From Deltaproteobacteria bacterium (GTDB lineage Bacteria; Desulfobacterota; GWC2-55-46), in NCBI GenBank assembly GCA_016182655.1, contig JACPGB010000001.1, positions 62,001 through 126,000 of the forward strand: a stretch of DNA of 64,000 bases, given 5' to 3'. Below are positions 1 to 64,000 of this stretch, piece after piece. The number at the start of each line of letters is the position of its first letter. Position 1 is the stretch's first letter. The notes beneath the pieces were generated by a model. It saw only the letters and a list, made by a program, of their open reading frames with translations, was not told the origin of the DNA and made no database searches. The position numbers and the translations under genes were made by a program.

Positions 1-1
1 C

Positions 2-106
2 GTGAACTCGAAGCACGTCACCCTTATCGAGCCGGTATCCCCCGGCTCCAAGGTGGGCGAGCTCATAAAAGAGGCGGCCTCAAAGGGCGCAGGTACGGAC
101 AAGTAG
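2..106 (+). CDS. C-terminal fragment of an unidentified protein
   Basis: An open frame enters from the left edge and ends at TAG (104-106). The last 34 residues are visible (starting VNSKHVTLIEPVSPG, ending GAGTDK). There is no family signature in this short tail, so no function is proposed. It lies 49 bp upstream of the PEP-CTERM gene on the same strand. Confidence 0.5.
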   Translation: MNSKHVTLIEPVSPGSKVGELIKEAASKGAGTDK

Positions 107-155
107 GTTTTGCCCGATTTTGCATTTAACCCATGTTGAATAGCAGGGGAATCCC

Positions 156-2381
156 ATGAAAAGAAAGATGCTTTTGACGCTCTCGGCACTGCTCCTTTCG
201 GCAACGTCTTTTTCCATAGCGAATGCGGAACCCAAGTTCTGGGATTCCGGGCTTTGCGGCTCGGGTGGTTCATGGACGACTGCGGACGCTTGCTGGTCAG
301 GTAGCGGTCAGCCTGCAAGCGGGGATAGCGTTTATCTGAGACCTGGCCTAATAACCGGCGGCTACACGGTAACCTACGACAGCAACTCCAACATCACCCT
401 TGAAGATATGAAGGTCGGAGAAGGGTCGCCCGGGACCGTCACGCTCGAGATCACGGCCCCATTCGCCTCTATAGATACCGTAAATTTCAGTGTAGGTGCA
501 GGGAGCGGTTACTGGGCGGGGGCTGGCTCCGGCGTTGTAGCGCAGTCAGGCGGGACCGTCGGCTCTGACTCCCTTGTCCTCGGTTTAGGGAACGGCGACA
601 GCGGCTCATACACGCTCACAGGCGGGAGCCTCTTTGCGGATACCGAAATCATCGGTGATTCCGGCTCCGGCGTATTTACCCATGACGGAGCGACAGGCTC
701 CAGTAATACCACCAATGACGCCACTACTTTGTTTCTCGGACATAGTTACGGCTCAAACGGCACCTATAACCTCGGGGCCGGGGAGCTTACGTCGAATGTT
801 CAGTACATAGGCTATGAAGGAACCGGGGAGTTCATCCAGACCTCGCCGCTAAACTCCCATAACACGACGAACAGTCTTTACCTCGGGTATGATAACAGTG
901 GCACTGGCACATATACCATGATGGGTGGGTGGCTGACGGCCGGGTCCGAGTCCATAGGCGACGAAGGCACCGGCACATTTACACAATGGGGCGGGCTCAA
1001 TAGCGTCTCAGGCGATCTGACCATAGGCTTCTTTAGCGGCTCAAGCGGCGCGTATTCCATGATCGGCGTCCTCGGGGGCAACCCCACGCTCGCCGTTGCT
1101 GATGATATATACGTTGGAAAATATGGCGAAGGCACGTTCACCCAGGACGGCGGTTCAATTACGGCCGTGAACGAATATATAGGCTATCAAAGCGGGGGCG
1201 TAGGCTCCTTTACACAAAACAGCGGGACAAATACAGTCTCAGGCGCGCTTTACCTCGGCTATGTGGGTTCAGGCATAGGCACATACAACTTGAGCGGCGG
1301 CTGGACCTCCGTGCTCTCGGCAGGGGCCGAGGTTGTAGGCCATGACGGCAACGGCGTCTTCAACCAATCAGGCGGGTGGAACATCGTAAGCACCAACCTT
1401 ATTGTCGGCTCCGGCGCAGGCACGGGCGAATATAACTTGAGCGGAGGCACCGTTTCCGCCTCCAACGAGAACATCGGCATCGGTACAGGCCTCGGGGTCT
1501 TCGATCAGACCGGCGGTTCCAACCAGGTCTCAGGCACACTGACCATCGGCACCAACGGCACATACAACCTGAACTCCTTGATCATCGCCAGCCTCTACGC
1601 AGGGACCATCGTAAACAACGGCACCATCAACTACTCAGGCGGAAACGGTCACATCACCGCCACAGGCGGGAATATATGCACATACTGTGGAAACTATGAC
1701 CCCAACGCCACGACATTCGAAAACAACGGCACCTTGAACATCAGCGGCGCGGGCGCAAAGACCATAACCGGAAACGTCACGAATAACGGCACGGTTAACG
1801 CCGTCAACACCGACATCACCTTCAACGGAACCTTTGTCAATAATGGCGAATACTTTAGCGACCCGTCGTCGAGCTATTTCGACGACCTCATCATCAACCC
1901 GACCGGCTACCTCGTCGGCGGGACCGGGGACAACTTCTTCATCTCCGGCGACCTCATGAACTACAGCGACCAGACATCCCTCTGGTATACGGCTGACTCA
2001 TATCTCGGGTTTACCGGCACGACCCTCCACGAGTTTTACCTCGGGGGTTGGGACAGCGCGTCATCCATGAGCTTTTCATGGGACACGCTCGAACTCAGCG
2101 ATGGAGGGTCTATCTTCCTTAACGGCGGCACCGGCGCCTCCCTTTATGTGGACAACCTGATCTTGAGCGCGGGCTCTTCCCTTGACCTTAACGGGTTCAG
2201 CCTGTACTACTACAGCCTTACCGACTTCGGAGGCTCGTACTTCAACGGCCAGCTAATCAGCCTGGCGAGCAACGGCGGTTCGTCAGAAGTGCCTGAGCCC
2301 TCGACGCTCCTCCTCCTTGGTAGCGGGATAGCCGGGCTCGCGGGCTTGCGTAGATTTTACAGGCGGCCAAATAAGGCATAA
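156..2381 (+). CDS. PEP-CTERM sorting domain repeat protein
   Basis: A 741-residue exported protein. It opens with a Sec signal peptide (basic MKRK, hydrophobic core, cleavage near SIANA/E at residue 24). It closes with a PEP-CTERM tail at about residues 711-735: VPEPSTLLLLGSGIAGLAGL followed by a basic end (RRFYRRPNK). In known systems exosortase cleaves this signal and the protein goes to the surface or exopolysaccharide matrix. Between them, roughly residues 90-500 hold about ten to twelve imperfect Gly/Thr/Asn-rich repeats. Each pairs a G-x-Y-x-L/M-x-G-G turn with a G-x-G-x-F-x-Q strand, suggesting a beta-solenoid. Start ATG has GGGGAATCCC upstream. No exosortase gene lies in the window. 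The sorting signal is clear; the function is probably matrix or adhesion, by inference. Confidence 0.88.
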   Translation: MKRKMLLTLSALLLSATSFSIANAEPKFWDSGLCGSGGSWTTADACWSGSGQPASGDSVYLRPGLITGGYTVTYDSNSNITLEDMKVGEGSPGTVTLEITAPFASIDTVNFSVGAGSGYWAGAGSGVVAQSGGTVGSDSLVLGLGNGDSGSYTLTGGSLFADTEIIGDSGSGVFTHDGATGSSNTTNDATTLFLGHSYGSNGTYNLGAGELTSNVQYIGYEGTGEFIQTSPLNSHNTTNSLYLGYDNSGTGTYTMMGGWLTAGSESIGDEGTGTFTQWGGLNSVSGDLTIGFFSGSSGAYSMIGVLGGNPTLAVADDIYVGKYGEGTFTQDGGSITAVNEYIGYQSGGVGSFTQNSGTNTVSGALYLGYVGSGIGTYNLSGGWTSVLSAGAEVVGHDGNGVFNQSGGWNIVSTNLIVGSGAGTGEYNLSGGTVSASNENIGIGTGLGVFDQTGGSNQVSGTLTIGTNGTYNLNSLIIASLYAGTIVNNGTINYSGGNGHITATGGNICTYCGNYDPNATTFENNGTLNISGAGAKTITGNVTNNGTVNAVNTDITFNGTFVNNGEYFSDPSSSYFDDLIINPTGYLVGGTGDNFFISGDLMNYSDQTSLWYTADSYLGFTGTTLHEFYLGGWDSASSMSFSWDTLELSDGGSIFLNGGTGASLYVDNLILSAGSSLDLNGFSLYYYSLTDFGGSYFNGQLISLASNGGSSEVPEPSTLLLLGSGIAGLAGLRRFYRRPNKA

Positions 2382-2398
2382 AGCCCGGATTATTTAGG

Positions 2399-2428
2399 GG
2401 TAAACCGGTCTCTGCGGACCCGTTTACC
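2399..2428 (+). terminator. hairpin behind the PEP-CTERM gene, possible terminator
   Basis: GGTAAAC at 2399 pairs with GTTTACC ending at 2428, and an inner GGTC/GGACC extends the stem around a TCTGC loop. It lies 18 bp after the stop codon. The following bases are only moderately T-rich, so efficiency is uncertain. Confidence 0.35.
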
Positions 2429-2463
2429 TTGCTTTACCCCCCTGTTTTTGCTATCATTTCCGG

Positions 2464-4839
2464 ATGCGCCGCCTGAAGATCCTCATCGCTGTCATCGCCG
2501 GTTTTATCCTAATGATTTCCGGCACTTACTTCTACTTCACCAGGGGCCTCCCCTCGCTCGTGGCCCTCGAGGACTACCACCCGAACCTCGTCACAAACGT
2601 CTACTCCCACGACAACAGGATCATAGGCGAGTTCTACATCGAGAGGCGCGTCGTAGTGCCGTTGAGCAAGATCCCTCCACACCTCATAACCGCCTTTCTG
2701 GCCGCCGAGGACACGAGGTTCTTCGAGCACGAGGGGATAAGCTATATAAGCATCCTCCGCGCCATGGCCAAGAACCTGATCGCCGGGAAGGTCGTCCAGG
2801 GCGGCTCGACGATAACGCAACAGCTCGCAAAGAGCCTTTTAAGCTCGGAGAGAAAGCTCTCCAGAAAAGTCCGGGAGGCGATCCTCGCCTACAGAATAGA
2901 AAAGCACCTCACGAAAGACGAGATACTCACGCTCTATCTTAACCAGATATACTTCGGCAACGGGGCCTACGGCGTCCAGACAGCCGCGGAATCCTACTTC
3001 GGCAAGGACGTCGAGGACCTCGACCTCTCGGAGGCCGCGCTTCTCGCGGGCCTTCCAAAGGCGCCTTCGAAGTACTCGCCGTACGCCTCTATGGAGCTTG
3101 CCAGAAAGCGGCAGGAATTCGTCCTCGGCAGGATGGTGGAAGAAGGCTTCATCACAAAGGAAGATGCGCAGAAGGCGGCGTCCAAAAAGCTGAAACTCAA
3201 GCCCAGGAAGGCGGACTCGCTCGGCATAGCCCCGTATTTTACCGAGAACATCCGCATCTATCTCGAGGAAAAGTACGGACAGGAAGCGGTCTACAAGGGC
3301 GGGCTCGAGGTGCACACGACGCTCGACGTGGAAGCGCAGAAGGCCGCGAACATCGCCGTAAGAGACGGATTACGGGAGTACGACAAGAGACACGGCTACA
3401 GGGGGCCGGTGACCGCGCTCAAGACAAAGGAAGAGGCCGACGCCTTCCGGGCGGAGGCGGATAAAAAGATGCAATACGAGCCCCTTAAAGAGGGCGAGAT
3501 ATACAAGGGGCTCGTCACCGCAGTAAACGCCGGGAACCCCGCGCTCATGGTCGATATAGGGACCAGGCACGGGGTCGTGACAGGCGCGGACCTCGAATGG
3601 GCGAAGCTATATAACCCCTCCAACACACCCAACGGCGGCAAGCCCGAGACGGACATATCCAGGATATTCCACGCCGGGGACGTCGTCGAGGTGATGGTAA
3701 AGTATCAGCCCCCGCAAAACTCCATGATACTCCCGCTTAAGCTCGAGCAGGAGCCATCGGCGCAGGCCGCCCTCCTCGCCATAGAGCCCGAGACCGGGGC
3801 GATAAGGGCTATGGTCGGAGGCGCGGACTTTTCAAAAAGCCAGTTCAACAGGGCAACGCAGGCCATGAGACAACCCGGCTCCTCGTTCAAGCCCATCATC
3901 TACACCGCGGCCATAGACAAGAACTACACCCCGGCGTCTATCGTCATGGACTCCCCTCTCGTATTCGACGAGGCGATAAAGGAATCCCAGTGGAGACCGA
4001 GGAACTACGACGAGCAGTTCGAGGGGCCGACGACCATCAGGGAGGCGATAGCCCGCTCCCGGAACATCATCACCATAAAGGTTTTGAAGGACATAGGCAT
4101 AGACCATGTCCTTAACTACGCGAAGCTCCTCGGGATAGAATCGCCCCTTGCGCGCGACCTATCGCTCGCCCTCGGCTCCTCCGCCGTAACGCTCGAGGAG
4201 ATGACTACGGCCTTCGCGACCCTCGCCAACATGGGGGTGAGACCCGAGACGATGTACCTTACGAAGGTAACGGACCGGACCGGGGCCGTGCTTGAGGAGG
4301 ACCAGCCCTTCTCTACCCCTGTAATAAGCCCGGAGACGGCCTACATTATGACGAGCCTCCTTCAGAGCGTCATCGAGCGCGGCACGGGCATGAGGGCAAG
4401 GGCGCTCGGCAGGCCCGCGGCAGGAAAGACCGGCACCACCAACAACCTGAACGACGCCTGGTTCATGGGGTATGTGCCGGGGCTTGCGGCCGGGACCTGG
4501 ATAGGGTACGATGAAGAGAGGGAACTCGGGAGGGGCGAGACCGGCGGAAGGGCGGCGCTGCCCATATGGCTCCGTTTCATGCAGGGGGCTACCGCAGGGA
4601 TGCCGATAAGGAGCTTCCCCGCGCCGGAAGGGATAGAATTCGCGAAGATCGACCCTGTAACGGGCCTCCTCGCCTCTTCGTCCACGGAAGACCCGGTATT
4701 CGAGGTCTTCAAGGCCGGGACCTCCCCCAAAGAAGTCTCGGCGGGCGCGGCGAGGTCGGCGTCATCCGACTTCTTCATGATGGATACCGGCTCAAAGCCG
4801 AAAGCCAAAAAGACGGAACCGCTGGAGCCGGAAGACTAA
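2464..4839 (+). CDS. mrcA: penicillin-binding protein 1A, bifunctional
   Basis: Class A PBP of 791 residues (family usually 750-850) that polymerises and cross-links peptidoglycan in the periplasm. One N-terminal membrane anchor spans about residues 7-28. The GT51 glycosyltransferase domain (about 55-230) shows the catalytic EDTRFFEHEG box near residue 82, GGSTITQQ and an LYLNQIYFG segment. An OB-like insert follows. The transpeptidase domain carries SSFK with the acylated Ser near 474, SRN near 531 and KTGTT near 656. No strong Shine-Dalgarno site precedes the ATG. The next gene, moaA, starts 5 bp after the stop, so the two are probably co-transcribed. All catalytic motifs are intact. Confidence 0.96.
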   Translation: MRRLKILIAVIAGFILMISGTYFYFTRGLPSLVALEDYHPNLVTNVYSHDNRIIGEFYIERRVVVPLSKIPPHLITAFLAAEDTRFFEHEGISYISILRAMAKNLIAGKVVQGGSTITQQLAKSLLSSERKLSRKVREAILAYRIEKHLTKDEILTLYLNQIYFGNGAYGVQTAAESYFGKDVEDLDLSEAALLAGLPKAPSKYSPYASMELARKRQEFVLGRMVEEGFITKEDAQKAASKKLKLKPRKADSLGIAPYFTENIRIYLEEKYGQEAVYKGGLEVHTTLDVEAQKAANIAVRDGLREYDKRHGYRGPVTALKTKEEADAFRAEADKKMQYEPLKEGEIYKGLVTAVNAGNPALMVDIGTRHGVVTGADLEWAKLYNPSNTPNGGKPETDISRIFHAGDVVEVMVKYQPPQNSMILPLKLEQEPSAQAALLAIEPETGAIRAMVGGADFSKSQFNRATQAMRQPGSSFKPIIYTAAIDKNYTPASIVMDSPLVFDEAIKESQWRPRNYDEQFEGPTTIREAIARSRNIITIKVLKDIGIDHVLNYAKLLGIESPLARDLSLALGSSAVTLEEMTTAFATLANMGVRPETMYLTKVTDRTGAVLEEDQPFSTPVISPETAYIMTSLLQSVIERGTGMRARALGRPAAGKTGTTNNLNDAWFMGYVPGLAAGTWIGYDEERELGRGETGGRAALPIWLRFMQGATAGMPIRSFPAPEGIEFAKIDPVTGLLASSSTEDPVFEVFKAGTSPKEVSAGAARSASSDFFMMDTGSKPKAKKTEPLEPED

Positions 4840-4844
4840 ACGAC

Positions 4845-5840
4845 ATGACAAAGCTCGTCGACTCATTTGAGAGGAAGATCGATTATCTGCGCATCTCGGT
4901 CACCGACCGCTGTAACCTGAGGTGCGTCTACTGCATGCCTCCCGAAGGCATCGACCTTACGGAATCCGCGAACATCCTCAGGTACGAGGAGTTCTACCGC
5001 ATAGCGAGGATAGCCGCGGCGCACGGGGTTTCCAAGATACGCATAACCGGGGGCGAGCCGCTTGTGAGGAAGGGCATAATAGAGTTCCTCGCCTCTCTCG
5101 CCGCCATACCCGGCATAGATGATTTAAGCCTCACGACAAACGGCGTGCTCCTGAAGGACTACGCGCAGAGGCTCAAGGACGCGGGGTTAAGGAGGGTGAA
5201 CGTCAGCCTTGATTCGCTCAAGCGCGACAGGTTCCAGAAGATGACGCGCGGGGACAACCTTGCGGACGTGCTCGCCGGGCTCGAAGAGGCGGAAAAGGCC
5301 GGGCTCACGCCTGTAAAGATAAACATGGTCGTCATCAAGGGCTTCAACGACGACGAGGTGCTGGACTTCGCCCTGATGTCAAAGACAAAGCCCTACCATG
5401 TGAGGTTCATCGAGTACATGCCCTTCAACACCCAGGAAGGCTGGCAGAGGGACAAGTGCCTCACCATGAAGGAATTGAAGACTATCATAGAAGACAAGCT
5501 CGGCCCCCTTGAGCCCGTGAAAGACCCAAAGGGCGGGGCCGGCCCGGCGCGGAGATACCGCTGGAAGGACGCCCCTGGAGAGGTCGGCTTCATAAGCCCG
5601 GTATCCGAGCACTTCTGCGGCTCGTGCAACAGGCTCCGCCTCACCTCAGACGGCAAGCTCCGGGTCTGCCTCTTTTCGGACAGCGAAATAGACATAAGGA
5701 AGGCGCTCCGCGACGGCTCGAACGACGAGGTCATCGAGCATCTGCTTTTCAAGGCTGTGGCCGAAAAGCCGGAGCGCCACCACATAAACGAGAACATATT
5801 CAAGAAGTGCTCGAGGACGATGAGCCTCATAGGCGGGTAG
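4845..5840 (+). CDS. moaA: GTP 3',8-cyclase MoaA (molybdenum cofactor synthesis)
   Basis: Radical SAM enzyme of 331 residues that rearranges GTP in the first step of molybdopterin synthesis. The N-terminal cluster motif TDRCNLRCVYCMPPEG has Cys at about 23, 27 and 30. The GGEP motif (ITGGEPLVRK) follows. The C-terminal second Fe-S site is seen as HFCGSCNRLRLTSDG plus a later Cys in LRVCLF. The protein ends in the Gly-Gly tail (SLIGG) needed for activity in the family. The open frame extends further upstream, but ATG 4845 gives the family N-terminus and lies 5 bp behind the mrcA stop. No other moa gene is in the window. Confidence 0.96.
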   Translation: MTKLVDSFERKIDYLRISVTDRCNLRCVYCMPPEGIDLTESANILRYEEFYRIARIAAAHGVSKIRITGGEPLVRKGIIEFLASLAAIPGIDDLSLTTNGVLLKDYAQRLKDAGLRRVNVSLDSLKRDRFQKMTRGDNLADVLAGLEEAEKAGLTPVKINMVVIKGFNDDEVLDFALMSKTKPYHVRFIEYMPFNTQEGWQRDKCLTMKELKTIIEDKLGPLEPVKDPKGGAGPARRYRWKDAPGEVGFISPVSEHFCGSCNRLRLTSDGKLRVCLFSDSEIDIRKALRDGSNDEVIEHLLFKAVAEKPERHHINENIFKKCSRTMSLIGG

Positions 5841-5928
5841 ATACGCGTTTGGCGCGGCCGTAAGGCTTTAGCGTGCCCGGGTTGCGCGGTCATGAAGCCA
5901 CAAACGATAAACCCGGGGCCCTCGCATA

Positions 5929-8385
5929 CTATGCGTTCTTCATGAGGAGCGCCCTGAACGATTCCTTCGGCAAAGGTTTGGAGAAGAGATACCCCTGGAT
6001 CTTATCGCATTGAAGGCCGGAGAGGAACTCAAGCTGGTCTTCCGTCTCCACCCCCTCGGCGAGGACTTCCAATTTAAGACTTTGTGCGAGCTTTATTATG
6101 GCCGTGACGATGAGCCTGTCGTCTAAGTCGGTCGAGATATCGCGCACGAAAGACTTGTCGATCTTGAGTTGGTTGATCGGCAGGGATTTGAGATACCCGA
6201 GCGACGAGTAGCCTGTCCCGAAGTCGTCTATCGCGAACTGGATGCCAATCGCCCTCAGTTCCTTCATCACCTCCATTGCGAGCGCGAGGTTCGTCATGAG
6301 TATGCTCTCGGTTATCTCGAGCTTCAGGAATCGCGCCTCCAGCCCGGTATTCTTCAATACGCCCTTCACCATCGCAACGAATCCCTCGTTAGTAAACATG
6401 CGCGCCGAGACATTCACGGCTACACTCAAGTCCGCGAAACCCCGGCCCTGGAGCTCTTTGTTCTCGACGCACGCCATGCGGAGGCCCCACTCGCCCATGG
6501 GGACGATGATACCGGTCTCCTCGGCTATCGGTATGAACGAGCCCGGCATGACGAGCCCCTTTTCAGGGTCCTGCCACCTTATGAGCGCCTCGGCGCCGCT
6601 TATCCTCATGGTCTTAAGGTCTACCTGCGGCTGATAATAGAGGACGAACTCGTGCTTGTCGAGCGCGGTCCGGAGCTTGTTGCCTATGGTAAGCCGCTCG
6701 AAGGCCTTTTCCGCCATCGTGCCGTCGTACATCTGCCATGTGTTGCCGCCCTTGCCTTTGGCGTGGTACATCGCTATGTCGGCGTTCTTAAGCAGGGTCG
6801 CCGGGTCGGCCCCGTCATCGGGGTACATGGAGACCCCTATGCTGAAGCTCACGAAGACCTCCTGTCCGGCAAGCCGTATCGGCTTTTTGAACGCGTCGAG
6901 TATCTTTTCGACTACGACCGCTACGTCCTCCGTGCGCGAGAGGTCCTGAAGGAGGACCGTGAACTCGTCCCCTCCCATCCGGGCGACGGTGTCCCCGGAA
7001 CGCAGGAGCTTTTGCAACTCGATCGAGATCATGCGGATGAGCTCGTCGCCGGTCGTGTGCCCGAGCGTGTCGTTTATAACCTTGAAACGGTCGAGGTCCA
7101 TGAAGAGCACGCCGGCGATGGTCCTGTGTCTTGCCCCCCTCGTAAGCACCTGCGTGAGCCTGTCCATGAAAAGCGACCGGTTAGGCAGTCCAGTAAGGTT
7201 GTCGCGGTACGCCATCTCCCTTATTATGTTCTCCATCCGGGTGCGCTCGGCTATCTCGTCCTTGAGGGCGAGGTTCGCGTCCGAGAGGTCCGCGGTCCTC
7301 TCGGCAACCCTCTCCTCCAGTTCCTCGTTAGCCTCCTTGAGCTTGTCCTTCGCCTCCCTCCTCTCGGAGTCCATCACTTCGAGAGAGACCAGCATCCTGT
7401 TTATTTCTTTTGTAAGGTCGGATATCTCGTCGTTGCCCTCGGATGGGACCCGCGAGGCGAGGTCGCCGGTGACGCCTATCCCTGAGACGGTCCTGCCGAG
7501 GGATTTGAGCCTTGAGAGGACCTTTTTTTCGAGGATCGCCATTATCGCTATGGCCGCGACGAGCGCCGCGACGATGAGGTAGATGATGAAATAGGATACC
7601 CCGGCCTTGCCCTGGTTGTATATGTCGCGCGGCAGTTCTATCCGAAGTATCCCCGCCGGCGTCCCGTATATATCCCTGACGACCCCGAAACCCTCGACGG
7701 TCCTGGAGTCAACGGGCCTTACTTCGATATCGTTGTTGCCGGCAAGAGCCGTACGCCCGTTCGCGAAAGGAAGCAGGCTCAAAGGCATGTGTATGGTATC
7801 GGATAGATACGAGATCTCGTCGTGGTCCAGAAAGCGTCCCATGATGAGGGTGCCTCGCGACGGCCCCTTGCCTTCGCTCGTCAATATCGGGTGGGCGGTT
7901 ACCATGAGGAGGCCGTCCTTAAGGACGACCACGCCCGAGACCCCGACGTCGTTTGCCTTCGCAAGCGGGCTCCCGGGGGCCAGGTGACTTGCCATGTCAG
8001 ACGGCATGGGCGACTCTCTCATCGTGATGTACTGAAACGCCTTTGCAAAGACCGTCTTTCCGGCGGAGTCGAGATAGACGACGAGGTTAAGCCTCTGCTT
8101 CGCGAGTGTCTCATCATTGAGGGTGGAGTCTATGTAGGCGGGGTTTCTCGATACGATGAAGCCGTAGGTGTCGTCCCATGAGGCCCAGTCTACGTTGAGG
8201 GACGAGATGCTGTTGAGGTCGGCCTGAAAGGCGCTCAAGGCCCTGCTGACGTTCCTTGCCGTGTCCTCCCTTTCGATCCTCTCGTAGCCTCCGAGGAATA
8301 TGCTGTGGGAGAGGCCGTATAGCGCGAGGCTTAGGACGGCAAAGGTGAGAGCCACGGCTAAAACGATCTTTTCTGTAAGCTTCAT
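5929..8385 (-). CDS. CHASE4-HAMP-GGDEF-EAL cyclic-di-GMP signalling protein
   Basis: Membrane protein of 818 residues. TM1 is at about 8-30. A periplasmic CHASE4 sensor follows, recognised by VDWASWDDTYGF near residue 65. TM2 is at about 264-285, then HAMP, a coiled coil (about 340-385), a GGDEF domain and an EAL domain. The cyclase signature is canonical (ARMGGDEF). An RSGD inhibitory-site motif lies five residues before it, so product feedback is likely. The phosphodiesterase side has EALIRW and DDFGTGYSSLGYL, also canonical. Both activities are therefore possible, and which dominates cannot be told from sequence. It is convergent with moaA and probably monocistronic. Confidence 0.93.
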   Translation of the reverse strand: MKLTEKIVLAVALTFAVLSLALYGLSHSIFLGGYERIEREDTARNVSRALSAFQADLNSISSLNVDWASWDDTYGFIVSRNPAYIDSTLNDETLAKQRLNLVVYLDSAGKTVFAKAFQYITMRESPMPSDMASHLAPGSPLAKANDVGVSGVVVLKDGLLMVTAHPILTSEGKGPSRGTLIMGRFLDHDEISYLSDTIHMPLSLLPFANGRTALAGNNDIEVRPVDSRTVEGFGVVRDIYGTPAGILRIELPRDIYNQGKAGVSYFIIYLIVAALVAAIAIMAILEKKVLSRLKSLGRTVSGIGVTGDLASRVPSEGNDEISDLTKEINRMLVSLEVMDSERREAKDKLKEANEELEERVAERTADLSDANLALKDEIAERTRMENIIREMAYRDNLTGLPNRSLFMDRLTQVLTRGARHRTIAGVLFMDLDRFKVINDTLGHTTGDELIRMISIELQKLLRSGDTVARMGGDEFTVLLQDLSRTEDVAVVVEKILDAFKKPIRLAGQEVFVSFSIGVSMYPDDGADPATLLKNADIAMYHAKGKGGNTWQMYDGTMAEKAFERLTIGNKLRTALDKHEFVLYYQPQVDLKTMRISGAEALIRWQDPEKGLVMPGSFIPIAEETGIIVPMGEWGLRMACVENKELQGRGFADLSVAVNVSARMFTNEGFVAMVKGVLKNTGLEARFLKLEITESILMTNLALAMEVMKELRAIGIQFAIDDFGTGYSSLGYLKSLPINQLKIDKSFVRDISTDLDDRLIVTAIIKLAQSLKLEVLAEGVETEDQLEFLSGLQCDKIQGYLFSKPLPKESFRALLMKNA

Positions 8386-8466
8386 GGATTCAAACTCGAC
8401 ATTGAAAGCTTAATGGGGCTCGGGTAAACAGGGGAATCGCGCCTGTATACCTGCCGCACTACCCGT

Positions 8467-8472
8467 ATTATA
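8467..8472 (-). promoter_or_regulatory. possible -10 box for the GGDEF-EAL gene
   Basis: A perfect TATAAT (minus strand) lies about 80 bp upstream of the start codon inside an AT-rich stretch. It overlaps a small inverted repeat, CCGTATT/AATACGG (8463-8484). No good -35 hexamer is seen at 16-18 bp, so a regulator may be needed or the match may be chance. Confidence 0.3.
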
Positions 8473-8595
8473 TCCAAAATACGGAAAATATTTTAAAAAA
8501 CAGGCGCAGACTGAAATTGGGCTTGCTTCAAGGGAGGTGCGGCGGTTGCAATGCGGCGGTCCGAGGGGGCTACGAAACGGAGGTTTAAATCTGTC

Positions 8596-9333
8596 CTACC
8601 ACCCGAGCTTAAGCCTCTCGGCGAGCCTCTCCGGGAGCCCGGCGGCGAGTATCTTCTCGGCGGTAGCGTGGACGTCGTATTCGAACCTGTGGAAGGTGAC
8701 GAGAGACTTTTTCGCGTCAAAGACCGCGAACGACGCCCTCGGGTCGCGGTCCCTCGGTTGTCCCAGGGAGCCTGGGTTTATGAGGTAGCTTGCGCCCTTC
8801 TCGATCTTTACCGGGGCGCCCGCCGCGGAACCTATGACCCCGTCGGCCTCGACATACGCGAGCGGCACGTGGGTGTGGCCGAAGAAGCAGAGGTTTACAG
8901 GCTTATCCATGGCGCGCATGAGCTCGAAGTTCCTCTCGGCGTCCCTGATGCCCATTATGTATGAATCGGTGTTGTCGACCCAGCCGTGGATCGCGAGGAA
9001 CTTCTTGTCCACTGTGATGGACCTCGGCAGGGTCTTCAGGAATTCGGCGTTCTCGGGCGTAAGCGCGTCCATGGTCCACCTTGCCGCGTGCGCCGCAAGG
9101 AGGTTAAAGTCAGCGACCGGCTCGATGCCTGTGGCGCGTGAGTCGTGGTTGCCCATGACGCACTGTATCTTGTTCTTCCTTATGAGCTCCACGCACTCGT
9201 TCGGGTTTGCGTTGTAGCCTACTACGTCGCCGAGACATACGGTCTTGCCGATGTCGAGGGTCTTTATCTCTTCGAAAAAAGCCGTGAGCGATTCGAGGTT
9301 CGAGTGGATGTCTGAGATTACGGCGTAGCGCAT
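8596..9333 (-). CDS. calcineurin-like metallophosphoesterase
   Basis: Cytoplasmic phosphoesterase of 245 residues in the YfcE/MJ0936-like group. The metal ligands are all visible in order: SDIHSN at the N-terminus, GDVVGYN, GNHDSRA, IHGW and FFGHTHVP. There is no signal peptide. Members hydrolyse phosphodiesters or phosphomonoesters, but the substrate cannot be predicted. The gene stands between the GGDEF-EAL gene (210 bp downstream) and the zinc-ribbon gene (upstream), all on the minus strand. Confidence 0.88.
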   Translation of the reverse strand: MRYAVISDIHSNLESLTAFFEEIKTLDIGKTVCLGDVVGYNANPNECVELIRKNKIQCVMGNHDSRATGIEPVADFNLLAAHAARWTMDALTPENAEFLKTLPRSITVDKKFLAIHGWVDNTDSYIMGIRDAERNFELMRAMDKPVNLCFFGHTHVPLAYVEADGVIGSAAGAPVKIEKGASYLINPGSLGQPRDRDPRASFAVFDAKKSLVTFHRFEYDVHATAEKILAAGLPERLAERLKLGW

Positions 9334-9412
9334 ATTCAGGGGCCGGTGCAGGGCCGAAGGACTCCTCAGGCGTTTTGTACCATACAGGGAATGAAGCGGC
9401 GGGTCTTGAGAA

Positions 9413-9724
9413 TCAGTGAATGGTGCCTTTTACGTCCTCTCCCTCGAAGACCGCCTTACCGGTCTGGAAGGGGTCGCTGGTAAACTTGTCCCTGCAGGAC
9501 TTGCAGAGTATGAAGATGAGCTCCTTGGAGACGTCCTCCTCTATCGCCTTCTGGTCGAGCGACTCCATCGCGTCGAGGAGCTCGTTTATACCGTCCTCCA
9601 CGTCCCCGTTGTATTCCTCGAGGTAGCCGTCGAAGTCGGCAAAGCTCCTGATCTCGACTATATATTTAAGACTGCCCTTCTGGAGTTCCCTCCCGCAGTT
9701 GTTGCATCTCAGTTTCTGGACCAT
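9413..9724 (-). CDS. small zinc-ribbon protein, function unknown
   Basis: A 103-residue acidic soluble protein. Two Cys pairs, CNNCGRE near the N-terminus and LCKSCRDKF near residue 80, would form a zinc ribbon around a helical, Asp/Glu-rich middle. The frame is open for 16 more codons upstream. The internal ATG (9724) was chosen because it follows a purine-rich AAGGGAAA stretch and starts right at the zinc-ribbon (MVQKLRCNNCG). I do not recognise a named family. It is divergent from ccsA. Confidence 0.7.
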   Translation of the reverse strand: MVQKLRCNNCGRELQKGSLKYIVEIRSFADFDGYLEEYNGDVEDGINELLDAMESLDQKAIEEDVSKELIFILCKSCRDKFTSDPFQTGKAVFEGEDVKGTIH

Positions 9725-9822
9725 TTTCCCTTTCCCTTTCGAGCTCCGGCCTTGATCCCGAAAAAAACGCATTTACCGGCCATGACTCTTCCTTGAGCAA
9801 ATCTTAACCCTAAAGAAGCCCC

Positions 9823-9852
9823 TTGTCAAACTAAATAGGAATATGCTAATTT
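9823..9852 (+). promoter_or_regulatory. possible sigma-70 promoter for ccsA-resB
   Basis: TTGTCA (9823-9828), an 18-bp spacer and TAATTT (9847-9852) preceded by TGC. The implied transcription start almost coincides with the ATG at 9859, which would give a leaderless mRNA. This makes the call uncertain. Confidence 0.35.
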
Positions 9853-9858
9853 TAACGG

Positions 9859-10743
9859 ATGTTAAGCGATGCGGTACTCTCCAGGGACACATTTCTCCTT
9901 GGAATAGAGCTCAGACTCTTCTGGTCTATCGCGTTCATCTACGGGTTCTCGGCGCTCCTTTTCCTCATCCATTCGGTCTCGGGCGAAGGCTCCGCGGGCA
10001 GAGTTGCCCGCTCTCTCCTCTCGTTCAACATCGTCCTTCACACCGGGCTCATCGTGCTCCGCACATTCGAGGCCGGAAGGGCCCCTTTCGAGACGCTTTA
10101 CGAGTCCCTTTCGTGGTTCGCCTGGTCGGCCTCCGCCACTTACATCATCGTCACAAGAAAGTGGAAGGATGTCTATCTCCCGGGGCTCTTCGTCTCTTCG
10201 CTCTCATTGGGCGCCTGCCTCTATTCGCTCCTTTCGAGGTCTCCGGGGATAACGATACTGCCGCCTGCGCTCCAGAGCTACTGGTTCGAGTGGCACGTCG
10301 TCTTCGCCTTCTTCTCCTACGCGGTATTCGTCGTAAGCGCCTCGATCGAGGCCTCTTTTCTAATACTTAACCCGTTCGTAAAGCGCGGGCTCGGGAGGGC
10401 CTGGGGGCTTGGCGCGGAGAATATCGAAAGGTATCACGGACTCGCTAAAAAACTCGTCATGTTCGGCTACCCTTTCCTCACCTTCGCGATACTCTCGGGC
10501 GCGGCGTGGGCGAACGAGGCGTGGGGGAGGTACTGGTCATGGGACCCAAAGGAGACATGGTCGCTCGTCACCTGGACCGTCTTCACGGTCTATCTCCACT
10601 CCAAGGCTATCCCGAAATATCAGGGCCTGCCGGCCTCGGTCATAAACATCATCGGGTTCGTATGCATGATGATGACATTCCTCGGCGTCAACTGGCTCGC
10701 GAAGCTCCTCGGCATCCCGAGCCTGCATGTATATACGGTCTAA
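9859..10743 (+). CDS. ccsA: cytochrome c biogenesis protein CcsA/CcsB (heme handling, system II)
   Basis: Polytopic inner-membrane protein of 294 residues in the CcsA/ResC family. It works with ResB to bring heme across the membrane and attach it to apocytochromes c. The WWD-type signature is seen as WGRYWSWDPKETW near residue 220. His residues that could ligate heme lie around it (YHGLAKK, YLHSK and the C-terminal LHVYTV). About eight membrane helices are apparent. The stop codon directly abuts the resB ATG, so the two are translated as a pair. This implies system II maturation of c-type cytochromes. Confidence 0.92.
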   Translation: MLSDAVLSRDTFLLGIELRLFWSIAFIYGFSALLFLIHSVSGEGSAGRVARSLLSFNIVLHTGLIVLRTFEAGRAPFETLYESLSWFAWSASATYIIVTRKWKDVYLPGLFVSSLSLGACLYSLLSRSPGITILPPALQSYWFEWHVVFAFFSYAVFVVSASIEASFLILNPFVKRGLGRAWGLGAENIERYHGLAKKLVMFGYPFLTFAILSGAAWANEAWGRYWSWDPKETWSLVTWTVFTVYLHSKAIPKYQGLPASVINIIGFVCMMMTFLGVNWLAKLLGIPSLHVYTV

Positions 10744-12180
10744 ATGAAAACGCTCGCCGCAAATTCCAACGTGGCAAAGTTTCTGAACGCATGGAATGCC
10801 TTTTGCCGATGGACGGAGCGCAAGCTCTCCTCCATGTACACCTCGGTCTATGTCCTCGCCGTCATGGCGCTTTTTTTCATGACAGGGACTATATTCCCGC
10901 AGGGAGGCGAGTACGAGGAGTACGCGAGGGCCGGAGGCGGTTTTCTCGCCCTCGTAAACGCGTTCAGTCTCCTTGATTTCTTTACCTCTCCCGTCTTCCT
11001 GATACTTTCCATAATACTATTCCTCAATATCGCGGTCTGCGCCTGGAAGAGGTATCCGCTTGTTTTTCAGACAAAGAAGGACGCCGGCTCATTCGCGCCC
11101 GAACATACCATCGAGCTCCCGTTTACGGTCTCCGACGCGCACGAGGAGGTCAAAAAGGCCCTTAAAAAGGCCGGGTTCAGGATAATCGCCAGAAACGCCT
11201 CTTATGCCGTCGCTGAAAAGGGGCTTCCCTACAGGCCGCTTACATGGCTCTATCACGCGGGGCTCATAGCCTGCCTTCTGGGTTTCGCGCTCACCTACTT
11301 CTTCGCCTTCGAGGGTGAGATGAGACTGAAACTCCGCGAGGCCGAGACCGTCATGCCCGAAGAGACAGGGAGGCTCATGGGGCTATTAAGGGGCTACACG
11401 CCGCACTCGGACTTTCACCTCTTCCTCGACCGCTTCATGACTGAGTACGCCGAATCTCCCCGGCTCGAATACCCATCCGACAAGCTCTCCCGCCTCGCAA
11501 TCGGGCTCGGCTGGAGCAAGAACATCGCCTACGAGCTGACGGAGAACTCTCTCTCGGTCAAGGACTGGAGGGCGAAGATAAAAGTTATAAAAGGGACGAG
11601 GACGCTTACCGAAAGGTTCGTCGAGATAAATGAGCCGCTCAAATACGGCGGCTATACTTTCTATCTCATGGACGTCGTCCAGTCCTTCAAGGTCAGGGTG
11701 GAAGACAACCCCCTTGTCCTTGAGACGAAAGCCGGAGAGGACCTCGTTATACCAGGCGTGGACGAGCCGCTTAAGCTCGGGCCGTGGAGGGCCGGGACAG
11801 TAAAGAGGCTCAACAACGACATAGAGGTATTGAAGTCGCAAGTCACTGTAATGCGGAGGGGCGAGGAGGTCGCGCGCCTCTCCCCCGGCGGCTCTGCCTT
11901 TATCGACGGCACGAAGATAACCCTCCTGGACGCCGTGGAAGCTCCAGTCTTGAGCTACAGGTACGACCCCGGAGTGCCGCTCCTCTGGGCCTCGGGCGTC
12001 TTCGTACTTATCATAATGTCGCTCCGTTTCTTCGGGTACTGGTTTGAAGCCGCGTACAATATAGAAGAGCGGGACGGGAGACCCGTACTCGAACTCAGGA
12101 TACGGTCCGCAGGGCTCATGGCGGATGAGAGGCGCGTTATGGAGAGGCTCAAATACCACATTTTTAAACAGGCCAGTTGA
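10744..12180 (+). CDS. resB: ResB-like cytochrome c biogenesis protein
   Basis: ResB family membrane protein of 478 residues, partner of CcsA in system II cytochrome c assembly. TM helices are seen near residues 35-55, 80-98, 165-187 and 415-435. Large periplasmic segments rich in charged residues lie between helix 3 and the last helix, as in the family. The N-terminal pattern (VLAVMALFFMTGTIFPQG) is typical of ResB. The ATG follows the ccsA TAA with no gap. The gene is followed 46 bp later by the helicase gene on the same strand. Confidence 0.92.
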   Translation: MKTLAANSNVAKFLNAWNAFCRWTERKLSSMYTSVYVLAVMALFFMTGTIFPQGGEYEEYARAGGGFLALVNAFSLLDFFTSPVFLILSIILFLNIAVCAWKRYPLVFQTKKDAGSFAPEHTIELPFTVSDAHEEVKKALKKAGFRIIARNASYAVAEKGLPYRPLTWLYHAGLIACLLGFALTYFFAFEGEMRLKLREAETVMPEETGRLMGLLRGYTPHSDFHLFLDRFMTEYAESPRLEYPSDKLSRLAIGLGWSKNIAYELTENSLSVKDWRAKIKVIKGTRTLTERFVEINEPLKYGGYTFYLMDVVQSFKVRVEDNPLVLETKAGEDLVIPGVDEPLKLGPWRAGTVKRLNNDIEVLKSQVTVMRRGEEVARLSPGGSAFIDGTKITLLDAVEAPVLSYRYDPGVPLLWASGVFVLIIMSLRFFGYWFEAAYNIEERDGRPVLELRIRSAGLMADERRVMERLKYHIFKQAS

Positions 12181-12226
12181 CCCGCCTGACATTGGCATCC
12201 CTCCGTTTAAGTGTTATTATCACGAC

Positions 12227-14515
12227 ATGACCATCAGCGAATTTATCGAAGACTTAAAAACGAGGAAGGACCTCCGGGAGGTCGTCCATCATAAAGAGAT
12301 ACCTCCGAGGAGTCCGCTTTTTGCCGAGACCGAAAGGCCGCTCCATCCGAACCTGAAAGAGTCCCTCTCATCCATCTGTATCGAGAAATTATTCTCGCAT
12401 CAAGCCCAGGCAATCGACCTCATCAGGGACGGCAAAAACGTCGTCGTCATGACGCCGACATCGAGCGGCAAATCGCTCATATACAATATCCCGGTAATAG
12501 AATCGCTCCTTGAGGACAATGACGCCCACGCGCTCTACCTCTTCCCGTTGAAGGGGCTCGAGCAGGACCAGCTCGGCGCGTTCAGGGAATTGACCGAGAG
12601 GCTTCCGATAGGCCGTCAAGACGCCCCGCCCAAGAAAAGGTCCGCCTTTGTCCCGTCTCTCGCGGAGATCTACGACGGCGACACGACCGCGTACCGGAGA
12701 AAGAAGATAAGAGAGACCCCGCCCGCCGTCGTACTCACTAACCCGGACATGCTCCACATGGCCATAAACGCATTTCATCCCAAGTGGGAGCGGTTCTTCC
12801 GGAATCTGAAGTTCGTCGTAATAGACGAGGTACACACATACAAGGGCGTATTCGGCTCCCATGTGGCGAATGTATTAAGAAGGTTCCGGCGCATCGCGAA
12901 GATGTACGGCGCGGACCCGGTCTTCATCGCATGCTCCGCGACTATAGCGAACCCCAAGGGGCTCGCCGAGACTCTAACGGGGCTACAGTTCGAGCTCGTG
13001 GACGAGAGCGGCGCGCCCGCAGGCAGACGTCACTTTCTCTTCATTAACCCTCTACCAGAGACGAGCCCATACACTATCGCAACGCGCGTATTTACATCAT
13101 CGGTGCGCGCGGGGCTCAAGACAATCGCCTTTACCAAGGCCCGGAAGGTGACAGAGCTCATGCACGCATGGGTGAACGAGACCGCGCCCGATATCGGCGC
13201 GAAGATAAGCTCGTACAGGGCGGGCTTTCTTCCGGAAGAAAGGCGCGATATCGAGACACGGCTATTTAACGGCGAGCTCACGGGAGTAATATCTACGAGC
13301 GCGCTCGAACTCGGCGTCGACATAGGCGGGCTCGATGTCTGCGTGCTCGTAGGATACCCGGGGTCTGTCAGCTCCACGTGGCAGAGGGGCGGCAGAGCCG
13401 GGAGGTCCGGAAGGGACTCGCTCATCGTCATGGTTGCTTTGCAGGACGCGCTCGACCAGTACTTCATGCGTAACCCTGATGATTTTTTCAAGAGGAACGT
13501 CGAGGCCGCGGTTTTGGATTTCGAAAACGCCTCCATCCTGAAAGGACACCTTTTATCCGCCGTCGCCGAGGGATATTTGAAGCCGACGGATGCCATTTAC
13601 GACACAATAAAATATGCGCCTATCCTGAAGGAGCTTGAGGCCGAAGGCAAGGTTCGCCATTGGCAGAAAGGCGACATCTGGTATCCGAGAAAGCGGACGC
13701 CACAGCTCGACATTTCCATAAGGGAGGCCGGTGAGCCTTATACGATTGTGAAGGAAGACGGCAGGACGCTCGGCGAATCATCCTCCGCGCGCGTGCTCTA
13801 TGAACTCCACCCCGGGGCGATCTACCTCCACAGGTCCGTCCAGTACAGGGTCGTGAAACTCGACATGTCAGAGAGGAAGGTCTTCTGCAGGCTTGCGCCG
13901 GAAATCGACTATTATACCCGCGCGATGTCAAGCGAAGAGACCGAGATAGTCTCCGAAGACTCTCAAAGAGATTTAAGAGGCGTAAGGCTCCATCTCGGAA
14001 AACTCAAGGTCACCGAGCGCGTCCTCGGCTACAGGAAAAAACAGATACACACGGACAAATCATTGGGAGAATTCCCGCTGGAGCTTCCAGAGACCGTCTT
14101 CACCACCGTAGGCATATGGATGCAAGTCGACGACGCCTTGATTAGCGCAGTCAGGGAAAAAGGCTTCGGCTCATCCGGCGGCCTCCACGCGGCCGAGCAC
14201 GCGATGATCGCGGCGCTCCCCTTGTACGCCCTCTGCGACAGGATGGATTTGGGCGGCGTGAGCTATCCCCTGAACCCCGAGCTTCAAAGCGCCGCGATAT
14301 TCGTATACGACGGACATGAAGGCGGCGTCGGTCTTGCCAAAAGAGGGTTCGAGTGCGCGCCCGAGTGGTTCTCTTCGACCTTGAGGCTCATGGAGGAATG
14401 CGCCTGCGAGGTCGCCTGCCCGTCCTGCACCCAGGACCCGAAGTGCGGCAACAACAACGAGCCGTTGGACAAACGCGCCGCGATCATGATGATAAGGAAG
14501 TGGCTGGGGGGATGA
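12227..14515 (+). CDS. DEAD/DEAH-box helicase, MrfA/YprA-like
   Basis: SF2 helicase of 762 residues. The N-terminal RecA domain has motif I TPTSSGKS, motif II as DEVH (VIDEVHTYKG) and motif III SAT. The second RecA domain has STSALELGVDIG and the arginine-finger motif QRGGRAGRSG. The C-terminal DUF1998-type region carries a Cys cluster (CACEVACPSCTQDPKCG) for metal binding. B. subtilis MrfA with this layout is a 3'-5' DNA helicase in mitomycin C repair; the same role is inference here. ATG 12227 was chosen over a longer frame that overlaps resB. No MrfB-like exonuclease lies next door. Confidence 0.9.
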   Translation: MTISEFIEDLKTRKDLREVVHHKEIPPRSPLFAETERPLHPNLKESLSSICIEKLFSHQAQAIDLIRDGKNVVVMTPTSSGKSLIYNIPVIESLLEDNDAHALYLFPLKGLEQDQLGAFRELTERLPIGRQDAPPKKRSAFVPSLAEIYDGDTTAYRRKKIRETPPAVVLTNPDMLHMAINAFHPKWERFFRNLKFVVIDEVHTYKGVFGSHVANVLRRFRRIAKMYGADPVFIACSATIANPKGLAETLTGLQFELVDESGAPAGRRHFLFINPLPETSPYTIATRVFTSSVRAGLKTIAFTKARKVTELMHAWVNETAPDIGAKISSYRAGFLPEERRDIETRLFNGELTGVISTSALELGVDIGGLDVCVLVGYPGSVSSTWQRGGRAGRSGRDSLIVMVALQDALDQYFMRNPDDFFKRNVEAAVLDFENASILKGHLLSAVAEGYLKPTDAIYDTIKYAPILKELEAEGKVRHWQKGDIWYPRKRTPQLDISIREAGEPYTIVKEDGRTLGESSSARVLYELHPGAIYLHRSVQYRVVKLDMSERKVFCRLAPEIDYYTRAMSSEETEIVSEDSQRDLRGVRLHLGKLKVTERVLGYRKKQIHTDKSLGEFPLELPETVFTTVGIWMQVDDALISAVREKGFGSSGGLHAAEHAMIAALPLYALCDRMDLGGVSYPLNPELQSAAIFVYDGHEGGVGLAKRGFECAPEWFSSTLRLMEECACEVACPSCTQDPKCGNNNEPLDKRAAIMMIRKWLGG

Positions 14516-14628
14516 TTTTTAATCTTCCCTCACCCATCTTTTGAAAAGAGGGGATTACGTGATTTAATCCCTGGACAACATCGTGATCGAGCAATATAAT
14601 TGTTTAATGCCGCTCCTTCGGAGGTTCT

Positions 14629-15378
14629 ATGATCGGATTCCTTGCCTTCATGGCCGTCTTTACCGCTGTAATAATCGTTCACGAATTCGGCCATTATCTC
14701 GCGGCCAAAAGGCTCGGCGTCAAGGTCTATGAATTCTCCGTCGGCTTCCCCTTCAGCCCGAGGATAGCAACGCTTTTCCGGCACAGGGAGACCGTATTCA
14801 CCGTTAGGCTCCTGCCGCTCGGAGGCTTCGTAAGCTTCTCTGAGGATGGAGACGCCGATCCGTCGCGGTTCCTCAAAACCGAGAGGTGGAGGAGGGCCGC
14901 CATATCTTCAGCGGGCCCGGCTTTCAACATCGCGTTCGCTTTCCTCATACTCACCCCCGTATTCCTTTTAGACAAGGGGCTTCCCATTTACGATAGCCTT
15001 GCCTTAAGCGCCGCATCTGTCATCGACGGCTTCTCGGGCCTTTTCAACATCCTCGCCTCGTTCATTTCAGGGACCGGCTCGATAAGCCAGCTTTCAGGCC
15101 CAATAGGCATAGCTCACATAGCGGGGAAGGCCGCCGAATCAGGTTTTTTGAGCCTGCTTTATTTTACGGGCATGCTGAGCTTGAGCCTCGCCGTCTTCAA
15201 CCTTCTGCCTCTCCCTGCCCTCGACGGCGGACATCTCGTAATACTTTTTATAGAGTCGATAAAGAGACGCCCATTGACCGAAAAGGCTTACCAGATTGTA
15301 GGCGCAGTGGGGATCTCTTTCTTTTTGATACTCACGGCCGTCGTGAGTTACAAGGACATACTCAAGATAATGTACTGA
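14629..15378 (+). CDS. M50 site-2 protease-like protein without PDZ domain
   Basis: Intramembrane metalloprotease-like protein of 249 residues. HEFGH in the first helix (about residue 21) and LDGG in the last core helix (about residue 198) provide the zinc-site residues. The flanking GGFVSFSEDG and LSGPIGI segments match RseP-type proteins, but the region that normally holds one or two PDZ domains is reduced to a short linker. A full-length RseP with two PDZ domains is encoded at 28983-30284, so this is a second, minimal paralogue. GGAGG (14620-14624) precedes the ATG. The substrate is unknown. Confidence 0.85.
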   Translation: MIGFLAFMAVFTAVIIVHEFGHYLAAKRLGVKVYEFSVGFPFSPRIATLFRHRETVFTVRLLPLGGFVSFSEDGDADPSRFLKTERWRRAAISSAGPAFNIAFAFLILTPVFLLDKGLPIYDSLALSAASVIDGFSGLFNILASFISGTGSISQLSGPIGIAHIAGKAAESGFLSLLYFTGMLSLSLAVFNLLPLPALDGGHLVILFIESIKRRPLTEKAYQIVGAVGISFFLILTAVVSYKDILKIMY

Positions 15379-15387
15379 AGTAAAAAA

Positions 15388-15428
15388 AAGGCCCCTGATC
15401 TCTCAGGGGCCTTCTGTGTTTTTTTTCT
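15388..15428. terminator. bidirectional intrinsic terminator
   Basis: An 11-bp perfect stem (AAGGCCCCTGA / TCAGGGGCCTT, 15388-15398 and 15403-15413) with a TCTC loop lies between the convergent M50 protease gene and leuB. A T-tract (15420-15426) follows on the plus strand, and an A-tract (15382-15389) precedes it, giving a T-tract on the minus strand. It can therefore stop both transcripts. Confidence 0.9.
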
Positions 15429-15437
15429 GACGGGGCC

Positions 15438-16517
15438 TTACAGCTCCTTCAATACCGCCTCTCCCATCTCGGAACAGCTCGCCTTCTTCGTACCAGGCTG
15501 GTAAATATCCGCCGTCCTGTAGCCCTTGTTCAGGACCTTCTCGACCGCCGCCTCTATCGCGACTGATGCGTCTTCCATGTCGAACGAATACTTGAGCATC
15601 ATGGCGACCGACAATATCGTCGCTATCGGGTTCGCGATGCCCTTGCCGGCTATGTCAGGGGCCGAGCCGTGTATGGGCTCGTACATCGCCCTGTTCTTGG
15701 TAGCGCCTAAAGATGCCGACGGAAGCATCCCGATGGAGCCGGTGAGCATCGAGGCCTCGTCCGACAATATGTCGCCGAAGGTGTTCTCTGTGACGATCAC
15801 GTCGAACTGCTTCGGGTTCCTCACCAACTGCATGGCGCAGTTGTCGACATACATGTGCGAGAGCTCCACGTCCGGATAATCCTGCCCTATCTTTATGACG
15901 ACCTTCCTCCAGAGCTCGGTCGTCTCAAGGACGTTCGCCTTGTCCACGCTACAGAGCTTCTTCCTTCTTTTGCGGGCGACCTCGAAGCCTACTTTCGCTA
16001 TCCTCTCTATCTCAGGAGTCGTGTAGACCATAGTGTTAACGCCGCGCTCCGTCCCGTCAGGCAGCTTCTCAACACCCTTTGGAGTCCCGAAGTAGAGCCC
16101 GCCCGTCAATTCCCTGATGACGACGAGATCGACGCCGTCGATGACCTCGGGCTTTAGGGTGGACGCGTCAATGAGATCCTTGTATATGCGCGCGGGCCTT
16201 ACGTTTGCGAACAACCCGAGCTCCTTCCTTAGCGCTAGCAAAGCCCTCTCGGGCCTGATCGAATAGTCGAGCCCTTCCCACTTGGTCCCGCCCACCGCGC
16301 CAAGCATGACCGCGTCGCTCGACAACGTAAGCTTCAGCACCTCATCCGTCAGCGGCACGCCATGCGCGTCGATCGAAGAGCCTCCGACAAGCGCTTCGGT
16401 AGCCGCAAACTCGACTCCGGCCTTCTTCCCAACGGCTTTAAGCACCTTCATCGCTTCATGCATTATCTCAGGGCCGATACCGTCGCCCGGCAATACCGCA
16501 ACTGAATATCTCTTCAC
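15438..16517 (-). CDS. leuB: 3-isopropylmalate dehydrogenase
   Basis: NAD-dependent beta-decarboxylating dehydrogenase of 359 residues, the third step of leucine synthesis. It starts [15 protein letters not shown] and contains the substrate loop with [13 protein letters not shown] and the metal/NAD region [13 protein letters not shown] plus the [10 protein letters not shown] loop. The frame is open ten codons further to an ATG at 16547. GTG 16517 was chosen because GAGGAG sits 7 bp before it and it gives the usual length. This is the last gene of the ilv-leu operon and ends 10 bp before a terminator. Confidence 0.94.
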
Positions 16518-16564
16518 AGCCTGTCTCCTCGCGTCTGATTTTTTCAAGCCTCAAAATAATAATA

Positions 16565-16591
16565 CCGGAAGCTCAAGGCAAAAACTTCCGG
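16565..16591 (-). other. small hairpin between the PUR-like gene and leuB
   Basis: CCGGAAG (16565-16571) and CTTCCGG (16585-16591) form a 7-bp perfect stem around a 13-base loop. There is no T-tract after it on the minus strand. An mRNA processing or stability role is possible but not shown. Confidence 0.4.
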
Positions 16592-16637
16592 CCTGACCGT
16601 TTCAGGAATGATAAGGGTCTTTCGTTTTTAAAATTTT

Positions 16638-16853
16638 CTAAGAGCCCGTGCCGGTTATCTTCGTAAGCGACTGCATGAATACGTCTATGCCGCTTATGGG
16701 TATCACGACCGTCGAGCGCCTGTCGTTCGAGAGCTCAGCTATCTGGAGGAAACGCCCGCCGTCGTTCTCCTTCAGGTCAACGAAAAGCGTCTTGTTCTCG
16801 ATGTGCAGCTTGTCGCTCGAGATTATCTTGCTCTTTGCTCCGTCTTTCTTCAT
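16638..16853 (-). CDS. PUR-like nucleic-acid-binding small protein
   Basis: A 71-residue protein. The central motif [20 protein letters not shown] closely resembles one PUR repeat of eukaryotic Pur-alpha (KRFYLDVKQN...GRFLKIAEV by memory) and bacterial PUR/DUF3276 proteins, which bind single-stranded purine-rich DNA or RNA. It continues into a [17 protein letters not shown] strand-helix unit, so a single repeat that would dimerise is expected. Its ATG overlaps the leuD stop as ATGA, giving tight translational coupling, and leuB follows. A role in regulating the leucine operon or binding its mRNA is speculation. The frame is open further upstream in a leuD out-of-frame reading, which was rejected. 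Confidence 0.78.
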
Positions 16854-17344
16854 ACAGCCCCCTTTTTCCGAATCGACTCCATGAGCCCGCCGGCCGCGAT
16901 CAGCTCCTGCATGAACGGCGGGATGGGTCTCGCCTTGAACCGCTTGCCCTTCGTAACGTTCACTATCTCGCCAGTGGACATGTCCACCTCGATGACGTCG
17001 CCCGATTCCGTCGAATCCGCCGCTTCCTCGCACTCCAGGATCGGGAGCCCCATATTGAACGAGTTCCTGTAGAATATCCTCGCAAAGCTCTTGGCGATGA
17101 CGCATGCCACACCGGATGCCTTTATAGCTATCGGCGCGTGCTCCCTCGAAGACCCGCAACCGAAGTTCTTGTCCGCGACTATCACGTCCCCTGCCTGAAC
17201 GCGGGAGGCGAACGTCGGGTCCGCATCCTCCATGCAGTGCTTCGCGAGCTCCTTGGGGTCCGACGTGTTCAGATACCTCGCCGGTATAATCCTGTCAGTG
17301 TCTATGTCAGCGCCGAACTTCCAAGCCTTGCCGTTGAACTTCAT
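16850..17344 (-). CDS. leuD: 3-isopropylmalate dehydratase small subunit, short (archaeal-type)
   Basis: A 164-residue swivelling domain of isopropylmalate isomerase, partner of LeuC in leucine synthesis. Recognisable are [16 protein letters not shown] at the N-terminus and the substrate-recognition [15 protein letters not shown] segment, then [10 protein letters not shown]. The length is that of the short archaeal/thermophile type, not the ~200-residue E. coli type. Its stop overlaps the PUR-like gene start (ATGA). It is separated from leuC by a methyltransferase gene and a repeat. Confidence 0.94.
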
Positions 17345-17368
17345 CTTAATGCACCCCTTGAATTTTCT

Positions 17369-18061
17369 TTATGGCTTTTGAACCGATATCAACTGAAAGA
17401 CGCCGCGTTTAAGGAACGACCTTTTAAAACCCCTGAACCCGGCGTCCATTAACGCCTTCTGTATGTCCGTCCTCACCCACGCCCTCGCGGTCTCCCCCTC
17501 GAAGAACGCAAAAAAGAACGCCTGTAAAAGCCCCGTTCCGCCTTCTGCCTTGTAAAAATCGAAGATGACGAACCTGCCGCCTTCCCTTAATACCCGCGCG
17601 GCCTCTTTTATTATCAAGGGTATCAAGGGACCCTCGGTCTCGTGCAGGCCTAAAGAGACCATGACCCTGTCAAACGCACCGTCAGCAAACGGCAGGCATG
17701 AAGCATCAGCCCGGGCGAACTCCACGCCCACACCGGCCCTACGCGCCTTCTCCGCCGCTACCCTCAACATCCCGGCGGTCACGTCGACCGCAACCGCCTT
17801 TGCCCCAAGAGACGCCGCTTCAATAGAAAGCGTCGCGGTCCCGGCAAAGATCTCCAAAACCTTCTTACCCTCAAGAGGCCTCGCGTTATCAGCGCGCCTC
17901 TCCCTGGTCCCGCCCCTGCCCGCCTCCAGCTCCCTTAAAACCGGCCCCCGTAAACTCTCCTCACCACCCAAGAGCAACGCCGCAAACCAGACCCCAAGGT
18001 CGTACAACGGCGCAAACCAGTCATACAAGAGATAATGCGCTGGATGGGTTTTTGGGGACAT
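17369..18061 (-). CDS. class I SAM-dependent methyltransferase
   Basis: UbiE/Methyltransf_11-like protein of 230 residues. SAM-binding motif I is VLEIFAGTATLSIEAASLGA (a variant with A-G-T), motif II is AVAVDVTAGML and the post-II region is ARADASCLPFADGAFDRV. The N-terminal DWFAPLYDLGVWF segment is typical of UbiE/PmtA-like enzymes. Membrane-phospholipid or quinone substrates are both possible. ATG 18061 (TGAGGA about 8 bp upstream) was preferred to an in-frame TTG five codons earlier. It interrupts leuC-leuD and lies 24 bp before leuD. Confidence 0.82.
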   Translation of the reverse strand: MSPKTHPAHYLLYDWFAPLYDLGVWFAALLLGGEESLRGPVLRELEAGRGGTRERRADNARPLEGKKVLEIFAGTATLSIEAASLGAKAVAVDVTAGMLRVAAEKARRAGVGVEFARADASCLPFADGAFDRVMVSLGLHETEGPLIPLIIKEAARVLREGGRFVIFDFYKAEGGTGLLQAFFFAFFEGETARAWVRTDIQKALMDAGFRGFKRSFLKRGVFQLISVQKP

Positions 18062-18086
18062 ATATCGAATCCTCAAAATGTTAAAA

Positions 18087-18251
18087 GTACCTGAGAGAAC
18101 CTTTTTGTAAAAAGGTTTCTCTCAGACTCTCTCCAAAAACTTTCAGTTCGTCCGTAGAGGCCCCCCAAAAGAATCACCGGGGGGGCCTCTACGGAACTAA
18201 AAGTCTTTGAAGGGGGCCTGGGGGGAACTTTCTACAGAAAGGTCCCCCCAG
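18087..18251. repeat. multi-hairpin repeat family 2, copy 1
   Basis: Three consecutive hairpins lie between leuC and the methyltransferase gene. The first is CTGAGAGAACC...TCTCTCAG (18091-18125). The second has stems 18151-18166 and 18180-18195 (TCCGTAGAGGCCCCCC with its complement). The third has 15-bp arms 18218-18232 and 18237-18251 (CTGGGGGG ... CCCCCCAG) with a TACA loop. The linker AAAAGTCTTTGAAGGGGG and all three hairpins recur at 33170-33463. There is no coding potential. Confidence 0.85.
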
Positions 18252-18305
18252 ATATCTTTTAAACAACTGAGGGATACGGGATATCCCGAAAACCCGTCCG
18301 GCGTA

Positions 18306-19574
18306 TTACTTTGTTACCTCGTCGGGGTGGGCGATCCTGCCTTTGATGGCTGTTGCCGCGGCTACCGCCGGGTTGGCGAGGTAGACCTCGCTCTTTACGT
18401 CGCCCATCCTGCCGACGAAGTTCCTGTTCGTTGTGGCAAGCGCCCGCTCGCCCGCCGCGAGTATGCCCATGTGGCCGCCGAGGCACGGGCCGCAGGTGGG
18501 CGGGCTTATTATCGCGCCCGCCTTCAGGAATATGTCGAACCAGCCCTTTTTCATCGCCTCGTTGTAGATAAAGGGTGTGGCCGGGATGATTATGAGCCTC
18601 AGGTATTTGGCTATCTTTTTGCCGCGGAGTATTTTGGCGGCTATTTCAAGGTCTTCGAGCCTGCCGTTCGTGCATGAGCCGATGACGACCTGGTCGATCG
18701 AAATATTCTTGACCTCCGAGACGTTCTTGGTGTTCTCGGGCAGATGCGGGCACGCGACCTTGGGCTCTATCTGAGAGCAGTCGTATTCCCTTATTTCCGA
18801 ATAGACCGCGTCCTCGTCGCTCGCATAAAACTTGAAGGGGCGCTCGGCCCTCTTCGTCACATAGGCCTTTGTAGCGGCGTCAGGGGCGATGATGCCGCTC
18901 TTGGCTCCGGCCTCTATCGCCATGTTGCACATCGACAAGCGGGAGTCCATCGAAAGGTTATCGATAGCCCTGCCCGTAAACTCCATCGCCCTGTAGAGCG
19001 CGCCGTCGACACCAATTTCTCCGATGATGTGGAGGATAAGGTCCTTGCCGCTAACCCATTTCCTGAGCCTGCCGTTGAAGACGAACTTCATCGACTCCGG
19101 GACCTTGAACCAGAGCTCGCCGGTTATCATCGCGGCGGCGAGATCCGTGGAACCGACACCCGTTGAGAACGCGCCCAGAGCGCCGTAGGTGCAGGTATGC
19201 GAGTCAGCGCCGATGACGAGGTCACCGGGGACGACGACGCCCCTCTCAGGAAGGAGCGCGTGCTCAACGCCTACTTCTCCGCCTTCGTAGTAGTGCGTGA
19301 GCTTCTGTTCCCTGGCGAACTCGCGTAGGACCTTGCACTGCTCGGCGGACTTTATGTCCTTATTGGGAGTGAAGTGGTCCGGGACGAGGACGACCTTGTT
19401 CCTGTTAAAGACCTTTTTGGCGCCTATGCGTTTGAACTCGCTTATGGCGATGGGGGCGGTGATGTCGTTGCCGAGCGCGATATCGACCTTCGCGTTTATG
19501 AGCTCGCCGGGCGTTACTTCCTTCGCGCCCGCGTGCCTGGCAAGGATCTTTTCAGTAATGGTCATCGGCTTCAT
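18306..19574 (-). CDS. leuC: 3-isopropylmalate dehydratase large subunit, archaeal/thermophile type
   Basis: Aconitase-superfamily 4Fe-4S subunit of 422 residues that isomerises 2- to 3-isopropylmalate with LeuD. It begins [13 protein letters not shown]. Cluster ligands are visible in VIGSCTNGR and CGPCLGGH, with a third Cys in [13 protein letters not shown]. The length of about 420 marks the HacA/LeuC2 (archaeal-like) class and matches the short LeuD. It lies 70 bp downstream of leuA in the same operon. Confidence 0.94.
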
Positions 19575-19644
19575 GGTTCGCGGTCTTCCTCTTCTATGTG
19601 TTATTTTAGCAAGGTGCGGAGACTGACAAATGACAAAACCGATC

Positions 19645-21195
19645 CTAAAGGACGAGGGTTTCCTTCCTGTCCCTCTTCTTGTACTCGAGCCTGTTAAGCG
19701 CGTTTATGTAGGCCTTGGCCGAGGCCACGATTATGTCGGTATGCGAGCCCTGGCCGAGGACGATATTCCCTTCCTCTTCGAGCCGGACAGAGACCTCGCC
19801 CTGCGCGTCGGTCCCGCCGGTGATGGCGTTGACCGAATACTTGAGCAACTTGCTCCTTGTCTTGACGATGCCGGCGATGGTATTGTACGCGGCGTCCACT
19901 GGCCCGTCTCCGGTCCCTTTGGCGGTGACGGCCTTGCCGTCGACCTCGACCGTTACCTCGGCGCTCGGCTGGGTGTCGGTGCCGCCACTGACGTTGAGTT
20001 TTATGAGCTTGTACCTCTCAGGCAGGTCGAGCCTCAAGACCTCGTCCTGTACTATCGCCTCGATGTCCTCGTCAAAGACTTCCTTCTTCTTGTCAGCCAG
20101 GACCTTGAAGCGATCGAAGGCCTTGTCCAGATTTTCGCCCGCGATGTCGTAGCCGAGCTCGGCGAGCCTCGTCTTGAATGCGTGCCTGCCGGAATGCTTG
20201 CCGAGGACGAGAGTGGAACGCGACAGTCCGATGGATTCCGGCCTCATTATCTCGTAAGTCGACTTGTCCTTCAAAAGCCCGTCCTGGTGTATGCCGGACT
20301 CGTGCGCGAAGGCGTTGTCGCCTACTATCGCCTTGTTCGGCTGTACCATGATGCCGGTGATCGACGAGACGAGTCTGCTTGCCGGGTAGAGCTGTTCTGT
20401 CGTTATGTTGGTGTCCATCCCGAGGAGGTCCTTCCTCGTCTTGAATATCATCACTATCTCTTCGAGCGAGCAGTTCCCCGCCCTCTCGCCGATGCCGTTT
20501 ATGGTGCACTCTATCTGGCGCGCGCCGTTTATAGCCGCGGAGAGCGAGTTGGCGACGGACAAACCAAGGTCGTTATGGCAGTGGACGGAGATTATCGCTT
20601 TGCCGATGTTCGGGACGTTCTCCTTTATCCCCTTTATGAGCGCGCCGAACGAATCCGGGAGGGCGTAGCCGACCGTGTCCGGTATGTTTATGGTCGAGGC
20701 CCCGGCATTGATGACCGCCTCGATCACCTCGTAGAGGTACTCGGGCTCGGTGCGGGAGGCGTCCATCGCGGAGAACTCGACGTCGTCGAGGTAGCCGCGC
20801 GCGCGCTCGACCATCTCGACTGCGCGCTTTTTCGCCTCTTCACGGGTGAGCTTGAACTGGTGCTTGAGATGTATTTCAGAGGTGGAGATAAAAGTATGGA
20901 TGCGCGGCCTGGCCGCGCCCTTCAAGGCCCCCCAGGCCGCGTCGATGTCCTCGCTCTTGCACCTTGCGAGACTGCACATGACGGGACCCTCGACCTCGTG
21001 GGCCACGCGGCGGACCGCCTCGAAGTCGCCGGGCGAGCTGAAGGCGAAGCCTGCTTCAATGACGTCGACCCCGAGCTTCGCGAGCTGTCTGGCGACGATT
21101 ATTTTTTCCTCCACGTTCATGGAGGCGCCCGGGGACTGCTCGCCGTCCCTTAAGGTCGTATCGAATATCCTAACCCTTGTGTCGACGTTTTTCAT
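19645..21195 (-). CDS. leuA: 2-isopropylmalate synthase
   Basis: A 516-residue enzyme that condenses acetyl-CoA with 2-oxoisovalerate in the first committed step of leucine synthesis. The N-terminal TIM barrel has [16 protein letters not shown], the metal/substrate site [14 protein letters not shown] and the GIGERAGN loop. The C-terminal LeuA dimer domain (about residues 380-500) provides leucine feedback inhibition in the family. Its start lies 1 bp after the stop of the pssA downstream frame, consistent with a continuous operon. Confidence 0.95.
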
Positions 21196-21196
21196 A

Positions 21197-21526
21197 TCAG
21201 TGTTTGTGGGCCTCTTTGGGCTCCTTTTTATCGTTCTTGTAAGGTTTGTACGGCACCTTTGCCGGGAGCTTCTTTCTCCTGTCGTAAAGCGTCGTGATGG
21301 GGCCCGATATCACATACCCGAGCGTGAGTATGAAGAGCATCACGACGGGCTGGGCCGCTATCACGATAAGGAGGAATATGAGCCCTACGAGGAGCCTGAA
21401 TGGCATCCTCTGCGAGGGATTAAGCTCCTTGAAACTGTAGAACTTTACGTTGCTTATCATGAGGAACGCAAGGGCGTATACGAGTATAAGCACGGTTATG
21501 TGCTTGACCATCTCCTCGCCCCGGAT
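21197..21526 (-). pseudogene. pssA: C-terminal part of phosphatidylserine synthase, out of frame with the N-terminal part
   Basis: This frame encodes the normal PssA C-terminus: hydrophobic [20 protein letters not shown], then a YSFKELNPSQRMPFRLL loop, two more helices and a His/Lys-rich tail (KKEPKEAHKH). It is in a different frame from the N-terminal part (21496-21939). The conserved middle (a GLPIP-containing segment in PssA proteins as I recall the family) is absent. An internal loss of about 100 bp that is not a multiple of three would explain this. The breakpoint is near 21515. An assembly or sequencing error cannot be excluded. Confidence 0.7.
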
Positions 21527-21939
21527 TCTATCGTCGTTATCTGCACATTGAACCGCGCAAGCCTCAATGCACCGCAGACGACGAAAAGAAAGGCGGCCAG
21601 CCACCCGTACCTGCCGAAGGGGCGCAATGCCCATGTGAATATGAGGACGCCCGGGGCGAGCCCGAAGGCGACAAGGTCGGCCAACGAGTCGTACTCGACC
21701 CCGAACTTGGAGGACGAGCCGGTGAGCCTCGCAACCCTGCCGTCGAGGCCGTCGAGGACCGCCGAGATGATTATGGCGATGGCCGCCCTCTCGAAGTTGC
21801 CGTCGAGCGAGGCTATGATGGAATAGAACCCTCCGAAGAGGCTCGCCGAGGTTATGAGGTTCGGAAGGAGGTATACCCCCTTCTTTATCCTCATCTTCTT
21901 CCTGCCGGTCTCTTCAGGCTGTATCTCGTTATCGAGCAT
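21496..21939 (-). CDS. pssA: phosphatidylserine synthase, N-terminal part (disrupted gene)
   Basis: CDP-alcohol phosphatidyltransferase that would make phosphatidylserine from CDP-diacylglycerol and serine. The catalytic motif D-G-x2-D-G-x2-A-R-x8-G-x3-D-x3-D is intact ([10 protein letters not shown] ... GVEYDSLAD). After [14 protein letters not shown] the frame runs into an unrelated GARRWSST and a stop, while the family C-terminus continues in another frame. The product, about 147 residues, lacks the last helices. It overlaps the psd stop by 11 bp and sits in the ilv-psd-pssA-leuA order. Either a pseudogene or an assembly artefact; the lipid pathway needs an intact copy. Confidence 0.75.
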
Positions 21940-22570
21940 TCCAGTACCCCAGTATTGAGGACCCTGCCTTTACCTTGTCCCCGACCTTTACGGAGACCCG
22001 GCAGTCGGTCGGAAGGTATACGTCCACCCTTGAGCCGAAACGTATGAGCCCGAACCTCTCGCCTTTTTTAAGGCTTACGCCCTGCTTCACCCTGCAGACT
22101 ATACGCCGCGCTATGAGCCCGGCTATCTGGTTGAAGGCGTACCTCTTGCCGTTCGCGGCCTGCATGATGAGCGCGTTCTGCTCGTTCAAAAGGGATGCCT
22201 TGTCGAGCGAGGCGTTGAAGAACTTGCCCGGGTTGTAGATGATGTCGAGGACCCTGCCCGCGGCCGGCGACCTGTTCACGTGGACGTTGAAGACGTTCAT
22301 GAAGATGCTTATCTTCATCGCCTCGGTCTTTAAGAGACGCTCATCCCTCATGCGCTCGACCTTGATGACCCTGCCGTCGGCCGGGCTCACGATGGAGTCC
22401 CTGTCGGAGGGGACATCCCTCTCCGGGTCCCTGAAGAACGCGACGACGAAGACGGCGAGCGGGACGAGGATGAACTCAAGCCACCACAGGCCCAGAAGCC
22501 AGGCTACTATTACGCAGAAGAGGGCTATCGCTATGAACGGCGCGCCCTCTTTCGCAATTGGAATGCGCAT
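21929..22570 (-). CDS. psd: phosphatidylserine decarboxylase proenzyme, short type
   Basis: Pyruvoyl enzyme of 213 residues that converts phosphatidylserine to phosphatidylethanolamine at the membrane. Two N-terminal helices (about 13-45) are followed by the PADGRV motif, [11 protein letters not shown] and the self-cleavage site seen as [11 protein letters not shown] near residue 180. There the Ser becomes the pyruvoyl group. The 210-residue length and GS context match the short archaeal/Gram-positive-like class, as in Geobacter. It follows ilvC by 46 bp, a gap that holds a GC-rich hairpin without a T-tract. Confidence 0.94.
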
Positions 22571-22616
22571 GGATGTATTTATCGTATCCCCGGCGGAAAA
22601 AGAGCCGGGGGCCTTC

Positions 22617-24175
<1,559 letters not shown>

Positions 24176-24184
24176 CGGACCTCC

Positions 24185-25888
24185 CTAAACCAGAAGCATC
24201 TTGTTCAAAGGCTGGCCAGCCGGGACCATCGGGTAGACGCATTCGGCCGGGTCGACCTTGAAGTCCATTATGACCGGCCTGTCCTTTACGGCCATCGCCT
24301 CTTTTATGACACCCTCGACCTCGGCCGGGGTCTTGGCGCGTAGCCCCACGGCCCCGTAGGCCTCCGCGAGCTTGACGAAGTCAGGCGCGACGGAAACGCA
24401 AGTATGAGAGTAGCGCTTGTTGTAGAAAAACTCCTGCCACTGCCTGACCATGCCGAGGACCATGTTGTTAAGTATCGCGATCTTCAACGGCAGTTTGTAC
24501 TGCACGGCTGTGGCGAGCTCCTGTATGTTCATCTGGATCGACCCGTCTCCGGCGATCCCTATGACGGTTGAGTCCGGGCAGGCTATCTGCGCGCCTATGG
24601 CCGCGGGAAAACCGAACCCCATGGTGCCGAGGCCGCCGGAGGTGATGAAGGTCCGGGGCCTGTCGTACTTGAAGAACTGCGCGGCCCACATCTGGTTCTG
24701 TCCGACCTCGGTCGTGACGATGGCGTCGCCCTTTGTCGCTTCAAAGAGCTTCTCGATGACGTACTGCGGCTTTATCTTGCCCTTGGGCTCGAACTTGTAC
24801 GAGAGCTGATGCGTGTCGTTCCATAACTTGAGTTGACCGTGCCAGCCCTTGAGCCCGTCCTTATAGGCCTTCAAATCCTTCTGGGCCGGGATGAGCTTTA
24901 TCATTTCCTTGAGCACGTCCCTCACGTCGCCGACGATCGGGATATCGACCTTCACGTTCTTGCTGATAGAGGTGGGGTCGATGTCTATGTGGACTATACC
25001 CGCGTACTGGGCAAACTCGTCTATCTTGCCCGTGACCCTGTCGTCGAAGCGCGCGCCTATGGCGATAAGGCAATCCGTGTTCATGACAGCCATGTTCGCG
25101 CAGTATGTCCCGTGCATCCCGAGCATTCCCATGAATAACGGGTGCGTGCCGGGGAATCCCCCGAGCCCCATGAGCGTCGTAGTGGCCGGGATGTTGAGCT
25201 TGGTCGTAAAGTTTTTGAGCTCCTCGGCGGCGTTCGACAATATCACGCCCCCTCCGGCGTAGACGACCGGCCTTTTGGCCGAGAGGATAAAGTCCATCGC
25301 CTTCTTTATCTGCCCCGGGTGTCCCTTGTAGTTAGGCTGATAGCTCTCTATGTGGACCTTGTCCGGGTACTTTAATTCGCACGGGGCGTTCAGCACGTCC
25401 TTCGGCAGGTCGACGAGCACCGGCCCCGGCCTCCCGGTAGTCGCAATATAGAACGCCTCTTTTATGATCCTCTGGAGGTCCTTTATGTCCTTGACGAGAT
25501 AGTTGTGCTTTGTGCAGGGCCTCGTTATGCCGACTATGTCCGCCTCCTGGAAGGCGTCGTTGCCGATGAGCGCGGTCGGCACCTGTCCGGTAAAGACGAC
25601 CAGCGGGACCGAGTCCATATAGGCGGTCGCAATGCCTGTCACGGTATTTGTCGCGCCGGGGCCGGATGTCACGAGGACGACCCCGGGCCTGCCGGTCGCG
25701 CGCGCGTAGCCGTCGGCCATGTGGACCGCGCCCTGCTCGTGCCTGACGAGTATGTGGTTTAGCTTGGAGTCATAGAGCGCGTCGTAGACGGGCAGTACCG
25801 CGCCGCCGGGGAATCCGAATATCGTGTCGACGCCTTCCTTAAGAAGGCACTCTATGAAGACTTCTGCGCCGTTTTTTTTGGTTTCCAT
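24185..25888 (-). CDS. ilvB: acetolactate synthase large (catalytic) subunit
   Basis: ThDP-dependent enzyme of 567 residues that makes acetolactate or acetohydroxybutyrate. It shows [14 protein letters not shown] with the ThDP-activating Glu region ([18 protein letters not shown]), a central FAD-binding domain, and the ThDP/Mg motif [20 protein letters not shown] near residue 430. The open frame extends 38 codons upstream into ilvD. ATG 25888 gives the usual [11 protein letters not shown] start and lies 21 bp after the ilvD stop. Confidence 0.96.
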
Positions 25889-25908
25889 GATAATAGGGTT
25901 CTCTTGTT

Positions 25909-27567
25909 TTATTTCAGCACCGCTCCCGTATTTGCCGATGTGACTACCTTCGCGTATCTCGATAACCACCCGCTCTTTATCTTCGGTGCGGGAGGCGTCC
26001 ACGACTTCTTTCTCTCGGCGAGCTCAGTCTCACTTACCTTAAGCTCCAAAGACCTTTTGTGTATGTCGAGCTCTATGGTATCGCCTTCTTTTATGAAGGC
26101 TATTGGGCCGCCTTCGGCGGCCTCGGGCGAGATGTGCCCGACGCAAGGCCCTCTTGTGCCGCCGGAGAACCTGCCGTCGGTTATAAGCGCGACGGAATCC
26201 CCGAGCCCCATGCCCATGAGGGTCGCCGTAGGCGCGAGCATCTCCCTCATGCCGGGGCCTCCTCTGGGTCCCTCGTACCTTATGACGATGACCTCGCCGC
26301 CCTTGATGGTGCGGGCGAGTATCGCCTTCATGGCGGCCTCTTCGGAATCGAATACCCGGGCCTTGCCCGTGAACTTCATCATCTTCTCGCTTACGCCGGA
26401 CTGCTTCACTACCGCGCCAAGAGGCGCGATGTTGCCCTTCAATACGGCTATGCCGCCCTCTGCGTGGTAGGCATCGCTCAGCGGCTTTATTACCTTCGAA
26501 TCGATATAGTCGACCCCTTCTATTATCGCCTTTACCCTCTTCCCCGATACCGTCGGGTTGTCTTTAATGGATGCTTCGAGCCTTTTGAGTATCGCGCCTA
26601 TGCCGCCGGCCCAATGGAGGTCTTCCATGTAGTATTCGCCGACCGGCTCAAGAGACGTTATGTGAGGCGTCTCAAGGCTCAGCTTATCAAAGGTCTCAAG
26701 CGGGAGCTTCACCCCGGCCTCGTGCGCTATGGCGAGGAGGTGCAATACAGTGTTGGACGAGCCGCCGAGGGCAAGGTCGGCCCTTATGGCGTTCTCGAAG
26801 GCCGCTCTGGTCAGGATCTTCCTCGGGGTGACGTTCTTTTTAACGAGCTCGACTACGCGAACGCCGCTGTCGAACGCGATACGCCTCTTGTCCGCCGAGT
26901 TGGCGAGCGCCGTCCCGCACCAGGGGAGGCTCATGCCCAGGACTTCGGTCAGGCAGTTCATTGTGTTCGCGGTGTACAGGCCCTGGCAGGAGCCGGCTCC
27001 GGGGCACGCGCCGGTCTCGCAGGCGTCGAGCTCGTCCCTGGTTATCTCCCCGGCCCTGAACCGCCCCATCGCCTCAAATGTATTTCTTATGAACGAGGTG
27101 CGCTTGCCCCTGAACCTTCCGGTCATCATGGGGCCGGCGGTGACGACTATGGTTGGGATGTCAAGACGAGCCGCGGCCATGAGCATGCCGGGCGTGATCT
27201 TGTCGCAGTTGGTGAGGAGGATGAGGCCGTCGAAGGCGTGCGCCTCGGCGACACTCTCGACCATGTCGGCTATAAGCTCCCTCGAAGGGAGCGAGTAATG
27301 CATTCCCTTGTGCCCCATGGCTATGCCGTCGCATATGCCGGGGAGACCGAAGAGCATCGGGTAGCCTCCGCCCGTATGCACCCCTTTTTCTATGAACCTC
27401 TCCAGGTCCCTCATCCCGATGTGCCCCGGTATGAGGTCTGTAAAGCTCGTGGCGACCCCTATGAAGGGCTTCTTCATCTCGCCCTTCGGGATCCCCGTCG
27501 CGTACATGAGGGCCCTGTGCGGGACCCTCTCAAGTCCCTTCTTGATCCTGTCGCTTCTCGTCGGCAT
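25909..27567 (-). CDS. ilvD: dihydroxy-acid dehydratase
   Basis: Fe-S dehydratase of 552 residues in the IlvD/Edd family that makes the 2-oxo acids of valine and isoleucine. Cluster Cys are seen in [11 protein letters not shown] and [20 protein letters not shown], with a further conserved Cys in [12 protein letters not shown]. The substrate Ser region GRFSGGTRG is present. The length is typical. It lies 33 bp behind the DUF465 gene in the operon. Confidence 0.96.
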
Positions 27568-27600
27568 CGATTAAATATTACAGCCCCGGCTGTCCCCTCT

Positions 27601-27825
27601 CTATCCCTTCGCCCTCGCCTTCGAGATCCTCTGCTCCATCTCGTCCTTGAGCGCGAGCTTCAGCTTCTTCAACCTGTTCTTCTCGACCGTCTCCGCGGCG
27701 CTTAAGCGCGGTTTTTTCTCCATTCTCTCAAGCTTGTTCTCGTAATCCTTATGGGCCTTGTATGCCTTCTTGAAATCCGCGTCCTCATCGAGAAGCTTTC
27801 TAACCACCTCGTCCTGGATTTCCAT
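27601..27825 (-). CDS. DUF465 / YdcH-like small coiled-coil protein
   Basis: A 74-residue, highly charged helical protein. The pattern DEDADFKKAYKAHKDYENKL followed by LKKLKLALKDEMEQRI matches the DUF465/YdcH family (H-x-x-L and LKKxKLxLKDE signatures). Its cellular role is not established. AAAGGAGG lies 5 bp before the ATG, a strong start. It is the first gene after the promoter at 27971-27999 and immediately precedes ilvD, so it leads the branched-chain amino acid operon. Confidence 0.85.
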   Translation of the reverse strand: MEIQDEVVRKLLDEDADFKKAYKAHKDYENKLERMEKKPRLSAAETVEKNRLKKLKLALKDEMEQRISKARAKG

Positions 27826-27970
27826 AAAAGGCCTCCTTTCGGAATCAAGAGATTATCGCCGTCTTCTAACGATACGCCATCCAGCCTCCCGGCATCCATT
27901 TCGCCCGTCACGGCCTTTTTCAATAAATACGCCACCGGCCATAAATAAGCGAAAATACACTCATTTTTTA

Positions 27971-27999
27971 ATATTAACCCAACGGGTATGTGTTGTCAA
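27971..27999 (-). promoter_or_regulatory. strong sigma-70-like promoter of the ydcH-ilv-leu operon
   Basis: On the minus strand, TTGACA (27994-27999), a 17-bp spacer and TAATAT (27971-27976), a near-consensus match. Transcription would start near 27964, giving a leader of about 140 nt before the DUF465 start. The leader shows no T-box or obvious Leu/Ile/Val-rich attenuator peptide. A GTG-started frame (27935) with a protein-like stretch overlaps the DUF465 gene but is not convincing. Confidence 0.75.
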
Positions 28000-28012
28000 T
28001 AATCGATATTCC

Positions 28013-28052
28013 CCTTTGATTTCAGGGAAAAGGCAAAATGAAATCAAGGGAA
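28013..28052 (-). other. inverted repeat behind tsaB
   Basis: TTGATTTCA and TGAAATCAA arms (about 9 bp, extended by C/G-rich flanks) surround a 14-base loop between the tsaB stop and the ilv promoter. A second short inverted repeat (GACTTTAAG/CTTAAAAGTC, 28068-28088) lies closer to tsaB. They may end the upstream transcript or act as an operator; neither has a clear T-tract. Confidence 0.45.
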
Positions 28053-28092
28053 AGTGTAGGATTATAGACTTTAAGTCCTTAAAAGTCCACAA

Positions 28093-28800
28093 CTATTTGG
28101 GCTTTGGGTTATTCGCCTTTATCTCGGCCTCGGATCTGCGGAGATAGACGGGAATGAGGTCTTTGGGGTCTCTGTGAAAGTCATCGATTGCAAGGAGGGC
28201 GATGTTCGAGGCCCTTATGCGCCATAACGCCTCGGGTGCGAATGACGCGAGCGCGACCTTTTCTCTCAAGAGATCGCCGTAGACCTTTAGCCCGTCCCCG
28301 ATAAAAATCGGGGGCGAAGGCAGACTCAATGACGCGAGCGCGTCTACGAGGGCCTGGGGCGAGAGGGCCGCTTCAGGCATGAGTTCTTTTATCCCTCCGC
28401 CCGAGAGGTCAAATAGCGCGGAGTAGACCTCGCCCTTTCGCGCATCCAACACGGCACAGACAGGTCGGGCTGAGTACGGGAGGTTCATAGAGAGCGCCTT
28501 CAAGGTGGATACGCCCGCGGCCTTCTTGCCGGCAGACCAAGCGAGCCCCTTTACGGCTGAAACGCCTATCCGGATGCCCGTGAACGAGCCGGGGCCGTTC
28601 GTGACGGCGAAGAGGTCGACTTCGCTTATCGACCTGTTTAACGAAGAGAGAAAGGAGTCTATGGACTTAAGGAGCCACTCGGCGTGTACCCCGGCTTCCG
28701 AGACGGTCAGTTCCGCCACGAGCCTGTTATCGGAGAACAGGGCTATGGAGCCGGATGGAGAGGAGGTGTCTATGGCGAGTATGTTCAAGTGCAGCCTCAC
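28093..28800 (-). CDS. tsaB: tRNA t6A37 threonylcarbamoyladenosine modification protein TsaB
   Basis: ASKHA-fold protein of 235 residues that partners TsaD and TsaE in making t6A in ANN-decoding tRNAs. It has ILAIDTSSPSGSIAL at the N-terminus, a TNGPGSFTGIRIGVSAVKGL motif and AVLDARKGEVYSALF. It lies downstream of rseP, separated by a 127-bp palindromic repeat. The frame begins with a four-residue overhang (MRLH) before the family start; an alternative start a few codons in is possible. Confidence 0.9.
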   Translation of the reverse strand: MRLHLNILAIDTSSPSGSIALFSDNRLVAELTVSEAGVHAEWLLKSIDSFLSSLNRSISEVDLFAVTNGPGSFTGIRIGVSAVKGLAWSAGKKAAGVSTLKALSMNLPYSARPVCAVLDARKGEVYSALFDLSGGGIKELMPEAALSPQALVDALASLSLPSPPIFIGDGLKVYGDLLREKVALASFAPEALWRIRASNIALLAIDDFHRDPKDLIPVYLRRSEAEIKANNPKPK

Positions 28801-28854
28801 TACCGAAAAGGAGGGGAAGGATGACTAAAGCACCAGATTCACTTATGGCTATCT

Positions 28855-28981
28855 CTAAAAATTAGGAATTTTTTCTGAGGTCAAGGAAGGGCGGAAATAA
28901 AAGGCGGAGCATATGTGGTTAATATGTGAGCACTTTTATTTCCGACCTGACGCAGAGATCAGGAAAAATAACAATTTTTAG
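28855..28981. repeat. palindromic repeat family 1, copy A (no insert)
   Basis: A 127-bp element with terminal inverted arms (CTAAAAATT at the left, AATTTTTAG at the right, extended by TTTTTTCTGA/TCAGGAAAAA). Inner arms are GGAAATAAAA/TTTTATTTCC, and a core AGCATAT...ATATGTGAGC also pairs. It begins one base after the rseP stop codon and ends 54 bp before tsaB. Copies B (49302-49511) and C (53662-53875) are closely similar but carry an extra module where this copy reads GCAGAGATCAGG. Confidence 0.9.
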
Positions 28982-28982
28982 A

Positions 28983-30284
28983 CTATCCTAAAATCCTGAA
29001 GATGTCGTTATAGGTCACAAGCACCATGAGCGCGACAAGGAGCGCGATGCCTATCTGCTGGGCGATAGTCATGAACTTCTCGCTGAGCGGCTTGCCCTTT
29101 ATAGACTCTATGGCGAAAAAGAGTATGTGGCCTCCGTCGAGGACCGGTATGGGGAAGAGGTTTATTATTCCCAGCTGTAGGCTCAGGAACGCTACGAGCG
29201 ACAGGAGGTCGGAGATCCCGGATTCAGCGGCCTTGCCCGCGACCTGCGCTATCATTATCGGGCCGCCGAGAGTCTTCAAGGAATACTTGCCAAGGACGAG
29301 CCCCTTGATGACGGAGATGAGCCTTTCGGTCATCTCTATCGACGAGACGACACCTTTTTTGACCGATTCGAAAAAGCCGTACCTCCGGAGTACCTGTTCG
29401 TCCTTCCTGCCTATGCCGACGAGATAGACGTCGGCCTCCTTGTTGTGCTTCGGCGTTATCTCGAATGTAAGCCTTTTACCGTTCCTCTCGATCAGAAAGG
29501 TCTTCTTCTCTCCGCTCTTGTGGATTATCTCCTCGAGCTCGGCCCAGTGGACTATCTTTCTGCCGTCGACCTCGAGTATCAAGTCTCCGGGCTGTATGCC
29601 CGCTTCCTTTGCCGGATAACCGCTGGCGACGTCGCCTATGACGGGCTTCATGGGCGGGAACATGCCGCCGTAGCCCGCGCCCGTCTCAAGCGTCGGCTCC
29701 GGGACGATGGTGATTACCTTCTCTTCATTGTTACGGAGTATCTTAAGATGGACCGGAGACTTCGGGTGCTCGGCGAGCTCGGTAAGCAGCACCTCCCAAT
29801 TCATTATCGCGTGCTCGTCCGCGGATTCAATTATATCTCCCCTCTGTATCCCGGCCTTTGCCGCGGGTTCATTGGGGAGCACGTACCCGACTACCGGCTT
29901 ATCATCGAGATAAGCCGGCACCTGTATGCCTATCATATAGATCACCGGAAGGAGGAGCGCGGCGAGGAGGAGGTTCATTATGGGCCCTGCCGCGACTATA
30001 GCGGCCCTCTTTGCAACGGGCTTGTGCGTGAAAGACCTCTCCTTGTCCCTCTCGGAGATCTCTTCGCCCGGGGCCTCGCCGACCATCTTCACATAGCCGC
30101 CGAGCGGCAGGAGCGATATCCTGTACTCGGTCTCTCCCCTTTTTATCCCGATGAGCTTCGGGCCGAATCCGAGAGAGAACTTCTCGACACCCACGCCGGA
30201 GAGTTTGGCCACCATGAAATGGCCGAGCTCGTGTATGAAAATAAGTATGCCGAGTACGATTATGAACGAAATGAATGTCGTCAT
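28983..30284 (-). CDS. rseP: site-2 intramembrane protease RseP
   Basis: Zinc metalloprotease of 433 residues in the inner membrane that cleaves anti-sigma factors and remnant signal peptides. HELGH lies in helix 1 (about residue 18) and LDGGH in the C-terminal core (about residue 385). Two periplasmic PDZ domains are visible near residues 125-190 (VLPNEPAAKAGIQRGDI) and 205-270 (VASGYPAKEAGIQPGDLI). The stop is followed at once by repeat copy A. It lies 8 bp after dxr. Confidence 0.94.
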   Translation of the reverse strand: MTTFISFIIVLGILIFIHELGHFMVAKLSGVGVEKFSLGFGPKLIGIKRGETEYRISLLPLGGYVKMVGEAPGEEISERDKERSFTHKPVAKRAAIVAAGPIMNLLLAALLLPVIYMIGIQVPAYLDDKPVVGYVLPNEPAAKAGIQRGDIIESADEHAIMNWEVLLTELAEHPKSPVHLKILRNNEEKVITIVPEPTLETGAGYGGMFPPMKPVIGDVASGYPAKEAGIQPGDLILEVDGRKIVHWAELEEIIHKSGEKKTFLIERNGKRLTFEITPKHNKEADVYLVGIGRKDEQVLRRYGFFESVKKGVVSSIEMTERLISVIKGLVLGKYSLKTLGGPIMIAQVAGKAAESGISDLLSLVAFLSLQLGIINLFPIPVLDGGHILFFAIESIKGKPLSEKFMTIAQQIGIALLVALMVLVTYNDIFRILG

Positions 30285-30292
30285 TTAGCTGT

Positions 30293-31450
30293 TTAGTTGA
30301 GCGCCTTTATTAAAGAACGCGCCGCCTCCCTCCCCCACCTGTCTGCTTCTATCACATCCTCTATTGCTGAAAGCCTCCTGCCCTCGTATCTCTCGAGCAC
30401 AGTGGCGATGACCTCGGGTATCCCCGTAAACTGAAGCCTTCCCTTAAGGAACATCTCAACCGCCACCTCGTCCGCGGCGTTCAATACCGCCGGATGCGTC
30501 CCGCCCTCATTTAAAGCCTCGTACGCGAGATCAAGGCACGGAAACTTGCCTGGCTCAGGCGCGCTGAAGTCGAGCCTCAAGCATGAAAAGTCAAGCCTCT
30601 TAACGCCGGATTCGATCCGCTCGGGAAACGAGAGAGCGTAGGCTATCGGCCCCTTCATATCAGGGCAACTCATCTGGCTTATAACGGAGCCGTCAGCGTA
30701 CTCGACCATCGAGTGCACGATCGACTCCGGGTGTATCACGACCGATATCTTGTCGGCGGGCAGGCCAAAGAGGAAAGACGCCTCTATGACCTCGAGCCCC
30801 TTGTTCATGAGGGTCGCCGAGTCTATCGATATCTTCCGCCCCATGTTCCACCTGGGGTGGCGCAGAGCCTCATCAGGCGTTACAGAGTGGAGCGAGTCAG
30901 CCTGTCTCTTTAAAAACGGCCCCCCGGAGGCGGTGAGTATCACCCTTTTCAGGTCCTCGGCCCTGTGGCCGAGCAACGACTGGAATACCGCGCTGTGCTC
31001 GCTGTCGACCGGTATGAGACGGACCCCCCTGGCCCGGGCCTCTTCCATCACAAGCGGCCCGGCAAGGACGAGAGTCTCTTTGTTCGCGAGCGCGATATCC
31101 TTGCCCGCCCTTATCGCAGATACGGTCGGCAACAACCCTGCCGCCCCTGATATGGCCGAGACGACGGTCTTGACCCCGGGATGAGTCGCCGCCTTTATCG
31201 CGCCCTCTGCGCCCGCCTCGACCGGTATGTCGAGCTCTCTTTTGAGAACGGAAGCGGCCTCTTTGTCGAGGACGGATACGAACTCGGGCCTGAACTCCTC
31301 GGCCTGCCTTTTAAGGAGATCCATGTTCGATCCCCCGGCAAGCGCGACTACCCTGAACCTCTCCGGGTATCTCCTGACCACATCGAGCGTACTCGTCCCG
31401 ATCGACCCGGTGGAGCCGAGTATAGAGAGCCCCTTTTTCTCTTTATCCAT
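30293..31450 (-). CDS. dxr: 1-deoxy-D-xylulose 5-phosphate reductoisomerase
   Basis: NADPH-dependent enzyme of 385 residues, second step of the MEP isoprenoid pathway. It has the N-terminal LGSTGSIGTSTLDVV nucleotide motif, ALANKETLVLAG, a metal site in IPVDSEHSAVFQ and the flexible-loop region MGRKISIDSATLMNKGLEV. It is one base from cdsA and 8 bp from rseP. With uppS nearby, this places undecaprenyl precursor supply, lipid activation and envelope stress in one operon. Confidence 0.95.
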   Translation of the reverse strand: MDKEKKGLSILGSTGSIGTSTLDVVRRYPERFRVVALAGGSNMDLLKRQAEEFRPEFVSVLDKEAASVLKRELDIPVEAGAEGAIKAATHPGVKTVVSAISGAAGLLPTVSAIRAGKDIALANKETLVLAGPLVMEEARARGVRLIPVDSEHSAVFQSLLGHRAEDLKRVILTASGGPFLKRQADSLHSVTPDEALRHPRWNMGRKISIDSATLMNKGLEVIEASFLFGLPADKISVVIHPESIVHSMVEYADGSVISQMSCPDMKGPIAYALSFPERIESGVKRLDFSCLRLDFSAPEPGKFPCLDLAYEALNEGGTHPAVLNAADEVAVEMFLKGRLQFTGIPEVIATVLERYEGRRLSAIEDVIEADRWGREAARSLIKALN

Positions 31451-31451
31451 C

Positions 31452-32312
31452 CTAACCGCCGACGAAAAGGGTCTTTAATTGTAGATAATAATAGAGCGCG
31501 GGTACGGCGAAGAGGAGGCTGTCCACCCTGTCGAGGACTCCGCCGTGTCCGGGCAACAACGCGCCCGAATCCTTTACGCCTGCGGACCTCTTCAAGACCG
31601 ATTCAGAGAGGTCGCCTATGATACCTATAATACCGAGCGCAATAGACACCACTATCAAGATCCAGACAGGCGTTGCTATACCGTAGCTGAAAAAGAATGC
31701 GGCTATGGCCCCGCCAACGAGCCCGCCTATCGCGCCCTCGACCGTCTTCTTGGGGCTTATATCGGGGCAGAGCTTATTCTTCCCCATTGATTTGCCCACG
31801 GCGAAGGCGAGCGTGTCGTTCGCCCAGATGACCGCGAAGAGGAAGAGTATCCACATCTCCCCCTGATACATCGACTTTATGAGCGGCAGAAACGCGAACG
31901 GCAACGCCGCGTACGCGAGCCCAGTGGCCTTGAAGGCTACGTCAGACGCCGTGTCCCTGAACTCCCGCCCCCTGAACATGCCGAAGAGAAAGAAAGCGAA
32001 GACCGAGCCTGTTATTATCGGCGCGAACGCCGACACGCCGCAAAAAAAAACCGCCGGAGCAACCGATAGGGCGGCAAGCATTCCCAGAGAATCGAGCCAG
32101 GAGTCCCTAACCCTGACCGCACCCAGCCGATTATACTCGTAAAACGCGAGCGCGGAGAGGAGGGTCGACGCCCCGAGCACCCAGAATGCCGAGGTGTAGA
32201 GGACCAGGTAAAGGACTACGAATATCAGTACAAGACCGGTCGCTACCCTTTTCAGTTTCGTCTCCCTAACGCTTGAATATCGTCTATGAAAAAAATATCT
32301 GAGATAACCCAT
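31452..32312 (-). CDS. cdsA: phosphatidate cytidylyltransferase
   Basis: Polytopic membrane enzyme of 286 residues that makes CDP-diacylglycerol. The C-terminal signature is recognisable as SESVLKRSAGVKDSGALLPG with the catalytic Asp pair, preceded by NDTLAFAVGKSMGKNKLCPD. About seven helices are present. The first eleven residues (MGYLRYFFHRR) are unlike the family and are encoded by one arm and loop of a palindrome (32293-32337). The start codon thus lies inside a repeat. GAGAGGA upstream could serve as its ribosome site, and no better in-frame start was found. Confidence 0.92.
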   Translation of the reverse strand: MGYLRYFFHRRYSSVRETKLKRVATGLVLIFVVLYLVLYTSAFWVLGASTLLSALAFYEYNRLGAVRVRDSWLDSLGMLAALSVAPAVFFCGVSAFAPIITGSVFAFFLFGMFRGREFRDTASDVAFKATGLAYAALPFAFLPLIKSMYQGEMWILFLFAVIWANDTLAFAVGKSMGKNKLCPDISPKKTVEGAIGGLVGGAIAAFFFSYGIATPVWILIVVSIALGIIGIIGDLSESVLKRSAGVKDSGALLPGHGGVLDRVDSLLFAVPALYYYLQLKTLFVGG

Positions 32313-32337
32313 AGTGAAAGGTTCCTCTCAGATATTT
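32293..32337. repeat. palindrome overlapping the cdsA start (partial family 2 hairpin)
   Basis: Arms AAATATCTGAGA and TCTCAGATATTT (12 bp perfect, then imperfect AACC/GGTT pairing) surround the cdsA ATG. The CTGAGA...TCTCAG core matches the first hairpin of repeat family 2 at 18091-18125 and about 33172. A stem here would sequester the cdsA start codon and its ribosome site. Confidence 0.65.
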
Positions 32338-32350
32338 TCATCAGTATATT

Positions 32351-33088
32351 TCAACCGGCGACGCCGACTTCCTTTACAAGCCCGAACCGTCTGTCCCTGG
32401 ACTGGTAGTCCCTTATCGCCTCTTCGAGGTGGTCTCTCGTGAAATCAGGCCAGAGGACGTCGGTTATGTGTATCTCTGTGTACGCCAACTGCCAAAGCAG
32501 GAAGTTGCTTATCCTCTTTTCCCCGCTCGTCCTTATCAACAAGTCGGGGTCAGGCACGCCTTTTGTGTAGAGAAAGTCGTTGAATACCTCTTCGGTTATG
32601 TCCTCGGGGGCCAGGGCGCCCTCGCGGACCTTCCTGGCAAGTTCCCTCGCGGCATGGGTTATCTCATCCCTGCCGCTGTAGCTCAGCGCGAGCTGGAGGA
32701 TCATACCGGAGTTGTAGCGGGTCTTTTCCTCCAGGTCCGCTATGACCGCCCTCACGCCCTCGGGCAGGTCCCCTATCGACCCTATGGCCCTGAAACGGAC
32801 GTTGTTGTCGACGAGGTTCCTCTCCTCGCCCTTGAGATGGCTCTCAAGGAACATCATGAGCATGTGGACCTCGTGCGCGGGCCTGTTCCAGTTTTCCCTG
32901 GAAAAGGTGTAGAGCGTCAGGCACTCCACGCCAAGCTCCCTGCACGCGCGCACCATTTCCCTGGCCGCCTCAATGCCCTTCCTGTGGCCGTTGATGCGGT
33001 TCAGAAACCTCTGACGCGCCCAACGGCCGTTGCCGTCCATGATGATGGCTATGTGCCGGGGGAGCTTTTCCCTGGAAAGTTCGACCAT
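32351..33088 (-). CDS. uppS: undecaprenyl diphosphate synthase
   Basis: cis-Prenyltransferase of 245 residues that makes the C55 carrier lipid for cell wall assembly. It has HIAIIMDGNGRWAR at the N-terminus (catalytic Asp), then NRINGHRKG, YTFSRENWNRP and the C-terminal PDLLIRTSGEKRISNFLLWQ signature with the substrate-binding Arg and Ser. It precedes cdsA by 38 bp. Family 2 repeat lies between it and frr. Confidence 0.96.
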   Translation of the reverse strand: MVELSREKLPRHIAIIMDGNGRWARQRFLNRINGHRKGIEAAREMVRACRELGVECLTLYTFSRENWNRPAHEVHMLMMFLESHLKGEERNLVDNNVRFRAIGSIGDLPEGVRAVIADLEEKTRYNSGMILQLALSYSGRDEITHAARELARKVREGALAPEDITEEVFNDFLYTKGVPDPDLLIRTSGEKRISNFLLWQLAYTEIHITDVLWPDFTRDHLEEAIRDYQSRDRRFGLVKEVGVAG

Positions 33089-33169
33089 CTTAAAAATTTA
33101 CCACAAACTTACCGGCTCCACAAGCCAAATAGAGGCGGGATGGTGGAGGGTTGAGCCAAAAGAGAAGAT

Positions 33170-33463
33170 ACCTGAGAGAACCTTTTTATAAAAGGATCTC
33201 TTAAGACTCTCTCCAAAAATTTTTAATTCTTCCCGTAAGGCCCCCACTCAAGAAACCGATATTATCGTTTACATCAAAAGCCAAAGTGAAATATTTTTAT
33301 GTTTAGTGGGGGGCCTTACGGGAATTAAAAGTCTTTGAAGGGGGTCTGGGGGTCCTCGCCGGACGGGCAAAACCATATCAACTGCAAATTGCATTTGAGT
33401 CTAAAAGACTCCGATTGGCATTGGCCGCGCGCCGAGCGCACTTTCTACAGAAAGGTCCCCCCA
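33170..33463. repeat. multi-hairpin repeat family 2, copy 2, with a nested insert
   Basis: This copy has the same three-hairpin order as 18087-18251. The first hairpin is degenerate. The second has arms CCCGTAAGGCCCCCACT (33232-33248) and its complement (33305-33322) around a 56-base AT-rich loop, against 12 bases in copy 1. In the third, CTGGGGG (33346-33352) is separated from CTTTCTACAGAAAGG... by a foreign module (33353-33439). It lies between frr and uppS. The 391-bp gap between these genes holds no gene. Confidence 0.85.
33353..33439. repeat. nested 87-bp hairpin module, copy 1
   Basis: The left end TCCTCGCCGGACGGGCAAA and right end TTGGCCGCGCGCCGAGCGC are shared with modules at 49402-49487 and 53763-53851. 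The centre contains TCAA-c-TGCAA-a-TTGCA-t-TTGA (33378-33398) and GAGTCT-aaa-AGACTC (33397-33411) hairpins. It interrupts the third hairpin of family 2, which is uninterrupted at 18218-18251. Confidence 0.8.
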
Positions 33464-33479
33464 GGGATTTTCTTTTGAA

Positions 33480-34040
33480 TCAGACCTCCATTATCTCGGC
33501 CTCTTTGGCTGAGAGGATCTCGTCTATTTTGGTTATCTGTTTGTCTGTGAGGTCCTGGACCTCGTGCTGGTGTTTCTTGAGGTCGTCCTGGGAGACCTTT
33601 TTGTCTTTTTCGAGTTTCTTGAGTTCCTCGTTCGCGTCTCTCCGGGTGTTCCTTATGGAGACCTTGCACTCTTCGCCGTGTTTTCTGGCTATCTTTACGA
33701 GGTCTTTTCTGCGTTCTTCGGTGAGCGGGGGGAATATTATGCGTATGACCTTGCCGTCGTTCGAGGGGTTGAGGCCAAGGCCGGATGCCTGGATGGCCTT
33801 TTCTATGGCGTGTATCTGGGAGATGTCCCAGGGCTGTATGCTTATGGTCCTGCTCTCGGGGACGGAGAGTGTGGCGAGCCCCTTTATCGGGGTCAGGTTC
33901 CCGAAATAATCGACCCTTACACTGTCGAGGATGGTTATCGAGGCCCTTCCTGTGCGCAGCCCCGAGAGCTCGTGGTTGAACGCCTCCACGGATTTCGCCA
34001 TCCTTTTTTTGAGGTCTGTGAAGATATCTTCCTTTGTCAT
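33480..34040 (-). CDS. frr: ribosome recycling factor
   Basis: A 186-residue two-domain factor (helical bundle plus beta domain) that splits post-termination ribosomes with EF-G. The characteristic LRTGRASITILDSVRVDYFG is at about residues 27-46 and the C-terminal helices hold RRDANEELKKLEKDKKVS and DEILSAKEAEIMEV. The length is typical (185). It follows pyrH by 40 bp in the usual rpsB-tsf-pyrH-frr order. Confidence 0.97.
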   Translation of the reverse strand: MTKEDIFTDLKKRMAKSVEAFNHELSGLRTGRASITILDSVRVDYFGNLTPIKGLATLSVPESRTISIQPWDISQIHAIEKAIQASGLGLNPSNDGKVIRIIFPPLTEERRKDLVKIARKHGEECKVSIRNTRRDANEELKKLEKDKKVSQDDLKKHQHEVQDLTDKQITKIDEILSAKEAEIMEV

Positions 34041-34080
34041 GTCTGCCCCTCGGGAGTTTTTGTGAGAAAGGATAAAAGAA

Positions 34081-34797
34081 TCACGCGGAGACTATGGTGC
34101 CGATCTCCTCGCCCTTTACGATGCGGATGAGGTTGCCCGGCGTTTTCATGCTGAATACGATGATGGGGAGGCTGTTGTCCATGCAGAGTGATATGGCCGT
34201 CGTGTCCATGACCTTGAGGCCGTCTTTCAGGACGTCGATGTACTTGAGTTTCGTATATCTCTTCGCTTCAGGGTCTTTTATAGGGTCCCTGTCGTAGACG
34301 CCGTCGACCTTGGTGCCCTTGAGTATTATGTCGGCGTTTATCTCCATCGCGCGGAGCGATGCCGCGGTATCGGTCGTGAAGTACGGGTTCCCGGTGCCCG
34401 CCGCGAAGATGATGACGCGGCCTTTTTCGAGGTGGCGCACCGCCTTTCTGCGGATATACGGCTCGGCGAGCTCCTTCATCTCGATGGCCGAGATGACGCG
34501 GGTGAAGATGCCTTTTTTCTCAAGCGCGTCCTGGAGCATGAGCGAGTTTATGACGGTAGCGAGCATGCCGACGTAATCGGCGTTCGCCCTGTCCATGCCC
34601 TTGGCGCTCGCTGAAACGCCGCGGAAGATGTTCCCGCCGCCTATGACGAGGGCTATCTGGATGCCGAGCGAGTGGACCGCCTTCACCTCGTCGGCGATGG
34701 CGTTGACGACGGCAGTGTCGACGCCGAACTCCTTGTCGCCCATGAGGGCTTCTCCGGATAATTTGACGAGGATGCGTTTGTACTTAAGGTCCGGCAT
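34081..34797 (-). CDS. pyrH: UMP kinase
   Basis: Amino-acid-kinase-fold enzyme of 238 residues that phosphorylates UMP. It has [12 protein letters not shown] at the N-terminus, [10 protein letters not shown], and [16 protein letters not shown]. The frame is open 29 codons further upstream. ATG 34797 was chosen for its AGGGA about 8 bp before and the family-standard [10 protein letters not shown] start. The 118-bp gap to tsf contains a strong hairpin. Confidence 0.96.
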
Positions 34798-34858
34798 GAA
34801 AGACAATCCCTGCTTTCTGTAAGTTGACGAGCGGCGTCGGCTGGATAGGTAACACGGA

Positions 34859-34892
34859 CCCTGGCCTTGCCCGGTTGCGGGCAAGGCCAGGG
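34859..34892 (-). other. 15-bp perfect hairpin between tsf and pyrH
   Basis: CCCTGGCCTTGCCCG (34859-34873) and its exact complement (34878-34892) enclose a 4-base loop, starting 24 bp after the tsf stop. On the minus strand the following bases (TCCGTGTTACC) are not a T-tract. Transcript processing, partial attenuation or 3' protection of rpsB-tsf mRNA is more likely than full termination. Confidence 0.7.
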
Positions 34893-34915
34893 AGGTAAAT
34901 ACTCTTAAAACGCCT

Positions 34916-35563
34916 TTAGCCCTGGGCCGCGGCGACTTCCTTGGCGAAATCCTCGGACTTCTTCTCGAGCCCCTCGCCGACCTTGTAGCGCGTAAAGCGC
35001 CTTACGGTGATGTTCTCGCCGAGCTTGGCTATCGCGTCGACGACGAGCTTTTCTATCGTGACGTCGGGGTCCTTTACGAAAGGCTGTTCGAGGAGGCAGA
35101 CATCCTTATAGAACTTCTCGACCTTGCCGTCGACCATCTTCTGTATGACATGGTCGGGTTTGCCTGATTCCTTCGCCTGCGCGGCGTATATCTGACGCTC
35201 TTTCTCGATGACGTCGTCCGCTATCTCTTTCCTCGAAACGAACTGAGGCGACATGGCGGCGATGTGCATGGCTATGTCCTTTACGAGAGCGGCGAACCCG
35301 TCGGTCTTTGCGACGAAGTCGGTCTCGCAGTTGACTTCGAGGAGGACGCCGACCTTGCCGCCGCCGTGGATGTAGCTTATGACGGTGCCTTCGGACGCGA
35401 CCCTCGAGGCCTTCTTGGCCGCGGCGGCGAGCCCTTTTTCACGCAGATAAGTGACCGCCTTCTCGAAGTCGCCCTTTGTCTCGGCAAGCGCCCTCTTGCA
35501 GTCCATTATGCCTGCCCCGGTCTTTTCCCGAAGCTCTTTTACTGCTATTGCGGAAATCTCCAT
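34916..35563 (-). CDS. tsf: translation elongation factor Ts
   Basis: A 215-residue guanine nucleotide exchange factor for EF-Tu. The N-terminal UBA-like domain has [19 protein letters not shown], followed by the [10 protein letters not shown] segment (the family's TDFVA motif, preceded by VNCE). It is shorter than the 280-residue E. coli protein; single-repeat forms of about 200 residues are common in bacteria. It is 53 bp downstream of rpsB. Confidence 0.96.
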
Positions 35564-35616
35564 TATGTGGATCCCCCTTGTTGCCTTAAGGTTGTAATCG
35601 TATTATCGAGGGCCCG

Positions 35617-36411
35617 TCAAGCCTTTGCGGGCTCTGTCGGGGCCGGAGCCGGGGCCGCCTGCGGGGCGGGGGCGGGTACTTGCGCGCCCTTTTCCTTCTT
35701 GTCTGCCTTCGCCTGGAGGGCCTCTTCGTATATCGCCCTGCCTTCGAGGCAGGCGTCGGCCATGGAAGACGCGAAGAGCTTTATCGCCCTGATGGCGTCG
35801 TCATTGCCGGGTATTATGTAGTCGACCTCGTCGGGGTCGCAGTTGGTGTCGACTATGGCGACGACCTTTATGCCGAGCCTCCGGGCCTCCTTTATGGCGA
35901 TCGACTCTTTCTTGGAGTCGATTATGAAGAGGATGTCCGGGACGGAGTTGAGCTCTCTCACGCCGCCGAGGTACTTCTCAAGGCGCTCCCTCTCCCTCTG
36001 GAACATAAGCGTCTCTTTCTTGGTGGCCGAGGCGAACTCGGGGTTGGTGTCCATGTTGTCGAGCTCTTTAAGCCTCGTTATCGACTTCTTGATGGTGGCG
36101 AAGTTCGTCAGAAAGCCGCCTATCCACCTGTTGTTGACGAAACCCATGTTCGCCCTCTTGGCCTCGTCGTTGATGGCGTTCTGGGCCTGCTTCTTGGTGC
36201 CTATGAAAAGGACCTTGCCGCCCTTCGAGGCGGTGGACTTTACGAAGTCGTAGGCCTCCTTGAACATCTTCACGGTCTGCTGGAGGTCGATGATGTAGAT
36301 GCCGTTCCTCGCGCCGTAGATGTAGGTCTTCATCTTGGGGTTCCACCTCTTGGTCTGGTGGCCGAAGTGGACTCCTGATTCCAGGAGCTGTTTCATTGTG
36401 AGGTAAGCCAT
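35617..36411 (-). CDS. rpsB: 30S ribosomal protein S2
   Basis: A 264-residue small-subunit protein with [50 protein letters not shown] and [20 protein letters not shown]. It carries an unusual C-terminal tail of about 35 residues alternating Pro and Ala ([16 protein letters not shown]). Such tails occur in some lineages and are likely disordered. AAGGAGAG lies 9 bp before the ATG. It is the first gene of the rpsB-tsf-pyrH-frr-uppS series. Confidence 0.97.
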
Positions 36412-36549
36412 GTTCTTTTTCTCTCCTTGTTTTGGTTTTTATCCTCCGCACGGTTTAACGGGACCGAAAATCCCATCAGAGGTCTCCTTCCGAAAACCTC
36501 TGTCCGGGACACCGACGGCCCAAACCATGCGTGCGAATTTAATCGAGTA

Positions 36550-36578
36550 TATTTATCACAGGGAAGACCTTGTTGCAA
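36550..36578 (-). promoter_or_regulatory. sigma-70-like promoter of the rpsB operon
   Basis: On the minus strand, TTGCAA (36573-36578), a 17-bp spacer and TAAATA (36550-36555) preceded by TGA (extended -10). The leader of about 130 nt contains a small hairpin (CAGAGGT/ACCTCTG, 36478-36503), which may be a site for S2 autoregulation. That role is inference. The rest of 36412-36676 shows no gene. Confidence 0.65.
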
Positions 36579-36676
36579 GTGGAAAAATGGGCTTCCGGCT
36601 GAAAGCGGGGTATCTCCTTCAGCTCCCAGCCGTGGAGGGTTTATATAAAAAACAAAACCAAATCAAATGGTTGTCT

Positions 36677-38353
36677 CTAACCCCCTCCGTCACCCACGGC
36701 ACTTGCGCCCGTTACCCTGAAGTTGAAATCATAATTCATGATATTCGGCCAGTCAATCCCGGCCTCCGTGGAGCGGGCGTCGTCAAGGCCGTTGTAGCGG
36801 TTTCCGGGGGTGTATGCCCAGCTTACGACGGCGTCCCTTGATTTTCTGAGGATTATCCAGTACCGGCCAGGCTTGAGTACAGGCCCGTCAGACCCTCCGA
36901 ACCTGAAGCCGAACCACTTGTATCCCGGGTGATACGCGACCGTGTCGAGCGGGAGCGGGAGACTCCTTACCCCTTCCATGCCGGGGCGGCCTCCTGCGTC
37001 GTTTACGACGTCTATCCAGAGGGAGCCGAGACGCCCTCCAAACTTGTGCATGGCGAGCGAAACAGAATTCACCGTCATAGGGGCGTCTACTACGAAGGCC
37101 TGCGCAAATGTGTGCTCGCCGGTCACATATTCGGCCGTCTCCTTGTCGAAGGTCCTCTGGCCGGAGTCGGCCCTTATGTTCGCGTAGAAGTCGGTGAGAG
37201 GCGCAAAGACCGTATTGCCTATCTCTATCGCCTTGCCTTCAGGCGCCGGTTTCGGCGGCTCGACCGTCATTATCGGCAGGGGTGGAGTTATTGCAGACCC
37301 CGCCTTTGGCAGGGACGAGGCCATCACATAGCTCGAAGGCGCGCCGTAGGACTCTTTCAACGAAATGGCGATATCATCGCGCAGGTACTCGGCAGAGATG
37401 TTTTCGCTGAAGCGCGGGAGCTTCGGGGAGGCCCGCCACGAATCGTTTATGTCATTGGAGTCCATCCCGGCCGTCTGCCTTATGTGGCGAGGCCCGACGA
37501 ATAACCTGCTCTGCTGGGCGTCATACGGCGCCCAGCCGAGGTCCGGGTACCAGACCTCCATCCACGCGTGGCCGCCCTGCCCTATGGATTGAACGAGGTG
37601 GCCGCCTTCGACAGGGACTTTCCAGGGTCTTCCGAGGGATACGCCCCCGGCAATACGGGCCGGGATGCCGACGGACCGCAAGAGGGCGATTGCCAGGTGC
37701 GCGAAGTTCTGGCAGTTGCCCTCTCGCGTCGCAAGGGTGTGCCCCGCGCCGTAGTCCTCGACAGGCGACCTGTACTTGACGTTATCGACTACCCAGTTGA
37801 GTATCGCGTCGACAGCCGCCTGCTCGGTCGATGCGCCCGTTACGAGCGTAGAGGCGAGTTTTTTTATTGTCGGCGCATCCGCCTCGACGAGCGGAGAAGG
37901 CTTTAAAAACCTCATTGCCTCCCGAGGCATGTCTTTTGACGGGAGCGGGAACGGCGCAAGGGAGCGCGCTTCGTTCAAGCCGATGGATAGGGACACTTTA
38001 TATGTCTCGACGACCGTCACCTCGCCTTTAAGTCCCCGCCATGTGACGACGGTGTACGAGTTCCCGAACGAATCCTTTTCCGCCTGGACGCTCTCGGGCT
38101 CCGGGGCATATGAGACCTTGCGGGCCGAGACCCGCTGGGTTACTGCGCCGGATTTGAAATCTGACGGGTTGTAGAACCTGAATGTGAGTGAGTCGAGGCG
38201 TCCATCGATGAGCTTGAACGAGCGCGAGTGCGATATCTCTATCTCGTCCGAGATATCGCCACGGAGGACCAGCGTCGTCCCGTAAGACGGCCCGGCTGAA
38301 AGGGCGAGGATGATAAAAATAGCGGTCAGGATTTTTTTGACTTGCGTCCGCAT
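36677..38353 (-). CDS. exported transglutaminase-like domain protein
   Basis: A 558-residue protein with a signal peptide (cleaved near SYG at about 25). The middle is a transglutaminase/protease fold (about residues 185-285) with the Cys-His-Asp triad visible in GNCQNFAHLAIALLRSVGIP, GQGGHAWMEVWYPD and WAPYDAQ. The N-terminal ~150 residues are beta-rich, as in other periplasmic transglutaminase-like proteins. The C-terminal ~160 residues (SLAMHKFGGRLGSLWIDV...) look like a beta-sandwich. The substrate is unknown, and peptide or cell-wall cleavage is as likely as cross-linking. It is downstream of the FecR-TPR gene, with a short repeat between. Confidence 0.82.
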   Translation of the reverse strand: MRTQVKKILTAIFIILALSAGPSYGTTLVLRGDISDEIEISHSRSFKLIDGRLDSLTFRFYNPSDFKSGAVTQRVSARKVSYAPEPESVQAEKDSFGNSYTVVTWRGLKGEVTVVETYKVSLSIGLNEARSLAPFPLPSKDMPREAMRFLKPSPLVEADAPTIKKLASTLVTGASTEQAAVDAILNWVVDNVKYRSPVEDYGAGHTLATREGNCQNFAHLAIALLRSVGIPARIAGGVSLGRPWKVPVEGGHLVQSIGQGGHAWMEVWYPDLGWAPYDAQQSRLFVGPRHIRQTAGMDSNDINDSWRASPKLPRFSENISAEYLRDDIAISLKESYGAPSSYVMASSLPKAGSAITPPLPIMTVEPPKPAPEGKAIEIGNTVFAPLTDFYANIRADSGQRTFDKETAEYVTGEHTFAQAFVVDAPMTVNSVSLAMHKFGGRLGSLWIDVVNDAGGRPGMEGVRSLPLPLDTVAYHPGYKWFGFRFGGSDGPVLKPGRYWIILRKSRDAVVSWAYTPGNRYNGLDDARSTEAGIDWPNIMNYDFNFRVTGASAVGDGGG

Positions 38354-38406
38354 TTTAAGACGCCCCTGCTAATTCATGCTCTGGCGGGACTCGTCGAAAA
38401 GAACTA

Positions 38407-38454
38407 CTTGTCATTGCAAGGATGAGATTGCTTCGCTTGGCTCGCAATGGCAAG
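38407..38454. repeat. TCATTGCGAG-type palindromic repeat, short copy
   Basis: CTTGTCATTGC at the left and GCAATGGCAAG at the right form an 11-bp arm pair with one G/T mismatch around GATTGCTTCGCTTGGCTC. It matches the element at 47171-47259 and the widely scattered TCATTGCGAGC/GATTGCTTCG repeats of many bacteria. It lies between the FecR-TPR and transglutaminase genes. Confidence 0.8.
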
Positions 38455-38475
38455 ATTTTTTAATTATGCCATGCC

Positions 38476-39531
38476 CTATTCCTTCTCCAGTTCTCTGATG
38501 AATATCTCCACCGTCGACCTGTGCGAGCCCTCGGGATAATCGGAGATATAGCGCCTGAAGAGCCTCAAGGCCTCGTCCCGCTCCTTCAACTCCATCCTTA
38601 TGAGCCCCGCGGAATATACGGCGTTCTCGAGGAACGGCTCGATGTCGTATTCATCGATGACTTCCATGTACTCGGCAATCGCCCTTTTCGGGTCGTTCAT
38701 ATTCCTCGAGTAGACCGTCCCCCTCTCAAGCCTGGCCTCGGCCTTTATGCCGGGGAGAATAGTCAGGTCGAAAGCTATCTCGAATACATCGAGCGCCTCC
38801 TTGAAACGCGTGGAATCGGCGAGGTAGTGTCCGTAGTTGAGGTTCCACCTTGCCAGCAGGTCCGGGAGGTCCTTGACGCGCTCCCACGCCACAGGGGCTT
38901 CGACGTCGGTCGCGGCCTCGAGGTCCGCCCTCGCCTCGGCGAGAGCGGTGCCGTCCTCGACCCTTACCGGCGTGAGGGCCTCGGACCCGGCGGTCGATTC
39001 CGTCATCATGGCAGGCTTAAGCGCGACCGGTTTACCGGTATCTCCGGTTACCTCGACTTGTCCATCTTCTCCGAAAAGGACATTGGCCTCGCCCTGGTTC
39101 ATGACGATAAAATCGGTGCCCCTCACGCCGGAAACCGCGGTCGGGGTCTTTACCTTGAAGTCAGATCTGCCGGAGAACTTCGAGACTATAGCCCTCATCT
39201 TGCCGGACGAGAGGAAGAGCGAGGCTGACCTCTCGGACTTCTTTAACGAATAGCCGGTTATCTCGAGCTCTGTAAGGTTGGCGATCGTGAGCTTCGTGCC
39301 GTCGGATAGTTTTACGAGGGCTCTCCCGTCCTCGCCGGTCTTTACGCGGTCCCCGGGCTCCACAGCCGTGCCCTTTTGGGCCGTAGCCCATTTGCCTGTA
39401 GCTTTGGTTTTAAGGAAGACCGCGCCCGAGAAAGATTCTAAAAAACCGGCGGAGGCGTGCGAAATGGAAGGCATGATGAGGATGAAAAAAATTATGGGGA
39501 TGAAGGATGGCGCTATTCGCCGAACTTCCAT
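38476..39531 (-). CDS. exported FecR-domain protein with TPR repeats
   Basis: A 351-residue protein. Signal peptide or anchor MEVRRIAPSFIPIIFFILIM comes first, then a FecR domain (about residues 35-170: GDRVKTGEDGRALVKLSDGT, SGVRGTDFIVM). Tetratricopeptide-like helices fill about 215-345 (RFKEALDVFEIAF, RAIAEYMEVIDEY, EALRLFRRYISDYPEGS). Stand-alone periplasmic FecR-TPR proteins are scaffolds or sensors; no sigma factor gene is adjacent. The open frame extends 89 codons upstream in the lipoprotein gene; ATG 39531 begins the signal sequence and overlaps the lipoprotein stop by 19 bp. Confidence 0.82.
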   Translation of the reverse strand: MEVRRIAPSFIPIIFFILIMPSISHASAGFLESFSGAVFLKTKATGKWATAQKGTAVEPGDRVKTGEDGRALVKLSDGTKLTIANLTELEITGYSLKKSERSASLFLSSGKMRAIVSKFSGRSDFKVKTPTAVSGVRGTDFIVMNQGEANVLFGEDGQVEVTGDTGKPVALKPAMMTESTAGSEALTPVRVEDGTALAEARADLEAATDVEAPVAWERVKDLPDLLARWNLNYGHYLADSTRFKEALDVFEIAFDLTILPGIKAEARLERGTVYSRNMNDPKRAIAEYMEVIDEYDIEPFLENAVYSAGLIRMELKERDEALRLFRRYISDYPEGSHRSTVEIFIRELEKE

Positions 39532-40151
39532 GTGAGCTCGCCTTTTCCGAGGACGCCGGTGACGATGAGCCGCATCGACTTCGTGTCCGCGCCCGGTATC
39601 GGCTCTGTCCCGGTCTCGGAGTATTTTGGGAACTTTATGGAGTAGGCCGATGACCAGAGGTCCATGTACGGGAAGAACTCGCGCAACAACGGGTCGGAGG
39701 CGTCGAGCTTCGCGATAGAAACCGGCGAAAGCCTCGCCCCTTTGTCGTCCTCGAGGTAGACCTTCCAGATAGAATCCGTCTCCGCGAAGTCGTTCCACTT
39801 GTCATCCGGCGTGTAGGCCGTGAAAAAGAACTCGTTGAACTTTTCGGAGAGCTCGGACTCTCTCTCTCTCAGGGCGTTCGCGTAGCCTTCATCGAGCTGG
39901 TTGCCCTTGACGTAGCGCTCTATGTAGGCGTCCCTGAAGGCGGTGGATTTGAAGGTGGCGGAGGCGTAGAGTTTCGTCTCGAAGCCCTCGTAGACCTTCA
40001 CGCCTCTCGTCGAGGCGGCCAGCGCCTTCATGTACGCCTCTTCGCCTGTCGGCGTCTTTGCCGCGCAGCCGGCTAGGATAAAGAGGACCGGTACGGCCAG
40101 GGACAGGACGGCTCGAAATGTGCGTGAAACGGCCCCCATGCTCTTGACCAT
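39513..40151 (-). CDS. putative lipoprotein, function unknown
   Basis: A 212-residue protein with a lipoprotein signal (basic N-terminus, VLFILAGC lipobox with Cys near residue 28). The mature part is a mixed alpha/beta domain of no recognised family; it contains TPDDKWNDFAETDSIWKVYL and ends in a strand-rich segment (LIVTGVLGKGELTWKFGE). ATG 40151 has GGAGGA almost touching it, so the ATG four codons later may be the true start. It sits 22 bp behind the SUMF1-domain gene and overlaps the FecR-TPR gene, implying joint expression. Confidence 0.75.
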   Translation of the reverse strand: MVKSMGAVSRTFRAVLSLAVPVLFILAGCAAKTPTGEEAYMKALAASTRGVKVYEGFETKLYASATFKSTAFRDAYIERYVKGNQLDEGYANALRERESELSEKFNEFFFTAYTPDDKWNDFAETDSIWKVYLEDDKGARLSPVSIAKLDASDPLLREFFPYMDLWSSAYSIKFPKYSETGTEPIPGADTKSMRLIVTGVLGKGELTWKFGE

Positions 40152-40173
40152 TCCTCCTCCGTAAGCCGTGGTT

Positions 40174-41025
40174 TTATTCAGCGAGCCTCAAGCCGACGGT
40201 CATAAGACGGCGCGAGGGTTCGAGCGCGTACCTGTAAGTGGTGCGGAGCTTGAAGGGCCCGTCGGCGATCGACCCGCCGCGGACCCCCTTATACAGGGAG
40301 AACTCTGCCCCGTACGGGTCTTTTTTGGGGCTTAACTGGTAGTAGTCGAAATCGAAGTTGTCCTCGACCCACTCCCATATCGAGCCGGACATGTCGTAGA
40401 GCCCGAGCCCGTTCGGCTTCCTGGTCTTCACGTTCTGCAGCTTGAATTCGGAGTTGTCCGCGAACCAGGAGTACGACCCTACCTCGGCCTCGTTGTTGAA
40501 CCCGGGCCACCTCTCCTTTTTGCCGCCGCTACGCGCCGCGTACTCCCACTCCGCCTCGGTCGGGAGCCTGTAGTAGCCCTTGGTTATGGTGTTGAGCTTC
40601 TGGATGAACTGGTTGGCGAGGAACCAGTTGACGTATGTCACCGGGTCCTTCGGGTTCCGGGGCATCGTCGGGTTATAGCGCCAGGCGGGGATAAATCCCA
40701 TCACCTTCTCGAAGAGCTCCTGCGTCACCTCGGTATCGGCGATATAGAAGTCGTTCACGCAGACCTCGTGCACTGGCCTCTCGTCCTCGTCCCCGTTGCC
40801 CTCGAAGTCGCCCATGTCGTAACAGCCGCCCTTGACATAGACCATGTTTATGGGCGGCAGGTCCTTCTTGGTTATGGGCTTTTTCGCGCTCTCCTTCTTC
40901 ATCTCCTCCTCGATCTGGAGCTCGTCCTCCTCCTGGACCTGGGGTTTCGTCTCCGCGTATGAACTTGCGGACAAGACCGACAAAGAGACCACGCCAAGGA
41001 AAACAAGTGCGGCTAACCTTCTCAC
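40174..41025 (-). CDS. exported SUMF1/formylglycine-generating-enzyme-like protein
   Basis: A 283-residue protein starting at GTG (AAGGAGG 9 bp upstream) with a signal peptide cleaved near YAE (about 25). An acidic/lysine linker comes next, then a full C-lectin-like SUMF1 domain (about 58-283): MVYVKGGCYDMGD, ADTEVTQELFEKVMG, YRLPTEAEWEYAARSG, GLYDMSGSIWEWVEDN and RGGSIADGPFKLRTTYR. Many bacterial members are not sulfatase activators but binding or regulatory domains. The catalytic Cys pair of true FGE is not obvious, and no sulfatase is nearby. It heads the lipoprotein/FecR group. Confidence 0.82.
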   Translation of the reverse strand: MRRLAALVFLGVVSLSVLSASSYAETKPQVQEEDELQIEEEMKKESAKKPITKKDLPPINMVYVKGGCYDMGDFEGNGDEDERPVHEVCVNDFYIADTEVTQELFEKVMGFIPAWRYNPTMPRNPKDPVTYVNWFLANQFIQKLNTITKGYYRLPTEAEWEYAARSGGKKERWPGFNNEAEVGSYSWFADNSEFKLQNVKTRKPNGLGLYDMSGSIWEWVEDNFDFDYYQLSPKKDPYGAEFSLYKGVRGGSIADGPFKLRTTYRYALEPSRRLMTVGLRLAE

Positions 41026-41086
41026 GGCTTTCTGCCTCCTTATGATGTTGTATTTCGATCAGGTCGCGTAAGGACCGGCTTCGGCC

Positions 41087-42496
41087 TTACTTGAAGAGCG
41101 CGAGCTGAGGCGCGTTCTGCTCGCTCATTATATCAACCGGGTACTTTCCGGTAAAGCACGCGTCGCAGAAAGACCCGCCCGCGTCCGCCACAGCCTGATA
41201 CAATCCCTCGACGCTCAAGTAACCGAGCGTGTCGGATGTGATGTACTCGTTTATCTCCTCCACCGTCTGCCTCGCCGCAATGAGTTCCTCCCGCCTCGGG
41301 GTGTCTATGCCGTAGTAGCACGGGGAAAGGGTCGGGGGCGAGCTTATCCTCATGTGTACCTCTTTAGCCCCGGCGGACCTTATCATCTTTATTATCTTCC
41401 TGCTCGTCGTGCCGCGGACGATGGAATCGTCTATTACGACTACCCTCTTGCCCTTGATGATGTCCTTTATGGCGTTGAGCTTTATTTTAACCCCGAAGTG
41501 GCGGATGGAGTCCTTGGGCTCGATGAAGGTCCTGCCGACGTAGTGGTTCCTTACTATCCCCTTGTCGAACGGTATCCCGGAGGCGTTGGCGTATCCTATG
41601 GCCGCGGGGACGCCGGAGTCCGGGACCGGGATGACGATGTCGGCGTCCACGGGGTGTTCGAGAGCGAGCCTCTCGCCGAGCTTCTTCCTTACGGCGTGGA
41701 CGTTAGCCCCGAATATGGTGGAGTCGGGTCTGGCGAAGTATATGAACTCGAATACGCAGGGGGTATACTTCGCTTGCGGGAAGGGCTTGTACGAGGCGAT
41801 CCCCTCTCCGTTTATGACGACTATCTCGCCGGGCTCGATGTCGCGCACGTACTCCGCCTCGATGAGGTCGAAGGCGCAGGTCTCGGATGCCACCACCCAC
41901 GCGCCCTTGAGCCTGCCCAGAGAGAGCGGGCGGAACCCGTGCGGGTCACGGGCCGCTATCATCGTGTCTTCGGTGAGGAACAAAAGCGAATACGAGCCCT
42001 TTACCCTGCCGAGCGCGTATTTGACCCTGTCGATGAGGGAGTTCTCCTTGCTCGACGCGATGAGGTGTACTATTATTTCGGTGTCGTTTGAAGACTGGAA
42101 GATCGAGCCATAGGCCTCGAACTGCGCCCGGAGGAGCAGGGCGTTGATGAGGTTGCCGTTGTGGGCGACGGCTATGCCGCCCCTTGAGTACTCGACGAAA
42201 AAGGGTTGAGCGTTCCTTATGTGGGATTCCCCGGCCGTCGAGTACCTGACGTGCCCGATGGCCGAAGAGCCGTGTAAACGGGCTATGTCCGCGCTTCCGA
42301 ATACGTCGGCCACAAGCCCCATGTTCTTATGCGAATATAATTTCTCGCCGTCGGAAGAGACTATCCCGGCGCTCTCCTGCCCCCTGTGCTGGAGCGAATA
42401 GAGACCGAGGTACGTCAAGTTGGCGGCCTCGGGGTGGCGGTAGATGCCGAATACCCCGCACTCGTCATTGAACCTGTCGTTTGAAAGAAATTCCAT
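41087..42496 (-). CDS. purF: amidophosphoribosyltransferase (Fe-S type)
   Basis: A 469-residue enzyme making phosphoribosylamine, the first purine step. After a 13-residue propeptide (ending NDE) comes the N-terminal nucleophile [12 protein letters not shown]. The phosphoribosyltransferase site is [18 protein letters not shown]. Cys positions of the B. subtilis-type 4Fe-4S enzyme appear conserved ([11 protein letters not shown] near the end, [13 protein letters not shown] mid-protein). ATG 42496 was chosen; GAGGGG lies upstream between it and the purL stop. The stop region is within a GTAAGG/CCTTAC hairpin. Confidence 0.95.
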
Positions 42497-42515
42497 AGAG
42501 ACGGTCAACCCCTCT

Positions 42516-44729
42516 TTATCTTGCCGCATGGGAGGCGAGATACCTGCATAGCGCGCCTGACCAGGCCTCTTTAAGGTCCCTTACCGGCGCGTCGACGAAG
42601 CCCTTGATCTTAAGCCTGTCCCCGCCGGTCTTTCCAATGACGCTTATCGGCGCGCCCGCGTCCTTGCATATATCCTTGAGCCGCGCCAGGTCCTTGTCTT
42701 TCACCGTCACGAGTATCCTCGACTGGGTCTCGGAAAACAAGGACTCGTCTGCGCGAAGGCCCTTGGCGTCAAAGTCTATCTCGGCGCCTATGAGGCCCTT
42801 TGGGTTGAATGTGCTCTCGGCGAGAGCCACCGCGAGCCCGCCCTCGGACAAGTCGTGCGCCGATAATATTATACACTCCCTTATCGCCTTTAAACAAGCG
42901 TCCTGTGCGGCCTTCTCCGCGTCAAGGTCGATATCCGGCGGGAGCCCTTTGTCAAGCCCGTGGACGACGCTTAAATATTCAGTCCCTCCGAGCCCCGGTT
43001 TTGTCTCCCCGATAAGGGCTATTACATCCCCCGGCCCCTTGAACCACTGCGTCGTATGTGTCTTTATATCGTCTATGATACCCACCATGCCGATAGTCGG
43101 CGTGGGGTAGACGGAAACCCCGGAGGTCTCGTTGTAGAGGCTCACGTTGCCGCCGATGACCGGGATTCCGAGCGCGATGCAAGCATCCTTTATGCCGTGT
43201 ATCGCCTCGGTCAACTGCCACATGACTTCAGGCCGCTCCGGGTTGCCGAAGTTCAGGCAATCGGTCAACGCCATCGGGCGCGCGCCTGAGGCCGCGAGGT
43301 TTCTGGCCGCCTCGGCGACTGCTATGGCGCCGCCCTTTCTCGGGTCGAGGTAGCAGTAACGGGAGTTGCAGTCGGCGGTTAACGCGATGGCCTTGTCCGT
43401 CCCTTTTATCCTTACTACAGCCGCGTCAGACCCCGGACAGACGACCGTATCGGTCCTTACCATGTGGTCGTACTGGGAGTATATCCATTCCTTCGAGGCG
43501 ATATTGAGTGAAGAGATGAGCCTTATGAGGGTTTCGTTGTAATCCTTCGGAAGTCCTATCTTTTTTAGATCAAGGGAGTTAAGCTCGTCCTGCGCCGCAG
43601 GCCTCTTTATGGGCCGGTCGTAGACAGGCGCGTCGTCGGTAAGAAACTTGACAGGGATATCGCCCGCGACCTCTCCGCGCTCCATTATCCGGATGTTGCC
43701 GCCCTCGATGACGGTGCCCACGACCTCGGCCTCGAGGTCCCACTTCCTGAAGATCTTCCTGACCTCTTCCTCGGTCCCCTTCCTGACGACCATGAGCATC
43801 CGCTCCTGGGACTCCGAGAGCATGCACTCGTAGGCGGTCATGCCTTCCTCGCGCCTGGGGACGCGGTCTATGTGGAGCTCCATACCGGTATTCGCGCGCG
43901 CGGCCATCTCAACGCTTGAAGAGGTGAGCCCGGCCGCGCCCATGTCCTGTATGCCTACGACGAAGTCTGTCTTGAATAGCTCGAGGCAGGCTTCAAGGAG
44001 AAGCTTTTCGGCGAACGGGTCGCCGACCTGTACCGTCGGACGCCTCTCCTCCCCGCCCTCTCCGAAGACGTCGGAGGCCATTACCGCCCCGTGGATGCCG
44101 TCCCTGCCGGTACGGGAGCCCGCGTATATGACGGGGTTCCCGACGCCTGAGGCGTTGCCCCTGAATATCCTGTCCTTCTTCAGAAGCCCGGCCGTCATGA
44201 CGTTGACGAGGCAGTTGCCGTTATATGACGAATTGAAGTAGACCTCGCCGCCTACCGTCGGCACGCCTATGCAGTTTCCATATCCGGCGATGCCCGCGAC
44301 GACACCATCGACGAGGAAGGCCGTCTTCTTATTGTCCGGCGCGCCGAAACGGAGCGAATTCAGCGAGGCGATGGGACGCGCGCCCATGGTGAATATATCC
44401 CTGAGTATGCCGCCGACGCCGGTTGCCGCGCCCTGATAGGGTTCAATGAATGACGGGTGGTTATGGCTCTCCATTTTGAAGGCGACGGCGAGGCCGTCGC
44501 CAATGTCGACTATACCCGCGTTCTCACCCGGCCCCTGCAACACATGCGGCCCCTTTGTCGGAAAGTTCTTGAGGTGTCTCCTTGAAGACTTGTACGAGCA
44601 ATGCTCGGACCACATGACCGAGAAGATGCCGAGTTCGAGGAGGTTCGGCTCCCTTCCAAGGGAGTCGACTATGCGCCTGTACTCGTCGATTGTAAGCCCG
44701 TGCTCTTTTACCGTAGCTTCAGTTATCAT
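42516..44729 (-). CDS. purL: phosphoribosylformylglycinamidine synthase subunit PurL
   Basis: The 737-residue 'small' PurL type that works with separate PurS and PurQ (not in the window). It has [17 protein letters not shown] at the N-terminus, the ATP-binding [20 protein letters not shown] segment, [18 protein letters not shown] and [17 protein letters not shown]. The ATG at 44729 overlaps the ilvE stop (ATGA), supporting this start over one five codons earlier. purF follows 19 bp downstream. Confidence 0.96.
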
Positions 44730-45796
44730 ATCGTATATATCCACCCGTCGGCGTCCGGGAGATCGCCGTACTGTATCCCGGTTATAGTATCATAGAGCCT
44801 CTGGGACAACGACCCTATCTTATTGTTGTTTATGGTTATTCTCTCCCCCTTGTGCTCTATCTGGCCGACGGGCGAGATGACCGCCGCGGTCCCTGTGCCG
44901 AAGGCTTCCTTCAAGGACCCGTCCTTCGTTGCCCTGAAGACCTCGTCGATCGATATGCGTCTCTCGGAGACCTTCATACCCCACTTCCTGGCGAGCGAGA
45001 TGACAGAGTCTCTTGTCACACCCGATAGGACCGAGCCTTCGAGAGACGGGGTAGAGAGCTCGTCCCCTATGACGAAGAACATGTTCATGGTCCCGACCTC
45101 TTCGATGTACCTGTGCTCTATGGCGTCGAGCCAGAGGACCTGCGTGAACCCCTTTTTCTTCGCCTCCTCCGCCGGGAGCAGAGACGCCGCGTAGTTGGCC
45201 GGGGTCTTTGCGGAGCCGAGCCCGCCCTTTACTGCCCTCACATACTCGCCGGGCGTCATGAGGCTGACAGGGTTTATCCCTTCCTTGTAATACGCGCCGA
45301 CCGGGGAGGTTATTATCAAAAACCTGTATGTATCCGAGACGCGGACGCCGAGGAAATTGTCTGCCGCGAATATGAAAGGACGGATATAGAGGGAGAAGCC
45401 CTTTTTCTTCGGGACCCAGCCGGAATCCAGCGAGACGAGTTCCTTAAGCCCGTTTATGAACAGTCCATAAGGCATGTCAGGTATGCAGAGCCTTTTCGCC
45501 GACCTGTTCATCCTCTCGTGGTACTTATCCGGCCTGAATATGTTTATACGCCCGTCCTTTGAATAGAAGGCCTTCAACCCCTCGAATATCGCCTGACCGT
45601 AGTGCAGGCATGTGAGCGCCGGGGAGACCTTTATGTCTCCGAAGGGCATGACCATCGGAGACTGCCATCTTCCCTCCCGGTACTCGGATGAGAACATGTG
45701 GTCGCCGAATATCGTCCCGAAGCCGGGGTTCTCAAGGAGCTTCTCACTCAGTCTCGGAGAGTCCGTCTTTATTATCTCTATTTCGGTCTTAAGCAT
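44726..45796 (-). CDS. ilvE: branched-chain amino acid aminotransferase (group II)
   Basis: Fold-IV PLP enzyme of 356 residues that makes Leu, Ile and Val from the 2-oxo acids produced by the ilv-leu operon. The PLP Lys lies in [13 protein letters not shown] (as in the human-type BCAT group), followed by [20 protein letters not shown] and the [12 protein letters not shown] phosphate-binding loop. The length matches group II enzymes. It is translationally coupled to purL (4-bp overlap), an unusual partner, and lies 8 bp behind a methyltransferase gene. Confidence 0.94.
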
Positions 45797-45804
45797 CTAC
45801 TCTT

Positions 45805-46788
45805 CTACCCCTGTTTTTTCGCGTATACTTCTATGGTGCCGCCCTGCCTCAAGACCGCCTCGGTTACTGAAAGGAGTATCGACGCCGGCAGTATCACCGG
45901 CATCATAATGAACATTACGGCTATGCAGAAATAATCTTCAACTGTGCCCCGGTGCCTTGACCTCAAAAAATCGTAGAAGAGGTTCGCCTTGAACCCCATC
46001 CTGTTGAATATCGACTGCAGGAACCCGTAAGGGTTGTACTCGAACGAAAAATGCCTTACCTTCTCGACCTTGAAAGAGCTTGCCTCAAGGAGTTTTTTTA
46101 AATTCCGCGCCGAGTAATGGTAAAGATGGAACGGCGGGTCGAAGTGGAACCAGTGTTTGCCGGTCATGCGCGCCTGCAAAGACCTCGCGTTCGGGACGGC
46201 TATGACGAGCGTGCCGCCGGGTTTCAATATCCTTTTGCACTCGTTAACGGCCCACGCCGGGTCCCGAAGGTGCTCGAAGACGTGCCAGAGGGTCACGGCA
46301 TCGAAGAAGGCGTCCGGGAAGCGGTTATCCTCGAGTGAGCCGTACTTGAGCTCTACCCCCTTTTGCTTCCCGCCCCTCTCCTTTATCCGCTCGTCGAGCT
46401 CAAGGCCGTAAGGCTCCCAGCCCCGGCCCTTCATCAGTTGGAGAAAATCGGCCCTGCCGCAACCGATGTCGAGGATGCGGCCTTTTTTAGCAGAGGACTC
46501 GACCCTGCGGCACCGCCCGGTCCTGACGATGTTGATAATGGCCTCAAGGGGGCCGGGGAACCGGGTGGAGTCGTCCTCGCGGTAGGTCGAGGAGTATATC
46601 TTTTTAAGCCTCTCGGGGCTCAAAAAAGGGGCGGTGACCCCGAGCCCGCAAGACGGGCAGAACCTTATATCAAAAGAGGCGCCCTCGAACTCAAGCCCCT
46701 CATAGCCTGACCGAAGCTCCCCCTCCCTTTTGCAGACAAAGCAGGCGGACTTTCTTCCGGCGTTCTCTTTCCTTTCCTTTTTCCGCAT
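45805..46788 (-). CDS. SAM methyltransferase with N-terminal zinc ribbon and C-terminal hydrophobic segment
   Basis: A 327-residue protein. The N-terminal Cys pairs (CFVCKREGE and FCPSCGLG) form a zinc-binding module typical of sugar- or polyketide-type methyltransferases. The Rossmann core has ILDIGCGRADFLQLMKGRG and HVFEHLRDPAWAVNECKRIL. A hydrophobic stretch (CIAVMFIMMPVILPASILL) near the C-terminus suggests membrane association. ATG 46788 was chosen over an ATG 28 codons upstream because the earlier part is Cys/Phe-rich and unlike protein. A cell-envelope glycan or lipid substrate is inference. Confidence 0.82.
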   Translation of the reverse strand: MRKKERKENAGRKSACFVCKREGELRSGYEGLEFEGASFDIRFCPSCGLGVTAPFLSPERLKKIYSSTYREDDSTRFPGPLEAIINIVRTGRCRRVESSAKKGRILDIGCGRADFLQLMKGRGWEPYGLELDERIKERGGKQKGVELKYGSLEDNRFPDAFFDAVTLWHVFEHLRDPAWAVNECKRILKPGGTLVIAVPNARSLQARMTGKHWFHFDPPFHLYHYSARNLKKLLEASSFKVEKVRHFSFEYNPYGFLQSIFNRMGFKANLFYDFLRSRHRGTVEDYFCIAVMFIMMPVILPASILLSVTEAVLRQGGTIEVYAKKQG

Positions 46789-47010
46789 TAATGGGGGACC
46801 CTGGGAGCAAATAGATGGACAAAATAACCTAAAAAACCGGAAATGACAAGGGTGAATGTGTTTGAATTCCATCCCTTAGGGACGGATATTCCCAAAAAAT
46901 GACCTTTCGAGACAAAAGCCCGGGTATTGTTTTATTGCGCCGTGCTGGGGTGCTTTATCCAAGACCGCGTTTTTTATGAAAGCCTTTTTGCGCGCTGGCC
47001 GCGCACTTTT

Positions 47011-47137
47011 TGGGATTGGGATTCGCTCACAGCCTGCCTCCCCTTCCCATGCGCTCGCCGCTTATGGCGCTTCGCGCCTTTTTACTGCCTCGGCTCGCTT
47101 ACAGGGCTTCCTCCCTTACGCTCGCTCACCCAATCCC
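47011..47137. repeat. imperfect long palindrome
   Basis: GGGATTGGG near 47012-47020 pairs with CCCAATCCC at 47129-47137. Between them are smaller inverted units such as GGCGCTTCGCGCC, plus CGCTCAC/GCGAGC tracts. The whole resembles degenerate intergenic hairpin repeats and has no coding signature. Confidence 0.5.
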
Positions 47138-47170
47138 TGTGGGAGTTTAATAAAAACATTTAACCGAATA

Positions 47171-47259
47171 GTTGTCATTGCGAGCGCGGTGAAAACCCAA
47201 ATCTTTTGGCAAATCAGTCCCTTGGGATTGCTTCGTCGCAGACTCCTCGCAATGACAAC
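47171..47259. repeat. TCATTGCGAG-type palindromic repeat, full copy
   Basis: GTTGTCATTGCGAG at the left and CTCGCAATGACAAC at the right are exact inverted complements (14 bp) bounding an 89-bp element that contains GGGATTGCTTCGTCGCAGACTC. A shorter relative is at 38407-38454. It ends 4 bp before the Nudix gene stop. Confidence 0.88.
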
Positions 47260-47263
47260 AAAA

Positions 47264-47725
47264 TCACGACGCCGACTCCTCCGCCCTTTTTATCTCGTTA
47301 ATCATCCGCCGCGCCTTCTCGAGTATCTCCTTTTCGTCCTTGTACCTCATGAACGAGACCGCCTCGTCTATCCCGACCCACCTGCATTCGTCGACCTCGG
47401 AGTCGTGGTCCTCGACCTTGCCGCTCAGGTATTCCATAAGAAAGAAGTAGACTATCTTAAAGTACCTCTTCGCCACTCCGCCCTCTTCCTTGAATGTGAA
47501 GAAATATTCTATGTGCCCGAGCCTCTCGATTATCCTCCCGTCAAGGCCCGTCTCCTCCCTTACCTCCCGGTGCGCGGTCCTGGCGAGGTTCTCGCCCTTC
47601 TCGGCCGTTCCCTTGGGCAGTCCCCAGACCTTGCCGCCTTTAACGGAGATGAGGGCGACCTCTATCATACCGTCACTGAACCTGAATATTACGCCTCCGG
47701 CTGAGATCTGCCTTTCAGTCTTCAA
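47264..47725 (-). CDS. Nudix hydrolase
   Basis: A 153-residue cytoplasmic pyrophosphohydrolase. The Nudix box is complete: GTAEKGENLARTAHREVREE with the TGL tail (G-x5-E-x7-R-E-x2-E-E-x-G). The flanking VWGLPKG and WVGIDEAVSFM match diadenosine polyphosphate or (di)nucleoside-type members. The substrate is not predictable. It is 28 bp downstream of the PflX-like radical SAM gene, probably one transcript. Confidence 0.9.
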   Translation of the reverse strand: MKTERQISAGGVIFRFSDGMIEVALISVKGGKVWGLPKGTAEKGENLARTAHREVREETGLDGRIIERLGHIEYFFTFKEEGGVAKRYFKIVYFFLMEYLSGKVEDHDSEVDECRWVGIDEAVSFMRYKDEKEILEKARRMINEIKRAEESAS

Positions 47726-47753
47726 AAAGGCCTCCTGGAACGGATTCTATTCT

Positions 47754-48677
47754 TTAGCTTGCACCTTCAGTGCGCTTGAGCCCGGCCCTCCTGGCCGCAT
47801 CCAGCGCCCCCCTGTATTCGTCGCCGGTTATGCGCCTTGAGACCTGTTTTTCTTCGAAAGCCCTGAAGCACGGCCTGTACTGGTCCATTATATTGACATA
47901 AGTCATTGGGGAAAGTTCGTCGGCGATGAACCTCATGGTCTCGTTCGATCCGGCGAGGTCTTCGGGCAAGACGAGGTGCCTTACTATAAGGCCCTTTACG
48001 GCTATCCCCCTCTCGTCCGTGACAAGGTCCCCGACCTGCCTGTGCATCTCCTTTACGGCGCTCCTGTTCGTCTCGACGTAGTCCGGGACCCCTGAGAGCT
48101 TGAGCCCTGCAGAATCGTCGGCGTACTTCATGTCGGGCATGTAGATGTCGAATATGCCGTCGAGGCTCCTGATCAACTCGATATCGTCGTAGCCGCCTGT
48201 GTTGTAAACGAGCGGTATATCGAGCCCGTTCTCTATGGCCTTCGGAAGCGCCTCTACTATCTGCGGGACCTGGTGGGTGGGAGATACGAAGTTTATATTA
48301 TGGCAACCCTGCCTCTGGAGGGAGACCATCATGGATGAGAGCTCGTCTGTCGAGACCTCCCGGGGCTCGCCGGTCTTGGTGGGATGGCTTATTTCGCTGT
48401 TCTGGCAGAAGACGCAGAGCAAGTTGCAGTGTGTAAGGAATATGGTGCCGCTGCCACGAAAACCTGTCAACGGCGGCTCCTCTCCGAAGTGCGGATGCGA
48501 GGCTGAAATGAATGGCAGGGCCCCTGTCCGGCACACGCCCTTCACCCCGTTGGTCCTGTCCACGGCGCACCTCCTCGGGCAAAGGGCGCAGGCCTTTGAT
48601 ATGGAGTTCAGTGCCGCTATCCTTCCGAACAGCTCGCCTGACTCGTAAAGCCGTATGTATCCCGGACGGGTCCTCAT
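47754..48677 (-). CDS. PflX-like radical SAM protein (COG1313 type)
   Basis: A 307-residue Fe-S protein related to pyruvate formate-lyase activating enzymes. An N-terminal Cys motif (ACALCPRRCAVDR ... GVCRTG) precedes the radical SAM CX3CX2C motif in THCNLLCVFCQN. Then come QGCHNINFVSPTHQVPQI and YMPDMKYAD, all typical of this family, whose partner protein is unknown. No pyruvate formate-lyase gene is in the window. The frame is open 75 codons upstream; ATG 48677 starts just before the family's YIRLYESGEL segment. Confidence 0.85.
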   Translation of the reverse strand: MRTRPGYIRLYESGELFGRIAALNSISKACALCPRRCAVDRTNGVKGVCRTGALPFISASHPHFGEEPPLTGFRGSGTIFLTHCNLLCVFCQNSEISHPTKTGEPREVSTDELSSMMVSLQRQGCHNINFVSPTHQVPQIVEALPKAIENGLDIPLVYNTGGYDDIELIRSLDGIFDIYMPDMKYADDSAGLKLSGVPDYVETNRSAVKEMHRQVGDLVTDERGIAVKGLIVRHLVLPEDLAGSNETMRFIADELSPMTYVNIMDQYRPCFRAFEEKQVSRRITGDEYRGALDAARRAGLKRTEGAS

Positions 48678-48805
48678 CTTTTGGTAAACCAAAAAAGGTT
48701 GAGAAAACAGGATTATATCACGGTGGGGGTTTATTTGGAAATCTTTAAGGGTATCGAGGCGTGGCTGGGCGGGGGCGGTCTCCCCAGGGGGGGTCCGCGG
48801 CTCGA

Positions 48806-48844
48806 TAAAAAAACGGCGGTTATGTACCCCGATTACTCCGCCGT
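48806..48844 (-). terminator. intrinsic terminator of the dksA-like gene
   Basis: ACGGCGG (48813-48819) and CCGCCGT (48838-48844) form a 7-bp stem directly followed on the minus strand by a T-tract (48807-48813). It begins 12 bp after the stop codon of the DksA-like gene, so that gene is transcribed apart from the PflX-like gene. Confidence 0.8.
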
Positions 48845-48856
48845 AGACGCTGCGAC

Positions 48857-49255
48857 TCAGAGCGTCGGCTTCTTCGAGCCTTTCTCGCTCTCCTTCTTGC
48901 ACGCCACACAGTACTCTGCAAAGGGCTCTGCCTTGAGCCTGCCGTCATCTATCTCCGTGCCGCAATTGGAGCAGACGCCGTAGGTGCCTTCGTCTATCTT
49001 CCTGAGAGACTCGTCGAGATCTTCGAGTTGTCTTTTCTTTATATCCGCCACGGCGAGCCCGGTATCCTCCAGAGCGTCAAGGATGGATAGGTCTTCGAGG
49101 TCGTTCGGAGTGTCGAACTGGGAGTTGTACTCCCTCCCGAGCTTCCCGAAGAACTCCTCGCGTAGCTCATTCCACATCTTGCGCTTTATTCCGAGGAGGC
49201 GCTCCTTGAGTTTAAGTTGTCTCGCGCTCAAGCCTTCGTTCTTTTTCTTCGCCAA
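48857..49255 (-). CDS. DksA/TraR family zinc-finger protein
   Basis: A 132-residue protein with an N-terminal coiled-coil (about residues 10-85) and a C4 zinc finger CSNCGTEIDDGRLKAEPFAE followed by YCVAC. This is the layout of RNA polymerase secondary-channel regulators that act with ppGpp. The Asp pair expected at the coiled-coil tip may be DLEDLS near residue 52-57; whether it is true DksA or a TraR/YbiI-type relative is open. It has its own terminator, and repeat family 1 copy B lies 46 bp upstream. Confidence 0.88.
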   Translation of the reverse strand: MAKKKNEGLSARQLKLKERLLGIKRKMWNELREEFFGKLGREYNSQFDTPNDLEDLSILDALEDTGLAVADIKKRQLEDLDESLRKIDEGTYGVCSNCGTEIDDGRLKAEPFAEYCVACKKESEKGSKKPTL

Positions 49256-49301
49256 GAAAATACCTCCCTGAAAAAAATTAGAGAAAGGATTTAGACTACC
49301 T

Positions 49302-49511
49302 CTAAAAATTAGGAATTTTTTCTGAGGTCAAGGAAGAGCGGAAATAAAAAGCACAGCATATATGGGAATATGTGAGCATTTTTATTTCCGGCCTGACACA
49401 GTCCTGCCGGACGGGCAAATCCGTATCAAACGGCTGGAGAATCGTTTGAACCGGAGACTTCGACCAACTTTGGCCCTGCGCCGAGCAGTCAGGAAAAATA
49501 ATAATTTTTAG
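49302..49511. repeat. palindromic repeat family 1, copy B, with nested module
   Basis: The outer CTAAAAATT/AATTTTTAG arms, inner GGAAATAAAA/TTTTATTTCC arms and AGCATAT/ATATGTGAGC core are as in copy A. Between ...CCTGACACAG and GTCAGGAAAAA it carries the 86-bp module (49402-49487). The right end lies 5 bp from the metK stop codon. Confidence 0.9.
49402..49487. repeat. nested 86-bp hairpin module, copy 2
   Basis: It starts TCCTGCCGGACGGGCAAA and ends CTTTGGCCCTGCGCCGAGCA, ends that pair imperfectly (CTGC/GCAG, CGG/CCG, GGGCAAA/TTTGGCCC). The central stem is TCAAACG (49426-49432) with CGTTTGA (49443-49449). AGTC occurs at both junctions and could be a short direct repeat. Confidence 0.8.
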
Positions 49512-49516
49512 AGCAG

Positions 49517-49666
49517 TCAGCAGACCGGGTGCTCGCCCCTTGAGAGCTCCAGCGTCAGCGCGCCTATGCCGGAGAGCAGCTCGTCCAGTATCCGCGCGGC
49601 GTGCAAGTTTACGGTCTTCTTATCCAGCCCCCTGCCCGGCACTATCCGCACATAGACCTGCGCTTG
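49517..49666 (-). pseudogene. metK: C-terminal part of archaeal-type AdoMet synthetase, shifted frame
   Basis: This frame continues the enzyme past a premature stop: QAQVYVRIVPGRGLDKKTVN, then a helix (ARILDELLSGIGALTLELS), ending EHPVC at TGA 49517-49519. It joins DEP of the main frame if one base is restored in the run at 49664-49668. The coding quality is as good as upstream, so the frameshift is recent or a sequence error. Confidence 0.75.
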
Positions 49667-50730
49667 GGCTCGTCTATCGGAGAGCCTATCTGGCTGAGCA
49701 ACCAGACATAGACCTCTTTCACGCCCTTGAGCCTCTCGTATAGCTCGTTCGCCATCTGGTGCGCAAGGACCGTATATATCTTCCCCACGTGGGATACCGG
49801 GTTTTTCCCAGCCGCGGCCTCGGTGCCCATGGGCCTGTTGAGCGATATTACGCCGTTTACGCGGTTGCCCCTGCCCACCTGCCCGGAGTCCGCGTCCTCG
49901 GCGGATGTGCCGAGGAGCGTCAGATACACGCCGCCCGTTCCCTTTCCCTTGATATCAAGGGTGTTCAGGTTGACATTGACGGATGAGAAGGGAGACCCCG
50001 AAAGAAATTCCTTTATCGCCGCGTGTACAGCCGACTTCCTCCTGAAGTAATCCAATTCGCTCTTTACAAGCCGCGCACGCAAAGGGCAGGCGATTGTGAG
50101 GTCTAACGCCGTACCCCTCCGTATGCCCATTACCTTCACATCCTCTCCGGACTCGGGGAACCTCTGCTTGAACGCCGGAGAGTTTATGAACCGCTCGGTC
50201 TCGTAGACGGCACGTTCGGTCGGCGTAAAAGGGGCGTAGCCGACCGAGGCCGATGTGTCGTTCGCGCCCTTGAGCCTGCCTTTCCTCGAGAATATGTCCT
50301 TGAGCTCCTCTGATCCCGGCTGTAAGACTACCCTTACCCTGAGGTCTTTTTTTACGTCAACACCGGGGAGAGATTCCCTGAACCACGCATGGACCGCCTC
50401 CCTGGCGATGGCCGCCACAGGCACCTTGACCTTGCCGACGGAAAAGGTCGCGCGGTCGCCTATTATGAACTCCATCGGCTTTATGACTCTCCCGCCGCCG
50501 AAGCGTTTCTCGGCCTCACCGGCTACCAGCAACCCCTTGTCTATATTGTGATGGAGGACCTCTCCAAAGAGCCTCGTGTACTCGCGGCTTAAGGCGACGG
50601 AGATCCTGTCCATCACCGCGTCGCAGATATAGTCGGGATGTCCCACGCCCTTTCGCTCGACTATCTCGACGGATTCATCCGCGACCGGCGGGCACTTTAC
50701 GGTCTCTATCAGTATGTTACGGGCCTTCAT
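49642..50730 (-). CDS. metK: S-adenosylmethionine synthetase, archaeal type (frameshifted near the end)
   Basis: AdoMet synthetase of the archaeal MAT family (PF01941-like), not the usual bacterial MetK. It has VEIVERKGVGHPDYICDAVM, HHNIDKGLLVAGEAEKRFGG, GDRATFSV, NDTSASVGYAPFTPTERAVY and NRVNGVISLNRPMGTEAAAG. The frame reaches VWLLSQIGSPIDEPK and then stops after RRSMCG. The remaining ~48 residues lie in another frame (49517-49666), which suggests a one-base deletion. About 362 residues are in this frame, ~410 if repaired. A TTG five codons upstream is an alternative start. It probably supplies SAM for the cell, so functional loss would matter. Confidence 0.85.
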   Translation of the reverse strand: MKARNILIETVKCPPVADESVEIVERKGVGHPDYICDAVMDRISVALSREYTRLFGEVLHHNIDKGLLVAGEAEKRFGGGRVIKPMEFIIGDRATFSVGKVKVPVAAIAREAVHAWFRESLPGVDVKKDLRVRVVLQPGSEELKDIFSRKGRLKGANDTSASVGYAPFTPTERAVYETERFINSPAFKQRFPESGEDVKVMGIRRGTALDLTIACPLRARLVKSELDYFRRKSAVHAAIKEFLSGSPFSSVNVNLNTLDIKGKGTGGVYLTLLGTSAEDADSGQVGRGNRVNGVISLNRPMGTEAAAGKNPVSHVGKIYTVLAHQMANELYERLKGVKEVYVWLLSQIGSPIDEPKRRSMCG

Positions 50731-50766
50731 CCTGAGTGCCAACAAACACCCCGCATTAGCGCTTCT

Positions 50767-51444
50767 TTAAACCTCCCCTCCCTTGACGGGAGGGGATAGA
50801 GGGGAGGGCGAAATCTCGTTCAGTCCCCGAACGGACCTTTTGGGCTTTGCGTCGGCGTATCGCTCTATCCTGCTGTATACGCACCCGCAATACTTTTGCC
50901 TGTATAGGCCGAGCGCCTTGGACTCGTCCAGCCCCGCCTGCCAGAAGGCCCTGAAATCCTTGTAATAGAAGATTATGCCGTATTTCCGCCCGAGGTCAAC
51001 CCCGAGGGAGGCTATCTCGTCGTGCCTCTGCGAGGTGCTGTAAAGGAGCGACGACGAGAATGCGTCGAAGCCGTTTGCTACAGCCGCTTTCGCGGTCTCT
51101 TCGAGCCGCGTGGCGTAGCAGTACAGGCACCTTGAGTCTTTTGGCGGGTGCTTGACAAACGCATCCCCGGAAGAGGCCTTCTGCCCTTTTATGAACGGGA
51201 GCGGCCTGTACTCCACATCAAAAATGACATTCAATGAAAGGAGGCGGGCAAGGGTCTTTGCCGCATCGAGCCGCGCGAGGAATTCTTTTTTCGGATGGAT
51301 GTTGGGATTGTGGAAGAAGCCGCAAACTTCAGCGCTTCCTTCGAGAAAGTATTTGAGCGGCGCCACAGAGCACGGCCCGCAACAAATGTGCACGAGGATG
51401 CGTTTCGGCGGGATAGCGGAGACAGGCCTCGCTACGGTTTCCAT
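50767..51444 (-). CDS. queH: epoxyqueuosine reductase QueH
   Basis: A 225-residue enzyme of the QueH (DUF208) family, the non-cobalamin reductase for the last step of tRNA queuosine synthesis. It has ILVHICCGPCS, GFFHNPNIHPKKEFLAR, SRCLYCYATRLEETA, SSLLYSTSQRHDEI and YRQKYCGCVYS with the expected paired Cys. The last 15 residues (SPSPLSPPVKGGEV) are encoded by a palindromic repeat (50770-50806), a non-family tail. It sits 34 bp after ruvB, in a ruv-queH arrangement seen in related bacteria. Confidence 0.93.
   Translation of the reverse strand: METVARPVSAIPPKRILVHICCGPCSVAPLKYFLEGSAEVCGFFHNPNIHPKKEFLARLDAAKTLARLLSLNVIFDVEYRPLPFIKGQKASSGDAFVKHPPKDSRCLYCYATRLEETAKAAVANGFDAFSSSLLYSTSQRHDEIASLGVDLGRKYGIIFYYKDFRAFWQAGLDESKALGLYRQKYCGCVYSRIERYADAKPKRSVRGLNEISPSPLSPPVKGGEV
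50770..50806. repeat. CCCCTCCC palindrome at the queH 3' end
   Basis: CCCCTCCC and GGGAGGGG pair around TTGAC, with a second GGGGAGGG that could pair instead. It lies inside the reading frame and supplies the last ~12 codons of queH. Repeats encoding SPLSPPVKGG-like tails are widespread in bacterial genomes. Confidence 0.7.
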
Positions 51445-51478
51445 AAAAGGGCCTTTATATTATGACTCCCATTAAAGA

Positions 51479-52507
51479 CTAAAAAAGAGTCTCGTTCCCG
51501 TTCTTTCCGGCTTCTTTATAAGGCCTTCCCACGTGGGCGTAGGCGATCGGTGTGGCGACCCGCCCCCTCGGGGTCCTGTTTATGTAGCCTTCCTGAATAA
51601 GATACGGCTCGTAGAGGTCCTCTATCGCGTCCTTCTCCTCGTGCAGGGCCGAGGCGAGAGACTCGACACCCACGGGCCCGCCGCCGAACTTGTCGATTAT
51701 GGTAAGGAGGATCCGCCTGTCCATCTTGTCGAATCCTTTGGCGTCTATTTCGAGCATGGCAAGGGCGTCGGACGCCACCTCTTTAGTAATTATACCCCCA
51801 GCCTTGACTTCCGCAAAGTCCCTGACACGCCTGAGCAACCTGTTCGCCACTCGCGGAGTCCCACGGGACCTTGACGCTATTTCCATCGCCCCGTCAGGTG
51901 TCATCTCTATCCCTAAAATAGAGGCCGAGCGGACGACTATGGTCTTTATCTCAGCCGGGGTATAAAAATCGAACCTCAAGATCACGCCGAAGCGGTCCCG
52001 GAGCGGCGAGGTCAGAAGCCCGGCCCTTGTCGTCGCCCCTATGAGCGTGAACCTGGGTATGTCGAGCTTCACTGAGCGGGCCGATGGCCCCTGCCCGATG
52101 ATAATGTCTATATGGTAGTCCTCCATCGCGGGGTAGAGTATCTCCTCGACGACGGATGAGAGCCTGTGTATCTCGTCTATAAAGAAGACGTCGCTGGCTT
52201 CCAGATTGGTGAGTATGGCGGCGAGGTCCCCGGCCTTTTCTATTACGGGGCCTGAGGTCGCGCGGAGATGCGCGCCGAGCTCGTTCGCGATGATGTTCGC
52301 CATCGTGGTCTTGCCGAGCCCCGGAGGGCCATAGAAGAGGACGTGGTCGAGCGCCTCTCCCCGTCCTTTAGCGGCGTCGACGAAAATCTTCAAGTTTTCC
52401 TTGAGCTTCTCCTGGCCGACGAAGTCGGATATAAGGCGCGGCCTTAATGTCGCTTCGATACCTTCGTCCTCAATGAGTTTCACCGGAGCTATGTCGCGCT
52501 CGTCCAT
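51479..52507 (-). CDS. ruvB: Holliday junction branch migration helicase RuvB
   Basis: AAA+ motor of 342 residues that drives branch migration with RuvA. It has [18 protein letters not shown], Walker [14 protein letters not shown], Walker [11 protein letters not shown], sensor/finger [19 protein letters not shown] and a winged helix ending in [12 protein letters not shown]. The length and motifs are canonical. It follows ruvA by 2 bp. Confidence 0.97.
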
Positions 52508-52509
52508 CT

Positions 52510-53115
52510 TTAAGCCTGCTTTCTCGAAAGGAACTTCAACGCCTCTTTGAAGATGGCCTCGAAGTTGGACTGCGGCAGAAGGGCGCGGGCCTTTTTGACA
52601 GCTTCTTCGGCCTGCGCGACCTTGTACCCGAGGTTCTCAAGCGCGGAGACTATGTCGTTTGAAAGGGAGTCCTTCAGCCGTGGCTCGGCCTCTTTCACCC
52701 CGGCCTTCGATAGGTTCTTTACCTTGTCCTTTAATTCCAGTATGAGCCGCTCAGCCGACTTCGCGCCTATGCCGGGTATGGTGCTCAAGCGGGCCTTATC
52801 AGATGACCCTATCGCGTTCACGAGATCGGCCACAGGTATGCCGGACAAGATGTTACGGGCGAGCTTCGGCCCGACACCCGTAACGGATATGAGGAGCTGG
52901 AATGCGGCCTTTTCGTCAGGCGTCAAAAACCCGTATAGCTGGATCGCGTCTTCTTTAAGATGCGTGTAGACGTTAAGCTCTACAAGGCCGCCCTCACCCG
53001 GCAGGTCGCAGAAGGTCGAGAGCGGAATGAAGAGCTCGTAGCCGACGCCGTTCACGTCGACTATGGCGGACTCGGTCGTCTTTGACTTGAGAGCGCCTTT
53101 TATGTAGGCTATCAT
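52510..53115 (-). CDS. ruvA: Holliday junction DNA-binding protein RuvA
   Basis: A 201-residue tetramerising protein. The N-terminal OB fold begins [20 protein letters not shown], the helix-hairpin-helix pair includes [18 protein letters not shown] and [20 protein letters not shown], and domain III (about 150-200) contacts RuvB. Its ATG overlaps the ruvC stop as ATGA. Confidence 0.97.
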
Positions 53116-53627
53116 GGCTTGACCGCGGCGACGGATAGCGCCTTCTTCGAAACGCCGCCCCGGATGTGGTGTATGTGGCAGATGGCAACGGCAAGGGCGT
53201 CGGAGGCGTCGTTCTTTACCGGCGCCGGCGTTTTAAGTAGCATGGAGACCATCTTCCTTACCTGGTCCTTTTCCGCCGCGCCGAAACCGGTGACGGAGAG
53301 TTTTATGGTCATGGGGGCGTACTCGAATACCGGGAGGTTGCTGGACGCCGCGGAGAGGAGCGCTACACCCCTGGCGTGCCCGAGCATGATGGCGCTACGG
53401 ACGTTCTTGTGCGTAAAGACCGACTCTATGGCGACAGCCTCGGGGCCGTGTTCCCTTATGACGTCCTCGAGACCCCTGGAAATAAAAAAAAGCCGCTCGG
53501 GCAGAGACAGCGACTCTTCCACGCTTATCGCCCCGTTGGCGATGTGCCTGAGCGCCCCTCCCGGCCCCTTCTCCACTATGCCCCAACCGGTAGTCCTGCT
53601 TCCGGGGTCTATGCCCAGTACCTTCAA
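53112..53627 (-). CDS. ruvC: crossover junction endodeoxyribonuclease RuvC
   Basis: Holliday junction resolvase of 171 residues. Catalytic acidic residues are in GIDPGSRTTGWG (Asp7), AIESVFTHKNVRSAIMLGHA (Glu) and KNDASDALAVAICH (the C-terminal Asp pair). It is coupled to ruvA by a 4-bp overlap. Repeat family 1 copy C separates it from yebC. Confidence 0.96.
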   Translation of the reverse strand: MKVLGIDPGSRTTGWGIVEKGPGGALRHIANGAISVEESLSLPERLFFISRGLEDVIREHGPEAVAIESVFTHKNVRSAIMLGHARGVALLSAASSNLPVFEYAPMTIKLSVTGFGAAEKDQVRKMVSMLLKTPAPVKNDASDALAVAICHIHHIRGGVSKKALSVAAVKP

Positions 53628-53661
53628 TATGGCCTCTGATTTGAGTTCAATCTGCGTACCT

Positions 53662-53875
53662 CTAAAAATTAGGAATTTTTTCTGAGGTCGAGGAAGGGCG
53701 GAAATAAAAAGCGTAGCATATATTGGTAATATGTGAGCATTTTTATTTACGCGCCTACGAAGTCCTGCCGGACGGGCAAATTCATATCAAACAACTGAAG
53801 ATTTGATTTATTCCAAAGGTTCCGTTCGAGACTTTGGCCCTGCGCCGAGCAGTCAGGAAAAATAACAATTTTTAG
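53662..53875. repeat. palindromic repeat family 1, copy C, with nested module
   Basis: Same outer and inner arms as copies A and B, with the 89-bp module inserted at the same relative site. Its right end supplies the yebC stop codon: TAA at 53872-53874 lies inside the AATTTTTAG arm. The left end is 34 bp from the ruvC start. Confidence 0.9.
53763..53851. repeat. nested 89-bp hairpin module, copy 3
   Basis: It has the same ends as the other modules (TCCTGCCGGACGGGCAAA; CTTTGGCCCTGCGCCGAGCA). The central stem is ATCAAA (53786-53791) with TTTGAT (53802-53807), and a second stem is CCAAAG (53813-53818) with CTTTGG (53832-53837). The stems differ in sequence from the other copies but keep pairing. 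Confidence 0.8.
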
Positions 53876-54624
53876 GCGATGTTTGCCATCTCCTGCGACG
53901 AGATGTCGAAGTTCGCGAATACGGACTGCACATCGTCGAGGTCCTCGAGCTCTTCAAGCAAATTCAGCACCTGCTGGACGGGTTTGCCGGTAACCTTGAC
54001 CGTAGTCTTAGGTATCATCGAGATGTCGGCGGACGACGGTTTAAGGCCCGCCGACTCGAACGCCCCCCTCACCTTCGCGAAATCGACCGGGTCGGTGTAG
54101 ACCTCATAAACGGAGTCTTCCTGGTTCGTGACCACGTCCTCTGCCCCGGCCTCGAGCGCCGCCTCCATGAGCTTCTCTTCGGTGACAGAGCCCATGTCGA
54201 AGGTAAAGAGCCCCTTTTTCTCGAACATGTATGATACAGACCCGCTCTGGCCCAAAGAGCCGCCGAAACGGGTGAAGAGGTGCCTTACTTCAGAGGCGGT
54301 CCTGTTCCTGTTGTCTGTCATGAAGTTCACGAGCACCGCCACCCCGGCCGGGCCGTAGCCTTCGTAGGTCCCTTCCTCGTATGTGACTCCCTGTAGCTCT
54401 CCCGCCCCTTTCTTTATGGCGCGGTCTATGTTGTCTGCCGGGAGGTTTTCGGCCTTTGCCTTGTCTACCGCGGTGCGTAGACGCGGGTTGCCTGAGGGGT
54501 CGCTCCCCCCGACCTTTGCCGCCACCATTATCTCCTTTACGAGTTTCGTGAAGGCCTTGCCCTTCTTGGCGTCGGTCTTGGCTTTCTTATGCTTTATGTT
54601 TGCCCACTTAGAATGGCCTGACAT
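53872..54624 (-). CDS. yebC: YebC/PmpR family protein (TACO1-like)
   Basis: A 250-residue protein with the invariant [20 protein letters not shown] start and domains containing [18 protein letters not shown] and [19 protein letters not shown]. Family members are reported as transcriptional regulators and, more recently, as helpers for translating stalling (poly-Pro) sequences. The open frame extends 23 codons upstream; ATG 54624 has GGGGGAG 5 bp before it. It is the first gene of the yebC-ruvC-ruvA-ruvB-queH unit; TATAAT (54646-54651, minus strand) may be its -10. Confidence 0.95.
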
Positions 54625-54740
54625 CAAACTCCCCCGTGCGGATGTATTATAAAATACTATAAAAACAAGCGAATGGATTACTCTTAATACCACAAAAGGC
54701 CGCTTTTTGCAATTTCAAATACGGCCCGTAGCCCCGCTAT

Positions 54741-54769
54741 TTTACTCATACCCTTACAGGTGATAAAAT
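54741..54769 (+). promoter_or_regulatory. possible sigma-70 promoter of msrB
   Basis: TTTACT (54741-54746), a 17-bp spacer and TAAAAT (54764-54769) preceded by TGA (extended -10). The leader would be short, with GGAGG (54777-54781) close to the transcript 5' end. Confidence 0.45.
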
Positions 54770-54792
54770 TATTGAAGGAGGAAGAAGACGAT

Positions 54793-55188
54793 ATGGAAAA
54801 GGTCAAAAAGACGGATGACGAATGGCGTAGCCTCTTAAGCCCCGAGGCGTACAAGGTGACGAGGAAAAAAGGCACGGAAAAGGCCTTCTCAGGCGAGTAC
54901 AACTACAACAAGGAACCCGGCGTATACAGGTGCGTCTGTTGCGGCAACAGGCTCTTTAGCTCAAAAGACAAGTTCGATTCAGGTACCGGTTGGCCGAGTT
55001 TTGTAAGGCCTCTCGAAGACGATAGCGTGACGACCGAGGATGACAGGTCGTTCTTCATGAGAAGGACCGAGGTCCTCTGCAAAAAGTGTGACGCGCACCT
55101 GGGCCATGTATTCGACGACGGCCCGCCGCCGACGGGCAAGAGGTACTGCATGAACTCGGTGGCATTGAAGTTTGAGAGGGCAAAGTGA
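54793..55188 (+). CDS. msrB: peptide methionine-R-sulfoxide reductase MsrB
   Basis: A 131-residue repair enzyme that reduces methionine-R-sulfoxide. It has zinc Cys pairs in [11 protein letters not shown] and [15 protein letters not shown], the [10 protein letters not shown] motif and the catalytic Cys in [13 protein letters not shown]. The ATG was chosen 11 codons inside the longest frame, behind GGAGGAAGAAG. No msrA is nearby. It stands alone before the riboswitch unit. Confidence 0.94.
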
Positions 55189-55242
55189 GGGCCGACAGGA
55201 AATCCGTCAAACGACACGGTAATTTCCGAAAATAACAAGGTC

Positions 55243-55270
55243 TTGACAACCGGCTCAAGGTTGTTATAGA
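55243..55270 (+). promoter_or_regulatory. sigma-70-like promoter of the cobalamin riboswitch unit
   Basis: Perfect TTGACA (55243-55248), a 16-bp spacer and TATAGA (55265-55270). Transcription would start near 55277, just before the riboswitch. Confidence 0.75.
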
Positions 55271-55282
55271 CTCGCCTTAAAT

Positions 55283-55440
55283 TACGGGCGGCCCGAGAGG
55301 GCCTCAAAAGGGAAGAACGGTGTAAAACCGTCGCGGACCCGCCGCTGTAACCGGGGACGAAAGCCGCAAAAACGCCACTGTCTGAAACGACGGGAAGGCG
55401 CGGCGAGTAGGATGAACCGGGAGCCAGAAGACCTGCCCTG
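55283..55440 (+). ncRNA. cobalamin (adenosylcobalamin-type) riboswitch
   Basis: Conserved pieces appear in order: GGGAAgaACGGTG, CCGCCGCTGTAACCGG, GGACGAAAGCCGC, a CCACTG segment (55376-55381), GGGAAGGCG, GAGTAGGATGAACCGGGAGC and the B12 box GCCAGAAGACCTGCC (55423-55437). It is followed by a hairpin and then a true terminator (55507-55543), so control is probably by transcription termination when cobalamin is high. It precedes cbtB, a cobalt transport gene, as expected. Confidence 0.95.
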
Positions 55441-55506
55441 ATGTTTATAAATCTGTCTGCCTTCGTGGTGGAAGGGCAGGCTTATTTTCGAGGATGAAAA
55501 ACGGCA

Positions 55507-55543
55507 TCCCCGGACCATACCAATTGGTCCGGGGATTTTTTTT
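55507..55543 (+). terminator. expression-platform terminator of the cobalamin riboswitch
   Basis: An 11-bp perfect stem TCCCCGGACCA / TGGTCCGGGGA (55507-55517, 55525-55535) with a 7-base loop is followed by eight T (55536-55543). It lies between the aptamer and the cbtB ribosome site, a classical OFF-switch platform. Confidence 0.93.
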
Positions 55544-55580
55544 GGACAGAAAAAACAACAAAAAAAGGAGGAGATTAAAC

Positions 55581-55754
55581 ATGGAAAAGATTTTTGAGAA
55601 GGAGGTTCTTTTAAAGGCCCTATTCCCTGCGCTCGTTGTCGTTGCGATGGCTTTTACGATGGTCGTAATAGCCTATGGGGTGGAATCCGTCGCTCCAGGT
55701 GTCCATGACGCTTTCCACGATTTCAGGCACGTCATAGGGATGCCGTGCCATTAG
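55581..55754 (+). CDS. cbtB: CbtB-type cobalt transporter small subunit
   Basis: A 57-residue protein: one membrane helix (about 11-32) and the signature His-rich tail HDAFHDFRHVIGMPCH, nearly the CbtB consensus ending in FPCH-like. CbtB acts with CbtA in predicted cobalt uptake for cobalamin synthesis. ATG 55581 has GGAGGAG 7 bp upstream; a longer frame beginning at 55494 runs through the riboswitch terminator and is rejected. It is the first gene under the cobalamin riboswitch. Confidence 0.92.
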   Translation: MEKIFEKEVLLKALFPALVVVAMAFTMVVIAYGVESVAPGVHDAFHDFRHVIGMPCH

Positions 55755-55786
55755 TTATTAACGAATAGCAAAAAAGGGGTAAACTC

Positions 55787-56203
55787 ATGAATACATCGAT
55801 GAAAAGATTTGTCGTAGCAGGCATGCTCGGAGGCATCGTCTGGGGATGGGTAGCGATGGCTTTAAATTCGGCAACCGGGGCGTTTGAATTCGAAGGGAGT
55901 TTTGTCCACGACCTTATAACTTTCGCTGTCGGCGGTGCCGTCTTTGGCACCATCGTCGCTGGATTCTTATGTCTCGTGGGCGACATAATCCCTTTCAGAA
56001 ACCGACTTCTAAGGGCCGTTCTCGTATCAACCTCTTTATGGCTCCTTTTGAAGACAGGCGGCACGCTGTTGTCGCATATGGATCATGAAAGATACCACCT
56101 TGTGACGTCCCAGACTATACAGGGGCTTTTCCTTGCCGTGATTCTTGGCTGCATAATATGGCTTTTCTGGAAGAAAGAAGCTAAGTTAAGGATAGAAGCA
56201 TAA
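55787..56203 (+). CDS. four-helix membrane protein, candidate CbtB partner
   Basis: A 138-residue inner-membrane protein with four predicted helices (about 6-26, 45-67, 76-97 and 113-133). A conserved-looking loop between helices 3 and 4, SHMDHERYHLVTS, offers three His and acidic residues for metal binding. It is 32 bp behind cbtB and shares the riboswitch, so a cobalt transport role is likely by context. It is shorter than CbtA (about 200-240 residues, five helices), and the CbtA sequence signature is not recognised. It could be a divergent or truncated CbtA or a new partner. Confidence 0.8.
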   Translation: MNTSMKRFVVAGMLGGIVWGWVAMALNSATGAFEFEGSFVHDLITFAVGGAVFGTIVAGFLCLVGDIIPFRNRLLRAVLVSTSLWLLLKTGGTLLSHMDHERYHLVTSQTIQGLFLAVILGCIIWLFWKKEAKLRIEA

Positions 56204-56243
56204 AGAACTTCAGCGTCTTTATTCTGCGGTCACCAAGCAGGTC

Positions 56244-56275
56244 AAGGGGTTACGAGATCTCTCGTAACCCCTTTT
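56244..56275 (+). terminator. intrinsic terminator of the cbtB unit
   Basis: AAGGGGTTACGAGA (56244-56257) and TCTCGTAACCCCTT (56260-56273) form a 14-bp perfect stem with a tiny loop, ending in TTTT (56272-56275). It is 41 bp after the membrane protein stop and before the convergent regulator gene. Confidence 0.85.
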
Positions 56276-56335
56276 CAACAGATAAATAATATCCTGGTCA
56301 GGTCAAGAATCGTTCGTGGCGGCCCTCCCGTGAAT

Positions 56336-57700
56336 TCACCCTCTCGGCTCCCTTATCTTCAGGTCCTTCATCTTCATGAAGAGCGTGTTCCTGTGTATCT
56401 TCATGAGGCGCGCGGCCTCGCCCCTGTTCCAGTTCGTCCTCGTGAGTACGCCTATGATGTATCTCCTCTCGAACATCCGAAGAGCTTCCTTAAAGTCCTT
56501 TTCCTCCCTGTACCTCTCCTCGGTCTCTGTCTCGAAGATGCAATGGGGCAGGTCCTCTATCCCTATCTCAAACCCTTCCCTTGAGAGGACGACGAGCCTT
56601 TCCATCAGGTTCTCAAGCTCTCTCACGTTCCCCGGCCACGAATATCCTATAAGGGCCTTTATCGCCTCGCCCGTTATCCCGACGACCCTCTGGCCGCATT
56701 TCCTGCAGTGCTTATCCAGAAAGTGCCTTATAAGGAGCGGTATGTCCTCCTTCCTCTCACGGAGCGGCGGGAGCTCTATGGGCACGACTTTAAGCCTGTA
56801 GTAGAGGTCGTCCCTGAAAGTCCCCTTCCTCACCTCCTTTTCGAGATCTACATTCGAGGCGGCTATGACCCTTATGTCCACCTTTATGGGGATATTCGAC
56901 CCGACCCTCTCGAACGACTTCTCCTGCAGGACGCGCAGGAGCTTTATCTGCAGGTGCATGGGGAGCGTCGATACCTCGTCCAAAAAGACCGTCCCGCCGT
57001 CGGCGTACTCGAACTTGCCTATCTTCCTCGCGTGGGCGCCTGTAAACGCGCCCTTTTCATGGCCGAAGAGCTCGCTCTCCATGAGCTCGGAGGGGACCGC
57101 TCCGCAGTTGAAGGCGACGAACGGCTTGTTCTTTCTCTCTGCGAAAGAATGTATCGCGCGCGCAACAAGCTCCTTGCCGGTCCCCGACTCCCCGGTTATG
57201 AGGACGTTCGTAGGCGTAGAGGATACCTTCGATATTATCTCGAATATCCTTCTCATCCTGGGAGAGATGGACAATATCTCGCCGCTCGCCTGGCTCGACA
57301 ATTCATCTTTAAGGTAATTGACCTCGCTCCAGAGGTTCAAGGTATCCGTGAACCTCTGGAGCGTTGATAAGAGGTCTCTGTTGTCAAAGGGCTTCGACAT
57401 ATAGTCGTATGCGCCTTTTTTAAGCGCGGAGACCGCCTGCTCCGCGCTCCCGGTCGCAGAGAGCATAATGACGCCTATATCGCTATCTGCCTCCTTTATG
57501 AGTTCCAGCGCCTTAAGGCCGCTCACCCCCGGCAGGTCCACATCCATCAGTACCATGTCAATGGAGCCGGTCTTTACCGCCTCAAGCGCCTCGTAGGCGT
57601 CGTTAGCGAGTACTGTCTCGTAGCCGTCCTTGAGGGCGGCATCCAGGGCCGCCCTGACGGAGTCTTCGTCGTCAACTATAAGAATTACAGGTCTTCTCAT
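56336..57700 (-). CDS. sigma-54-dependent response regulator (NtrC family), orphan
   Basis: A 454-residue regulator: receiver domain with VDDE, phospho-acceptor in DMVLMDVDLPG (about residue 53) and YDYMSKPF. The AAA+ domain has Walker A GESGTGKE and the intact sigma-54 contact loop GAFTGA, plus LRERKEDIPLLIRHFL. A Fis-type helix-turn-helix is in NRGEAARLMKIHRNTLFMKM. No kinase is directly coupled to it; the nearest is NtrY. ATG 57745 behind AGGGAGGGG is an alternative start adding 15 residues. A strong promoter lies about 90 bp upstream, so it is transcribed apart from ntrX. Confidence 0.92.
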   Translation of the reverse strand: MRRPVILIVDDEDSVRAALDAALKDGYETVLANDAYEALEAVKTGSIDMVLMDVDLPGVSGLKALELIKEADSDIGVIMLSATGSAEQAVSALKKGAYDYMSKPFDNRDLLSTLQRFTDTLNLWSEVNYLKDELSSQASGEILSISPRMRRIFEIISKVSSTPTNVLITGESGTGKELVARAIHSFAERKNKPFVAFNCGAVPSELMESELFGHEKGAFTGAHARKIGKFEYADGGTVFLDEVSTLPMHLQIKLLRVLQEKSFERVGSNIPIKVDIRVIAASNVDLEKEVRKGTFRDDLYYRLKVVPIELPPLRERKEDIPLLIRHFLDKHCRKCGQRVVGITGEAIKALIGYSWPGNVRELENLMERLVVLSREGFEIGIEDLPHCIFETETEERYREEKDFKEALRMFERRYIIGVLTRTNWNRGEAARLMKIHRNTLFMKMKDLKIREPRG

Positions 57701-57797
57701 GGCCTCCACCGTTTTCAAGACTCGATTGCCGCAAATTCCGCGCATTTCCCCTCCCTTTAGCCCTGAGATAGCACACGCCCAGTTGTTATTAACAAAA

Positions 57798-57826
57798 TAT
57801 TTAGCATAATATAAACATTTTGTCAA
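57798..57826 (-). promoter_or_regulatory. sigma-70-like promoter of the orphan sigma-54 regulator
   Basis: Minus strand TTGACA (57821-57826), a 17-bp spacer and TAAATA (57798-57803) preceded by TGC (extended -10), in a very AT-rich stretch. Confidence 0.75.
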
Positions 57827-57827
57827 C

Positions 57828-57857
57828 AATTTTTTGTGTATAAATTCACAAAAAATT
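57828..57857. promoter_or_regulatory. 11-bp-arm palindrome just upstream of the -35, candidate operator
   Basis: AATTTTTTGTG (57828-57838) and CACAAAAAATT (57847-57857) are exact inverted complements spaced by 8 bp, ending 2 bp from the -35 of the regulator promoter. The dyad and position suit a dimeric activator or repressor site. The binding protein is unknown; autoregulation is one option. Confidence 0.55.
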
Positions 57858-57936
57858 TATAATAGAGATAATATAATACTGGATGTTTGAAAGGCTTTTG
57901 GACTAAGGTGTGGTGTTCTAAGGTGGAAGGCCTTTT

Positions 57937-59307
57937 TCAGTTCAAGGCGTCAAGGTTTTCGTGCTCTATCCCGTAGCTCTTTATCTTTCTATATAGATGA
58001 CTCCTTTCTATGCCGATAGCCTCGGCGGTCTTTGCGATGTTGCCTCCGAACTCCTTCAACTTCCTCGATATGAACTCCCTCTCGAACTCCCTCCGGGCTT
58101 CCTTCAGAAGGGCGCTTCCGAAGATGTTCCTCGGCTGGACCGGCCCAGCCCCTTTTATGTACGAGGGGATGTCGTCCGCGGTTATGACGGACCCGGGGGT
58201 CATTATTACGAGCCGCTCGATAACGTTTTTAAGCTCCCGAACATTCCCCGGCCACTCGTAGGCCGAGAGTATCTCCATCGATTCCGTTGCCAGCTTCAGA
58301 CGCTCCCTCGCGGTCTCACGGCAGAACTCGTCGAGGAAGTGGTCGATAAAGAGCGGTATGTCCTCCCGCCGCTCCCTCAAGGGCGGGACCTGGAACGGGA
58401 TGACGTTCAGCCTGTAATAGAGGTCTTCCCTGAACGTCCCCTTGACTATCTGTTCCTTAAGGTTCTTGTTCGTCGCCGCGATCACCCTGACGTCGACCGA
58501 GATCCTTTCGGTCCCCCCGACCCTCTCGAAAGACTGCTCCTGGAGTATGCGGAGTATCTTGGCCTGGGTCTTCAGGCTCATGTCCCCTATCTCGTCCAAA
58601 AATATCGTCCCCTTGTCGGCCATGTCGAACTTGCCCTTCTTCTGCGCTACAGCGCTCGTGAAGGCCCCCTTCTCGTGGCCGAAGAGCTCGCTCTCTATGA
58701 GCTCCTCGGGGATCGCCGCGCAGTTGACCTCGACAAAGGGCTTACCCGACCTGTTCGAGAGGAGGTGGATGTTCCGCGCGACAAACTCTTTCCCCGTGCC
58801 GTTCTCGCCGGTGATAAGCACCCAGGAGTTCGTCGGCGCGACCCTCGCGATGTCCGCCTTCAGCCCCTGGATCGGCCTGGACTTGCCTATTATATCGTAT
58901 TTATGCCTGACGCCGGTGCGGAGCAGCGTATTTTCCTCGACGAGCCTCTTTCTCTCCAGCGCGTGCTCGGCGGTGAGTATGACCTTGTCGAGCGAAAGGG
59001 GCTTTTCTATGAAGTCGTATGCCCCGAGTTTCGTCGTCCTTACGGCGGTCTCGATGTTCGCGTGTCCCGATATCATGATGACCGGGAGCCCCGGATGGCG
59101 CGCCTTTATCTCCTTAAGCGCCTCTATCCCGTCGATGCCCGGCAGCCATATGTCGAGAAGGACCAGGTCAGGCGGCGCGCTCTCGAGTTTTTTTAACGCG
59201 TCCTCGGCCGAGCCCGAGGTCTTTACCTCGTACCCCTCGTCGCGGAATACGCCCTTAAGCGCCTCCCTTATGTCCTGCTCGTCATCTATTATGAGAACGG
59301 TCTTCAT
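57937..59307 (-). CDS. ntrX: NtrX-like sigma-54-dependent response regulator
   Basis: A 456-residue regulator paired with the NtrY-like kinase (ATGA overlap). The receiver has IIDDEQDIREAL, DLVLLDIWLPG (Asp near 52) and YDFIEKPL. The AAA+ domain has GENGTGKEF. The loop that contacts sigma-54 reads GAFTSA rather than GAFTGA, a conservative change also found in some active members. The C-terminal Fis-type helix-turn-helix is NIAKTAEAIGIERSHLYRKI. It likely controls nitrogen- or envelope-related promoters, but its targets are not visible. Confidence 0.9.
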   Translation of the reverse strand: MKTVLIIDDEQDIREALKGVFRDEGYEVKTSGSAEDALKKLESAPPDLVLLDIWLPGIDGIEALKEIKARHPGLPVIMISGHANIETAVRTTKLGAYDFIEKPLSLDKVILTAEHALERKRLVEENTLLRTGVRHKYDIIGKSRPIQGLKADIARVAPTNSWVLITGENGTGKEFVARNIHLLSNRSGKPFVEVNCAAIPEELIESELFGHEKGAFTSAVAQKKGKFDMADKGTIFLDEIGDMSLKTQAKILRILQEQSFERVGGTERISVDVRVIAATNKNLKEQIVKGTFREDLYYRLNVIPFQVPPLRERREDIPLFIDHFLDEFCRETARERLKLATESMEILSAYEWPGNVRELKNVIERLVIMTPGSVITADDIPSYIKGAGPVQPRNIFGSALLKEARREFEREFISRKLKEFGGNIAKTAEAIGIERSHLYRKIKSYGIEHENLDALN

Positions 59308-61526
59308 ATCGAGATCGCCTTCACGGGGAGCTCTATCACGAACCTCGTCCCCTGCGGGGTGTTGTCCTTTACCCTGATGTAGCCGTTATGGTCGGCTATG
59401 ATGTTGCTGACTATCGCGAGCCCGAGCCCGGTACCCGACCTCTTCGTGGAAAAGTACGGCTCGAAGAGCCGCTCTTTAACTTCCGACGGTATGCCCGCGC
59501 CGTTGTCTATGACCTCGAGTCTGGCGAGCTGGAGCTCTTCGACGAGAAGGGTCTCGACCCTCACCTCGCCCTCTTCGCCGACGGCCGCTATCGCGTTGTC
59601 GATAAGGTTTATAAGCACCCTCTTCATCTGGTCCCTGTCAATATCCAGCACCGGGAGCCTCTTGTCAAGGATTGAATCGAACCTTATCCTCCTCTGTCCG
59701 GCCTTGTACAACGAGACCGTCTCCTGGACTATCTCGTTAAGGTCGTTGGGCGATGGGTTCGACGCCGGCATCCTCGCGAAAGACGAGAACTCGTTCACGA
59801 GGGTCTTCAATTCATCGACCTGCTTTATGATAGTCGTCGTGCATTCGTCGAATACCTCGTCCCCCGGGAACCTGTCGAGGTATTTTTTGCGGAGCCTCTG
59901 GGCCGAGAGCTTTATGGGCGTGAGCGGGTTCTTTATCTCGTGGGCGATCCTGCGGGCGACCTCTTTCCAGGCGAACATCCTCTGGGTCTTAAGGAGGTGC
60001 GTAAGGTCGTCCAATACGGCGACCATGCCGAGGTAGTTGCCGGACTCGTCCTTAAGGGCGTTCAGGTTGACGAGCACGGTCATGGCCTTATCCTCCAGCG
60101 CGACCTTTATCTGCCTCTCGAGGGATTCCGCACCCATCTCGTTCATCTCCCTGATCATCTCGCGGAAGGCCTCCTGGTCCTCAAGCCTCAAGACCTCCTT
60201 GTAGACCTTGCCGAGCGCATAGCCCTCGTCGGTCCCGAGTATCTCGGCCGCGACCCTGTTTATGGAGACTATCCTCCCGAGCTTGTCTATCGAGATGACG
60301 CCGGCGGGGACGTTGCCCAGGACTATCTCGATGTATCGCCTCCTCTGGTCGAGCTCGGTGTTCGTGCGCCGCAGATCGAGGTTCGCGGCCTCAAGGTTGG
60401 ATTTGCTCGCCTGCAGGTCCTCGGTCATCCTGTTAAAGGAGTTTACGAGGAGCCCTATCTCGTCCTTCGAGTCGGTCTTGATGCGGTAGTCGAGGTTTCC
60501 GCTCGCGACGGCATGGGTCCCCTCGGCGAGCTCCTGAATGGGGACGGTTATCTCCCGCGCGATGTATCTCCCTATCCAGATCGAGAAGAAGACGATGACG
60601 AGCGTTATGATGAGGAGGATCGTGAAGTACTTGGCTTTCACAGGGTTTTTTATGAGCTTCAACTGCTTGTAGCCTTCGAAAGCGGCCGAGATCTCCTTCA
60701 TCTTGTCTATGAGGCTCTTTGGCACATAGTAGCTGACGGCCACGGCCCCGACTACTTTATCCGGGCTGGAGGCAGAAGGTATCGGCGCTACCCCCCTCAC
60801 GACGTCCCCGACCTGAAGCGTCTGTACGAACCCCGAGGCCTCGCCTCTCAAAGCCTTCAATACCGCCTCACGATCGATGTCAGGGACCGTCGTCCGGTTG
60901 ACCCTCGGGGCCATCGAGTATGCGACCCTCTTGCCGTCTGCCGCGTAGACCTCGACGGTAGCGAAATCGTTCTCCTCTACCCGCTCATCCAGGTACGCCC
61001 TGAACCTGTCCGGGTCGGCCCCATACCCCTGCTTCCCTGCGGCTACGGCTATGGCGCGGGCCGATGCCGTGACGCGCTCGTTCATGTCGTTGTAGTAGTT
61101 TCTGGCAAGGTCCAGCGACTCCTGCAGGGAGCCTTCGATATTTATCGCGAACCAGCCGTCTATGGAACGGTTTATGAACCCTATGACGACGAAGAAGAGG
61201 AGGAAGGTCGGGACGATGGTGAGCGTCACGAACGATGAGATGAGCTTGGTCATGAGGCGCGAGCCCATGACCTTCCTCTTCCTCTCCATGTAGATCTTCA
61301 CGGCGTTACGGAGAACGAGGAAGATGAGGAGGATAAGGAGGATGATGTTTATGTTAAGGAGCGCGAGGAGGAGGATGTTCGTCGCTACCGGCACGCCTCC
61401 GCTGATGGAGGAGATGTGGGACTCGGTCCATGTAAGGAGCGCGACGACCGGGATGATGACGAGTATGATGATGAACTCTCTACGCCGCCTCTTCTGCTCT
61501 GCGTCCAGTTTATGGCTATCCTTCAT
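59304..61526 (-). CDS. ntrY: NtrY-like membrane sensor histidine kinase
   Basis: A 740-residue kinase. N-terminal helices lie at about 17-38, 47-70 and 95-115, then comes a periplasmic sensor (~115-290), TM near 300-320, HAMP, a coiled coil and a PAS domain (about 395-500). HisKA has RRIAHEIKNPLTPIKLSAQR (His near 529) and HATPase_c has NLIDNAIAAVG, DNGAGIP and GTGLGLAIVSNII. The H-box text and topology are those of NtrY. It overlaps ntrX by 4 bp and lies 9 bp behind the DUF4390 gene. Confidence 0.93.
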   Translation of the reverse strand: MKDSHKLDAEQKRRRREFIIILVIIPVVALLTWTESHISSISGGVPVATNILLLALLNINIILLILLIFLVLRNAVKIYMERKRKVMGSRLMTKLISSFVTLTIVPTFLLFFVVIGFINRSIDGWFAINIEGSLQESLDLARNYYNDMNERVTASARAIAVAAGKQGYGADPDRFRAYLDERVEENDFATVEVYAADGKRVAYSMAPRVNRTTVPDIDREAVLKALRGEASGFVQTLQVGDVVRGVAPIPSASSPDKVVGAVAVSYYVPKSLIDKMKEISAAFEGYKQLKLIKNPVKAKYFTILLIITLVIVFFSIWIGRYIAREITVPIQELAEGTHAVASGNLDYRIKTDSKDEIGLLVNSFNRMTEDLQASKSNLEAANLDLRRTNTELDQRRRYIEIVLGNVPAGVISIDKLGRIVSINRVAAEILGTDEGYALGKVYKEVLRLEDQEAFREMIREMNEMGAESLERQIKVALEDKAMTVLVNLNALKDESGNYLGMVAVLDDLTHLLKTQRMFAWKEVARRIAHEIKNPLTPIKLSAQRLRKKYLDRFPGDEVFDECTTTIIKQVDELKTLVNEFSSFARMPASNPSPNDLNEIVQETVSLYKAGQRRIRFDSILDKRLPVLDIDRDQMKRVLINLIDNAIAAVGEEGEVRVETLLVEELQLARLEVIDNGAGIPSEVKERLFEPYFSTKRSGTGLGLAIVSNIIADHNGYIRVKDNTPQGTRFVIELPVKAISI

Positions 61527-61535
61527 TCGAATCCT

Positions 61536-62084
61536 TTAAGGAGAAAACCTGTAGGTATGCCAGTCGGTCTCGAAGTCCCAGAGCTTTACGAAAAAGAACA
61601 TGTAATTAAAAAGGGCCGGCAGTTCCGTCTTGTCGAGCTCTGCCTTTATCCCGAGCTCGTAGACCTCTCCGGGAACGAGATGCGCCGGCGTTATGGGGAC
61701 GGCCTCGCCCTTTGTCATGAACGCCTTCATCTCCTCCAGGTCCTTTGTCCGCGCCTCTCTTAAAAGGTCCTCGTCGAGCCTCACCTCGTACTCGTCCTTG
61801 AGCGTGTCGTACTTTACCGTATGCCTGAATTCCCACTCTCCTATGTCCTCGTCGAGCCAGACCGGGTCTACCCGGGAGAGCCTTACGATGAAATTGAACG
61901 AAGTCGGCAGTCCGCTCTTTACGGCCTCCTCTATCTCCTCCGTGAACGCGTCCCTGACCTCAAAAGAGACCCTCAAGGGGTCGAGGACCACCTTGATGCC
62001 GGCGATAGACGCCTCCGCGGCGAAAACAGCCGCCGGGGCGGATATGACGGCGAGGAATACCAGAAAAGAAAGAAGACGCTTCAT
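61536..62084 (-). CDS. DUF4390-type exported protein
   Basis: A 182-residue protein with a signal peptide (cleaved near VFA/A at 22) and a beta-rich body. Recognisable are DPLRVSFEVRDAFTEEIEEA, SGLPTSFNFIVRL and the C-terminal LFNYMFFFVKLWDFETDW. This arrangement (DUF4390 gene directly before an NtrY-type kinase) is seen in other bacteria, suggesting it feeds a periplasmic signal to the kinase. That role is inference. A good promoter lies upstream. Confidence 0.8.
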   Translation of the reverse strand: MKRLLSFLVFLAVISAPAAVFAAEASIAGIKVVLDPLRVSFEVRDAFTEEIEEAVKSGLPTSFNFIVRLSRVDPVWLDEDIGEWEFRHTVKYDTLKDEYEVRLDEDLLREARTKDLEEMKAFMTKGEAVPITPAHLVPGEVYELGIKAELDKTELPALFNYMFFFVKLWDFETDWHTYRFSP

Positions 62085-62150
62085 GGAGACCCTTATGAAG
62101 GATTGGAAAGACGGAAAAAATACCGGGAGTAAGGGGAAAAACCCTAAAAA

Positions 62151-62179
62151 ATATTAACCAATTTCATCCAAAAAAGCAA
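62151..62179 (-). promoter_or_regulatory. sigma-70-like promoter of the DUF4390-ntrY-ntrX unit
   Basis: Minus strand TTGCTT (62174-62179), a 17-bp spacer and TAATAT (62151-62156), about 65 bp upstream of the DUF4390 ATG. The remaining divergent intergenic region (to 62353) shows no other clear element. Confidence 0.6.
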
Positions 62180-62353
62180 GCTCGCGCATAAAAACCACTC
62201 TACCGGAACAGACGAGATAAACGCACAAAACACACCCGTTACAAATTACGCTCCATCCGTGAAATAAAGCAAAGCGCGCCGCCGTTTTTAATAATTACTT
62301 AATCTTCGGGATACTAAGATGAAGTCATGAACCAGGGAGGTCTGATTAAATAA

Positions 62354-63121
62354 ATGGAAGCATCGAGGGAGCATCTTGCGGCGGTTGAGGCGGGGCTTGA
62401 CGCGGCGGCCTCACGGAAGACAGAGCACGACCTAAGAAAGAAGATGCGGGTCATTCACGACGAGGTCCCGCCCGACTACTACGACAGGTCCATGGCGGAG
62501 AACCCGTTCCAGAGGTTCTGGCACTCGAGGAGGGTCTCGGCAATAACGAGCCTCCTCAAGGGCGAGGACGCCAGGATGCTCGACATAGGTTGCGGCGGCG
62601 GCACGCTCCTCGATAAAATCAGCGAAAAAGGGAGCCTCAAGTGGTCGGCCGGGGTAGACGCCTCGCTCGGGGCCATCAAGTACGCGAATGAGTCCCACGG
62701 GGGGCCGAAGTTCCTCTGCGCCGACTTCTATGAACTCCCGTTCGAGGACTCGAGCTTCGGGTTTATAAGCGCCATAGAGGTCCTTGAACACCTGCATGAG
62801 CCGAGGGAGGCGCTCATAGAGCTCAACAGGTGCCTTGAGGACAGGGGCAAGCTCCTGGTGCTCGTGCCAAACGAGCAGTCGTTGCTTTTCAGGGTGATCT
62901 GGCACTTCTGGACAAAGGGCAAGGGCAAGGTCTGGAAAGAGGCGCACGTGCAGAAGTTCACGGAAGAAAGCCTCGAAGAACTCCTTAACTCCGCAGGGTT
63001 CACGGTAACCAAAAAAAAGAAGTTCCTCTTCGGGATGCTTGTGGCGATGAAGGGCAAGAAGGTCGCGGAGATAAGCCCGATATCGAAGGCGTTCTTTACA
63101 AGGAAGGCAAAAAGGGCCTGA
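62354..63121 (+). CDS. class I SAM methyltransferase (UbiG-like)
   Basis: A 255-residue methyltransferase. An N-terminal helix precedes VPPDYYDRSMAENPFQRFWH. The SAM site is MLDIGCGGGTLLDKIS, followed by GVDASLGAIKYANESHGG, SSFGFISAIEVLEHLHEP and a GKLLVLVPNEQSL strand. The segment after it (LLFRVIWHFWTKGKGKVW) may contact a membrane or a glycan substrate. The substrate is unknown; its neighbour is a membrane TPR glycosyltransferase-like gene, so envelope glycosylation is possible. The stop directly abuts the convergent gene's stop. Confidence 0.85.
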   Translation: MEASREHLAAVEAGLDAAASRKTEHDLRKKMRVIHDEVPPDYYDRSMAENPFQRFWHSRRVSAITSLLKGEDARMLDIGCGGGTLLDKISEKGSLKWSAGVDASLGAIKYANESHGGPKFLCADFYELPFEDSSFGFISAIEVLEHLHEPREALIELNRCLEDRGKLLVLVPNEQSLLFRVIWHFWTKGKGKVWKEAHVQKFTEESLEELLNSAGFTVTKKKKFLFGMLVAMKGKKVAEISPISKAFFTRKAKRA

Positions 63122-64000
63122 TCAGCGCCTCTTGCCGTTTTTGGAAGTCTTTATCCTCGCGATGTTCGCTGACGCGACCTCCGAGGACGGGTCGTATCTA
63201 AGCACGCTCTCGAAAGCATCGAGCGCGAGCGCGTTCTCGCCGAGCCCGGCGTACGCGATGCCGAGGGCGTTGTAGGCCTCGACGAAGTCCGGTTTCCGGT
63301 CAAGCGCCGCCCTCAACTCGACTACCGATTCTTTCAATCTCCCCGTCTTTATGTATAGCGAGCCGAGCTCGTAGTGTATGACGGGGTTCCCTCCCGAGAG
63401 GCGCGAGGCCTCAATGAGCTCGGTTATCGCCCCTTCGACATTGCCCGCCCTCAAATAAGCGTGTCCGAGGTTCGCGTGCGGTATGGCCGACTCAGGCGCG
63501 CCCTTTACCATAGCCGAATAGAACGTGACGTCGTCCCCCCATACCCTGTTCCTTGATATGGTCAGGACCGCGAGTATTACGACGATCACAGCGAAGGCGT
63601 AAGGCGCGTACTTGCCCGTGAGCTTGTCCTTCAGAAGGGACGAGAAAAAGAGGCCGATGAGTATAGAAAACCCGATGGACGGGATATATAGATAACGCTC
63701 GGCAATAGAGAACTCGCCGAGTGTGCCTATGTTAAGGACCGGCAGGAGCGCGATGTAGGTCCAGAGTATGACGAAGGCGTGGAGCTTTTTATCCCTGTTG
63801 AGATACCAGAGAACGGCGGCGAGCGAGACGAGCATGAGGACAATGGCCGCAATGACCTTCGCGCTCAAGGACGGCTGCCAGAAGATGCTGTAGTAGGCCT
63901 TCAATGGATACGGGAAGAAGAGGAGCCTTATGTAGTCGAGGACGGCGGCAGAGGCGGTAAACGCAACCGTCAGGACATCGGCCTTAAGCCCGTGCTGTCC
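63122..64000 (-). CDS. TPR-containing membrane protein, TMTC/PMT-like (5' end beyond window)
   Basis: The visible 292 C-terminal residues run open to the window edge, so the N-terminus is missing. Hydrophobic helices include IAAIVLMLVSLAAVLWYL and a loop with GEFSIAERYLYIPSIGFSIL. This motif is typical of bacterial TMTC-like O-mannosyltransferase/TPR proteins. The last ~130 residues are three or four TPRs (IPHANLGHAYLRAGNVEGAI, VIHYELGSLYIKTGRLKESV, VEAYNALGIAYAGLGENAL). The TTG at 63904 is just an in-frame Leu codon, not the start. A membrane glycosyltransferase role is inferred. Confidence 0.82.
   Translation of the reverse strand, partial: GQHGLKADVLTVAFTASAAVLDYIRLLFFPYPLKAYYSIFWQPSLSAKVIAAIVLMLVSLAAVLWYLNRDKKLHAFVILWTYIALLPVLNIGTLGEFSIAERYLYIPSIGFSILIGLFFSSLLKDKLTGKYAPYAFAVIVVILAVLTISRNRVWGDDVTFYSAMVKGAPESAIPHANLGHAYLRAGNVEGAITELIEASRLSGGNPVIHYELGSLYIKTGRLKESVVELRAALDRKPDFVEAYNALGIAYAGLGENALALDAFESVLRYDPSSEVASANIARIKTSKNGKRR

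Follow-up and report, generated by a model that had tools for sequence, protein, structure and literature searches.

A cobalamin riboswitch-controlled unit of cbtB and a four-helix membrane protein gene in the position of cbtA: a candidate cobalt uptake system

Introduction

CbtB has long been classed with CbtA, the two being seen as subunits of one predicted transporter. In systems described so far, cbtBA was repressed 43-fold by coenzyme B12 (PMC8123684), and knockdown of cbtB in Methylococcus capsulatus led to better growth, which the authors explained by relief of cobalt toxicity (PMC13108547); taken together, these observations suggest that CbtB systems probably import cobalt. Other cobalt transporters, CbtC-CbtG and CbtX, were predicted via B12 riboswitches or gene neighbourhood (PMC2667541, PMC545781), like the unit described here. 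In the literature we found no paper linking CbtC-CbtG or CbtX to CbtB, and none in which CbtB is described with any partner but CbtA.

CbtA is a protein of approximately 220–270 aa, modelled with six helices (pLDDT 94.0). We found that in other groups it follows cbtB in 79 of 80 CbtB loci. On plasmids, cbtBA adjoins genes for nitrile hydratase, which is a cobalt enzyme, or CobN; the position next to nitrile hydratase genes on three of them (L070, L071 and L077) is consistent with cobalt supply to this enzyme. Here we analyse a stretch of 64,000 nucleotides from a Desulfobacterota bacterium (the window), in which the slot behind cbtB is held by a gene for a different membrane protein, referred to below as X.

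Results

The riboswitch leader and cbtB

The two-gene unit sits between a SelR/msrB gene (54760-55188) and an opposite-strand gene encoding a sigma-54 response regulator (56336 onward), and comprises the following features:

55243-55272, plus strand: promoter-like site TTGACA-18-TAGACT (consensus scan, 10/12 matches)
55269-55454, plus strand: cobalamin riboswitch aptamer (RF00174, full-length model 1-189)
55457-55479, plus strand: post-aptamer hairpin with the loop GTGGTG (by eye; present in the predicted fold too)
55506-55544, plus strand: intrinsic terminator, the expression platform, with a T run behind its 12-bp stem (terminator scan, predicted fold)
55566-55574, plus strand: ribosome binding site AAGGAGGAG of cbtB (sequence)
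55581-55754, plus strand: cbtB, encoding 57 aa with a single membrane helix and a His/Asp/Cys tail at the C-terminus (PF09489)
55787-56203, plus strand: gene X, 138 aa, four-helix membrane protein (35-sequence alignment, AlphaFold2 model, genome surveys)
56244-56273, no strand: inverted repeat AAGGGGTTACGAGA-TC-TCTCGTAACCCCTT (by eye)

The promoter, aptamer, B12 box and terminator that an earlier note had read in this leader are all legible. The aptamer scores 114.5 bits against RF00174 (gathering score 31.5; E 6e-28) and carries the B12 box AGCCAGAAGACCTGCC close to its 3' end. The promoter-like site is weak on its own, as the consensus scan gave 1 match with 1.0 expected by chance, yet it is well placed, standing directly 5' of the aptamer. 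Judging from the sequence, pairing of the GTGGTG loop with CGCCAC (55373-55378) is possible and would correspond to the L5-L13 kissing loop typical of such riboswitches. The predicted leader fold is better than that of all shuffled sequences (z -4.8). If the leader follows the behaviour of its class, ample cobalamin would occupy the aptamer and halt transcription, while low cobalamin would permit read-through past the terminator and expression of cbtB and X. Cobalamin riboswitches were detected in many cbtB-X loci of relatives, in some directly before a porin gene or before cbtB itself, and one locus (L017:911-1106 and 1242-1423) holds tandem cobalamin riboswitches ahead of a single porin-cbtB-X unit.

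The product of cbtB matches PF09489 (55581-55751) with 40.5 bits, over the cutoff of 27, and scores 31.4 against the NCBI equivalog TIGR02459, under its cutoff of 64.4. Its start was chosen from relatives 70–80% identical. The tail, HDAFHDFRHVIGMPCH, fits the conserved H...HD.RH..G..CH pattern when aligned with 11 CbtA-associated CbtB proteins, and is the textbook CbtB tail that had been claimed. Gene X follows after 32 nt, and the inverted repeat behind it is a probable terminator common to X and the opposite gene. The window genome possesses a second cbtB-X copy, located within a cobalamin operon (L013, X at G000:C31:67678-68070). Elsewhere in the window (49642-50745, minus strand), we noted by eye a gene whose product resembles an archaeal-type S-adenosylmethionine synthetase in this bacterial genome.

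Sequence, fold and topology of X

No Pfam, NCBIfam or PHROGs family matches X above cutoff. The AlphaFold2 model contains four helices (mean pLDDT 92.4), in agreement with the earlier reading that a 138-residue, four-helix protein replaces the expected CbtA. In an alignment of 35 relatives, all of the window's order, W19, G20, E36, F46, G50, W85, L95, R102, G113, L116 and G121 are invariant, and N27, P69, Y103 and Q112 nearly so. Conservation in the loops falls on E36 (loop 1) and R102-Y103-H104 (loop 3); H104, the one well-conserved histidine, is kept in 31 of the 35 homologues, and few conserved polar residues lie inside the helices. Positive charge is found at the N-terminus, loop 2 and the C-terminus, while loop 1 is acidic; by the positive-inside rule, this pattern predicts that both termini are cytoplasmic and that the loops with E36 and R102-Y103-H104 face the periplasm.

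The H-x2-H-x3-H loop was not supported as a metal site. Its string, SHMDHERYH, is present in the window copy and peculiar to it, with H97 and H100 each found in 2 of 35 homologues, and we rejected it as a metal site. A Tim17/Tim22/NDUFA11-like four-helix fold was considered for X: structure searches gave best Z values of 6.5 (8e1m_B, TIM23 complex) and 5.3 (7cgp_A, TIM22 complex), and a best Foldseek E of 0.49 (complex I chain Y). None of these scores exceeds what common bundles reach, and nothing in the PDB went past this level for the X model or the CbtA model. DUF6069 (PF19545) was matched weakly by 10 of the 35 X members (best E 0.0025, below the gathering score). These matches are one-way, the X profile finding none better than E 2.8 in 13 DUF6069 loci, and the family was dismissed as a relative of X.

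Relationship between X and CbtA

A whole-length CbtA match was looked for on X, as proposed earlier, and none was obtained: PF09490 and TIGR02458 do not match X up to E 10. Nor was a CbtA above cutoff detected in 59 relatives or in 247 genomes of the phylum. X could still be a shortened, strongly diverged CbtA, and the pair CbtAB in disguise, an explanation that concerns descent and is compatible with cobalt uptake. The two proteins share the slot behind cbtB, and each has a first helix rich in glycine, after which stands an invariant glutamate (E36 for X, E39 for CbtA); by eye, RYH..TPET of X also resembles KYP..P(D/E)TI of one CbtA subfamily. Profile comparison by hhalign yields probabilities of 1.5–8%, although the two CbtA subfamilies recognise one another at 99.7%. 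Against 200 decoys with shuffled columns, in which column composition and hydropathy were kept, the real local score for the KYP subfamily is at noise (70 decoys reach or beat it), whereas that for the other subfamily is weakly above it (2 decoys). Together with the lack of a Pfam or NCBIfam match and a helix count of four versus six, this leads us to regard descent from CbtA as unlikely.

The CbtB tails also differ by partner. Their metal-ligand residues are common to both types, as are the His, Arg and Cys positions, but the F of HD-F-RH occurs in 47 of 48 X-type tails and in 0 of 80 CbtA-type ones, this being the only unbiased tail position, since the retrieval pattern for the CbtA-type set fixed GFPCH and the GFPCH end is therefore not evidence. 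A CbtB search of the genome contigs returned CbtA-type loci only.

Pairing of X with CbtB and distribution of X

X is paired with CbtB well past chance. Among 63 genomes of the window's GTDB class, both are encoded by the same 47 and neither by the remaining 16 (Fisher p 3e-15, a statistic that ignores phylogeny), while the presence of X is not significantly associated with that of CbiM (p 0.18). In 49 of 49 fetched loci with both genes, cbtB immediately precedes X in the same orientation, at a distance of 4–247 nt; in the sole exception, a fiftieth X locus, the contig breaks off. These observations bear out the description of X as a membrane protein of no known family that partners CbtB in cobalt or cobalamin loci under B12 riboswitch control. 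The genomes devoid of both genes are scattered inside genera and include the highly complete G010 and G035, so that X and cbtB tend to come and go as a pair, though part of the absences will be assembly gaps.

Outside the class, no X was found among the 237 remaining genomes from the phylum sample or on 72,556 plasmids, and 398 genomes of Methylobacter's phylum gave one weak match (48 residues, E 8e-4); as the outside-class genome search covered these 237 and 398 genomes, a wider spread is possible. A CbtB-like tail, HAAAHDVRHAAGFTCH, seen outside the class (G175, L193:3992-4162, minus strand) lies in another frame over the end of cobB and is devoid of a membrane helix; it is probably not a gene and was set aside.

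Free-standing riboswitch-cbtB-X units are represented by the window copy, L014, L018 and L033, and L017 has the order riboswitch-porin-cbtB-X. In the X tree these copies cluster beyond shuffled labels; support is weak, and the tree fits one or several origins.

Operon context and proposed function

The neighbour survey revealed no association with non-cobalt loci. Cobalamin genes lie beside X in 45 of 50 loci, with CbiD downstream. The operon type comprises a CbiX-CbiC gene, CbiMQO or HupE, followed by a porin gene, cbtB, X, cbiD, cbiET, cbiL and cbiF, as typified by L020 (cbiM-cbiQ-cbiO-porin (OprB)-cbtB-X-cbiD-cbiET-cbiL-cbiF), and in many loci CbiMQO and a porin are located upstream. The cbi operon of L020 runs on with a VanZ-family gene and one of creatininase/MftE-like type (L020:9243-10351). 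Across the window's class, the cobalt chelatase CbiX and the precorrin-8X methylmutase CbiC are encoded by a single fused open frame (L044:3683-4759, L047:5902-6957, L196:5644-6696, L197:6156-7244, L042:2476-3468, L030:7970-8938, L022:747-1772 and L198:6966-8105).

An outer-membrane beta-barrel gene of the OprB, Phenol_MetA_deg or Porin_O_P type often stands immediately 5' of cbtB (L020:3314-4591, L195:5324-6616, L194:1671-2450, L017:1470-2552), and in L017, L194 and L195 it directly follows the B12 riboswitch. We consider its product a candidate cobalt porin.

We propose, with a probability of about 0.6, that B12 represses the unit and that its two proteins form a cobalt uptake system, the new membrane protein X standing in CbtA's place. 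By analogy with CbtAB, CbtB most likely captures Co(II) and X carries it through the inner membrane. In the route that we infer for metal binding, transport, its direction and the oligomer state of X, built on a predicted fold and topology, CbtB would be a one-helix anchor with the N-terminus inside, whose periplasmic His/Asp/Cys tail catches Co(II), perhaps supplied by the outer-membrane porin whose gene often directly precedes cbtB in relatives. X, whose termini both lie in the cytoplasm in this model, would take the ion at its periplasmic face through E36 (loop 1) and R102-Y103-H104 (loop 3) and let it through the inner membrane; as a chain of 138 aa is short for a channel, X is probably an oligomer. 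In the cytoplasm, Co(II) would pass to the CbiX chelatase of the same operons for insertion into the corrin ring.

B12 riboswitches regulate corrinoid transporters as well, and CbtB-X might on this ground handle corrinoids, or some other substrate, and not free Co(II). Yet the neighbours of cbtB-X are CbiX (the chelatase), CbiMQO and genes for early steps of the corrin ring, and CbtB systems elsewhere adjoin cobalt enzymes such as nitrile hydratase, which makes a corrinoid substrate highly improbable.

The relation to the other cobalt importers weighs more heavily. CbiM is encoded by 38 of the 47 X-bearing genomes and lies within 31 of the 50 X loci, and HupE fills the importer slot in G048, G055 and G012. 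With CbiM so widespread and HupE in the operon of three X-bearing genomes that do not possess it, a second importer looks redundant, which argues against import by cbtB-X, as does the scarcity of conserved polar residues and histidines in X. The pair could instead be an accessory, perhaps coupled to the porin, that captures cobalt and hands it over to the importer present, be it CbiMQO or HupE. This would agree with the constancy of cbtB-X while the adjoining importer varies, with the frequent porin gene directly ahead of cbtB, and with the small size of X and its few polar membrane residues. An accessory would be less expected in free-standing units like the window copy, or given that ten class genomes encode CbiM without X. 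Moreover, in G027, G031, G036 and G052, cbtB-X directly follows the CbiX-CbiC chelatase fusion, CbiM occurs nowhere in the genome, and neither HupE nor another known cobalt transporter was recognised alongside, NiCoT, CorA and CbtX lying outside this search. In total, nine X-bearing genomes do not encode CbiM, seven of them at least 92% complete, with the same three transporter types outside the search. The accessory role is the leading alternative to uptake by the pair itself, but seems to us rather unlikely.

Returning to uptake by CbtB and X themselves, we put forward tentatively, at somewhat below even odds, its furthest-reaching form: that X founds a new, non-CbtA cobalt permease family, that CbtB-X is a minimal importer of fewer than 200 residues, and that with the porin it provides a dedicated two-membrane cobalt route alongside or instead of CbiMQO and HupE.

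Comparison with known systems

Among the genomes searched, one whole bacterial class keeps CbtB without CbtA and pairs it without exception with a protein absent from Pfam and NCBIfam, so that CbtB appears as the constant part of the system. In this two-gene, 195-residue system, the putative role of CbtB (ion capture) would be separable from that of its partner (passage). The analysis supplies a prediction for approximately 50 unannotated gene copies and pinpoints genomes in which cbtB-X could serve as the principal route of cobalt entry for B12 synthesis.

Of the described systems, CbtAB (PF09490, PF09489) is the closest: it shares with cbtB-X the H...HD.RH..G..CH tail of CbtB, a polytopic membrane protein gene directly after cbtB, control by a B12 riboswitch and the cobalamin-synthesis context. 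In contrast to CbtA, X has 138 aa and four helices and bears no significant sequence relation to it; in turn, the CbtB of the X type carries the tail HDFRHxxGMPCH, and the system with X was found in one class only among the genomes searched. The cobalt ECF transporter CbiMNQO provides cobalt uptake genes in the same operons as cbtB-X, but the family searches linked neither X nor CbtB to any of its subunits, and the distribution of the pair across genomes does not follow that of CbiM. The nickel/cobalt permeases HupE/UreJ (PF04955) likewise place a small cobalt permease in the importer slot by cbtB-X in some lineages, yet X has no HupE match in the family search. As for the predicted transporters, CbtX corresponds to COG3366, and CbtC-CbtG are set beside X by description, not by sequence.
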